33,732 nt of DNA from a virus. Every line of letters starts with the position of its first letter. Positions within the stretch are counted from its first letter, which is position 1. Shown here one piece after another: positions 1 to 33,732 of this stretch. A program made the position numbers and the translations under genes. The notes below the pieces were generated by a model. It did not search any database. It was not told the DNA's origin and worked only from the letters and a program-made list of their open reading frames with translations. The stretch spans positions 1-33,732 of IMG/VR virus record IMGVR_UViG_3300033153_007392; one strand, written 5' to 3'.

Positions 1-114
1 AGGTGAGCTAACCCACCCACCCGACACATGGAGTGATGATGCGAAAGAGAAGTTTGATCTGTTGTCGGAAATGGAACACAGAGCACGTGTCAACATTGAA
101 CACGTATTTGCAAC
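1..114. repeat. 114-bp terminal direct repeat, left copy
   Basis: The first 114 bases are identical to the last 114 (33619-33732). A reading frame that starts at 33527 runs through the repeat and ends at the stop at 116-118 once the copies are merged. This indicates a circular or circularly permuted genome of 33,618 bp. The repeat may be an assembly overlap rather than a packaged terminal redundancy, because it lies inside a gene and far from the terminase genes. Confidence 0.95.
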
Positions 115-118
115 ATAA
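2..118 (+). CDS. C-terminal part of a junction-spanning small protein (unknown)
   Basis: Last 38 codons plus TAA of the gene that begins at 33527 at the other end of the window. The merged product is 69 residues, with a basic N-terminus (MKISNKRRK) and an acidic, helical-looking C-terminal half rich in Glu, Lys and Asp. I do not recognise a family. It lies in a run of small early genes on the same strand. The frame continues unbroken across the junction, the best internal evidence that the contig closes on itself. Confidence 0.75.
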   Translation, partial: GELTHPPDTWSDDAKEKFDLLSEMEHRARVNIEHVFAT

Positions 119-137
119 CGCGACAGAGAGGATGATT

Positions 138-323
138 ATGTTTCCAAGCAAAGAGTCAGTCAGGGCGGTAGTTGCTTTTGATAGGCTACCCATGACGCCA
201 GAGAAAAAAGAGATTGGGAGGCGGTACACTAGCGACGCAATAGGGGCGGTTGAGTTTGTGGGGCTTGCGAAAGCCTACGTGGATAAGCAACTACTGACGG
301 CACAAGGGGGCGGCGAAGAATGA
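138..323 (+). CDS. Small hypothetical protein, 61 aa
   Basis: The frame is open further upstream, but ATG 138 is chosen because GAGAGG lies six bases before it and the preceding gene stops at 118. The protein begins MFPSKESVRAVVAF and is soluble and charged, with a glycine/glutamate-rich tail (GGGEE). No family is recognised. Its stop overlaps the start of the next gene (ATGA at 320), so the two are probably translationally coupled. Position among early genes suggests a host-takeover or accessory role, but nothing in the sequence shows it. Confidence 0.7.
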   Translation: MFPSKESVRAVVAFDRLPMTPEKKEIGRRYTSDAIGAVEFVGLAKAYVDKQLLTAQGGGEE

Positions 324-871
324 CGAACACCGAGAAATGGCAACGCTACGTTGCCAGCAAACCGCCAGAGTGGTACGTCTGGCGCGGAATCAAAAAGCGT
401 TGCTATTACGCGAAACACCCTTGGTATGCCTTCTATGGCGGTAAAGGAATTGCAGTATGCGATAGCTGGCGGATCCACGGCAAGGGGTTTCCGAACTTCT
501 ACCGGGATATGGGGTCAAGGCCTACGCCCGATTATGACCTAGACAGAATTGACTCAAGCAAAGGCTACTGCAAGGAAAATTGTCGCTGGCGCCTCAAGTG
601 GGACAATAGAGCCGTGAACAGAAAAGAAGAAGTCAAGGCGGATATATCGGGCCGCGAACTGCCCCCGGAAGACGCGCTGGCGCCAACGGATGAAGACGCA
701 GTAACCCCTTCCCCTGGACCGCCGCCCGCGCCGCCGCCCTGTTGGCTGGCTATACTCGCGGGGGTCGGTATTTGTCTTGGTAGCGTTGTGGCCTTGTTGT
801 GGCTTTTTCTTCGGTGTATTCCACGCAATCTAATAAGCCTATGGAGGCAAAAAAGGGAAGGTACGAAATGA
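320..871 (+). CDS. HNH/AP2-like DNA-binding protein with C-terminal membrane helix
   Basis: Residues 16-101 match the phage HNH/AP2-like family: a WYVWRGIKKRCY block, YGGKGIAVCDSW, a central NFYRDMG, then DLDRID followed by a CRW segment. Known members are homing-type nucleases or DNA-binding proteins. Residues about 125-140 form a proline-rich linker, and residues 141-167 are an uninterrupted hydrophobic stretch (CWLAILAGVGICLG and onward) typical of a transmembrane helix, followed by a basic tail. The whole product is one open frame of 183 codons with no internal start that would explain two genes. A membrane-anchored version of this domain is odd. The classical HNH histidine pair is not obvious, so catalysis is uncertain. 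Overlaps both neighbours by ATGA. Confidence 0.8.
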   Translation: MTNTEKWQRYVASKPPEWYVWRGIKKRCYYAKHPWYAFYGGKGIAVCDSWRIHGKGFPNFYRDMGSRPTPDYDLDRIDSSKGYCKENCRWRLKWDNRAVNRKEEVKADISGRELPPEDALAPTDEDAVTPSPGPPPAPPPCWLAILAGVGICLGSVVALLWLFLRCIPRNLISLWRQKREGTK

Positions 872-1074
872 AGGTAGCATTTGGCGCAGAAAAACGGCTT
901 CCTCTGGCTGGGTTTCCGGCTGGTAAGGCGCGGGTTATGTCCAGGGCTGGGGAATTTGTCCGGGTTGCAATCAAGACGAAAACGGGAATTAGGCTGTACG
1001 CTGTAGAGGAAAGAGCCGGGTACTGGCGCCCAGCCTTTTATCTGGGGGAAAACAGAAGGGAAGTAATTAAATGA
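868..1074 (+). CDS. Small hypothetical protein, 68 aa
   Basis: ATG 868 overlaps the stop of the gene before it (ATGA) and has GGGAAGG upstream. The frame is open further upstream, but that stretch lies inside the previous gene. The product is basic (MKVAFGAEKRLPLAGF at the N-terminus), has several Arg/Lys and aromatic residues, and no clear domain or membrane segment. It overlaps the next gene at 1071. Unknown function in an early-type operon. Confidence 0.75.
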   Translation: MKVAFGAEKRLPLAGFPAGKARVMSRAGEFVRVAIKTKTGIRLYAVEERAGYWRPAFYLGENRREVIK

Positions 1075-1715
1075 AGGAAAAACCAATATTGTTCAATGCT
1101 GAAATGGTCCGGGCGATCCTGGCCGGCAAGAAAACGCAAACCAGGCGCGTTATTAAGCCCGTAGAGCATTGCGCCAGGTTTGAATTGTCCGAAGGCTGGC
1201 CGGAAGCTGGCCCCTGTTGGCTTCCGACAAGCAACAGCGGCAAGGTTGGGATATTCAACAAGTATTTTCACCGTTGCCCTTACGGCGCCCGTTACGGCGT
1301 CCTATGGGTCCGGGAAACCTGGCGCCTTGCGGCCCAATGTACTCGCTATTATAAGGCGGACGGCGGCTTTACGCTGGGGTCTTTCGTTGACTATGAGCGC
1401 GCAAGCGAAAGGGTTAAGTCCGGGGCCTGGATTCCGTCCATTCACATGCCGCGGGCCGTTTGCCGGCTGGAATTGATGGTTGCGGCGGTCCGGGTTGAAC
1501 GGGTCCAGGATATAACGGAAGAAGACGCGAAGGCGGAAGGGGTTACTGCGGAAATTGACTTACCACAATATATAGCCCGGTACTCTACGGCCTTCCGGCG
1601 CCTTTGGGATTCCGTAAACGGCAAGCCGCGCAATGACGGCGTTGACATATCCTGGGCGGCAAATCCCTGGGTATGGGTTGTTGAATTCAAAGTAGGCAAA
1701 ATAAAGAGACACTAA
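1071..1715 (+). CDS. ASCH-domain-like phage protein
   Basis: The protein has the signature of phage ASCH-type proteins: an N-terminal ILFNAEMVRAIL, then the basic KKTQTRRVIK motif, CPYG about 80 residues in, LWVRETW, IPSIHMPR, and RVERVQDITEEDAKAEGV. ASCH domains have a beta-barrel fold and are thought to bind RNA or modified nucleotides. The phage branch is common in early regions but its exact role is unsettled. At 214 residues it is of normal length and looks intact. Its start overlaps the previous stop, and 67 non-coding bases with a promoter follow it. Confidence 0.85.
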   Translation: MKEKPILFNAEMVRAILAGKKTQTRRVIKPVEHCARFELSEGWPEAGPCWLPTSNSGKVGIFNKYFHRCPYGARYGVLWVRETWRLAAQCTRYYKADGGFTLGSFVDYERASERVKSGAWIPSIHMPRAVCRLELMVAAVRVERVQDITEEDAKAEGVTAEIDLPQYIARYSTAFRRLWDSVNGKPRNDGVDISWAANPWVWVVEFKVGKIKRH

Positions 1716-1730
1716 GCGCGAAGAAAAGGC

Positions 1731-1759
1731 TTGCAATGCCTTCGCGCAATTGCTACAGT
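1731..1759 (+). promoter_or_regulatory. Sigma70-type promoter, family member 1
   Basis: -35 TTGCAA (1731-1736), 17-base spacer, -10 TACAGT (1754-1759). The spacer contains the core CTTCGCGCA, also present in promoters at 2892 and 32139. Predicted transcript start near 1766, followed by an AGGGGAAG ribosome site and ATG 1783. Confidence 0.75.
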
Positions 1760-1782
1760 ACCGAAAAATAAGGGGAAGCGTT

Positions 1783-2229
1783 ATGTTTGACAGATTGCTT
1801 GGTTGGATAGGGTTGGGCCGTAAGTCCGTATTCGCTTCCTGGCTTATTGCCAGGGGCGGCACACTTTCGGACCTTAAGGAAAGGGTCAAGACGCTGGAAG
1901 CCTTCGGGGGCGCCTGGTCTTTCACCTTCACCATAGACGAAAAGGACATGGCGGAAATCCATCTATTGCAAGTGGTTATGGCTAAACCGTTATGGAAAAA
2001 GGGCTTTAAGAAGCCTACCAAGAACGCCCCGGACGTTGCCCAGGTTGACCGCAAGGCAATCTATAAGGGACCGTTTGAAGAATTCCCTATGTGGCTTGAA
2101 GGCTTGAAAGGTGAAATGGTTGCAGAGAAGGAACTACAGGACGCCGCGCTGGACGAATTCATAGACGGCGGCTGTAAGCTTGAAGTCGTAAAAGAAGGGG
2201 GTGCAAGTGAAGAAGAAAGCAGTAAATAG
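1783..2229 (+). CDS. Hypothetical early protein, 148 aa
   Basis: First gene after promoter 1. ATG 1783 follows AGGGGAAG at good spacing and matches the predicted transcript start; earlier in-frame starts would fall within the promoter. The N-terminus (MFDRLLGWIGLG) is amphipathic. The middle has a coiled-coil-like stretch (LSDLKERVKTLEAF), and the C-terminus is acidic (EEESSK). No family is recognised and no membrane helix is seen. The next gene begins inside its last codons, suggesting coupled translation. Confidence 0.8.
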   Translation: MFDRLLGWIGLGRKSVFASWLIARGGTLSDLKERVKTLEAFGGAWSFTFTIDEKDMAEIHLLQVVMAKPLWKKGFKKPTKNAPDVAQVDRKAIYKGPFEEFPMWLEGLKGEMVAEKELQDAALDEFIDGGCKLEVVKEGGASEEESSK

Positions 2230-2434
2230 ACGATCCAAGGCAAAGCTGGGGGCGCTGAATCCCCATGCAACGCTTACCACGGCAAAGGTTCGCACCTTGC
2301 GCCGCCTGGTTAAGAAGCATGGCCGTAAGCGCGGTTACAAGGCCGAACTGGCAAGAAGCTATGGTATAAGCCAGGGAACGCTTGCGGACGTTGTAAGCGG
2401 GCGCCGCTGGGGCCATGTCAAGAGGTCGAAGTGA
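2207..2434 (+). CDS. Helix-turn-helix DNA-binding protein
   Basis: A 75-residue basic protein. GTG 2207 is preferred over GTG 2201 because GAAGGGGG sits five to six bases upstream of it. The C-terminal half contains a helix-turn-helix of the phage Cro/resolvase sort: RGYKAELARSYGISQGTLAD, followed by VVSGRRW, where SQGTLADVV would be the recognition helix. The N-terminus is Lys/Arg-rich. It lies between two related promoters and is the best visible candidate for an early regulator acting on the shared promoter core, although that link is inference. Overlaps both neighbours. Confidence 0.75.
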   Translation: MKKKAVNRRSKAKLGALNPHATLTTAKVRTLRRLVKKHGRKRGYKAELARSYGISQGTLADVVSGRRWGHVKRSK

Positions 2435-2772
2435 CCGGCGAACAAATGGAATTCAGCGTAAAAGGCGATGAAGCGTTGCCCCCTTGGTTTCTGGCCTGGG
2501 TGCATACGGATACAGGCCGGGAAATCGCGGGCAAGTTTATCAAGGTCGCGGCGGCTATTCACAACCGCGGCTTTAAGCACTACAGTCATTGGGCCATAGG
2601 CAATAAACTACGCTGGCATTTTGACATGAAGGCCGGCCCGGACGCTTCCGGCTACAAGATCAACAACAATGTCCTGGCTTACCTGGCCCGCTTCGCGGAA
2701 ATCAGGGAGCCGAAGCTTAAAGGCTTCTTCCGGCTCCGTAAGCTGGGGGCAAGGAAGGTGGTAACGTGCTAG
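2431..2772 (+). CDS. Conserved phage hypothetical protein, 113 aa
   Basis: GTG 2431 overlaps the previous stop (GTGA) and has AGAGG upstream; ATG 2446 is an alternative start. The core (PWFLAW, then KVAAAIHNRGFKHYSHWAIG, LRWHF, YKINNNVLAYLARF and EPKLKGFFRLR) resembles a widespread uncharacterised phage family with a K(I/L)NNN motif and an EP-L-GFF ending. Such genes are common near replication or early regions. I know of no settled function. No membrane segment or zinc motif is seen. Confidence 0.75.
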   Translation: MTGEQMEFSVKGDEALPPWFLAWVHTDTGREIAGKFIKVAAAIHNRGFKHYSHWAIGNKLRWHFDMKAGPDASGYKINNNVLAYLARFAEIREPKLKGFFRLRKLGARKVVTC

Positions 2773-2888
2773 TTAAGGCTCTTATATTGTTGGTTGGGAT
2801 CCTGATAGGCTTCCGGGGCTGTATGACCTATTTGCAGGTCCAAGTCAAAAAAGACCGCTTCCGGGATAAGTACGAATTCAAGAAATAA
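2766..2888 (+). CDS. Small membrane protein, 40 aa
   Basis: GTG 2766 is preceded by a strong AAGGAAGG at ideal spacing and overlaps the previous stop. The product has a hydrophobic helix at residues 5-16 (ALILLVGILIGF), then a cysteine at 19 and a charged 20-residue tail (QVKKDRFRDKYEFKK). It resembles a one-pass membrane microprotein. The cysteine context (FRGC) is a poor lipobox. Function unknown. It is short but well supported by its ribosome site and by the promoter that follows immediately after its stop. Confidence 0.6.
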   Translation: MLVKALILLVGILIGFRGCMTYLQVQVKKDRFRDKYEFKK

Positions 2889-2891
2889 AGC

Positions 2892-2919
2892 TTGCAATGC
2901 TTCGCGCATGGGGTATAGT
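2892..2919 (+). promoter_or_regulatory. Sigma70-type promoter, family member 2
   Basis: -35 TTGCAA (2892-2897), 16-base spacer carrying CTTCGCGCA, -10 TATAGT (2914-2919). The predicted start is near 2926, so the leader would be only about 15 bases before ATG 2941. The near-perfect elements and the sharing of the spacer core with promoters at 1731 and 32139 make it convincing. Confidence 0.8.
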
Positions 2920-2940
2920 GCAGGAAATGAAGGGGGAACA

Positions 2941-3129
2941 ATGAAGAAAAAAATTGCTAAGGCGAAATGCAAGCTATCTGACAGCATCGTAGATGCTCTT
3001 TCACAATTCACGCATGAAACCGGCCTAACTGTATCAAGCGTGCACTTCACGGTAGCACAGGCAAAGAATGGAAAAGACCAGGTTGTTGCTACTGACTACT
3101 ATGGCGTGACTGCATCGGTTGAAGTATAA
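2941..3129 (+). CDS. Small hypothetical early protein, 62 aa
   Basis: Sole gene directly behind promoter 2, with an AAATGAAGGGGG leader and ATG 2941. The product is basic at the N-terminus (MKKKIAKAKCK) and continues as a short, probably alpha-beta, domain (LSDSIVDALSQFTHETGL, then SVHFTVAQAK). No family is recognised. The separate promoter, short leader and following inverted repeat suggest it is made early and in quantity. The possibilities include a small regulator or host inhibitor, but the sequence does not decide this. Confidence 0.75.
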   Translation: MKKKIAKAKCKLSDSIVDALSQFTHETGLTVSSVHFTVAQAKNGKDQVVATDYYGVTASVEV

Positions 3130-3181
3130 CCCGACGAAAAAAAGGGGGGTCAACAGACTAACAGACAGTTGAACGGGGAAC

Positions 3182-3202
3182 GGCAAGCCCGGAAAACTTG
3201 CC
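3182..3202. promoter_or_regulatory. Inverted repeat before the recombination operon
   Basis: GGCAAG and CTTGCC form a perfect 6-bp inverted repeat separated by nine bases, in the 105-base gap between 3129 and 3235. It could be an operator or a weak RNA hairpin. No T-run follows, so it is not a convincing terminator, and I could not find a well-spaced promoter around it. Confidence 0.4.
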
Positions 3203-3234
3203 ATAATAAATGTTTACAAAAATGAAGGTGAGAC

Positions 3235-4353
3235 ATGAATAAGACAGAATCAGCAGAACACATTGGCCCCGTATCAAGCGGGGAATTCATGGTGCCGGCG
3301 CTAGAAACAGCCGTTGCCGTAAGAGATACAGAAACCAGCGCGGCAACAGCCGCCGCGGTTGCAGAAATTCAAGCCTCTTATCTAGTGGCTATTCGTAATC
3401 CCCGTAATATTGAGGCCGTAAGGGTCCGCATGATGGATGCTTGCAAGCGCCCAGGATTCCGGGCCGCGGCAAGGTATTCGGTTCCAAGGGGCACCGGGAA
3501 AGTGAAGGGCTGGACAATCAGGGCCGCGGAAGAATTCATAAGGGATATGGGCAATTTGCGGGTTTCTACTGCAACTTCCTTTGAGACTGAAACGGAACGG
3601 AAGGTTAGAATTCAGGTGACAGACCTGGAAACAAACGCTTCTTTTGGCCGGGAAGTCACTATTCAGAAAACCGTTGAAAGAAAGGGCGAAATAGTCCTTA
3701 AGAAGCGGGCCGCGGACATTATCAGCCAGCGCCAAAACTCCTATGACGAAACGGTTTATATCCTTCGGGCAACGGAAGAAGAAGTTGCCACAAAGGAAGC
3801 CAGCGCGGTTTCCAAGGTTATTAGGAATGAAGGGTTGCGCCTTATTCCTGGGGACTTATTGGAAGAAGCCCTGGCTATACTTGAAACCAGCAAGGGGAAT
3901 ACGGCCCCGGCGGCAAAAGAAGAAGCCCGCAAGATCATTGACGCTTTCAATGCGGATTGTGGCGTTAAGGTCCAGGATATAGAGAAATATCTTGGTTGTC
4001 CGGTTGCCCAGGTAACGGTTGAAGACGTTGCGGACCTTCGGGAAGTCTATACGGCTATAACCAAGGAAGGCCAACGCTGGGGGGACTTCCTTGACGCCAG
4101 GCTTGCCGAACAGTCAACGCCTAATTCTTCCGGCGAAGGTACGCCGAAGGCCCCCAGGACTCGACGCACAAAGCGCCAGATCCTAGCTGAGAAGGCCGAA
4201 GGCATGGACATAACAGTTAAGGACTCCTGGACGGCTCTTGACCTTGAAAAGGCAATTGAGTGCAAGGAAGCCGAACTGGCAGAGGCAGAGAAGAATCAGG
4301 GCGGCGGCGAAGCTCCGGCGGACGGTTCAAAACAAAATTCTTTTTTGACTTGA
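3235..4353 (+). CDS. Probable phage recombination (single-strand annealing) protein
   Basis: A 372-residue protein with the layout of a conserved phage family often found beside RecB-like exonucleases: NPRNIEAVRVRMM, then ARYSVPRGTGKVKGWTIRAA, FIRDMGNLRV, a beta-rich middle with DLETNASFGREVTI, and a helical RNEGLRLIPGDLLEEA block. In that family the motifs are G-(P/W)-(S/T)-IR-AE, WGN and R-I-IP. A single-strand annealing function is widely suspected but not proven here. The C-terminal 90 residues are charged, with a TRRTKR patch and a HeH/SAP-like helix. It is followed by a nuclease gene, as in Red-type exonuclease/annealase pairs. The leader has AAATGAAGG. Confidence 0.55.
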   Translation: MNKTESAEHIGPVSSGEFMVPALETAVAVRDTETSAATAAAVAEIQASYLVAIRNPRNIEAVRVRMMDACKRPGFRAAARYSVPRGTGKVKGWTIRAAEEFIRDMGNLRVSTATSFETETERKVRIQVTDLETNASFGREVTIQKTVERKGEIVLKKRAADIISQRQNSYDETVYILRATEEEVATKEASAVSKVIRNEGLRLIPGDLLEEALAILETSKGNTAPAAKEEARKIIDAFNADCGVKVQDIEKYLGCPVAQVTVEDVADLREVYTAITKEGQRWGDFLDARLAEQSTPNSSGEGTPKAPRTRRTKRQILAEKAEGMDITVKDSWTALDLEKAIECKEAELAEAEKNQGGGEAPADGSKQNSFLT

Positions 4354-4384
4354 CCCCACGCGCGAAGTTTGAAACAGTCAGAAC

Positions 4385-4420
4385 GAAACGCGGAAGGGGA
4401 CTCCCGGCCTTCCGCGTTTC
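4385..4420 (+). promoter_or_regulatory. 13-bp perfect RNA hairpin between recombination genes
   Basis: GAAACGCGGAAGG at 4385-4397 is perfectly complementary to CCTTCCGCGTTTC at 4408-4420, with a 10-base loop. It lies 31 bases after the annealing-protein stop and 31 before the nuclease start. No T-run follows on either strand, so it looks like an mRNA stabiliser, processing site or translational control element rather than a classical terminator. Confidence 0.65.
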
Positions 4421-4451
4421 CCTCAACAAAACCGGGTAGGAGTTTCATATC

Positions 4452-5654
4452 ATGTCAACAGACGCGAAACCAACCGTCCGATGTTCCAGCCTTCCAAGAC
4501 TCGACAATTGCCCAGGGTCCCGCGCCGCGGAATCCAACATTAAGGGCACAACCAGCGAAGCCGCCGAAAGCGGCACAACTATACACCATGCCCTTGCCGT
4601 CTTCGCTAAGATGCCCGAAGCCCTGGCAAATGCTGACAATGCCGAATATGCAATTGAAAGCGTAATCAAGTCCGAAAAGCTGGAAGACCGAAACGAGTTT
4701 GTCTTTAGATGGTTTGCAAATGTCGTATATGCGACAATCGCTGAAAGAGGCGGCGCCCTGGAAATCATTACGGAAAAGAAGCTTTCCCTTGACCTGGGGC
4801 CGGCAACCCTTGAAGGATCCCCGGACCTTATGATATTGACGCCCGAAGGCCTGGACGTTTTCGAGTATAAGACGGGTATGGCGGACCAGGACACCGCAGA
4901 CGAACACTTACAGGGCCAAGGCTATACTGTTCTGGCAACGGACGCCCTGGCGAAAGAAAGCGCCCGCTTGCATGTCCTGGCCGCCGGCAATGAGAAGGGC
5001 GAAAACCACACCTTCACGGATTACGACCATATATCCTTGGACATAACTAGCGGCTATATCAAGGAAGTCATAGAAGAAGCCCTGGGGGGCAATCCTTCCC
5101 GGACTGTATCCCTTGAAGCGTGCCGGTACTGCAAGGCCGCGGGTACTCAATTCTGCCCGGAATCCGTCCAGGCTGTTGAGAAGTTTGAAGGCAATGTTAT
5201 CAAGATGAATGACCCCATTGCCGTATTCAATGCCCTACAACCGGCCCAGCGGACCGAAACCCTAGAACGGGCGCAACTGGTCTACAAGATCGCTGAAAAG
5301 ATTGTGAAGGCCGCCAAATCTGGCCTTATCGCGGACGCTGACTTTCTACCTGGTTACGAAATCGGGAAGGGGTCCACTGTTCGGGGTCTTCCCGACGCTT
5401 GCGCGGTCTTCAAGGTCCTTAATTCCCGGTTGGGCATTGGCCCCGCGGACTTTCAGGCCATTTGCAAGGTAAGCCTAAAGGACTGCATTAAGCTTGTGCA
5501 TGAAATCCAGACAAGAAAGGCAAAGGCCGCCGGCGAGAAGCCGCCGACTAAGAAATCAATTGAGGAATCAGTCCCGTTAATTCTTAAGGACGTTATAGAA
5601 AACAAGGCCAAGGGCGGAAGCATCCAGAAAGTGAAGGCTGATAATGCCGAATAA
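4452..5654 (+). CDS. PD-(D/E)XK exonuclease, Cas4/RecB-like (DUF2800 type)
   Basis: A 400-residue probable DNA exonuclease. The nuclease core is visible: helix with HH at residues 45-46, GSPD with Asp125, then VFEYKTG with Glu138 and Lys140, and QGQGY at 154-158 for the QxxxY-type motif. Cys20 together with Cys224, Cys227 and Cys235 matches the one-plus-three cysteine layout of Cas4/AddB Fe-S nucleases, so a 4Fe-4S cluster is plausible. The DUF2800 family has this arrangement. The N-terminal RCSSLPRLDNCPGS is typical. It would resect DNA ends for the annealing protein encoded just upstream. The C-terminal 120 residues are a helical extension. ATG 4452 has TAGGAG upstream. Confidence 0.8.
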   Translation: MSTDAKPTVRCSSLPRLDNCPGSRAAESNIKGTTSEAAESGTTIHHALAVFAKMPEALANADNAEYAIESVIKSEKLEDRNEFVFRWFANVVYATIAERGGALEIITEKKLSLDLGPATLEGSPDLMILTPEGLDVFEYKTGMADQDTADEHLQGQGYTVLATDALAKESARLHVLAAGNEKGENHTFTDYDHISLDITSGYIKEVIEEALGGNPSRTVSLEACRYCKAAGTQFCPESVQAVEKFEGNVIKMNDPIAVFNALQPAQRTETLERAQLVYKIAEKIVKAAKSGLIADADFLPGYEIGKGSTVRGLPDACAVFKVLNSRLGIGPADFQAICKVSLKDCIKLVHEIQTRKAKAAGEKPPTKKSIEESVPLILKDVIENKAKGGSIQKVKADNAE

Positions 5655-5817
5655 TTGCCTATACTGTAGCCAGGAAGAAACGACGCCGGACGAAGCGCGG
5701 GTTGACTATGAGCATCTGCTTTTGGCCGGTGTAAACATGAAGCGTTGCCCTTCTTGCGGTGAAATAGTGGCGGAAGACCATTATTTGTACGCAGAAATCG
5801 AAGGGGAAACACTATGA
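5644..5817 (+). CDS. Small zinc-ribbon protein, 57 aa
   Basis: ATG 5644 lies inside the end of the nuclease gene, has GAAGG upstream, and its TGA overlaps the next ATG. Two CxxC pairs (CLYC at residues 5-8 and CPSC at 35-38) make a classical zinc ribbon. No other domain is present. It sits between the nuclease and the DUF1376 gene, so it probably belongs to the replication/recombination operon, perhaps as a DNA- or protein-binding accessory. The frame fills the gap exactly, which supports it being real despite its size. Confidence 0.7.
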   Translation: MPNNCLYCSQEETTPDEARVDYEHLLLAGVNMKRCPSCGEIVAEDHYLYAEIEGETL

Positions 5818-6572
5818 GTAATTCGACAGCGAACAAACCGCCAGCCTTTCAATGGTATCCTGATAAATGGCTTACAGATACGCGCCGGCTTCCCTGGGCC
5901 GTGAAGGGCCTGTATAAGGAACTGCTTGACGTTATCTGGCTTCAATTCCAGGACACTTGCTCAATACCCGACCAGGCGGACTTCATTGCCGCCGAATTGG
6001 GTTGCACAATCGAAGAATGGGAAATGGCGCGCGATTTTATCATGCTTTCGCACCGTCCTTTGATGATAAAGAAAAGCGGTTGCTTATTTAGCAAGGGGCT
6101 ATGGAAAGAACACGAAAAACAGCGTAAAAGAAGGAAAACATGCTCTGACAATGGGAAGCTGGGGGGGCGTCCAAGGGGTCCAGTAAAGCAAAGGCTTAAT
6201 TCTGAGAAACCAAACGGTAAAGCTAAAAAAAGCTCTCCTTCTCCTTCTCCTATTCCTTCTCCTGCTATACCGTTACGGGGGGCGGGAAGTATTGCGGAAG
6301 GCTTGGAACTTTGGGAAGCGAAAGAGGCAATACTTGATCCAGATAACCCGCCAATTCCCATAATTATGGCCGTAACGCGGGAAAAACTGGATACGCCGGC
6401 TTTCGGTTTCTACGCCAAAGCCTTAATAAAGCTGGGGGAAAAGGAATTCAGAGACATTGCCGGCCATTTCATAGCAGAACTTGATGCCGGGGAAACCGTC
6501 CGTAACCGCGGCGCAACATTCACGGCTAAGCTTAAGCGGTTTATGGAAGCGTTAGGCAAGGTGAAGGGATGA
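5814..6572 (+). CDS. DUF1376 replication-type protein
   Basis: A 252-residue protein whose first 100 residues are a DUF1376 domain: FQWYPDKWLTDTRRL, then GLYKELLDVIW, and ISL-like helices up to WKEHEKQRKRR. DUF1376 proteins sit in phage replication modules and are winged-helix, origin- or helicase-loader-like proteins. A basic, Ser/Pro-rich linker (SPSPSPIPSP) follows, coded by a CT-rich run near 6235-6265. The C-terminal domain ends GATFTAKLKRF, similar to DnaD-like tails. No separate helicase or primase gene is seen, so it may recruit host machinery. Overlaps the next gene at 6569. Confidence 0.75.
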   Translation: MSNSTANKPPAFQWYPDKWLTDTRRLPWAVKGLYKELLDVIWLQFQDTCSIPDQADFIAAELGCTIEEWEMARDFIMLSHRPLMIKKSGCLFSKGLWKEHEKQRKRRKTCSDNGKLGGRPRGPVKQRLNSEKPNGKAKKSSPSPSPIPSPAIPLRGAGSIAEGLELWEAKEAILDPDNPPIPIIMAVTREKLDTPAFGFYAKALIKLGEKEFRDIAGHFIAELDAGETVRNRGATFTAKLKRFMEALGKVKG

Positions 6573-7054
6573 AACACGTAACTCTTGAAATTTCATCTTG
6601 GGTAGGAGTAAGCATAGGTGCCCAGCATGCCTATGGAAGTCTGCATTTTTATGACGCAGAATTGGAATATAGGCGCATAAGGCTTTCCCGCAAATTGACA
6701 AAGGAAACAGCCGAGAAACTCAACGAGCAGAGAAACGAAGACAGAAGCGACAACCTGGCCCGCTTTGTATCGGGCGATGAAACGGAGTGTTTTGACACAT
6801 ACGCGCATGTTAGGAGAACAGCCAAACGGGTATGGAAGGCTTTATGTCCCGACGCCGTTGTCTTGCTGGAAGGATCTTGGGCTGTTTGCGACCCGCAGAA
6901 ATGTATCGCCGGCCCGGACGAAATAAGAAAGGAAATCAATAGGCTGTATCGTAAAGGCGTTGCTATAGGCGGCTACGAAGGCGACGAAGCCGCAATGGAC
7001 AGGATTTTTAAGGAATATCAAGCCTATATCAGCTACGGAAGGGGGGACGCATGA
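6569..7054 (+). CDS. Hypothetical protein, 161 aa
   Basis: It starts with a beta-rich N-terminus (MKHVTLEISSWVGVSIGAQH), followed by a charged helical middle (KLTKETAEKLNEQRNEDRSD) and scattered cysteines without a CxxC pair. No family is recognised and no membrane helix is seen. Coupled to its neighbours by ATGA overlaps on both sides. It ends in GRGDA, and the junction with the next gene shares 21 bases with the following junction. Confidence 0.75.
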   Translation: MKHVTLEISSWVGVSIGAQHAYGSLHFYDAELEYRRIRLSRKLTKETAEKLNEQRNEDRSDNLARFVSGDETECFDTYAHVRRTAKRVWKALCPDAVVLLEGSWAVCDPQKCIAGPDEIRKEINRLYRKGVAIGGYEGDEAAMDRIFKEYQAYISYGRGDA

Positions 7055-7062
7055 AACAGAAG
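7042..7062 (+). repeat. 21-bp gene-junction repeat, copy 1
   Basis: The 21 bases covering the ribosome site GGGGG, the last codons of one gene and the start ATGAAACAGAAG of the next are identical to 7275-7295. Both junctions have the same stop-start overlap, so the boundary, not the genes, has been copied. Confidence 0.9.
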
Positions 7063-7287
7063 TTTACGCACACCGGCTATATTGTAGGCTGTAATGCTTG
7101 TGTTTCTAAGGAATACGTGCGCCCCGTTAAGTTGAGGCTTACGCCTACCAAGAAATGGTGGGTTGATGAATTCGGTATAAAATACTACGGGCCGGAATCA
7201 GCACACTTTGAGGGCTTGTCACTAGATACTTGGTCTAACTACAAGCTGGACCGGAAATCAGTAAATCCGATTGAGGGGGACGCATGA
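7051..7287 (+). CDS. Hypothetical protein, 78 aa
   Basis: A small basic protein beginning MKQKFTHTGYIVGCNACVSK, with one CxxC pair (CNAC) near residue 14 and a Trp/Tyr-rich centre (KWWVDEFGIKYYG). A single CxxC is not enough to claim zinc binding. ATG 7051 overlaps the previous stop and has GGGGGG upstream. The protein ends in EGDA, echoing GRGDA of the gene before. Unknown function. Confidence 0.7.
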   Translation: MKQKFTHTGYIVGCNACVSKEYVRPVKLRLTPTKKWWVDEFGIKYYGPESAHFEGLSLDTWSNYKLDRKSVNPIEGDA

Positions 7288-7295
7288 AACAGAAG
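7275..7295 (+). repeat. 21-bp gene-junction repeat, copy 2
   Basis: Identical to 7042-7062: ribosome site, end of one gene and first four codons of the next (MKQK). The two copies are 233 bases apart and flank the 78-residue gene. Confidence 0.9.
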
Positions 7296-7772
7296 AAGCT
7301 CAACCCCTTTAGTAACCCGGTCTTTATGCGCCGGCTCAAGGCGTTAAGGATCATGGAAGACAACGGGGACATAACGGGCCTTACGCTATTCCGGGAAGTC
7401 AAGCTTACGGAAGCCGCGGTGCCCTGGAAATGCCCCTTTGTCTACAAGACCCAGGGCGGCGTTAAGGTCTTTGAGGCCTTCAAGACAGAACGTTGCCCGG
7501 TGTTCAAGGTGATTGTAAGGCTTTGGGCTAATTATGGACCTGGTAGGCTACTTGTGACGGCTTACAGCGGGGACATATTACGCATTAACAAGATTGTGGA
7601 ACCATTCACAAAGGTAAACGCTGGCGGAAATTCGGACAGTATCAAATGCAAAGAGACGTGGCCCGGTAATGGGCGCGCTACAAGGCATGTATGTTGCCTT
7701 AAAGCCGGACACCACGGCAACCATGAATGTTCTGACGGATACAATTGGAAGCCAGCGGAAGGGGGCCAATAA
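7284..7772 (+). CDS. Hypothetical protein with C-terminal Cys/His cluster, 162 aa
   Basis: The N-terminal 20 residues are basic; the middle is beta-rich with single cysteines (WKCPFVY, ERCPVFK). The last 45 residues carry a striking set of metal-type ligands: IKCKETW, then RHVCCLKAGHHGNHEC, which resembles small zinc-binding tails of phage proteins. No enzyme motif is recognised. It begins with MKQK from the repeated junction and ends EGGQ, a terminus repeated in the next gene. Confidence 0.7.
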   Translation: MKQKKLNPFSNPVFMRRLKALRIMEDNGDITGLTLFREVKLTEAAVPWKCPFVYKTQGGVKVFEAFKTERCPVFKVIVRLWANYGPGRLLVTAYSGDILRINKIVEPFTKVNAGGNSDSIKCKETWPGNGRATRHVCCLKAGHHGNHECSDGYNWKPAEGGQ

Positions 7773-7948
7773 TGGGCTGGTATAAGAGGGACAAAAATTC
7801 AAGCTGTTCCGCTTGGCCTTGGTGGTATGTGGGCTTTTGTTGTGGCCGTTACGGCCTGGGGGTTGTAAGAGAAACCTGGGGCTGGCGTTTCATGCTGGGG
7901 CGCATTGACTACTGCGTACATCTTAAGACAGAAGAAGGCGGCCAATAA
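7772..7948 (+). CDS. Small Trp/Cys-rich protein, 58 aa
   Basis: ATG 7772 overlaps the previous TAA (TAATG) and has GAAGGGGG upstream. The product is rich in Trp, Gly and Cys (SCSAWPWWYVGFCCGRYGLG) and has one histidine. The aromatic stretch may be a small beta-hairpin domain rather than a membrane helix, since it is interrupted by charged residues. No family is recognised. The ending EGGQ and the GGCCAATAATG junction are the same as at 7764-7774. Confidence 0.65.
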   Translation: MGWYKRDKNSSCSAWPWWYVGFCCGRYGLGVVRETWGWRFMLGRIDYCVHLKTEEGGQ

Positions 7949-8112
7949 TGCCTTGGGACCATTACCATGACGAACCGGGAAGAAGTGGCCGTTGCCCGGA
8001 TTGCGGGGCGAAAATGGCGGCTATGAGTGACGAAAATCTGGAATGTTCTTGCGGCTGGGCGGAAGTGGACGCCTGGATACAAGAGGAAAAGGAAGAAACA
8101 GAGGCGGCATGA
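7948..8112 (+). CDS. Small zinc-ribbon protein, 54 aa
   Basis: ATG 7948 overlaps the previous stop (TAATG), with GAAGGCGG upstream, and the TGA overlaps the next start. CPDC (residues 16-19) and CSCG (33-36) form a zinc-ribbon layout, followed by an acidic tail (QEEKEETEAA). Similar microproteins are common between phage replication genes. No specific role can be assigned. Confidence 0.65.
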   Translation: MPWDHYHDEPGRSGRCPDCGAKMAAMSDENLECSCGWAEVDAWIQEEKEETEAA

Positions 8113-8372
8113 AGAAGGCCACACAACAACGGTTTGAGGAATTAAGGCTTAAGACGAAGGGCACAAGCCATAGCCTATTTCTCATGCAAGATGGAAACTG
8201 GCGATTCAGGTTTACGAATATGTTTACTCCGCCAGTTTTCACCGGGACTCTTGAGGGCGTTGTTTCGCAAGCTTGCGACTGGATAGAGGCCAACACAGTA
8301 GAAACTCCCCAGTCTAGGATGTTGAGAACCACAGGCCCAAATTACTTAGGGCCTAAAAACAAAGGAAAATAG
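8109..8372 (+). CDS. Hypothetical protein, 87 aa
   Basis: ATG 8109 is used because it overlaps the previous stop (ATGA) and has GAGGCGG upstream. The N-terminal half is helical and basic (MKKATQQRFEELRLKTKG), followed by beta-type segments (HSLFLMQDGNWRFRF). It ends with a lysine-rich tail. No domain is recognised. Three bases separate it from the next gene's leader, so it belongs to the same operon. Confidence 0.65.
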   Translation: MKKATQQRFEELRLKTKGTSHSLFLMQDGNWRFRFTNMFTPPVFTGTLEGVVSQACDWIEANTVETPQSRMLRTTGPNYLGPKNKGK

Positions 8373-8375
8373 ACC

Positions 8376-9302
8376 ATGAAAGAAGCCATTGCATTGTGTA
8401 ATTGTGGGCCGTTAAGGCGCCCTGGGGAAGTTTCCCCCTTGTCGGTTGTTGTGAATTGTAGTAAGTGCGGCCTTTGGATTGAGCCGCCAGAGCAGGACCG
8501 CGTTGCCTTCATCCTTGACGGCGCTTGCCTGGTCCAGACGGATAATGACGGGATCCGGGCGGAAGTCCTGGTTATTAGCGAAACCGGGGGCAAGATGTTG
8601 GCCAAGGGGCATGCGGAAACGATCCAAGGCGCTATTACAGCCCTGGAATGGGCGGAAGGCGAACAAATGCCCAATTTCCCCCTGGTAGCAAAGGAAAAGC
8701 TCATAGAAGCCGCACATTACAACCCAACAAGCGGCCCAGTCCCGGACGGACTAGCTTGCCTGGGAAGCCTGGACCTTGCCACGGGAGTGCTTACCTGGGC
8801 CAGGGATATGCCTAAGCCGCCCTGGGGCGTTGAATCCTATTCCTTGGATACCGGCATGCCTACACAGGCCTTACATGATAGCCTGGGGGACGCGCTGGCC
8901 GTTTCTGTAGACCCGAAGCATGCCCGCCGCGCAAGTACCCTGCAAGGGTTGGCGTTTATACGACAAGCGGCGCCGATACTGGCGGAACGCATGAAAGGCA
9001 TGGCCGGGCTGTTGCAGGAATGTGTTGATTTTGCGGACTATATGGCTATCATCCCGAAGGAAATAGGGTCCGTACCGCACACCGCACACGCGTTACGGGA
9101 AAAGGCGGAAAAGCTGGGCTTCAAGCCTGGCGGGGACGCCAACAGGCCCGAAGGCGCGCCGTATTGTCCCAATTGTTCCAGCTTTATGCGGCCCTGGCCG
9201 TTGCGGGTCCCGGATCCCAAAAGCGGGCAAACCGGGCGCGTACCTGGGCACCTGGTTAAGATGGTGACGGTCCACGCCTGGCGCTGTAACTGTGCCGTTT
9301 AG
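8376..9302 (+). CDS. Hypothetical protein with terminal Cys motifs, 308 aa
   Basis: The N-terminal 35 residues carry CNCG and CSKCG, spaced like a zinc ribbon. The middle (residues about 40-250) is a mix of alpha and beta with no motif I recognise (TGGKMLAKGHAETIQGAI, then MKGMAGLLQECVDFADYM). The last 45 residues hold CPNC and CNC, again metal-type pairs. It may be a fusion of zinc-ribbon modules around a central domain. It is the longest unknown gene of the accessory region. ATG 8376 follows AAAGGA. No membrane segment is seen. Confidence 0.7.
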   Translation: MKEAIALCNCGPLRRPGEVSPLSVVVNCSKCGLWIEPPEQDRVAFILDGACLVQTDNDGIRAEVLVISETGGKMLAKGHAETIQGAITALEWAEGEQMPNFPLVAKEKLIEAAHYNPTSGPVPDGLACLGSLDLATGVLTWARDMPKPPWGVESYSLDTGMPTQALHDSLGDALAVSVDPKHARRASTLQGLAFIRQAAPILAERMKGMAGLLQECVDFADYMAIIPKEIGSVPHTAHALREKAEKLGFKPGGDANRPEGAPYCPNCSSFMRPWPLRVPDPKSGQTGRVPGHLVKMVTVHAWRCNCAV

Positions 9303-9345
9303 GAACAATGTTCTACGTAGAGCAATTTAAGAAAGGGGCTGTACA

Positions 9346-9645
9346 ATGGCGGTAATCGACGTATTAGCAGGGGGACCAAGCGTTGTTATTGAAGACGGGG
9401 ACTGGATACTATACCGGGCCAAAGAACATAAAGAAATCACAACCAAATTATACTGTTGTGATTGCGGGCTGTTCCATGATTTAGTTATACGAGAAACGCC
9501 GGAAGGCTTCAAAATCCGGTTTACGCGAAACGACGAATTGACCAAGAAACTAAGGGGCGAAGCATGCGAGTTGCGGGCAACGCGAATTGACGAAATAGAG
9601 CCGCGCTGGACTCCCTTGCCCGCGCCGCCAGAAGACGCCCAATAG
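9346..9645 (+). CDS. Conserved phage hypothetical protein with CxxC, 99 aa
   Basis: The sequence CCDCGLFHDLVIR, followed by FKIRFTRNDELTKKLR, resembles a common small phage family of unknown function with a single zinc-like CxxC and an HD step. The N-terminus (VVIEDGDWILYRAKEHKE) is beta-rich. ATG 9346 has GAAAGGGG upstream. The C-terminus is proline-rich. It lies between other DNA-binding-type small proteins, so a nucleic-acid or replication accessory role is possible. Confidence 0.7.
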   Translation: MAVIDVLAGGPSVVIEDGDWILYRAKEHKEITTKLYCCDCGLFHDLVIRETPEGFKIRFTRNDELTKKLRGEACELRATRIDEIEPRWTPLPAPPEDAQ

Positions 9646-9660
9646 GGCAGAAAGTACACT

Positions 9661-9867
9661 ATGGACTCTCTCGAAACTCAGGTATTGGCACACGTAAAGA
9701 AGGCTGGCATATTCTCAATATCGGCTATCCAGCGGCGCTTCCATATCGGATATTGCAAGGCAATGATTATTGCCGAAGACCTGGAAAAGAAGGGGATCAT
9801 TAAGAGAAAGCACAGTACCGCGGCCTGGGTGATTTGCGACCAGCCGAAGGGGACCAATGAGCAATAA
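9661..9867 (+). CDS. FtsK-gamma-like winged-helix protein, 68 aa
   Basis: The layout ISAIQRRFHIGYCKAMIIAE followed by DLEKKGII closely matches the gamma domain of FtsK: a winged helix that reads KOPS-type DNA sequences, with the motif S-LQRR-RIGYNRA. It is a stand-alone domain with no translocase motor. Phages use such proteins as transcription or DNA-binding factors. Its place shortly before the late operon makes it a candidate late regulator, by inference only. The next gene starts within its last codons. Confidence 0.7.
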   Translation: MDSLETQVLAHVKKAGIFSISAIQRRFHIGYCKAMIIAEDLEKKGIIKRKHSTAAWVICDQPKGTNEQ

Positions 9868-9994
9868 CGATGGTGACATGCGGAGCCTTCCAGGTTTGCG
9901 GCACCGGGGAACGGAAGCCTTTGGCAAGCGGACGCTGAAACGCCGCAAGAAATCTAAGGGCGCGCGTAGGGCGCGGAGAAGAAACAGGAAATAA
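9857..9994 (+). CDS. Very basic small protein, 45 aa
   Basis: ATG 9857 has GAAGGGG upstream and overlaps the end of the winged-helix gene. About a third of the residues are Arg or Lys, concentrated in the second half (KRTLKRRKKSKGARRARRR). Such composition suggests nucleic-acid binding or charge neutralisation, but no family can be named. The short frame and low complexity leave some doubt that it is translated. Confidence 0.5.
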   Translation: MSNNDGDMRSLPGLRHRGTEAFGKRTLKRRKKSKGARRARRRNRK

Positions 9995-10021
9995 GGCCCA
10001 TAGAGGCCGGGAAGGGACATT

Positions 10022-10174
10022 ATGGCCCAGGACTATATGACAATGAACAGGAAGGAATTGGAAGCCGAAAATAAGAAGCTTGCAGAGCAAAAGGACGCAC
10101 TTCGCAAGAAGCGCCGGGCAATAGTCGAGAAACAGCAGGAAATCACCGTTGCGTTGCGCCGGTTGAAGAAGTGA
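10022..10174 (+). CDS. Small coiled-coil protein, 50 aa
   Basis: ATG 10022 follows a strong GGAAGGG. The product is almost entirely a charged helix with leucine/alanine heptads (KELEAENKKLAEQKDALRKK), predicted as a coiled coil. Similar short coiled-coil proteins are frequent just before terminase genes, without a known role. Its TGA overlaps the next GTG. Confidence 0.65.
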   Translation: MAQDYMTMNRKELEAENKKLAEQKDALRKKRRAIVEKQQEITVALRRLKK

Positions 10175-10299
10175 GCGCCCAACTCAAAAAGCTACGTTGC
10201 TGGCTTCGGGGTAAATGGGCCGCCGTCCGCGGTATTACATGGGGCGGGCATTGCTGGGACTTGGAAACCGGCAAATGTGTGGATTGTGGCAAGGATTGA
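10171..10299 (+). CDS. Small CxxC protein, 42 aa
   Basis: GTG 10171 overlaps the previous stop. The product is basic and Trp-rich at the N-terminus and ends GHCWDLETGKCVDCGKD, a compact Cys/His set seen in small phage zinc-binding proteins. The ribosome site is weak, so translation would depend on coupling to the gene before. The stop overlaps the -35 element of the terminase promoter. Confidence 0.5.
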   Translation: MSAQLKKLRCWLRGKWAAVRGITWGGHCWDLETGKCVDCGKD

Positions 10300-10324
10300 C
10301 AACGCCGCCGGGACCTGATAACAT
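10296..10324 (+). promoter_or_regulatory. Candidate late promoter before terminase
   Basis: -35 TTGACA (perfect consensus, 10296-10301), 17-base spacer, -10 TAACAT (10319-10324). It lies exactly between the small early genes and the terminase/structural operon. The expected start near 10331 would leave only about three bases before ATG 10334, so the terminase message would be almost leaderless, which weakens or makes unusual this call. Confidence 0.45.
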
Positions 10325-10333
10325 GGGGTTCTT

Positions 10334-10993
10334 ATGAGTGAAACCGGGGAAAACTCCGCGCGCGGGTCCGCCCAATTGAAGGCCGCCCGCGACTCAGGCG
10401 CCAACAAGAAGCGCCTTTCCGAGAAAGCAAAAGCTTTCGTTTTGCATTACCTGACGAATAAGAACAACGGCAAACAAGCCGCAATAGACGCCGGCTTTTC
10501 TGCCAAAACCGCGGCTTCTAAGGCCAGCCAATTACTCAAAGACCCCCGTATTAAGGAGCTTATTGAGGAATTCCAGGCAGAACGGCGCCAAGAGGCCATT
10601 ATTTCCTTTGACGAAAGGGCCAGGATTCTTTCAGGCATTGCCAGGGGGACCTTGGGGGACTTCCTGGACGCTGAAAAGGGCATTGTTTCGTTTGATTCCG
10701 CCGAATCTCAAACGAACAACGCCGCCCTTTCCCAGGTTCAGCAGTATGCAGAGCATGACAAGGACGGCAACCTATTGGGCTATATCACCAAGTTGCGCCT
10801 TCGGGATCCTGTAGCCGCCATTGGTGAGCTTAATAAGATGTACGGGGACCATGCCCCGAAGCAGTTGGAAGCCAGAATTTCCGGGACTATTGACGCCATG
10901 ACAGAAGCCGAAGCCGCGGCGGAATTGGAAAAACTTGAACAAGAAGAAGTTGAGCTTAAAGCTGGCACGCGCAAAACGGAACCGAAGGGCTAA
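10334..10993 (+). CDS. terS: Terminase small subunit
   Basis: A 219-residue protein with the Terminase_2 layout: LSEKAKAFVLHYLTNKNNGK, QAAIDAGFSAKTAASKASQL (the DNA-binding helix-turn-helix), LLKDPRIKELI, then the DPVAAIGELNKMYG oligomerisation region and an acidic helical tail. It recognises the phage DNA and recruits the large subunit to start packaging. The large-subunit frame overlaps its last 59 bases. ATG 10334 has only a weak GGGG before it. Confidence 0.9.
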   Translation: MSETGENSARGSAQLKAARDSGANKKRLSEKAKAFVLHYLTNKNNGKQAAIDAGFSAKTAASKASQLLKDPRIKELIEEFQAERRQEAIISFDERARILSGIARGTLGDFLDAEKGIVSFDSAESQTNNAALSQVQQYAEHDKDGNLLGYITKLRLRDPVAAIGELNKMYGDHAPKQLEARISGTIDAMTEAEAAAELEKLEQEEVELKAGTRKTEPKG

Positions 10994-12365
10994 AACGGAC
11001 TTCCTGGCCTTCCTGTCGGCTGTATGGTGGAAACCCTGGCCCCTGGCAATCGGGCGCCATACTGCCACAATAGCCGCCGCTATTGATTACGCTATTGACC
11101 GCTTCCTTGACGGCATATCCACAAACCTTGACCTTGAAGTTCCTTTCCGGCATGGCAAAAGCGACCTGGTAAGCCGCGCCCTTCCCCCTTATTTCCTGGG
11201 CCGCTGTAAGGAGCTACACCCGGACGTAATGCTTACTGGTTACGGCGATAAACTGGTAAAGGGATTCAGCAAAGACACCAAAGGAATCATTGCCAGTCAG
11301 GCCTATAAGGGCATTTTTCCAGACGTTACGATTGCCAGGGGGTCCGATGCCGCGGACGAATGGAAAATTGACGGGTCAACCGGCCTTATTACAGCCGCGG
11401 GGCTGGGAGGTAGTCTTATAGGCAAGGGCGCGCATTTGCTAGTTGTAGACGATTTTTGCAAGAATAGGGCGGAAGCACGAAGCGAAACCTTCCGGCGCAA
11501 GCAATGGGAAGGCTTCGGGGACGCCATGACTAGGCGCGCCCCGGTTACAATCTCTATCCTTTGCGCCACTTCCTGGCATGTTGACGACTGCCGCGGGCGC
11601 CTTCGGGAAAAGATGGGCAAAGACCCCAATATACCCACGTTTGAGTCTTTACGTTTCCCGGCTAAGGCCCCGGACGGCTCTTTTTTGTTCCCGGAACGCT
11701 TCGGCCCAGCCTGGTACGCGGAACAATACGCCATGCTGGGGCCTTCCTGGGCTTCGGCGCTGTTGGATTGTAACCCGATCCCGGATACAGGCAACCGCTT
11801 CCGAGTTGACGGGATTAAGGAAGAAAACCTGGAAGACTTCCCCGAAGCCATATATTGCCGGACCTGGGATATGGCAAGCACGAAGAAGGAACGCGACAAA
11901 GACGACCCGGACTATACCTGGGGGACGCTTGGAACCGTTACCGTGGACGAAGCCGGCTTAGAGCATCTTTGGCTTAAAGATTGCGTTATGGGGCAATGGG
12001 AAGCCCCGGAACGTAATCAAAAGATCATTGACACAACCGAAAAGGACGGCCAGGCGGTAAGCGTCCACGTTGAAGCCTTCGGGGCTTACAAAGATGCCTA
12101 TACACAGCTTAAGAAGATACTACTTGGCAAGCGCATGGTCCACAAGTCCAGGCTTCCGGGTGACAAGTCCGCGAAGTGCGCCGAGATGGAACCCATTTTT
12201 GACATGGGCAACGTCCATGTACCGAAGGGGGCGCCTTGGTTGAAAGAGTGGAAACTGCAATTTCAAAGTTTCCCGCTTGGCAAACATGATTGCGCTTGCG
12301 ATTCGGCGGCAATATGTTATCATGCCAGCACTAAGTTGAAATCCGGCATTATTCTTCTGCCATAG
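10935..12365 (+). CDS. terL: Terminase large subunit
   Basis: A 476-residue ATPase/nuclease that pumps DNA into the head. Walker A is FRHGKS at about residue 71-76 in the atypical P-x-RHGKS form; Walker B is HLLVVDD near 167-173; the coupling motif is ATSWHVDD near 211-218. The RNase-H-like nuclease domain has Asp311 (RTWDMAS) and a C-terminal KHDCACDS. No ATG fits the start: TTG 10935 is used, with TTG 10950 as an alternative, both inside the small-subunit gene, so translation is probably coupled to it. Length is normal for the family. Confidence 0.9.
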   Translation: MNKKKLSLKLARAKRNRRAKTDFLAFLSAVWWKPWPLAIGRHTATIAAAIDYAIDRFLDGISTNLDLEVPFRHGKSDLVSRALPPYFLGRCKELHPDVMLTGYGDKLVKGFSKDTKGIIASQAYKGIFPDVTIARGSDAADEWKIDGSTGLITAAGLGGSLIGKGAHLLVVDDFCKNRAEARSETFRRKQWEGFGDAMTRRAPVTISILCATSWHVDDCRGRLREKMGKDPNIPTFESLRFPAKAPDGSFLFPERFGPAWYAEQYAMLGPSWASALLDCNPIPDTGNRFRVDGIKEENLEDFPEAIYCRTWDMASTKKERDKDDPDYTWGTLGTVTVDEAGLEHLWLKDCVMGQWEAPERNQKIIDTTEKDGQAVSVHVEAFGAYKDAYTQLKKILLGKRMVHKSRLPGDKSAKCAEMEPIFDMGNVHVPKGAPWLKEWKLQFQSFPLGKHDCACDSAAICYHASTKLKSGIILLP

Positions 12366-12376
12366 AAAGGGACGCA

Positions 12377-13864
12377 ATGGCAACAGACGTTCAGAAGTTA
12401 ATCGCAACCCGCGAACACCGAATTTACACAGAGCGCAAGGGCCAGCTTAAAACAAATCTGTTGGGTATGAAGGGCGGGCGTCCTTATGTTGACGCCAGGC
12501 TTTCAAGATTTTCCGGCGAGTCTTCAAGCGACTGGAACGGCACGAAACGACGCGACGGCACAATCATAACGGGCCGCAAAGAACAAAGCCATTGCATACC
12601 TTACCTGGGCCGGATTGTCGAAAAGATTAACCAGCATGTCCTTGGTGTTAGGCCGGTCCGCGACGGATCCGAAGAAGAAGTTGTTGCGGACATTACCCTG
12701 GAAGGCGAAAGCCTTAACCAATTTACGCGGCGCCTTAACAGCTTGGTAACTTCTTGCCGCTGGGCCTGGATAGGCTTAGACATGCAGACCGTCCCAGGCG
12801 GCAACGTTTCCCAGGCGGACAAGGAACGGCTTAAGCTTCGGCCTTACTGGAAAATTTACACAGCCTTGGAAGTTGTGGACTGGTTCATTGACTCCAAGGG
12901 CGGTATTGGCTGGGTTATCACTGAGGAAAAAACCTACACCGCGCCGAACCCTTACGTTAAGCCGCGTTGTCAGAAGGTCCGCCGGCTTTGGGAGCCTGGC
13001 AAGGTTACAACTTTCGTTTTCAAGCATGAAAGTGATACCGAAATTGAAAGCCAGGAAGAAGTGCCGCTGGAAATAAGCCGCGGCACAGCGCTTCCCGTTG
13101 TGCCCTTCGTTCTGGTCGGTGAAATCAGCGGGGAACCGCACCAATTCGATAATCTGGAAAGCGTCAACCGCACCATTATGGATCTTGAAAGCGCGAACAG
13201 GTCCAACTTCTTCAATTGCGTATTCCCCCAGCCTTACATGCCAAGTTCTGTATTGGAAACCGTGAAGCAACAGTTTGAAGTCAATGCGGAAGAAGCGGTT
13301 TCTATGATATTCGGTCAGGGGTACCCCATACTGGTAAACCCGGACGAAAAGGAACCGGGTTACATGATGCCGGACGCCGCCAGCACCGGGACCATGCGAA
13401 CAGAAATTGACGCGCTTAAGGCTTCGCTGTTTGAAGTGGTTGGCTTGATGCTTCAACAGGAAACGAAACAGGTTGCCAGCGCCGAAGCCAAGGCCTGGGA
13501 TTACCTGGACGTTACCCAGGTGATGCGGGAACGCGCGGAACTTTTGGAAGACGCAGAAAAGAAAGCCGTTGACATAATGACGACTTGGGATCCGACAGTC
13601 AAGGAATGGGTCCCGGCGTTCAACAGGAAATTTGACATTGGGAATTTCAAGGATGAAATCAAGGCCATTGTTGAGGCCCTGCAAGTTTCCATGCCGGACG
13701 AACTGGCCCAATTCTTCTTGGCAAAACTTTTTGAACGTGCAAAGAAAATCGGAACTACAGCATTGACTCCCGAACAAGAAACTGCTATAGCCGATGCAAT
13801 AAAGATTTTTGCGCCCAATGCCTTACTGGAAGGCTTCCCCGGTGCCGGGGGCGAAGGCGCGTAA
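12377..13864 (+). CDS. Portal protein (DUF4055 type)
   Basis: A 495-residue protein directly after the terminase, with the DUF4055 portal signature: LVTSCRWAWIGLDM, then RPYWKIYTALEVVDWFID, and LRR-like VRRLWEPG. The helical C-terminal half contains MRTEIDALKASLFEVVGLML and AEAKAWDYLDVTQ, as in portal clip/crown regions. Twelve copies form the vertex through which DNA enters. ATG 12377 has AAGGGAC upstream. The C-terminus is glycine-rich (GFPGAGGEGA). Confidence 0.85.
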   Translation: MATDVQKLIATREHRIYTERKGQLKTNLLGMKGGRPYVDARLSRFSGESSSDWNGTKRRDGTIITGRKEQSHCIPYLGRIVEKINQHVLGVRPVRDGSEEEVVADITLEGESLNQFTRRLNSLVTSCRWAWIGLDMQTVPGGNVSQADKERLKLRPYWKIYTALEVVDWFIDSKGGIGWVITEEKTYTAPNPYVKPRCQKVRRLWEPGKVTTFVFKHESDTEIESQEEVPLEISRGTALPVVPFVLVGEISGEPHQFDNLESVNRTIMDLESANRSNFFNCVFPQPYMPSSVLETVKQQFEVNAEEAVSMIFGQGYPILVNPDEKEPGYMMPDAASTGTMRTEIDALKASLFEVVGLMLQQETKQVASAEAKAWDYLDVTQVMRERAELLEDAEKKAVDIMTTWDPTVKEWVPAFNRKFDIGNFKDEIKAIVEALQVSMPDELAQFFLAKLFERAKKIGTTALTPEQETAIADAIKIFAPNALLEGFPGAGGEGA

Positions 13865-13871
13865 CGATTTT

Positions 13872-13925
13872 GGTTGCCTGGACCGTTTCCAGGTGTACGG
13901 TTGCCGGGACCGCTTCCCGGTGTGA
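13872..13925 (+). repeat. Tandem 27-nt hairpin repeat after portal gene
   Basis: Two 27-base units (13872-13898, 13899-13925) differ at five positions. Each forms a 6-bp hairpin with a 5-base loop: CCTGGA/TCCAGG at 13877-13893 and CCGGGA/TCCCGG at 13904-13920. A T-A pair in the first stem is replaced by G-C in the second, a compensatory change that supports RNA structure. No T-run follows. Confidence 0.8.
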
Positions 13926-13966
13926 TGCTGGCAACAGGCGAAAAGTTGCGAAGGGGATAGGACATT

Positions 13967-14620
13967 ATGGACGCTACGGAAACACTTGCAAAACTGGCTG
14001 GTAACGAAGCTGTAAAAGAACTGGTAGGCGAAGAAGGCCTGGCGGCTCTGACTGGCGTAATTGCTACGGCTGGGGAACTGGACAAGAAGTTTAAGGACGC
14101 GGAAGCGAAAGCGGGACGTATCCTTGCGGAAAAGAAAGAAACCCAGGACAAGCTTACAGCACTCGAAACCGAAGTTGAAGCCCTTAAGGAGTCGGGTCTT
14201 TCCGATGCCGACAAGGTTAAAGCTGAAACTGCCAAAGTGATTGCGCGCGCTGAGAAGGCGGAAAAGGACAACGCGGACCTTATCACAAAGTTTGCCGCTT
14301 CCCAGCGAACCGTTGCAATGGACAAGATTGCCGGAAGCGTTAAATTCATTGATGCTCTAAGCCCCGAAGCCGGACGAACTCTTTTGAATTCGCACATGGC
14401 TGGCATTGAAGACCTTACGGACCAGGACGCAGTAACCGTGGCAGTTGACGCCTTCAAGGAATCCAATAAGACGCTTATAGCGGCGGATTCCCAGGCGCAG
14501 GGCGCGGGTACTCCACCCCCGGAAGGCGGCGCGGGCGGCGGCGGCGCGGGCGGGATTGACCCGACCAAGCAAAGCCCCGCGGAACGCGAAAAATACTTGC
14601 AAGAACAGGGCATTTTATAG
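13967..14620 (+). CDS. Capsid scaffolding protein
   Basis: A 217-residue, highly charged helical protein between portal and coat genes, the usual place for a scaffold. The centre is a long coiled coil (AEKKETQDKLTALETEVEAL), followed by a helical domain and a glycine-rich linker (GGAGGGGAGG). The short basic-polar C-terminus (KQSPAEREKYLQEQG) fits the coat-binding tail of known scaffolds. It would direct head assembly and leave before DNA packaging. There is no protease motif. ATG 13967 has GAAGGGGAT upstream. Confidence 0.8.
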   Translation: MDATETLAKLAGNEAVKELVGEEGLAALTGVIATAGELDKKFKDAEAKAGRILAEKKETQDKLTALETEVEALKESGLSDADKVKAETAKVIARAEKAEKDNADLITKFAASQRTVAMDKIAGSVKFIDALSPEAGRTLLNSHMAGIEDLTDQDAVTVAVDAFKESNKTLIAADSQAQGAGTPPPEGGAGGGGAGGIDPTKQSPAEREKYLQEQGIL

Positions 14621-14660
14621 CCCATAACCATAAGCCCAAAAGGGCAAGGAGAAGGAAGAA

Positions 14661-15794
14661 ATGTCTAACACATTTGTAACACCTACGATGGTAGCGCGTG
14701 ACGCCGCTATAACCCTGGCTAACCGCCTTGTTGTCGGTAATATGGTTTCTCGTAACAAAGAAGGCATGTTCACCGCTGACAAGATCGGCGATTCTGTAAA
14801 GGTGACGGTGCCGCCCGCGGTTACTGATGCCGACGAATTCTCAACGTCAACTTCGGCTACGGACCAAACGGAAACGGAAATTGACCTTACGCTTGAAAAG
14901 CACTTCTATAAGCGCGTTGATTTGACCACGAAGCAAAAAAGCCTTGAGCTTTCAGACTTCACGCGCTTGATTACTGTACCCAACGTGCAGGGCATACAGT
15001 CAAGTATTGACAAGCTTTTCCTTCGTCACATGCAGGTTTTCCGTCAGAATCTTTCCGGGACTGTAACGGCAAGGCCAAGCACAATGGCTCACGTTGCCGC
15101 GGCTCAGAAGGCGCTTAAGGATTTATACGTTGGTGGAAATGACAACGTGTCCTTGATTGATACGACTGTACACCAGTCTCTTTCTCAGCTTACCAACTTC
15201 CAGACCCAGGATTACGGACCAGACGGCCCGGCGAATGGCCGCGAAGGTGAGCTTGGGCGCCGTTATGGGTTCGACTTCACCACCGACGCCAATCTTGGCG
15301 CCTTTGTTCGCTCCGCGGCGGCGGGGGATATAACCGGAACCGTTCTTACCAACGGAACCCCGGCTATTGGTGCAACGGCTGTGCCTATTGACGGCATAAC
15401 CAACGCAACCGGCACAATCTATGCGGGCACAGTCATTACCCTTGCCGGTGATGCAACTCGCTACGTTATCCGCAAGGACGCTACAATAGCTTCCAATGCA
15501 ACAACCCTCACGGTTTCCCCGCCATTGGTAGCGGCTCCTGGGGACGGTGCGGCGGTAACGTTTGAGGACGCTGGCTATTCCAACCTGGTTTACACACCGC
15601 GCGCTGTTGCGGGTGCTATCGTTGCACCTACTTCGCTTTCCGGCGGAAATAGCGCAGTTGCAAGCCACGGCGGCATAACTATCCGCGTAAGCATGGATTC
15701 AAGCATTGTTTCGCTTGCAGATTCCATTGTTTTCGATGTGTACGCAGGTTGCAGGGTTATTGAGCCGGACGGCGGCGCCCTGTTTTGTGGCTAA
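14661..15794 (+). CDS. Major capsid protein, P22 coat-like
   Basis: A 377-residue protein of the P22 coat family (HK97 fold). The N-terminus FVTPTMVARDAAITLANRLV, then GMFTADKIGDSVKVTVPP, the long EKHFYKRVDLTTKQ strand and the SLSGGNSAVASHGGITIR region are typical. Residues about 215-315 are an inserted beta-rich part with repeated small residues, like the insertion domain of this family. Located after the scaffold, with a strong AAGGAGAAGGAAG ribosome site fitting the most abundant virion protein. A structured 116-base gap follows. Confidence 0.85.
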   Translation: MSNTFVTPTMVARDAAITLANRLVVGNMVSRNKEGMFTADKIGDSVKVTVPPAVTDADEFSTSTSATDQTETEIDLTLEKHFYKRVDLTTKQKSLELSDFTRLITVPNVQGIQSSIDKLFLRHMQVFRQNLSGTVTARPSTMAHVAAAQKALKDLYVGGNDNVSLIDTTVHQSLSQLTNFQTQDYGPDGPANGREGELGRRYGFDFTTDANLGAFVRSAAAGDITGTVLTNGTPAIGATAVPIDGITNATGTIYAGTVITLAGDATRYVIRKDATIASNATTLTVSPPLVAAPGDGAAVTFEDAGYSNLVYTPRAVAGAIVAPTSLSGGNSAVASHGGITIRVSMDSSIVSLADSIVFDVYAGCRVIEPDGGALFCG

Positions 15795-15805
15795 AGAAAA
15801 ACTTT

Positions 15806-15872
15806 CCTGGGGCGTAAGTCCGCAGGGATTCGCGGAAGCGCCCAGGGTTACGGCTACGGCTGGACCCCTGGG
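15806..15872 (+). promoter_or_regulatory. Alternative RNA hairpins after the coat gene
   Basis: The arm CGCCCAGGG at 15839-15847 can pair upstream with CCTGGGGCG (15806-15814, one bulged base) or downstream with CCCTGGG (15866-15872, a perfect 7-bp stem with an 18-base loop). The two structures exclude one another. No T-run follows either, so this looks like a processing, stability or switching element rather than a simple terminator. Confidence 0.45.
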
Positions 15873-15910
15873 CAATTCCATTTGACAACCCATATTGGGA
15901 GTGTAGAAAG

Positions 15911-16393
15911 ATGTTCAACAAGAGAAATATGTTACTGGGAATGATGGTTTTTGGCGTGCTGGCCCTTGCCCTTGCGGGCTGTAATGGATCCAAGCAAGTC
16001 CTGGGCGGAGATTCGTTTTACGATGCCCCCAACGTTACGGCCATTGAGCAGGGTCTAGCCAAAGTGGCAACGCCTGTTGCCGTGACAAACGACACAACGA
16101 ACACAACCGTAACCATAACCTTGGCCGACCTGGTTGGAACCGCTAAGACTGGTAAGACGCTTGTGCGTTGCTGGCTTTCAGCTACAGACGGGGGCGCCCC
16201 CGAAGCCAGTAGCAATGTGACCGTCGCAACTGGCGTTGAAATTCAGGAAGTCGTTGCAGAAGCCGACTACTGGGTTTTGACTACCGCCGCCGGGACTGCA
16301 TCCCTTACGGTTCTGGATGCTGGGGACACAAACTATTTCTGTACGTCAATCGGCGGGGGCGCGATTAGCTCCACTCCGATGATATTTGAATAG
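15911..16393 (+). CDS. Predicted lipoprotein in the head operon, 160 aa
   Basis: The N-terminus is a classical lipoprotein signal: a basic start (MFNKRN), a hydrophobic core, and the lipobox LAGC with Cys24. The mature part is Thr/Ala/Val-rich and beta-strand-like (VTITLADLVGTAKTGKTLVR, then VWLSATDGG-like), resembling a small Ig-like or decoration-type domain also seen in proteins near phage coat genes. If lipidated, it would go to the host envelope, which is unexpected between coat and connector genes. Alternatively the hydrophobic segment is part of a virion protein. GGGAG lies upstream of ATG 15911. Confidence 0.7.
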   Translation: MFNKRNMLLGMMVFGVLALALAGCNGSKQVLGGDSFYDAPNVTAIEQGLAKVATPVAVTNDTTNTTVTITLADLVGTAKTGKTLVRCWLSATDGGAPEASSNVTVATGVEIQEVVAEADYWVLTTAAGTASLTVLDAGDTNYFCTSIGGGAISSTPMIFE

Positions 16394-16460
16394 TCGGTAG
16401 GGTCGGTTTTTGTTTCTTCGTTAACGCGCCTGAATTGCGCGCAAAAGGGAAGGTGTAGTT

Positions 16461-16820
16461 ATGGGTCCATCATGTTCAATTGAAACGGTTGTATTGGGTA
16501 AGGACGGCGAAAAGGTAACGGTTAACGCTTCGGATTCCGCGGCCTGGGTGAAAGACGGCTGGGAAGTTGTCGAACAGCCGGACAATGACGCCAATGGCGG
16601 ACCCGGCGGCGGCACAGAGGCACCCGTTGAAGGTCCTTTCAAGGCAATCCATAAGGGCTGGGGCAAATGGTTTGTTGTCAAGGTCGTTAAAGGCGAAGAA
16701 GGCCAGGACGATACCCACGAAGATGTTAACGAAGACGCCATGAAGGAAGTAGCCGCTAAGGAGCTTGCCGAGAAGCTGAACGCAGAGGCCAAGGAAGCGG
16801 CGCCGGAACCCGTAGAATAA
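16461..16820 (+). CDS. Hypothetical head-region protein, 119 aa
   Basis: The N-terminal 40 residues (SIETVVLGKDGEKVTVNASD, then WVKDGWEVVEQ) form a small beta-type domain; a glycine/aspartate linker follows, then GPFKAIHKGWGKWFVVK and an acidic helical tail rich in Glu and Ala. A two-domain architecture of this sort is common for small phage structural accessory proteins. No specific family is named with confidence. ATG 16461 has GGGAAGG upstream. A terminator-like hairpin follows its stop. Confidence 0.7.
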   Translation: MGPSCSIETVVLGKDGEKVTVNASDSAAWVKDGWEVVEQPDNDANGGPGGGTEAPVEGPFKAIHKGWGKWFVVKVVKGEEGQDDTHEDVNEDAMKEVAAKELAEKLNAEAKEAAPEPVE

Positions 16821-16828
16821 GAACGCAC

Positions 16829-16864
16829 AGCCGGGCTGGGGATCCCCTGGCCCGGCTTTATTCC
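16829..16864 (+). terminator. Terminator-like hairpin inside the structural operon
   Basis: AGCCGGGC (16829-16836) pairs with GCCCGGCT (16850-16857), with an inner GGGGATCCCC palindrome in the loop, followed by a short TTATT tract. The weak U-tract and the position between structural genes suggest partial termination that lowers expression of downstream genes. Confidence 0.6.
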
Positions 16865-16880
16865 CCGGAAGGGGGCCATT

Positions 16881-17270
16881 ATGGCAGAATTTACGCCAAC
16901 GCTTGACGGTGCAGACCAGTATTTCAGCCCCTTGAATCACAACAGGGGCCAAGAATGGCAGGACTATGACCAGGCCACGCGCAAGGGCGCCCTAGCAACT
17001 TCCAAACGGGAACTTGAAGCCTACCTTAACCGCGAATTGCTTGAACCAGGAAGCGGGGAAATTTTCGACTCAGTTGCAACGGCTGAAAGGGACGATTGGG
17101 CTTGTTACGAACAGGCCATAGAAATCTTGGACCGGCAAATTAGGAAAACGGTAACTTCCAAGGTCAAGAAAATCGGAAGCGTTGCAGAAGACGAAAACCG
17201 CGGCTTTCGCATTTCCCCCATTGCCTTGAACTTTGCCAGGGTTGGCCGGCTCAAATTTGCGCGCGGCTAA
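16881..17270 (+). CDS. Head-tail connector/adaptor-like protein, 129 aa
   Basis: The sequence ADQYFSPLNHNRGQEW, followed by helices ALATSKRELEAYLNRELL and CYEQAIEILDRQI, matches the pattern of small helical phage proteins (head-tail connector, DnaT-like family) that follow the coat gene. These form the first ring below the portal. The C-terminus (ISPIALNFARVGRLKFARG) is basic and probably extended, as in adaptors. ATG 16881 has GGAAGGGGG upstream. Assignment rests mainly on pattern and position. Confidence 0.6.
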   Translation: MAEFTPTLDGADQYFSPLNHNRGQEWQDYDQATRKGALATSKRELEAYLNRELLEPGSGEIFDSVATAERDDWACYEQAIEILDRQIRKTVTSKVKKIGSVAEDENRGFRISPIALNFARVGRLKFARG

Positions 17271-17301
17271 TCTTGCTGTATAAACGACAAGAGGGGATCC
17301 A

Positions 17302-18648
17302 ATGGCGCGAAAGATTCCGCCCAGGGACGATAGGCAAAAGATTCTTGACGCCGAAATCGTCCAGAACGGTAAGGAACTCCGCAAGGTCCTTCTAAAGTCC
17401 AAGGCCCGTATTGAGCTTAGGATTGTCAACGCCACCAAGAAGGGCAACATAGCCAGCGCGGCCCGTCTACGCGATACCCTATACAAAGACCTTCGCAAGG
17501 AATACGTTGCCTTACAGGGCAATTTGGACGTTTGGACGGCTTCCAGCGTTGAATCTGTTGCTAAGGACTGGTCCCGGCTGGCAGTCAACGACTTGCCCAA
17601 CGTAGACTTTAAGGACGCCTGGGCGGTCTACTCCAAGAAATACCTGCAAACTGCCATTGAGCAATTCAGCCCTGCGACCATAGCGGGCCGAGTTGCTACC
17701 ACGGCGGGGCAATTATCCCCTCAACTGGGCGGCATGCTTAAGCAGGATATTGACGTATTGCGGAAGGTTGTCATTGATACAACCAGGTTACAGGCTTCGG
17801 AAGGATTGACGGCCCAGGAATGGCGCCGGGAAGTGCAAGCAAGGGTTATGGAAGAAAGGGGCGGGGCCTGGCAATTCATAGACAAAAGCGGCAAGAAATG
17901 GACCGCCAACAACTATTTCAACATGCTTAATAGGACCCTGGCCGGGGATACCGCCCGCGAGACATACGCAACTCAAATGGCAGAGGCGGGGCATGATTTG
18001 GCAACGATTGAAGGCGGAATACCCCCGAATTGTTGCCCTTTCTGCTTGAAGTGGACCGGCAAAATTGTGTCTATAAGCGGGAGTTCTGAGAAATATAGGT
18101 CCGTTGAAGATGCCAAAAAAGACGGCGCATTTCATCCCCGTTGCCGGCATTATCTGGCCGTAATGTTCCCCGGCGAAGAAGAGGAAGTTGCCGAACAAGA
18201 GGCCGAAATGAGGGAAGACGCCGCCGAAAAGGGCTATCCTGTTACGGAAAAGAAGGTTGCCCCCGGTGATGTTCCTACCAAGGACAAGGAAGCCGCCGAA
18301 GAATTGAAGGGCCTGACAGCGCCCCCGGAACCGCCCAAGCCTGTTGCCAGTAAGGTTGTGCCGCCTAAGCCCCAGGAGCCGGCCAAGAAGAAGCAAATAA
18401 CGCTGGAACCCGACGAAGCGGTACTTACAGATACGACTTTGAACCAATTAACGGATCCCTTGCGGAAAAAGGCGAAATTCGGGGATGAAGTGGTATTTAT
18501 CCAAGACGGCAAGTTTTTCAGCGGCACAATCTCAGGCCCGGACGAAGGGGAAGGCATTGTTGTAACGGCCATGAATGGCAAGAAGTATTTTCAGAGCCGG
18601 GATAGTCTCAGGATGCCCAAGGGCGGCTTTAGGACAAGGGGCGAATAA
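17302..18648 (+). CDS. Minor head protein (MuF/minor capsid 2-like)
   Basis: A 448-residue protein. Residues up to about 200 are helical. The centre contains YFNMLNRTLAGDTARETYAT, then CCPFCLKWTGKIVSISG and FHPRCRHYLAVM, the typical CxxC plus HPxCRH metal site of Mu F/minor capsid protein 2 families, which ride inside or at the neck of the head. After residue about 300 comes a Lys/Pro/Glu-rich linker and a C-terminal SH3-like beta domain (FGDEVVFIQDGKFFSGTI). The extra C-terminal domain is not standard. Ends in a TAATG overlap with the next gene. Confidence 0.8.
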   Translation: MARKIPPRDDRQKILDAEIVQNGKELRKVLLKSKARIELRIVNATKKGNIASAARLRDTLYKDLRKEYVALQGNLDVWTASSVESVAKDWSRLAVNDLPNVDFKDAWAVYSKKYLQTAIEQFSPATIAGRVATTAGQLSPQLGGMLKQDIDVLRKVVIDTTRLQASEGLTAQEWRREVQARVMEERGGAWQFIDKSGKKWTANNYFNMLNRTLAGDTARETYATQMAEAGHDLATIEGGIPPNCCPFCLKWTGKIVSISGSSEKYRSVEDAKKDGAFHPRCRHYLAVMFPGEEEEVAEQEAEMREDAAEKGYPVTEKKVAPGDVPTKDKEAAEELKGLTAPPEPPKPVASKVVPPKPQEPAKKKQITLEPDEAVLTDTTLNQLTDPLRKKAKFGDEVVFIQDGKFFSGTISGPDEGEGIVVTAMNGKKYFQSRDSLRMPKGGFRTRGE

Positions 18649-19055
18649 TGGCAGAAAACGAAAATATGGAAATGAAGCTGGACGGAATCCCGGCCCTTAT
18701 GGCCTGGTATAGGCGGGAACCCGTAGAAGCCCAGCGCGCCATTGACCAGGCAAAGACCAATACGGGCTTTCTTGTCCAACGTGAAGCCAGGCGGAACGCC
18801 CCATATATGCGCGGGGATCTGGAACGGTCTATTACGTTTGAATTGGTGGAAGGCGGGGTAAGGATTTTCGTGCCGACGAATTCAGCCGCCGGCAAGTATG
18901 GTTACAAGATGCACAATGGCAAATATAACCGCGGACCGGGTACGGTAGCCAAGGGCGCGCGCGCTGGGCGGAAGTACATAACTAGGGCCGCGACGGATTC
19001 CGAAAGCAAAATAAACTCGTTTTTCAAGTCGGCTCTTGATAGTATGCAAAAATGA
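18648..19055 (+). CDS. HK97 gp10-like tail completion protein
   Basis: A 135-residue protein with the HK97 gp10/tail-completion pattern: a helical N-terminus (AQRAIDQAKTNTGFLVQREA), then ARRNAPYMRGDLERSI, the A-P-TG-L-SI type motif, and a C-terminal helix after a basic loop. It would act at the head-tail joint. Overlaps the minor head gene (TAATG) and is followed by the terminator-type gene, the usual order for siphoviruses. Confidence 0.8.
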   Translation: MAENENMEMKLDGIPALMAWYRREPVEAQRAIDQAKTNTGFLVQREARRNAPYMRGDLERSITFELVEGGVRIFVPTNSAAGKYGYKMHNGKYNRGPGTVAKGARAGRKYITRAATDSESKINSFFKSALDSMQK

Positions 19056-19066
19056 AGGGGTAAATT

Positions 19067-19531
19067 ATGGGTTCTGGATTAGAGAGTTGTGATCGCGCAG
19101 AGCAAGCTTGCCTTGTCTTCCTTGGTAAGACCCTGGACTTACAGGTTGGGGACGGTAAAGACCTTTCAATAGACGACTGGATAGAACCCGACTTGGTAAA
19201 CAAAGGCGTCTTTAGCATATCTGGCGGCCCGGAACAGGTCCAAAACTACGGCGTTGCCGCGCCTGGTCCTGGCTGGTACGGGTACGGCCTCTTTATGATG
19301 CAATTCGAGACTAGGCCGGACGCAACGGCGGTACGCGGCAAACTGCAAAAGTCATTTCCGCCCCGTCTTGCCAACGGTTGCCTTGGCCTACAGCCCAATG
19401 TTAACAACTTTGAAATAATGGAACACCCGGAACTTTTCAGTACGCTGTTTTCAAATGAAGACGGCGAAATAGTTGGCAGGGTTTTCACTTTGCGCGTGCG
19501 CTTCCGCGTAGTCTATAGTAACACCACATAA
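19067..19531 (+). CDS. Probable tail terminator or neck protein, 154 aa
   Basis: No sequence family is recognised with certainty. The gene lies between the gp10-like gene and the tail tube gene, where siphoviruses encode the tail terminator. The protein is a mix of alpha and beta with an N-terminal helix and a C-terminal strand pair (EIVGRVFTLRVRFRVVYS), of the expected size. Conserved-looking aromatic loops (GPGWYGYGLFMMQFETRPDA) lie in the middle. The leader contains AAATGAAGGGG, overlapping the previous TGA. Confidence 0.5.
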   Translation: MGSGLESCDRAEQACLVFLGKTLDLQVGDGKDLSIDDWIEPDLVNKGVFSISGGPEQVQNYGVAAPGPGWYGYGLFMMQFETRPDATAVRGKLQKSFPPRLANGCLGLQPNVNNFEIMEHPELFSTLFSNEDGEIVGRVFTLRVRFRVVYSNTT

Positions 19532-19564
19532 AGAGGCGCAACACGAAAGGACGGACAAAACACC

Positions 19565-20329
19565 ATGACAGACCAGGACAAAAAGAAAGTTGACAAGAAA
19601 ACGGATGCTGTAGCCGCGAAAAGCTCAGTACCCAAGAACGCACCGTTAGGCGCGGACCTGTTGGGGTCGGACGTTGCGGTTGGCGGTATAGAGGCAACGG
19701 ACGTTTTCGCCTTGGGCGGGGACTTCGACCCGCAAACGTCTAGCGTTGATACCCAACTCACCCGCGTTGCCGCCATGAATAATCTTGGTGACGAAGCTAT
19801 TTCAGGCACGCATGACAGCAAGACGCAAGTAACTTGTACCTACAAGTACACCGCGGAGGCTGGGGATATTCTGTTGACAGAATTGCACATTGGCAAAGTG
19901 TCCGGCGGTTATCACATGGACAATATCCAAGTCACCTATGCAAATAACGACTGGCCGACCATTACAATTACCGGGCACAATCACACCACGGCGGCCCACG
20001 TTGATACAGAAATGGTCGAATACGCTTGTTCGCTTACGTTGCCGGCTGGCTTCGGTTGTACGGACCTGTTTGTTAACGGTGAAGCCACTTCTTCGTGTGT
20101 TAGCGCGACTTATACCCTTGCCGCGGAACATACGGACGTTTTGGACATTGACGGCGAACACTTGGCCGGCGATAACCACGGCGGAACGGAAAACGTTACC
20201 GCGCAATACTATGGGACGCCTTCGCTTACAACTACCGGCTGGGACGTAACAAGCTCCAACGCTTCCGATAGTAACAGCGACTTCGACCAGGTTGCCGTAA
20301 ACGCAACAAAGGGCCTTGCACGCTCCTAA
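19565..20329 (+). CDS. Major tail (tube) protein
   Basis: A 254-residue protein just before the chaperone and tape-measure genes, the standard place of the tube subunit. The N-terminal 40 residues are charged, followed by a beta-rich body with many Thr, Val and Asp residues (TQVTCTYKYTAEAG, ITITGHNHTTAAHVDTEM), and a Ser/Asp-rich C-terminal region (SNASDSNSDFDQVAV). It would polymerise around the tape measure. Assignment rests on order and beta composition. Confidence 0.7.
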   Translation: MTDQDKKKVDKKTDAVAAKSSVPKNAPLGADLLGSDVAVGGIEATDVFALGGDFDPQTSSVDTQLTRVAAMNNLGDEAISGTHDSKTQVTCTYKYTAEAGDILLTELHIGKVSGGYHMDNIQVTYANNDWPTITITGHNHTTAAHVDTEMVEYACSLTLPAGFGCTDLFVNGEATSSCVSATYTLAAEHTDVLDIDGEHLAGDNHGGTENVTAQYYGTPSLTTTGWDVTSSNASDSNSDFDQVAVNATKGLARS

Positions 20330-20347
20330 CCCAGGAAGGGGGCCAGC

Positions 20348-21136
20348 GTGAGGCTTGCGCGTCTATCGTTGACGGCAAAGAACGGGGTTGACAGACTCCG
20401 CGGCCAAGGCATTGAGCCGGACGCCGACGACATTGCCGCCATACATGAGCTAGGGAAGCGATTAGAAAACCCCGAAGGGTTGCCGGGCCTGTCCGTCCTG
20501 GGCAACCCTATACGGGCTGGAAATTGCACACTCTGGCCTTGGTCTATAGGCGCCGAAAGATGGTATTACCGCCGGGCGCTTCCTTGGTTTGAAGACTTGC
20601 CGGAAGTCCAGCTTTACGCAATTGCCTTTTCCCTCTACTACAGCCATAAGCCGGAAGTCCTGGTTGACATTGTAGACATGAAGGAAGCAAAGAAGGCAAT
20701 CCAGCTTTGGGCAAGTCATTGCGGCGCGACCAGGAACGAATTGGCAAGCGCCATTGATAAGTTAATGCCCGACGACATAGATCCGCCAAAGAAGGAAGAT
20801 GTTTTTTGTCCTGAATGTGCCCGCAAGATGCCAGCGGAAGACGTAGACCAGGACGAAGATAACTTGCCCGACGACTTGGACGAAACAAGCTTTATGGACA
20901 TTTGCGAAATCCTTATTAAGGCTTACCCAGGCACAACGCTGGAAGACTGGCTTTGGTCTACCCCGAAAGCCTTAAGCCTTCGCTTCCTTGAAAGGCATGT
21001 CCCCCAGGGCGCCCAGGAAGAAGTTGACAGCGCCAAGCCGCTTATGAGGGCAACGCATAGATTTGAGACTGGCCTTAGAATGATAAGGGACAAACACCTG
21101 GCGCGCCGGGCGCGAGAAGAAAAAGAGGGTACATAA
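20348..21136 (+). CDS. Probable tail assembly chaperone, 262 aa
   Basis: GTG 20348 follows AGGAAGGGGG. The gene lies between tube and tape measure, where siphoviruses encode tail assembly chaperones. The protein is helical and contains an aromatic stretch (WSIGAERWYYRRALPWFEDL) and a FCPEC pair near residue 157, then acidic and basic helices. Only one frame is present, and I see no second overlapping frame, so the frequent -1 frameshift version of this gene is not evident. Ends TAATG with the tape-measure start. Confidence 0.55.
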   Translation: MRLARLSLTAKNGVDRLRGQGIEPDADDIAAIHELGKRLENPEGLPGLSVLGNPIRAGNCTLWPWSIGAERWYYRRALPWFEDLPEVQLYAIAFSLYYSHKPEVLVDIVDMKEAKKAIQLWASHCGATRNELASAIDKLMPDDIDPPKKEDVFCPECARKMPAEDVDQDEDNLPDDLDETSFMDICEILIKAYPGTTLEDWLWSTPKALSLRFLERHVPQGAQEEVDSAKPLMRATHRFETGLRMIRDKHLARRAREEKEGT

Positions 21137-22902
21137 TGGCCCCTGAATTAAGTATTATTATCAAGGTAAAGAACCTTGCCAAGCGGGGTTTCGACAAGGC
21201 AAGCGCCGCGGTAAGTAGTTTCAGGAAGAAGTTTTCAGCCGGCGCTATCGGCGTCCTGAAAAGCGTTGTCAGTTTACGTACCGGGCTTGTTGCCTTCGCC
21301 GGCATATCGGCCCTGTTTGTCAAGTCTCTACAGAAGGCATTTGAATTTGAACGGTACAAAAGCCAGTTTTCTATCCTGTTTGGAGATATGGAGCAAGCTA
21401 AAAGCCATTTTGAAGACCTGAAAGAGTTTGCCAACGTTACCCCCTTCCAGCTTTCCGACCTGGCCCAGGCTTCCAAAACAATGCTTTCCATGACCGGGGG
21501 CGTTTTGGGGCTGAAAGATTCCCTTACCCTGGTTGGTGACGCCGCGGCAAAGTCCGGCTTCGATATTAAAGAGGTCGGAATGTGGACCGCCAGGGCCTAC
21601 GGCGCCATAAGAAACGGCAAGCCCTTCGGTGAGGCGGCCATGAGGCTTACTGAAATGGGCCTGTTATCCGGGGAAGCCCGCCAGAAAATGGAAGACTTGC
21701 AAAAGGCCGGCGCCAAAAATACGGAGGTTTGGAAGGTCTTAAGGGAGGAATTGGAAAAGAGCAAGGGCGGCATGGAGCTTCTAAGCACTACCGGCGAAGG
21801 CCTCATGTCCACGCTAAAGGACAAATGGGACGGCGCCCTGGCAGACTTCGGCGCGCGCTTCCAGGATCTTGCTAAGGACAAAATCAAACAGCTTATAGAC
21901 TGGATTGACCGGCTGAAAGAAAACGGGACCCTGGACCGCTGGGCAAAGGGCGCGGTTGATGCCCTTACCTTTGTTGCCAAGGCCTTGCGGGCTGTTGGCA
22001 AGGGTATAGCCTGGGTTGTTGATAAGGTGCAGTTTGCCGCCGGGGTTGCCGGGGCTATGTCGGCGGGCGTAGGCTTAGGGGCCGCCGTTGAAGTGGTCCA
22101 GGCCGGACGGGCGGAAGAAAAAGCCGAAAAGGACGCGGGCGAAGCCAGGGCAACAGCTAAGGCAAAAGAACGCGCCGCCGCCGCGATAAAGGCAAAGGAA
22201 CAAGCCGCAAAGGATGAAATAGCGGCCCAGGCGCGCATTGCCGCCGACATGGCGGAAGGCCAAAAGGCCGCCGATAAGAAGCGCGCCGAAAAGGAAGCGA
22301 AGGAAAAGAAGAAGGCCGACGCCAAAGCCTTGAAAGAAAGACAGAAGGCCGCTAAAGAACTTGCCAGCCTGGAAAAAGCACTTGCCGCCGATGATAGGGG
22401 CAAGCGTCAGAAGATAATCGAAGAAAGCTTGACACGCGCAGAACAGAGGAAGGAAACCTGGACGGATGCCTTTACCAGGGCGCAGACCATACGCCAGGAA
22501 TCCAGCGGGGACCGCCGGGCAAGGCGGAAAAGGGAACGAAGGCGGGCTAAAGATAGGTCTTTAAGCATTGAAGAATTGGCGGATCTTAGAAAGCGTAACG
22601 AAGATGTTGGGGACCTGACAAGGGGCGAAGAAGAAGCCTTGCGGGCCGACGAAAAGAACAAGGCCCGCGTTGATAAGCTCCTGGAACGGGAACGCAAAGG
22701 CGAAAACCTTAGCCCATTTGAAAAGCGCCTGATAGACGAAAGGCTTGCCCAGGAAAGGGCTATCAAGGCCGCGGCTGATATTAAGAAGGAAAAGGAAAAC
22801 CTTGAAAAGTTGAAGCTGGAACGCGAAAGAGAACAAGCCAAGGACATTAAAGAAATCCGCAAGAAAATAGATGGTCTTTTGACCTTAAAGAACGGGGGTT
22901 AA
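21136..22902 (+). CDS. Tape measure protein
   Basis: A 588-residue protein with a tape-measure layout: an N-terminal helical region (IIIKVKNLAKRGFDKASAAV), then the conserved FEFERYKSQFSILFGDMEQA, LKEFANVTPFQLSDLAQASK and FGEAAMRLTEMG blocks, a hydrophobic part at residues about 275-315 (AVGKGIAWVVDKVQ and following), then a long Ala/Lys/Glu coiled coil to the end. The length would correspond to a tail of roughly 90 nm if the usual 1.5 angstrom per residue applies. It sets tail length and may help DNA entry. Confidence 0.9.
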   Translation: MAPELSIIIKVKNLAKRGFDKASAAVSSFRKKFSAGAIGVLKSVVSLRTGLVAFAGISALFVKSLQKAFEFERYKSQFSILFGDMEQAKSHFEDLKEFANVTPFQLSDLAQASKTMLSMTGGVLGLKDSLTLVGDAAAKSGFDIKEVGMWTARAYGAIRNGKPFGEAAMRLTEMGLLSGEARQKMEDLQKAGAKNTEVWKVLREELEKSKGGMELLSTTGEGLMSTLKDKWDGALADFGARFQDLAKDKIKQLIDWIDRLKENGTLDRWAKGAVDALTFVAKALRAVGKGIAWVVDKVQFAAGVAGAMSAGVGLGAAVEVVQAGRAEEKAEKDAGEARATAKAKERAAAAIKAKEQAAKDEIAAQARIAADMAEGQKAADKKRAEKEAKEKKKADAKALKERQKAAKELASLEKALAADDRGKRQKIIEESLTRAEQRKETWTDAFTRAQTIRQESSGDRRARRKRERRRAKDRSLSIEELADLRKRNEDVGDLTRGEEEALRADEKNKARVDKLLERERKGENLSPFEKRLIDERLAQERAIKAAADIKKEKENLEKLKLEREREQAKDIKEIRKKIDGLLTLKNGG

Positions 22903-22904
22903 TC

Positions 22905-23195
22905 ATGGCTTGGCTTGACAGTATAACAGAGGCGGGCACGATAGTTGAAAGCAAGAAGTACATGCTTAATGTGCTTTGGACCATTTTCGGAGTTGTCAAG
23001 AAGTACACCCAAACCCGCGTTGTGACAGTTACGACTTACCCAGGCCTTACGCAAGCGGCGGCGGAAACCGCGGCGCAAGCGGCTATTGCGGAAGACGATG
23101 CCACGGACGCGCACACCACCTACAACGGTGCCGGGGCCTATACGATGCAAAAGACGATTGACGTATATGGGGACTGGGAACTGGTCGAACCGTAA
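22905..23195 (+). CDS. Small tail-region protein, 96 aa
   Basis: A small protein after the tape measure. The N-terminal half is mixed helix and strand (YMLNVLWTIFGVVKKYTQTR), the middle is alanine-rich (TQAAAETAAQAAIAEDDATD), and it ends in VYGDWELVEP. It could be a baseplate or fibre-attachment subunit. The spacing from the tape measure is only two bases. No family is recognised. Confidence 0.7.
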   Translation: MAWLDSITEAGTIVESKKYMLNVLWTIFGVVKKYTQTRVVTVTTYPGLTQAAAETAAQAAIAEDDATDAHTTYNGAGAYTMQKTIDVYGDWELVEP

Positions 23196-23210
23196 CGATA
23201 GGGCCGTAAT

Positions 23211-24803
23211 ATGGGTTTCCCCCTAAAATCGAACTTCAAGCCTGGCGACCCAACCGCATCCTTGCAAGCGAATTGGCTTAAGACGGTTGCGAATATCCTT
23301 AACGATGTTAAGGGGATCGGTTGCCATATTGACAAGCCCAACGGCGGCGAAGGTATGGGCTGGCAGATTGTTATTGATGAATCTGCAAGCGCGCAAGGCC
23401 GCGGCAACCGCTTCCTGGTTACTGATTTGACCGGCGGGGAAATCCAGGTAACAACTGGGATTTGGACCCGCTTAGGTATTCCCCTCGCCCTGGCAACGGA
23501 CGTAGGCGAAGAATTCCTTACCGTTGCTGGCATAGGCGCCAACGATTATGTGTACTTGAAGCTTAACGCTAGTTCGACAGACCCGGCTATCCGTCCAACG
23601 TCTATTACTGTTGAAAACGGCGGGTCTAACCCCAATTCCGGCGATATGGAAGGCGTTTACTGGGTCCTGGGCAAGTTTACGAATTCAGTTTGGAAGCCTT
23701 ACTGGGTTGGGGATATAGACGACTTCATGGTAATTCCAGACAGCGAAAGCGACTTCAACGTAACGGACCCGCCCGAAGATTACCGATACCACAGTCTTAA
23801 CTATGCCCACAGGTCCGGCTTACACCTTGGTAATTTGCAAATTCACCAATGGGATACCCCAAGCCAGGAACCTATAGTTGCCAACGATTTAATGATGTTC
23901 CGGGACACTTCCGACAACAATAAGCAGTTGAAATATATAAGCTTTGAAGACCTGGGCAATTATCTTTCTCTTAATATGCCAGTTGAAGGGGAAGGGAACC
24001 TGGGCGATAGAGTAGCCGACGACCTTAACAGCAACAGCAAGATTGAGCATACGCTATTGGACGCAACCAATACCACGCGGGGCGGGGAAGACAATTCATT
24101 TGCGGCCAACGTAGACCATAGCCTTGTGTATCTGGAAGCCTACAATATCGACAGCTACCTTAATGACGGGCGGACCTTTCGGACAACGGGGGACCAATGG
24201 GCGGCGGTCCTTCACGCTTCGGCGGACGGCACCACGGACACGCTGAAAATTGAGCCGGACGCAATAACGGCATTGGGCGCGCTGGCGTTTGATATAGGGG
24301 GCGCGGTTGATTTTGACGCAACAAGTATAGACATGGACATTACCGCGGGCATAGATATTCTGCTAGAAAGCCTGTTCAATCTGGAAAGCATAAGCGGCGC
24401 AATACAACTTAAGACAAACGCCGCGGAAACCAACATTGTAATTGACGCCGCCGCTGTTCTCGACCTTGACTGTACCGATTTGACTATTGATGCGGTCGCG
24501 GGCGCCGCCATAAGCACCAACGGCACCCTTGACCTGAATTGCGAAGACTTGGACATTGACGCCCTTACTTCGGCGGTCCTTAGCAGTCCGGTAATAACTC
24601 TTGAAGGCGGCGCGGGCGGAATTCATCTTGATAGTGACGCACAACTTGACTTAAGCCCGACAGGAATCCTATATATTAACGGAGTTGAGGCGCTAAGTAT
24701 TGCAGACTGGATAACCAAGGGCCTCTTAACGGGGCCTACCGTTGTTGAGAAAACGCGAAATCAGGTTGGCCCCAATGACAAAATACTGGTAATCCCGGCA
24801 TGA
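23211..24803 (+). CDS. Tail fibre/baseplate protein with repeated beta strands, 530 aa
   Basis: The N-terminal part (residues about 1-190) is a mixed domain beginning MGFPLKSNFKPGDP and containing WTRLGIPLALATDVGEEFL. The C-terminal 200 residues have irregular Asp-rich repeats of the type DLDCTDLTIDA, DLNCEDLDIDA and ITLEGGAGGIHL, consistent with a fibrous beta-helix or triple-stranded fold. It has no signal peptide, unlike the following proteins. Probably a receptor-binding or baseplate fibre. The last codons overlap the next start (ATGA). Confidence 0.75.
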   Translation: MGFPLKSNFKPGDPTASLQANWLKTVANILNDVKGIGCHIDKPNGGEGMGWQIVIDESASAQGRGNRFLVTDLTGGEIQVTTGIWTRLGIPLALATDVGEEFLTVAGIGANDYVYLKLNASSTDPAIRPTSITVENGGSNPNSGDMEGVYWVLGKFTNSVWKPYWVGDIDDFMVIPDSESDFNVTDPPEDYRYHSLNYAHRSGLHLGNLQIHQWDTPSQEPIVANDLMMFRDTSDNNKQLKYISFEDLGNYLSLNMPVEGEGNLGDRVADDLNSNSKIEHTLLDATNTTRGGEDNSFAANVDHSLVYLEAYNIDSYLNDGRTFRTTGDQWAAVLHASADGTTDTLKIEPDAITALGALAFDIGGAVDFDATSIDMDITAGIDILLESLFNLESISGAIQLKTNAAETNIVIDAAAVLDLDCTDLTIDAVAGAAISTNGTLDLNCEDLDIDALTSAVLSSPVITLEGGAGGIHLDSDAQLDLSPTGILYINGVEALSIADWITKGLLTGPTVVEKTRNQVGPNDKILVIPA

Positions 24804-26122
24804 AAAAAGTAATAGCCATATTCACCTTGATAGCCGCCGCCGCCTTCGGGCAAGGCAATACGGACCGCGATTTATTTATGACACCAAGCGGCAAGATGTA
24901 TAGTTCCGCGGGCGGATCCTATCGGGACGTATCCCAAGAGCTATCAATTGCCCGCACCAATTCATACCTGATAAAATCTTTCGTGGACCTGACGAATTAC
25001 GCGGCTGGGGTAACTGGAAGCGTAGTCTACCTGCGAGATAGTGCCTCTTATGAATTCAATGGCTTTGTCACCAACCCGCTTTCAATAAGGGTCGGCGTAT
25101 CGAATATCTTGTTTGGCAATAGCTGGGCAAATGATATTCTTTACTACACCGGGACGAATAGCGCGCTTATTTCATCGAATGACAATATTACCTTCCGCAC
25201 CTTCACCGTTTCTTCCACCAACGGAATAGGGTTGAGTATCCACAACACGAATTCGTCCTTGGTGTCTATTGAGAATATGGCGTTTGCTGATAACCAGACC
25301 TGTTTAGACCTGAATGGCGTTTACCGGCTACGGATTGCTGGGAGCATCTTCCGTGATTTTATCGGCACCGAAGCGGCCTACCTGTATGGGGCGGGGCATG
25401 AGTTGTTCTTATTTGATAATATCTTTGAAGCTGAAAATGCTGGCACCGTAACCAACGTAAATCTTGCGGGCACATGGGACGTTATAGACATAAGCAGAAA
25501 CTATTTTGACATGCACACCCAGGACGTTGCTATTGCTGGAATCGCTAACAACGGCAACATTGATACCGGCGGCGGATTGTTACAAGGTAATTTCTTTCGA
25601 TTGTCCGGGGGGGTTGTACTTCCGCACACCAACTATATTACTGGTCTGTCGCATGGTGACACTGATTGGGAATGGAATAGCAATTTTGGCGCAGATGATT
25701 CCGCGGCGGCGGGCGGTTTGGCCCTTACCAATGATACCATAATGCCAATTCTGGCAAAGGACACTTGGACCGTGGTAACTAATGATTTGCTTCCCTATGC
25801 CAAAGAGGAACGCTTTACTACGGCCTCAAATACGCTAACCTATACGGGCAATAGGGAAATTCCCGTAACTGCTGTTCTGACAATAAACTGGGAGCCTGAC
25901 ACAGGCAATAATCAGGCTCTTGTTTTTGCTGTATCTGTTAATGGTGTGCGGAATGGGTTTTTAAGAACACAGGGAGAGACAGGCGCGGGTACAGCCGTTA
26001 ACTCTATTACTACCTGGTTCTTAGAAGTGGATACCGGGGACAACATTACACTTGAAGTTATGAATACCACTTCTTCCAGGGATGTGCTATTTCATAATGT
26101 AAGGCTAGTGCTAAAGGAATAA
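24800..26122 (+). CDS. Secreted beta-helix tailspike-like protein, 440 aa
   Basis: A 440-residue protein with a Sec-type signal (MKKVIAIFTLIAAAAFG, likely cleavage near residue 18). Residues about 90-250 show irregular strands with NTNSS, DNQTCLDLNG and RIAGSIFRDF turns as in right-handed beta-helices of tailspikes and pectate-lyase folds. The last 125 residues (TWTVVTNDLLPYAKEERF to the end) look like a TNF/C1q-type jelly roll, a common trimerising or binding tip. A signal peptide on such a protein is unusual for a virion component. The start overlaps the preceding stop. Confidence 0.75.
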   Translation: MKKVIAIFTLIAAAAFGQGNTDRDLFMTPSGKMYSSAGGSYRDVSQELSIARTNSYLIKSFVDLTNYAAGVTGSVVYLRDSASYEFNGFVTNPLSIRVGVSNILFGNSWANDILYYTGTNSALISSNDNITFRTFTVSSTNGIGLSIHNTNSSLVSIENMAFADNQTCLDLNGVYRLRIAGSIFRDFIGTEAAYLYGAGHELFLFDNIFEAENAGTVTNVNLAGTWDVIDISRNYFDMHTQDVAIAGIANNGNIDTGGGLLQGNFFRLSGGVVLPHTNYITGLSHGDTDWEWNSNFGADDSAAAGGLALTNDTIMPILAKDTWTVVTNDLLPYAKEERFTTASNTLTYTGNREIPVTAVLTINWEPDTGNNQALVFAVSVNGVRNGFLRTQGETGAGTAVNSITTWFLEVDTGDNITLEVMNTTSSRDVLFHNVRLVLKE

Positions 26123-26127
26123 CGACA

Positions 26128-26400
26128 ATGAAAATGGTATTGTACGCTATCTTGGTTCTGCTTGTATGCGCCTCTTTTGTCTGTAGCTCCGAAGAAACGG
26201 CCACAGTTGTCCAAATCAAAGTCATAGGCACCAATACCCCTTCTTTCAAAACGATCACGCTTGATGGTTGGGAAATCATTTATGATAATGCCACCTGGAC
26301 GGGCCGCGTTACGAAGGTCGGAATAGCCGACACTAACGGGGCTATATGGCAAGTGACAGTATCAACCAACGGAACATTGACAGCCACGTTAAAACCATAA
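26128..26400 (+). CDS. Small secreted protein, 90 aa
   Basis: The N-terminus (MKMVLYAILVLLVCASFVCS) is a clear Sec signal or anchor. The two cysteines do not form a clean lipobox. The mature part of about 68 residues is beta-type (VVQIKVIGTNTPSF, then GWEIIYDNATWTGRVTKVG) and could be one small domain. It lies five bases after the tailspike-like gene and so belongs to the same transcript. Function unknown, probably envelope or surface located. Confidence 0.65.
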   Translation: MKMVLYAILVLLVCASFVCSSEETATVVQIKVIGTNTPSFKTITLDGWEIIYDNATWTGRVTKVGIADTNGAIWQVTVSTNGTLTATLKP

Positions 26401-26413
26401 GGAGCCTAGACAG

Positions 26414-26830
26414 ATGAAACTTATAGCCTTAATAACCGCGTTCTTACTTACGTCCTTCGCTACAGCGATTGCCGCGCCGCCGACAAGTATTGATTCCTAC
26501 TTTTCCAATTCCGTAGTTACCCAGGTGACATTTGCGGACGCAGGGGACACAGGCCTGGAAACGAACACCGTCTATATCTGCATTGAAATGACTACGTTGA
26601 CCAATTCAGAATACACCGCAACGCTTGTAACCAACGATGTGCGGCCCTTCATGTCGGCCATGATTAAGGAACTGGCGGCGGAGATACAAGCGAAGCCCAG
26701 CACTAACCGCTTTACAACGTTTACGATTGAAGAATCAACCGCCTTTTCCGGGCCGACCAACCGCGTTACCAGGCGGACGGTTAAGGAAACGCAAGAATTG
26801 GAAGTGACGCCCAGCTATCCGGGCAACTGA
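26414..26830 (+). CDS. Small secreted protein, 138 aa
   Basis: The signal peptide is strong: MKLIALITAFLLTSFATAIA, with a plausible cleavage at AIA-A. The mature protein has beta-type strands with Thr/Asn (SNSVVTQVTFADAGDTGLET), a central helix (RPFMSAMIKELAAEIQAK) and a Thr/Arg-rich end (TNRVTRRTVKETQELEVT). No family recognised. An AAGGAG ribosome site precedes ATG 26414. It shares the exported character of its neighbours. Confidence 0.65.
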   Translation: MKLIALITAFLLTSFATAIAAPPTSIDSYFSNSVVTQVTFADAGDTGLETNTVYICIEMTTLTNSEYTATLVTNDVRPFMSAMIKELAAEIQAKPSTNRFTTFTIEESTAFSGPTNRVTRRTVKETQELEVTPSYPGN

Positions 26831-26875
26831 GATATTGAACACCAACGGCTAAGATGCTAAAATGAAGGGCACAAC

Positions 26876-27127
26876 ATGAAGAAGAAAGCCAAAGCGAAGA
26901 AGAAGGCGAAACAGAAGAAAACCGCGAAGCCTCAGACCGGCTTAGTTATCCCCCTGGATGCCCAGGAAGCCGCGGTTGTAGTTAAGGGTCTGGTAAACCT
27001 TCCCTTGGCTATGAATAACCCCCTTTATAGTGCCGCCCAGCGCGTCATACAGCGCGTACAGGTAGGCGCCCAACAACTGGCAGAAAAACAACAGAAAAAA
27101 AAGCCCAAGGACGCCGCCCGCGGTTAA
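26876..27127 (+). CDS. Lysine-rich small protein, 83 aa
   Basis: The N-terminal 18 residues are almost all Lys/Ala (MKKKAKAKKKAKQKK), the middle is a mostly hydrophobic helix (VIPLDAQEAAVVVKGLVNLP), and the end is basic again (QQKKKPKDAARG). This is the only protein in the 24.8-29.7 kb block without a signal peptide. It could bind nucleic acid or membrane. The leader carries AAATGAAGGG with a five-codon upstream frame ending at its ATG. Confidence 0.6.
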   Translation: MKKKAKAKKKAKQKKTAKPQTGLVIPLDAQEAAVVVKGLVNLPLAMNNPLYSAAQRVIQRVQVGAQQLAEKQQKKKPKDAARG

Positions 27128-27146
27128 TCATTGGAAAGGTTGAAGA

Positions 27147-29702
27147 ATGAAATACATAAAAGAACTTTGTGCCATTGTAACCCTTGCGGCGTCTTTGGCC
27201 TACGCGGCCCCGTACACAACGGTAAGGTTTGAATCTCAAAACCCAGGCGAAGACAAGAACCTGGAAGCCAGCCAGCTAGGCACTACGGCCATAAGGGCGT
27301 ACAGCTACAGCGAAGGCACCATTAACACCTTGACAACCAACGACACCGGCATTTTTGGCTATGGGACCAATTGGGATCTTTCGGCGTCTATGGTCCTGGT
27401 TGAGGGAGCCGCGAACACCAACGGCAATTATTTTGACATAACGCTTGCTTCGTCAAACCTTCCGGCGAATGGGACATATTACTGGCAAATGCTCCAAACC
27501 AATAGCCAGAATTCAAGCCTGTACGTCCTGGGCAAAGGAACCCTTGACGTTATGCGGTCCCCCATTACCGGCGGCGCAACAGTCTTAAGTCTTCAACAGA
27601 TTGTTAACTGGGACGGCGTTGTCACCTTCGGGGCGCCCTGGGTTTCCACAAATGACACATCTTATTTGAACGGTCTAACCAACGGCGCCTTGGTTGAAGG
27701 TAGCACCAACGGCCTTGTAATTTCCGGGCGGACCTTCACGCTTACAATCAAAACCAACGAAGTTACCAGCGTTGCCGGCAGACAGGGGGACGTTGTTATT
27801 GTATCGGCGGATCTGGCCGACCTGGAAGCAACTATTTCCGCCAATGCCAGCGTTGCGGCCAATACGGCAAAAGCTACTTACCCCGTTGCCGACTCTAACA
27901 AGGTTGCCGGCATAGAAGCTCTGGCTGATGTTACAGACACAGACAACGTAAGAGCCGCCGGCGCTCTAATGGACGATGAAGTGGACGCCGACCTTAAGAC
28001 CTTCGTGCTTCCAGCGGATACGACAATTTCAGCCTATGGAAAAACCCTTGTGGACGATGCCGACGCCGCGACGGCGCGCACTACCCTGGGCGTTATCATA
28101 GGAACAACGGTGCAAGGATGGTCCGCAATCCTTGACGGCATGACTTCTATTTTTACGGTTGCCATGTCGAACAAGTTGGCCGGTATTGAAGCGTCCGCGG
28201 ACGTAACCGACGCGGACAACGTAATCGCGGCGGGCGCGTTTATGAAAGATGGTTCAATACCCGCGACAGGCAATTGGGACTTGGACGGCTATTCAATTAT
28301 TGGCATAGGAACCAACAGCCTAACCTTTTCCAACGGGGACAAAATATCAATTGTTGGCACCAACCTATGGTTTATAAGGTCCGGCTCTAAGAGTAACCAA
28401 TTGGACGGCGCAAGCGATATTGAAATGTCCGCGGCGAATGAAAACATTTCGGCCAACGCTTCGCTTATCACAACACACCACACCGAAAATGTGGCGGACA
28501 TAGGGCGCAACGCCAATAATATCCTGGCTAACGGTTTCCGCATTGCCGTGAACGGTAGCCTTACAGCATTTGACTATGAGGACGGCTGGCTGGATGAATT
28601 TGAGGACCAGTCCGGGGTTGCTACCGCGCTGGGTTCAAATTTCACATACGATGCCGCGAGTGATTACTATTCCTACGCCGCGCAAGTATCGGTTACTTTT
28701 CCAACCGGCATATTAGCGCATTACAAAATGAATGACGACGCCGCAAATGTGTATGTTACAGATGAAACGGCGGGGCATCCAGGCGGCTTAAACGGCGGGG
28801 ATGATACCGCGGACTTGTCGGTTGCGGGCAAGCTCAATGAAGCCTTGCACATGGACGGCGCTAATGATTGGGTGGACTTGACAAACAACTTTAGCGGCGT
28901 CAAGTCAATGGTCTTTTGGGCATATAATGATACTGAGCTAGGGGCCGCTGAGACAGCGCGGGGCCTCATTGGTTGCGGGCATGGTCAATATCCCTTCTTG
29001 CTTTTCGGCAACTTCTCAGGTGGGTTAGCAGACGAATTTCTGTCCATTGGTGTGTCTGACGGCACGCATTGGTGGAATCAAACCGACATAGGGGGCAATA
29101 TCGCTGTAGGCTGGCACCATTACGCAATAGTATGGGACGGGGTTTCAACTTACCGGCTTTACATTGATAATGTTGATAAAGGTCTAGCAAGGGAAGATTC
29201 CGCACCTTCGGAAGCGGCCACTTGGAACGCCGCCCGCTACGGAGTGGCTAATACGTTTGAATGGGATGGTCCATTGGACCAAGGGATTATATATAACAAT
29301 AGTCTTAGCGCCGCAGATGTGGCGTTACTTTGGAACGGCGGCGATGGTACGGAATCAATTACCGGAACTGAGGGCGCGGGCGGCAACATGGAGTTAATCT
29401 CGACTAACGCCTTTGTTTCTATCTCTGGCAATCCAGTCGAAGCAAGGGTTATGGTCTTGCACGAAAATATAACAGGTGTGGCCGTATTGAATACCGATCT
29501 AAAGGCCTTTGCTTCAAGCGACCAGGGCACGAACTGGAACCAGATAACGCTTACGGACATTGGCGAATTGTCCGCGGGTATTTCTATGTATGCTGGAACA
29601 AACGCCTTAACCGGCTCAAGCTCCAACATGGCGGTAAGGGTTACGACACACAACACCAACCAAGCGGGCCGCGTTCACGGTTGGTCCGAATTATGGAAAT
29701 AA
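27147..29702 (+). CDS. Secreted LamG fibre-like protein, 851 aa
   Basis: The N-terminus has a Sec-type signal peptide (MKYIKELCAIVTLAASLAYA, cleavage at about 20), followed by a beta-rich domain (residues 25-150) similar to phage upper-baseplate/fibre N-terminal domains. Two copies of SNKxAGIEAxADVTDxDN lie near residues 250 and 340, as in many tail fibres. Residues about 520-740 form a LamG/concanavalin-like sugar-binding domain (ILAHYKMNDDA, HMDGANDWVDL, GWHHYAIVWDG, YRLYIDNV). The C-terminal 110 residues are beta-type (EARVMVLHENITG). The best receptor-binding candidate, but the signal peptide would send it to the periplasm or outside. Confidence 0.75.
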   Translation: MKYIKELCAIVTLAASLAYAAPYTTVRFESQNPGEDKNLEASQLGTTAIRAYSYSEGTINTLTTNDTGIFGYGTNWDLSASMVLVEGAANTNGNYFDITLASSNLPANGTYYWQMLQTNSQNSSLYVLGKGTLDVMRSPITGGATVLSLQQIVNWDGVVTFGAPWVSTNDTSYLNGLTNGALVEGSTNGLVISGRTFTLTIKTNEVTSVAGRQGDVVIVSADLADLEATISANASVAANTAKATYPVADSNKVAGIEALADVTDTDNVRAAGALMDDEVDADLKTFVLPADTTISAYGKTLVDDADAATARTTLGVIIGTTVQGWSAILDGMTSIFTVAMSNKLAGIEASADVTDADNVIAAGAFMKDGSIPATGNWDLDGYSIIGIGTNSLTFSNGDKISIVGTNLWFIRSGSKSNQLDGASDIEMSAANENISANASLITTHHTENVADIGRNANNILANGFRIAVNGSLTAFDYEDGWLDEFEDQSGVATALGSNFTYDAASDYYSYAAQVSVTFPTGILAHYKMNDDAANVYVTDETAGHPGGLNGGDDTADLSVAGKLNEALHMDGANDWVDLTNNFSGVKSMVFWAYNDTELGAAETARGLIGCGHGQYPFLLFGNFSGGLADEFLSIGVSDGTHWWNQTDIGGNIAVGWHHYAIVWDGVSTYRLYIDNVDKGLAREDSAPSEAATWNAARYGVANTFEWDGPLDQGIIYNNSLSAADVALLWNGGDGTESITGTEGAGGNMELISTNAFVSISGNPVEARVMVLHENITGVAVLNTDLKAFASSDQGTNWNQITLTDIGELSAGISMYAGTNALTGSSSNMAVRVTTHNTNQAGRVHGWSELWK

Positions 29703-29711
29703 GGGGAAGCT

Positions 29712-29981
29712 ATGAAGAAAGTTATATTGACCGTTTCACTTGTTGTCCTGGTAGTCTTTGGCCTTGTCGCGTTGTCCATTGCGAAGCCTCAGAAGGTTTC
29801 AAACGTGGCGCTTAAGGAACGGTCCAGTAAATTCGACGCTCATAAGCAGGATATTAAGGACGTTCTTAGCCCCGCGGCGGTAGACGCCATTGACAACATG
29901 GCGGAGTTGAAGGCGTTTCTTAAGAAGCAACAGAAGGTTATTAAGCTATTGGTGCAAACTCAGTACGTGGAAAAGGAGTAA
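29712..29981 (+). CDS. Small membrane or exported protein, 89 aa
   Basis: The N-terminal 25 residues (MKKVILTVSLVVLVVFGLVA) are a membrane anchor or signal, followed by a charged, helical 60-residue part (LKERSSKFDAHKQDIKDVL and KAFLKKQQKVIKLL). The topology fits a small periplasmic helix held in the inner membrane. It starts the putative lysis region, so it could be a holin accessory or spanin-like protein. ATG 29712 has AAGGGGAAG upstream. Confidence 0.6.
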   Translation: MKKVILTVSLVVLVVFGLVALSIAKPQKVSNVALKERSSKFDAHKQDIKDVLSPAAVDAIDNMAELKAFLKKQQKVIKLLVQTQYVEKE

Positions 29982-29986
29982 AGGGC

Positions 29987-30367
29987 ATGTACGGAAAATT
30001 GACGGTTATGATTGCGGGCGCGGTTGCCATGCCGGCTTTGTCTCACTTGGCACAACTCAATGTTGACACCACGGCGGGGAAGCTTGCCCATGCTTCGGCC
30101 CAGGGCGTTCTTGCTCTTGTCGTTGTCGCGGAAGCTGTTGCCATTATTTTCATGTTCAAGCAATGGCGTAACGATGTTGCTAAGAACCAGGAGCAAGTAG
30201 AAGAAAGGGCTGGAAAGCTTATTGAACTCATTTCAGAAAACACCGCTGTAATTGCTCAGAATAATGACGCCAGCCACAGAAGCGCGCGCGCAACGGAAGA
30301 CTTCCAAAAGACAGTTGCCAGGCATACGGAAGTAATAGCCCGATGCGACAGGGGGAAGGATGATTAG
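29987..30367 (+). CDS. Holin or inner spanin-like membrane protein, 126 aa
   Basis: A clear hydrophobic helix at residues about 38-58 (GVLALVVVAEAVAIIFMF) is preceded by a weaker hydrophobic segment (LTVMIAGAVAMPAL). After the helix comes a coiled-coil-like charged tail (KNQEQVEERAGKLIELISEN) of about 65 residues. One-helix plus coiled-coil topology fits an inner spanin; two helices would fit a holin. The Rz1-like lipoprotein gene overlaps its end, as inner and outer spanin genes often do, so spanin is slightly preferred. Confidence 0.55.
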   Translation: MYGKLTVMIAGAVAMPALSHLAQLNVDTTAGKLAHASAQGVLALVVVAEAVAIIFMFKQWRNDVAKNQEQVEERAGKLIELISENTAVIAQNNDASHRSARATEDFQKTVARHTEVIARCDRGKDD

Positions 30368-30587
30368 AAGCCCCCGGAAAGCGTCCATTTGGGCCTTCAT
30401 GGCCCTTGTGCTGGTTTTGGCGGTTCTGGCGTTGCCAGGCTGTACCAAGGCGCCCCTGGGGAATACAGGGCCTATTTATCCCTATCCTGGGGAACTCCTG
30501 GACAATGACGGCAACCCGGTCCAGCCGCCGACCTGGACAAACCGGCCCCCAACCAATTCGGGAAGCTATGAGGAAGCCATGCCATGA
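30360..30587 (+). CDS. Rz1-like outer-membrane lipoprotein (outer spanin candidate)
   Basis: A 75-residue protein with a signal and lipobox LPGC (Cys28). The mature part of 48 residues is proline-rich (PIYPYPGELL, then QPPTWTNRPP), as in outer spanins such as Rz1. No Asp follows the cysteine, so it should reach the outer membrane. Its gene overlaps the preceding membrane protein by eight bases. Together they would fuse the inner and outer membranes at lysis. This supports a Gram-negative-type host. Confidence 0.65.
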   Translation: MIRSPRKASIWAFMALVLVLAVLALPGCTKAPLGNTGPIYPYPGELLDNDGNPVQPPTWTNRPPTNSGSYEEAMP

Positions 30588-31354
30588 CAGAAAACGGCAT
30601 TAAAGACGGCATTATTGAAGACCCCCTGGCCTGGCAAGGCGCATTGAGCCGGTCCGCGCCGCTGGGCGCCCCCCCGGATAAGCCCGTAACCAAGAAATAC
30701 CCGCCTGTAAGTATGTGGTTTTCCTGCATGGTCCCGACTTACCGCCAGCATGGGGAAAGTTGCGTAGGCCACTCCTGGGCAAATTGGATTGAAGGCATGG
30801 TAAGGCGCTGGATTGACCCCCTGGGGATCCCCAAGGACTGCCAGATAGACGGCCAAGCGATTTGGGCGCAAGGCCGCAAGATGTTCTGGAATGGCAACAT
30901 GCAGGGCGGCCTTTACATAGACCAGGGATATAAGGCCGCGGTTGCCCTGGGCTGGCTTCCCGCGGATAGCGCCCTGGTAAAGGTCCCCCAGGACTGGAAC
31001 ACCATAAACAAGTATTTGGCGGCTTCCCCGATGGTCCAGGGGCACAGTTTGACGCAAGCCTGGTTCAATGCTTCCCCGGAGTCCGGCTGTATAGACTACA
31101 GCGCCCCCAAGACGCCCAAGGGCGGCCATGCAACGCTTCTTATTGCAACCCTTGAACGGCAAGACACAGAGGGCATTTTGACGCGCTGGCGGGTCCTTAT
31201 GAATTCCTGGGGGCGCAACCGGGGCCGGTACGGATTCTTCACCATGAAGGATAAGACCTGGCTGGATACCGCTATAGCAGATTGTCCATATACGGCCAGA
31301 ATTCGGGATATTGACGCCTGGGACGGCTGGAAAGGCGGCTTGATTAAGCTATGA
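30584..31354 (+). CDS. Papain-family (C1) cysteine peptidase
   Basis: A 256-residue protein with all catalytic elements of papain-like peptidases: oxyanion Gln55 and Cys60 in RQHGESCVGHSWAN, His182 in KGGHATLLI, and Asn207 in MNSWGRNRGRYGFF. The NSWG box is diagnostic. No signal peptide and no propeptide of usual length are present. It lies after the Rz1-like gene, where an endolysin is expected, and no lysozyme, amidase or transglycosylase is seen elsewhere. It may cleave peptide bonds of the host wall or a protein layer, or may process virion or host proteins. Ends in an overlap with the DUF1353 gene. Confidence 0.85.
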   Translation: MTENGIKDGIIEDPLAWQGALSRSAPLGAPPDKPVTKKYPPVSMWFSCMVPTYRQHGESCVGHSWANWIEGMVRRWIDPLGIPKDCQIDGQAIWAQGRKMFWNGNMQGGLYIDQGYKAAVALGWLPADSALVKVPQDWNTINKYLAASPMVQGHSLTQAWFNASPESGCIDYSAPKTPKGGHATLLIATLERQDTEGILTRWRVLMNSWGRNRGRYGFFTMKDKTWLDTAIADCPYTARIRDIDAWDGWKGGLIKL

Positions 31355-31872
31355 CCAGGGCTGAAAAATACGGCCATTGGACCGGGACCTATGAGCTAAG
31401 GCCTATTCCTATCCCTGACTGGTCGGACTTGCCCTGGTATAAGCGGGCCTGGAAGCGCGCGACCTACACCGCCCTTTACGAGTTTCTTAACGATAAGGTG
31501 ACGCCCTTGACCCTCATGGACCGCAAAGGCGCCCTTTGGCGGCCCGACAATCACCTTATAACGGATATGGGAAGCGTCCCGAAGCGATTGCAAGGGCTTA
31601 TTCCCTGGTTGTTCGCGAAGGATCTTTGGCTTAGGGATTACATTTTGCATGATAGCGCCTATAAAATGGGCGGTTTGTGGGCTTCGGACGGGACGAAGGC
31701 CTTTGTATTCGTTCACATTACCCGCGCCCAGGCGGACAATCTGCTTTCCATGTCAATCAAGGCTTCCGGCGGCGGCTCCTTTAGCTCTGGCCCTATCTGG
31801 CTGGGCGTAAGGGTTGGCGGCGGCGGATCCTGGAACAAGGGGGACTTAAGGAACACCTTGCCCCCGAAATAA
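31351..31872 (+). CDS. DUF1353 family protein, 173 aa
   Basis: Carries the DUF1353 pattern ITDMGSVPKRLQGLIP, followed by DYILHDSAYKMGGLW, and a C-terminal HITRAQADNLLSMSI. The family is widespread in phages and its function is not established; the TD-GSVP and HD-Y residues suggest a metal or catalytic site. It comes directly after the cysteine peptidase (overlap ATGA) and ends the late operon. The C-terminus is glycine/serine-rich and looks disordered. Co-transcription suggests a joint role with the peptidase, perhaps in lysis. Confidence 0.8.
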   Translation: MTRAEKYGHWTGTYELRPIPIPDWSDLPWYKRAWKRATYTALYEFLNDKVTPLTLMDRKGALWRPDNHLITDMGSVPKRLQGLIPWLFAKDLWLRDYILHDSAYKMGGLWASDGTKAFVFVHITRAQADNLLSMSIKASGGGSFSSGPIWLGVRVGGGGSWNKGDLRNTLPPK

Positions 31873-31923
31873 TTTCTTTGCTGGCCTGGGTTACCTTCAT
31901 TTCCCAGGTACATGCTGACCCGA

Positions 31924-31964
31924 CGCCCTGGCGGACTTTATGACCCCGCCGGGGCGCCCCTTTT
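31924..31964 (+). terminator. Terminator at the end of the late operon
   Basis: CGCCCTGGCGG (31924-31934) pairs with CCGCCGGGGCG (31946-31956): ten Watson-Crick pairs and one T-G wobble, with an 11-base loop. CCCC then TTTTC follows. The T-tract is short, but the position 50 bases after the last late gene fits. Confidence 0.55.
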
Positions 31965-31991
31965 CAGGGTTTCGCGCATGGTGCAAACCTT

Positions 31992-32031
31992 CCCTGTTGG
32001 CATGGCTGGCGTATATACGGCAAGAACAGGG
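31992..32031. promoter_or_regulatory. Inverted repeat with central palindrome
   Basis: CCCTGTT (31992-31998) and AACAGGG (32025-32031) enclose a perfect 10-base palindrome CGTATATACG (32010-32019), flanked by near-symmetric GGC/GGC-type bases. Its place about 110 bases upstream of the early promoter suits a regulator or replication-protein binding site. Function inferred only. Confidence 0.4.
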
Positions 32032-32138
32032 ATTAGGCCCGCGGGGATTGCCCAGCCCCAAACACCCCCCAAGGTACCACCCAGGAACACCCCGTTGTTA
32101 AGCGCGAAAAATAACTTGAAAAAAAGTGAAAATAAAGC

Positions 32139-32167
32139 TTGCAATCCTTCGCGCATAGGGTTATTCT
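32139..32167 (+). promoter_or_regulatory. Sigma70-type promoter, family member 3
   Basis: -35 TTGCAA (32139-32144), 17-base spacer with CTTCGCGCA, -10 TATTCT (32162-32167). The A-rich stretch just upstream (32107-32136) may act as an UP element. The predicted start is near 32174, just before the Cys-rich early gene. Confidence 0.75.
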
Positions 32168-32209
32168 CGCAACATGCTTAAGAACGGAAACCAAAATGAA
32201 GGGGCACAA

Positions 32210-32524
32210 ATGAATTCAGTACAGGACGCGGACCCGAAGACGGTAGAACGGTTCGAGAAGAAGCTAGCCGCTGGCAAAGCGACATGCGGAATATGTAACA
32301 CGCCGATATGTAAAGACTGCGGCGGTTGTGATTGCCAGGGGTGTGACTGCCAGCGCGCGCCCAAGACGCCGGACATTGACGACACAGTGAAGTCTTGTCC
32401 TCAATGCGATACGCCTAACCAGTTTGGCGAGTTGTGCAACGAATGTAGGCGTTATGAAGAATATGACGCTATGGCGGCGCGCAAGGAAGATTATGAACGG
32501 TTCGGGCCATATCAAACAAAATGA
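32210..32524 (+). CDS. Cys-rich early protein with two zinc-type clusters, 104 aa
   Basis: ATG 32210 is preferred because AAGGGG lies seven bases upstream. The in-frame ATG 32174 would coincide with the predicted transcript start and would be leaderless (116 aa). Residues 26-48 are unusually dense in cysteine (CGICNTPICKDCGGCDCQG and two more), followed by CPQC and CNEC near 70-85. The layout suggests several bound zinc ions. First gene behind promoter 3, so probably early and abundant. The TGA overlaps the next gene's leader. Confidence 0.75.
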   Translation: MNSVQDADPKTVERFEKKLAAGKATCGICNTPICKDCGGCDCQGCDCQRAPKTPDIDDTVKSCPQCDTPNQFGELCNECRRYEEYDAMAARKEDYERFGPYQTK

Positions 32525-32535
32525 AGGGCGAAGAA

Positions 32536-32745
32536 ATGACGAAAGCGCAAGCATTGAGACAGGCAAAAAAATGGTGGGGCAATTCAGCCTTTGCCGAGAA
32601 GGTACGGCGTGAAGGAAAGCTTGAGTATCAAATCGGTCTTGTCGTTATGGTTCTCTTACCCATGAAGGCCGTAAAGGGCACCGGCGATTCATGGCAAGAG
32701 GCTGTGGACGGCGTAAGCGAAAAGGAGAGGCGAACCCGTTTCTGA
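32536..32745 (+). CDS. Small hypothetical protein, 69 aa
   Basis: ATG 32536 has GAAGGG upstream; ATG 32521 in the same frame is an alternative. The N-terminus (MTKAQALRQAKKWWGNSAFA) resembles a common family of small phage proteins with an ALR-A-K-WG pattern, followed by a beta part (LEYQIGLVVMVLLPMKAVKG). Function unknown. Second gene of the early transcript. Confidence 0.7.
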   Translation: MTKAQALRQAKKWWGNSAFAEKVRREGKLEYQIGLVVMVLLPMKAVKGTGDSWQEAVDGVSEKERRTRF

Positions 32746-32786
32746 TTAAGCAGAATTGATGTATATACAACAAAGAAGGTGAAGCT

Positions 32787-33254
32787 ATGAGGAAAATTAA
32801 GTTTAGGGCCTGGATCAATTGGGGTGGTACGCAAGCCAAAGACAAAATGGTTAAGGTGTCCAGTTGGGATTCATTCGGCAATATAGGCACAACAATAAGC
32901 CGCGGCGGAACTAGATATGTAAAGCCTATTGCCCTCATGCAATACACCGGCCTTAAGGACAAGTACGGCAAAGAGATATACGAAGGTGATATATTGGCGC
33001 ACCGTTATGACTCCATGAAGCCTAAAGAAAAAAGCTTTGTGGGGGTTGTTGAATATCACGCCGACAAGATTATTGAAATCGGCTGGGAGAATGACGCGAC
33101 TAGGTTTACTGGCTTTGTGCTGAAAGGCTCTAACAGGCCATTGATTGATGAAGACTATTTTTCCAACATTTCCCACATGGGGGAGTATGAAGTAATCGGC
33201 AACGTATACGAGAACCCCACGCTATGGGACGCGCTACACTCGAAAGACACATGA
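32787..33254 (+). CDS. YopX-family protein
   Basis: A 155-residue protein matching the YopX family: MRKIKFRAWI at the start, then a beta-rich body with LMQYTGLKDKYGKEIYEGDI, the family hallmark, followed by GVVEYHADKIIEIGWENDAT and a C-terminal YEVIGNVYENPTL. Found in many phages and prophages in early or accessory regions; the function is unknown. Ribosome site AAGAAGGTGA. Overlaps the next small gene by ATGA. Confidence 0.9.
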   Translation: MRKIKFRAWINWGGTQAKDKMVKVSSWDSFGNIGTTISRGGTRYVKPIALMQYTGLKDKYGKEIYEGDILAHRYDSMKPKEKSFVGVVEYHADKIIEIGWENDATRFTGFVLKGSNRPLIDEDYFSNISHMGEYEVIGNVYENPTLWDALHSKDT

Positions 33255-33355
33255 GCTTGCCAACCCAACAGGAAGTTTGCGCGGATTGCCCGGACGAAGA
33301 AAAGGCGAAGTGTCGCGTATGGCAAGAGCTTACGGAAAAGGAAGGTGCAGAATGA
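33251..33355 (+). CDS. Microprotein with three cysteines, 34 aa
   Basis: ATG 33251 overlaps the YopX stop, and the TGA overlaps the next ATG. The product contains CADC followed by KCRVW and is mostly charged. The ribosome site is weak, so translation would rely on coupling. The exact stop-start fit on both sides supports it, but its size leaves doubt. Confidence 0.45.
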   Translation: MSLPTQQEVCADCPDEEKAKCRVWQELTEKEGAE

Positions 33356-33525
33356 CAGGGTACAAAAAACCAGCCAACTATCCCAAGCGGCACCTTGACC
33401 ATGACAGGTGCAGAACTTGTCACAAGGACGGGAACTGCTTACACCAAAGTTATGACGGCGTTGAGAATTGCCCGACCATTCAGCGGCACGAAGAAGGCAA
33501 CGAACCGACATTAAAGGGAGGATAA
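33352..33525 (+). CDS. Small Cys/His-rich protein, 57 aa
   Basis: ATG 33352 has a strong AAGGAAGG upstream and overlaps the previous stop; an open frame further upstream is less likely. The centre (DHDRCRTCHKDGNCLHQSY, then GVENCP) has four cysteines and two histidines placed as for a small zinc-binding fold. No family is named. Part of the small-gene run that passes through the contig junction. Confidence 0.7.
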   Translation: MTGYKKPANYPKRHLDHDRCRTCHKDGNCLHQSYDGVENCPTIQRHEEGNEPTLKGG

Positions 33526-33526
33526 T

Positions 33527-33732
33527 ATGAAGATCAGCAACAAAAGGCGCAAGATGATTCTGGATGCCGTTGGCTCTGCAATGACTGAAGCCATTGCCAC
33601 GTTGCCCCAATACACGCAAGGTGAGCTAACCCACCCACCCGACACATGGAGTGATGATGCGAAAGAGAAGTTTGATCTGTTGTCGGAAATGGAACACAGA
33701 GCACGTGTCAACATTGAACACGTATTTGCAAC
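33527..33732 (+). CDS. Junction-spanning small protein, N-terminal part
   Basis: ATG 33527 follows AGGGAGG. The frame stays open to the end of the window and continues in the left copy to the stop at 116-118, giving 69 residues. The basic N-terminus and acidic helical rest are as described for the left fragment. It is not a broken gene: only the linear cut of the map divides it. Confidence 0.75.
   Translation, partial: MKISNKRRKMILDAVGSAMTEAIATLPQYTQGELTHPPDTWSDDAKEKFDLLSEMEHRARVNIEHVFA
33619..33732. repeat. 114-bp terminal direct repeat, right copy
   Basis: Identical to positions 1-114. Merging the two gives a circle of 33,618 bp. Confidence 0.95.

Follow-up and report, generated by a model that had tools for sequence, protein, structure and literature searches.

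According to the textbook account, tailed phages assemble entirely in the cytoplasm, and in vitro work on T4 and P22 has shown that fibres are attached late, in a step that can be separated. Phages also encode exported morons, often near tail genes, such as Cor, Llp and Sim; as a rule these occur singly, do not resemble fibres and do not belong to the virion, and Lom of lambda shares with the proteins described here that it is an exported phage protein encoded near tail genes. Export of endolysins via Sec has been described (PMC6116005), and phage proteins of DGR systems were reported without signals (PMC6199706). In Porphyromonas gingivalis, Q-rule signal proteins of Nixviridae prophages have been interpreted as membrane modifiers; like the predicted exported proteins studied here they are Sec substrates encoded by a phage and matched to the signal peptidase of its host, but they were reported to be of unknown function and taken for possible outer-membrane modifiers rather than fibres (PMC10367356). 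The verrucophage P8625 (KP792622) resembles the phage analysed here in being a siphophage of about 33 kb with 51% GC, a P22-type coat protein and a LamG protein behind the tail fibre, but differs in that signal peptides are absent, both according to its authors (PMC4642752) and by our home-made rule, and in that the dipeptide TN is not enriched. As in our phage, successive genes of the distal tail region encode signal-peptide proteins in Cellulophaga phages phi10:1 (gp091-gp095, KC821618) and phi39:1 (gp25-gp26, KC821626), whose records are silent on export. No account of exported tail fibres was found in the open-access papers searched, and the novelty of the arrangement is therefore provisional.

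We analysed an IMG/VR virus record of 33.7 kb (33,732 nucleotides; the whole stretch is called the window below, and its genes are named by their first position). Its gene order is that of a siphophage, with terminase, portal, P22-type coat protein and tape measure protein, the last at 21136..22902 (PHROG 973, E = 3e-19; no signal), which served as the upstream landmark. The next genes are 22905 and the fibre-like 23211 (23211..24803, its N-terminal half conserved in sequence L011), both without a signal peptide, followed in order by 24800, 26128, 26414, 26876, 27147, 29712, 29987, 30360 and the papain-like peptidase gene 30584; all features given here for the window are on the plus strand. 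The predicted exported block thus lies in the late operon with the tape measure gene upstream and the lysis genes, which were identified by position and domain only, downstream. Intergenic gaps from 20348 to 31872 were -8 to +45 bases, so that, as far as sequence can tell, this is a single late transcription unit; promoter- and terminator-like sites were near shuffle level and no transcription signal set the block apart. Neither 24800 nor the capsid protein gave a match in scans of viral contigs, and scans of genome contigs with the tape measure and the terminase gave no confirmed relative. Further upstream, the gene immediately following the major capsid gene (15911..16393) encodes a lipoprotein signal according to the signal rule, and its relatives in sequences L010 (4571-5065) and L012 (10147-10641) have an ordinary Sec signal; the family has a conserved mature domain with two cysteines (LVRCW, NYFCT).

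The initial annotation had proposed that 24800, 26128, 26414 and 27147 start with Sec signal peptides, which was confirmed from the N-termini, the signal rule and the gene starts. The predicted leaders are MKKVIAIFTLIAAAAFG in 24800 (mature protein starting with QGN), MKMVLYAILVLLVCASFVCSS in 26128 (EET), MKLIALITAFLLTSFATAIA in 26414 (APP) and MKYIKELCAIVTLAASLAYA in 27147 (APY); in each of them a short, positively charged n-region precedes a clean hydrophobic core, which is followed by a possible cleavage site. Signals were called with a home-made rule based on n-region charge, hydrophobic core and a -3/-1 site or lipobox, and by this rule the four proteins have the predicted sequence features of substrates of Sec and signal peptidase I. 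The Q-rule of Bacteroidota was not followed, with Q at position +1 in 24800 only (1/4). The rule flagged 7/8 genes in 24800-30587 as compared to 2/39 elsewhere in the window (Fisher p = 4e-6). As this loose rule also flagged 13 of 128 spurious ORFs, position and conservation outweigh any single signal call. Shine-Dalgarno-like motifs were present at the starts of 26128, 26414 (strong) and 27147, and 24800, where no clear ribosome-binding site was seen, has a 4-base overlap with the upstream stop. As a control, 151 annotated proteins from six phages were scored, and values of at least 33 were counted. Matches were Lom, Rz and Rz1 of lambda, gp26 and a small gene of phi39:1, and one small protein each of RHph_I65 and Pam3, while P8625 (30 CDS) and Mu gave zero in the stretches tested.

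The first protein, 24800 (24800..26122), has a leader of about residues 1-17 and a C-terminus that matches a PHROG tail-fibre family weakly (E = 6.5e-4), and it is a candidate tail-fibre or tailspike-like protein. Its AlphaFold model (pLDDT 40) was too poor to use; a Foldseek search with it gave no significant match, several of the top ones being beta-helical proteins. Two small predicted exported proteins follow, of 90 amino acids (26128..26400) and 138 amino acids (26414..26830), and then a lysine-rich cytoplasmic protein (26876..27127). The largest product is the predicted exported fibre 27147 (27147..29702, 851 amino acids), with a leader of residues 1-20, a conserved N-terminal domain to about residue 174 and a variable remainder that includes a LamG domain. 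LamG was detected by six-frame search (PF13385 at 28995-29324, E = 3.7e-11, 38 bits, above the curated cut-off); hmmscan, run on the full-length protein with E ≤ 1, gave no match, not even LamG. The AlphaFold model of the N-terminal domain, built from two sequences, was also too poor to use (pLDDT 36), and a PDB profile search with this domain gave weak antibody matches only. Of the tailspike and LamG build that had been read from the letters, the LamG part stands for 27147, and the tailspike part is weaker for 24800. The block from 24800 to 29702 likewise holds, but it is wider than first described. It continues with a small protein with a signal or membrane anchor by the signal rule (29712..29981), a membrane protein with a transmembrane segment that is a possible holin by position (29987..30367), and a lipoprotein that is a possible spanin (30360..30587; lipobox LPG with the cut before C). 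Next comes a papain-like C1 peptidase, a possible lysis enzyme (30584..31354; Pfam Peptidase_C1_2, 5.5e-5). Both in the window and in the relative described next, its gene comes after that of the lipoprotein, where one would expect an endolysin.

A contig syntenic with the window, G002 (3300023284_001561, L017), encodes a tape measure protein that is 55% identical to ours. In its block the proteins again have N-terminal signals, some of them read from an internal start. The homologue of 27147 shares 56% identity with it over residues 1-174; beyond these no similarity was detected, and the homologue has PHROG tail-fibre domains at its end (2e-5). In this one pair an N-terminal domain is conserved and the C-terminal region exchanged; the conserved domain begins where cleavage is predicted, and the letters of the leader diverge more. 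Homologues that consistently lack the signal had been named as evidence against export, and the single homologue of the 27147 domain that was found, the one in G002, retains it. LamG is fused into 27147 in the window and is a separate predicted exported gene in G002. Also kept in G002 are the lysine-rich 26876 protein (44% identity over 59 residues), the 30360 lipoprotein (50%) and the 30584 peptidase (57%); the capsid-adjacent signal gene is absent. In both phages the small lysine-rich protein without a signal is encoded directly before the exported fibre gene (window 26876-27127; L017 17153-17401, minus strand), and it is a possible chaperone. Reading by eye, we also noticed a protein with a response-regulator-like receiver domain in the G002 lysis region (L017, reverse complement 5791-6150).

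During the controls we came across phi39:1 gp26, a virion protein by MS/MS according to GenBank, which begins with MKNFIYLVLLFFSVASYG followed by QAKEV; gp25 of the same phage is probably signal-bearing too. Leaders ending before Q, as in the Bacteroidota Q-rule (PMC5837995), were found in phi10:1 (gp091-gp095), phiSM (gp08 and gp09), phi13:2 (gp084, gp086 and gp087) and phi46:3 (gp079 and gp080). Among these signal-bearing proteins, all of phi10:1 gp091-gp094 as well as phiSM gp08 and phi39:1 gp26 are noted in GenBank as virion proteins by MS/MS, although vesicles could carry exported phage proteins into such preparations. In the tabulated stretches a strict Q-rule signal was present in 6 MS-verified proteins and absent in 49, and 3 signal proteins were without MS support; this sample is small and biased, since phi10:1 and phiSM were picked for their homologue of phi39:1 gp26. 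No signal-bearing structural protein was found in phi18:1, phi17:1 and phi14:2 in the stretches tested. The Cellulophaga blocks differ from that of the window in following the Q-rule; no homology between the blocks was found, and the one match is a weak one between the tape measure proteins. As in the window, an N-terminus is conserved and the C-terminus exchanged in phi10:1, where the first 42 residues of gp094 are 93% identical to those of phi13:2 gp087 with no similarity after. In addition, phiSM gp09 (L030 6591-9875) and phiST gp030 (L031 6030-9776) have about 1080 amino acids in common at 63% identity; phiSM gp09 has a signal peptide at its N-terminus, and phiST gp030 has 171 other residues that by look were taken for a conventional fibre N-terminus.

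The contig 3300042261_001067 (L005, GC 0.30), reached through the LamG domain only, comes from a third phage, which is unrelated to the window but arranged alike. Three proteins of its tail region have signal-type leaders: one of 1479 amino acids, one identified as a Tail Collar protein (Pfam 4e-20, PHROG tail 1.5e-37), and a LamG protein, whose leader was read by eye after the signal rule had missed it. Recognised tail-fibre or binding domains are found, then, in 27147 (LamG), 24800 (the weak PHROG match), the G002 homologue and the Collar protein of L005. The dipeptide TN was about 2.3-2.5 times as frequent as expected in the exported proteins of the window, G002 and L005 (0/500 shuffles) and about as expected or below in their cytoplasmic proteins. 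NT was not enriched in the exported proteins of these three phages, and a motif search around TN gave nothing further. Many codons are used for TN, which places the effect at the amino-acid level. Since the enrichment is confined to the exported proteins, these differ as a set from the cytoplasmic virion proteins, which is an independent sign that they evolve under other constraints. TN-rich secreted proteins are a feature of Verrucomicrobiota, and on this ground a host of the window phage in that group is no more than conceivable.

Three interpretations had initially been offered for the block, namely export of fibre-like proteins into the host envelope, completion of the tails outside the inner membrane, and retention of the signals as hydrophobic anchors. 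The second is now the best supported, because Cellulophaga proteins of the same layout are annotated as virion by MS/MS, and the third is disfavoured. By analogy with these phages, we consider it somewhat probable that the block encodes Sec-exported receptor-binding fibres that become part of the particle beyond the inner membrane. Receptor-binding tail fibres or spikes and their small partners would be exported by the host Sec system late in infection, signal peptidase I would remove the leader, and the proteins would fold in the periplasm. Assembly of heads and tail tubes would meanwhile go on in the cytoplasm, and the lysis genes at the operon end would open the envelope, so that ready-made fibres could dock on the tail tips. 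Cleavage, periplasmic folding, the time and place of docking, and a window phage behaving like the Cellulophaga phages are four points that we infer. The Cellulophaga records suggest that virions can contain proteins with signals.

The reading ranked second, and in our judgement rather unlikely, is that the fibre-like proteins are not part of the virion but act in the periplasm or at the surface late in infection, with putative roles in receptor masking, phage exclusion or keeping progeny off debris. Phages do export such factors beside their tail genes, Lom of lambda being one example and Cor, Llp and Sim others. The unexported fibre-like 23211 fits this reading as well, as it could be the real fibre, and so does the interpretation of signal-bearing prophage proteins as membrane modifiers (PMC10367356). 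However, several consecutive fibre-type proteins are encoded here in one late operon, the N-terminal domain is conserved while the C-terminus is exchanged, and virion annotations exist for comparable proteins of Cellulophaga phages. It is improbable that the leader is never cleaved and acts as a hydrophobic N-terminal element anchoring the fibre in the particle or membrane. The -3/-1 sites are good in 24800, 26414 and 27147, the Cellulophaga leaders follow the Q-rule of cleaved proteins, and a retained anchor is disfavoured because conservation of the fibre domain sets in immediately behind the predicted cut, whereas the letters of the signal diverge; such an anchor would suit the weak cleavage site of 26128 and the leader of 29712, which is as anchor-like as signal-like. 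Quite improbable, too, is an origin as lysogenic-conversion cargo, in which adhesins or sugar-binding proteins unrelated to adsorption would derive from host secreted proteins. Secreted proteins of bacteria would likewise be expected to have LamG and a composition rich in TN, and the gene adjoining the capsid gene carries a signal as well, but the block is packed tightly within the late operon, its own transcription signals do not stand out, and tail-fibre PHROG and Collar matches were obtained. Finally, downstream true starts that would leave the signals unmade are very improbable in spite of the loose home-made rule and its hits in spurious ORFs, given that each listed start has a ribosome-binding site or a translational overlap and that the signals are kept with different letters in G002.

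Export of receptor-binding fibres, with attachment to particles on the far side of the inner membrane, stays the preferred reading, and by comparison with the Cellulophaga records it suggests that in some tailed phages the tails may be completed outside the cytoplasm of the bacterium, against the textbook. We propose more tentatively, with a little less than even confidence, that phages of several diderm host groups have a common, undescribed route in which fibres are secreted by Sec, matured in the periplasm and fitted at lysis to particles made in the cytoplasm; here the signal peptide may replace a different N-terminal region, as between phiSM gp09 and phiST gp030. With the Cellulophaga phages available in culture and their virion proteomes determined, the question is directly testable. 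If true, phage assembly, lysis timing and the evolution of host range would be tied to the secretion system of the host, and periplasmic folding and modification would be open to fibres. Receptor-binding proteins in metagenomes may then be misread as host or moron proteins because of their signal peptides.

Follow-up and report, generated by a model that had tools for sequence, protein, structure and literature searches.

The gene at 30584-31354 of a viral genome from IMG/VR encodes a papain-fold cysteine peptidase that is probably a late lysis enzyme, placed in the slot normally held by an endolysin. We favor this assignment because of the fold and catalytic triad, the overlaps that tie the gene to its neighbors, the adjacency of papain and lipoprotein genes kept in a sister phage, the lack of any known murein hydrolase, the pairing with a DUF1353 gene, the lysins found near papain genes in other viral records, the C1 fusions of other phages, and the lysis cassette of Gordonia phage Aleemily. 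It is weakened because phage C1 genes also occur outside lysis modules (Streptomyces phage Sycamore and the viral record G047) and because the depletion of conventional lysins among papain-bearing records was not significant. It is weakened further because the sister phage has no DUF1353 match, the DUF1353 match of the window scores under its cut-off, and the holin and i-spanin candidates are without profile support. We also know of no C1-family peptidase that acts as a murein hydrolase, which counts against a lysis role. D-amino acids and gamma links occur in the peptides of the bacterial wall.

The window analyzed here is the whole of record IMGVR_UViG_3300033153_007392, a stretch of 33,732 bases. 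Because it carries a 114-base direct terminal repeat, the genome is very probably complete.

The papain-fold enzyme and its gene block

The first-pass annotation had described the protein as a papain-like peptidase with the triad Cys60/His182/Asn207 and Gln55, and this description was confirmed by a Pfam match, a phmmer search of the PDB, the homologue of the sister phage, and comparison of an AlphaFold2 model with xylellain. In Pfam, PF03051 (Peptidase_C1_2) matched residues 182 to 228 only, with an E value of 5.5e-5 and 22.6 bits, the cut-off being 22; of the models suggested at first pass, those of CHAP and NlpC/P60 did not match. Searches of PHROGs and NCBIfam returned no match. The PF00112 profile, which is matched by 77 of the 79 members of our C1 alignment, gave no match to the window papain up to an E value of 1, and we therefore term the protein C1-like rather than C1A. 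It was also not among the 76 of 79 alignment members matched by phrog_16701 ("peptidase"). Since PF03051 was the only Pfam match, and no known murein-hydrolase catalytic domain was matched in Pfam, PHROGs, or NCBIfam, we do not file the protein in any known endolysin family; our claim is that it works as an endolysin. Neither a signal peptide of its own nor a cell-wall-binding domain was found. With phmmer, the PDB yielded bleomycin hydrolase (E 3e-4) and xylellain (3ois, E 3e-3), and the profile A4 reached 3ois at an E value of 3.8e-88. Membership in the bleomycin hydrolases was rejected, as the PF03051 match is confined to residues 182-228 and xylellain is the nearer structure by fold.

AlphaFold2 run with a 2-sequence alignment gave a pLDDT of only 33.5. 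With an alignment of 79 proteins, taken from a non-redundant set of 96 C1 proteins (the 17 omitted include short or edge ORFs and L014), the model reached a pLDDT of 81.6 and a pTM of 0.84. The comparison of predicted structures proposed at first pass placed xylellain on top in VIA-align (Z 20.4, rmsd 2.8, 211 residues, 23% identity); Der p 1 came second (Z 18.6). The top matches in Foldseek were falcipain (E 4e-9), cathepsins, and xylellain, at E values of about 1e-8. These matches make the papain fold and the triad secure. The order Cys60-His182-Asn207 is that of papain, and xylellain, from Xylella fastidiosa, shares both fold and Cys-His-Asn triad with the window enzyme. Gln55, the candidate for the oxyanion hole, lies in a block (residues 51 to 60) modeled at lower confidence (pLDDT 66). 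In both the window and the sister phage it precedes the cysteine with a spacing of 5, whereas the spacing is 6 in the DQGxLGSC motif that is usual among viral C1 proteins elsewhere. The viral C1 family of phrog_16701 has the papain fold and the triad in common with the window enzyme, which differs in this spacing and in escaping the profile. Viral C1 proteins are a divergent group, and identity of the window enzyme to the other members is about 20%; tblastn found no homologue in phages and plasmids, and patterns derived from the single sequence found none in viral contigs.

The papain gene belongs to a block that follows the tail and fiber genes (23211-29702). End-to-start overlaps link the genes starting at 29987, 30360, 30584, and 31351, the last codons of the lipoprotein gene overlapping the papain start (Table 1).

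Table 1. Features of the papain gene block in the window
Feature	Position	Strand	Basis
Protein of 89 aa whose N terminus carries one hydrophobic segment	29712..29981	+	19-residue stretch starting at residue 5 with hydropathy 2.9; no notable Pfam or PHROG match
126-aa membrane protein, hydrophobic at about residues 39-57 and, beyond them, hydrophilic and probably coiled coil	29987..30367	+	ORF, hydropathy
75-aa lipoprotein, proline-rich mature part of about 48 aa with 10 Pro	30360..30587	+	LPGC lipobox, Cys28
Papain-fold cysteine peptidase, 256 aa	30584..31354	+	ATG start; Gln55, Cys60, His182, Asn207; PF03051, PDB matches, AlphaFold2, 57%-identical homologue
DUF1353-like protein, 173 aa	31351..31872	+	PF07087 E 6.9e-4, 19.6 bits against a cut-off of 22.5; phrog_1158 E 5.2e-9
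Strong GC-rich hairpin of 11 bp, no T tract	31924..31956	+	50 bases past the gene block

The first gene of the table possibly encodes a small membrane or exported lysis protein. The 126-aa product, a candidate holin or i-spanin, had weak matches to the Rz-like phrog_89 (E 0.46) and to FtsL (E 0.007, below cut-off). The next product has the layout of an Rz1-type outer spanin, being a small proline-rich lipoprotein whose start overlaps the stop of the gene before it, and from this layout it would be o-spanin-like. A spanin-like lipoprotein ahead of the papain had been noted at first pass; the lipoprotein itself stood, on its LPGC motif, Cys28, and overlap, but spanin identity gained no profile support, the Rz-like phrog_89 match being merely the best one of the gene before the lipoprotein. 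Its PF07087 score being under the cut-off, we file the product downstream of the papain as DUF1353-like; phrog_1158, which it matches, comprises the phage proteins annotated as DUF1353. It is a putative phospholipase A2-like lysis companion. The hairpin past the block is a possible transcript end: the RNA fold of 31840-31960 had an energy of -49.9 kcal/mol (z -4.18), a stability that none of 200 shuffles reached, and a terminator scan did not detect the hairpin.

A pattern search brought up a sister phage, IMGVR 3300023284_001561, with 32,883 bases and a 144-base terminal repeat. The two genomes share their structural module (portal 75% and coat 67% identical). The sister papain is 57% identical to that of the window, keeps the Cys, His, Asn, and Gln, and is encoded directly 3' of a lipoprotein homologous to the window's (50% identical over 52 aa). 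A protein of the same block (L008:8279-8755) has a layout like that of the 126-aa membrane/coiled-coil protein. Downstream of the papain, where the window has DUF1353, the sister phage encodes two other proteins. One is DUF3060-like and starts with a stretch resembling a signal peptide; the other matches Peptidase_C92, the permuted papain-like YaeF/YiiX family, below threshold (E 0.0026). No DUF1353 match was found in this genome. The further relatives of the window phage (L002, L003, L020, and L022) are fragments that end short of the lysis block. Searches of bacterial and archaeal genome contigs for a host gave 9 stretches with the papain alignment and 96 with the portal alignment, none of them a relative. 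No host emerged from them, and the first-pass idea that the enzyme reflects an unusual host envelope was neither strengthened nor weakened.

A gene for a CheY-like receiver domain lies on the minus strand of the sister phage (L008:7923-8282, PF00072 E 4e-8), flanked in its lysis block by the genes of the lipoprotein and of the membrane/coiled-coil protein. The sister phage (L012/L013) also encodes a protein that matches the second domain of Mtd (PF21916 E 1.8e-8) and a Laminin_G_3 protein, and the window is without recognizable counterparts of these receptor-binding parts.

C1 papains of other phages and the proposed substrate of the enzyme

C1-type genes are present in at least 120 viral contigs, as counted with a looser DNA pattern. 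We aligned 107 C1 proteins, including that of the window, which were collected by a DNA pattern for the stretch NxWG...G..GxF and retained only if they had the Cys and His motifs; the triad is invariant in 107/107, which is no independent proof, since those columns served for the selection. By crude gene calls, small membrane proteins occurred near 20 of 63 viral papains and near 33 of 166 other genes. They are thus only somewhat commoner near viral papains, which counts against a lysis role; we did not use the idea that viral papains generally lie beside small membrane proteins.

Several phages join C1 domains to wall-directed parts. The endolysin annotated in Alicyclobacillus phage MMB025 (PV686781) resembles the window enzyme in its C1 domain and differs in being a 753-aa protein that combines Peptidase_C1 with an Rv2525c-like glycoside hydrolase and PG_binding_1, whereas the window enzyme has a single domain and no wall-binding part. 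L064 is a fusion of Peptidase_C1 with SH3_3, and the C1-fold models in BFVD include proteins that, by name only, are "Peptidoglycan binding-like" and "N acetylmuramidase." In Gordonia phage Aleemily, gene 29 encodes a C1 cysteine protease within the lysis cassette, between the lysin A genes and the holin. Gordonia phages carry additional recognized wall enzymes, either a lysin A amidase and C39 (as Aleemily does besides its C1 gene) or a glycoside hydrolase, whereas profiles found no such enzyme in the window phage. The cysteine protease-like gp29 of BetterKatz was a predicted endolysin in 2016, and the available portions of that report do not give its papain family (PMC4982276). A text search of PMC9671378, on the lysis cassettes of Gordonia phages, found no mention of a cysteine protease or papain. 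Other C1 genes lie elsewhere: that of Sycamore is beside tRNAs, outside a lysis module.

Papain-superfamily phage lysins are already known. CHAP, NlpC/P60, and the C39-like N5 domain of mycobacteriophage Lysin A belong to the same clan according to the available parts of PMC10318531 and PMC3314691, the latter of which had placed the N5 lysin domains in the papain family in 2012. These lysins are of other families than the window protein, which is matched by none of their Pfam models. The strategy had been called unusual at first pass. It is not unprecedented, as C1 genes are common and the MMB025 endolysin, the Gordonia cassette, and the BetterKatz prediction come before it; on the other hand, a single-domain C1-like papain as the sole lysin candidate, paired with DUF1353, was not found in the literature searched, which also yielded no paper linking a C1 papain to DUF1353.

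In the mechanism that we propose, the membrane protein encoded from 29712 or from 29987 would open the inner membrane. The papain-fold enzyme, lacking an export signal of its own, would escape to the envelope and cut peptide bonds there. The o-spanin-like lipoprotein and the phospholipase A2-like DUF1353 enzyme would then handle the outer membrane. We infer the export of the enzyme, its substrate, and all of the neighbor roles. As to the substrate, our leading candidate, at just short of an even call, is the stems or cross-bridges of peptidoglycan; envelope proteins are otherwise an unlikely target. The C1 fusions of other phages favor the wall, and the closest solved structures are ordinary proteases.

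An enzyme acting in the same place and at the same time could instead digest wall-anchored lipoproteins, outer-membrane proteins, or an S-layer, with lysis resulting from their loss together with lipid cleavage by the DUF1353 enzyme. We rate this as unlikely, although it is in line with the proteases among the closest structures (xylellain, cathepsins, and falcipain), with the missing cell-wall-binding domain, and with Aleemily, where a C1 gene additional to amidase and C39 lysins fits an extra target. Elsewhere, however, phages join the C1 domain to a peptidoglycan-binding, glycoside-hydrolase, or SH3 domain, which counts against this reading.

Search for a conventional lysin

At the level of profiles, the first-pass statement that the genome encodes no conventional murein hydrolase was borne out. 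No such enzyme was found among the 54 other ORFs of the window (Pfam, E<=0.01; 18 families found in all). A six-frame search for the lysozyme GH24 (PF00959), Amidase_2 (PF01510), M15_3 (PF08291), and GH108 (PF05838) gave none in the window or in the sister phage, and the 52 ORFs of the latter gave, in the Pfam search for murein hydrolases, only the sub-threshold Peptidase_C92.

Such a lack is common in viral records, 36 of 49 control records being without all three of the lysin families compared, and it therefore weighs little. An unrecognized conventional murein hydrolase could accordingly be encoded by another ORF, the papain being an accessory or a host-takeover protease. This is allowed for by the controls and by the window ORFs, most of which have no Pfam match, but two complete genomes of the group are without such a hydrolase and both conserve the papain at the end of the late block; we consider a hidden hydrolase distinctly improbable.

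We also compared papain-bearing records with control records, using three lysin families and controls drawn by a random 14-mer, and omitting the window and the sister phage because both had prompted the idea of a replacement. Of the 48 papain records, 6 had a conventional lysin scoring over the cut-off, as did 13 of the 49 controls, a difference in the expected direction that was not significant (Fisher p = 0.12). We rejected the idea that papains replace conventional lysins across papain phages. For the window itself, the first-pass proposal that the papain is the envelope-degrading lysis enzyme is partly supported, by the fold, the overlapping late block, the absence of a lysin by profile, the DUF1353 neighbor, and the recurrence of that pairing, but not by lysin depletion.

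One of four lysin families was found in 7 of 50 papain records (GH108, searched in the papain set only, in 1/50). In four of the seven (G009, G013, G019, and G036), the lysin lay within 2 kb of the papain, where 0.9 would be expected; the naive P of 0.006 ignores the general clustering of late genes.

DUF1353 as a putative companion of lysis genes

The available portions of PMC11525133 report that one DUF1353 protein, from outside phages, is a phospholipase A2, and that the authors expect likewise for others. They also describe single chains that combine DUF1353 with lysozyme and protease domains, and they note a resemblance to prophage proteins. In 9 of 12 phage records, a DUF1353 gene lay at most 4 genes from an annotated wall hydrolase or peptidase (Funu2, phiRTG5, Sf11, Bjorn, Cygsa01, NrS-3, DMCA, ctjLE16, and IME207), the 12 having been hand-picked for variety, not at random, from 40 of 42 matches, with Sf11 and IME207 alike. 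The other three (a Helicobacter prophage, SNW-1, and Bakedbeans) had no such enzyme nearby. In Pseudomonas phage Bjorn, Shigella phage Sf11, and Salmonella phage IME207, DUF1353 comes directly after or near the wall enzyme, and the lysozyme gene of Bjorn overlaps the start of DUF1353, as the window papain gene overlaps its own DUF1353. The wall enzyme of these three phages is a recognized lysozyme or endolysin, whereas its counterpart in the window is a papain.

PHROGs labels phrog_1158 "tail assembly chaperone," and the label has been copied into RefSeq records. It looks wrong, because the DUF1353 members of the family are mostly in lysis cassettes and the one DUF1353 protein tested has phospholipase A2 activity.

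The pairing of papain and DUF1353 recurs in two viral records that are unrelated. Besides the window, DUF1353 occurred in 2 of 100 papain-bearing viral records (G047 and G050), both times on the same strand as the papain and neighboring it. The order in G050 (L143) is a membrane protein of XhlA-like layout, more small membrane proteins, a lipoprotein, a signal-peptide protein, papain, and DUF1353. Judged by sequence, this arrangement is like that of the window, with holin-like membrane proteins, a lipoprotein, papain, and DUF1353. In G047, one small ORF separates the two genes, and the pair lies among head genes, between the portal and the head protease; this position argues for a traveling pair of papain and DUF1353, but not for a lysis block there.

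Least probable of the alternatives is a virion or assembly protease that would cut structural proteins such as tail fibers or be packaged in the particle: the papain gene does follow the tail and fiber genes, the G047 pair does lie among head genes, and PHROGs names the common viral C1 family (phrog_16701) merely "peptidase," but the window gene comes after the head genes, not within them, and overlaps the lipoprotein and DUF1353 genes on either side, its product has no tail-associated domain, and the coat protein is P22-like (PF11651). P22 heads are not known to need a protease to mature, and with such a coat a head-maturation protease in particular is held unlikely.

If the window enzyme is indeed a lysin, true C1 peptidases would be added to the lysis enzymes of the CHAP, NlpC/P60, and C39 types, and the common C1 genes of uncultivated phages would be candidates for a large unrecognized class of lysins. 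DUF1353 would provide a simple marker, a lipid enzyme that accompanies whichever wall enzyme is present and flags the lysis gene where profiles fail, and the breaching of the envelope by cleavage of both proteins and lipids in some phages would become testable. In its furthest form, the proposal is that the phage has no dedicated murein hydrolase and lyses its host with a pair of C1 papain and DUF1353 phospholipase A2, encoded by overlapping genes together with a lipoprotein, and that the many C1 papains of uncultivated phages include an overlooked lysis class of the same plan; we regard this as a long shot.

Other features of the window lie outside the papain block. ARAGORN called a tRNA-Gly(acc) at 14651-14729 on the minus strand, opposite the first part of the coat gene; the call is most likely spurious. 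The ORF at 15911-16393, after the coat gene, has a lipobox. Four consecutive tail or fiber ORFs (24800-26122, 26128-26400, 26414-26830, and 27147-29702) begin like Sec signal peptides, and fiber-region proteins of the sister phage and of G050 are likewise signal-peptide-like; export signals on structural proteins would be odd for a phage. Finally, the window has an FtsK gamma DNA-binding domain (PF09397, E 2.6e-12), probably in ORF 2201-2434, with a homologue in the sister phage, and a phage that reads host KOPS-like sites would be unusual.
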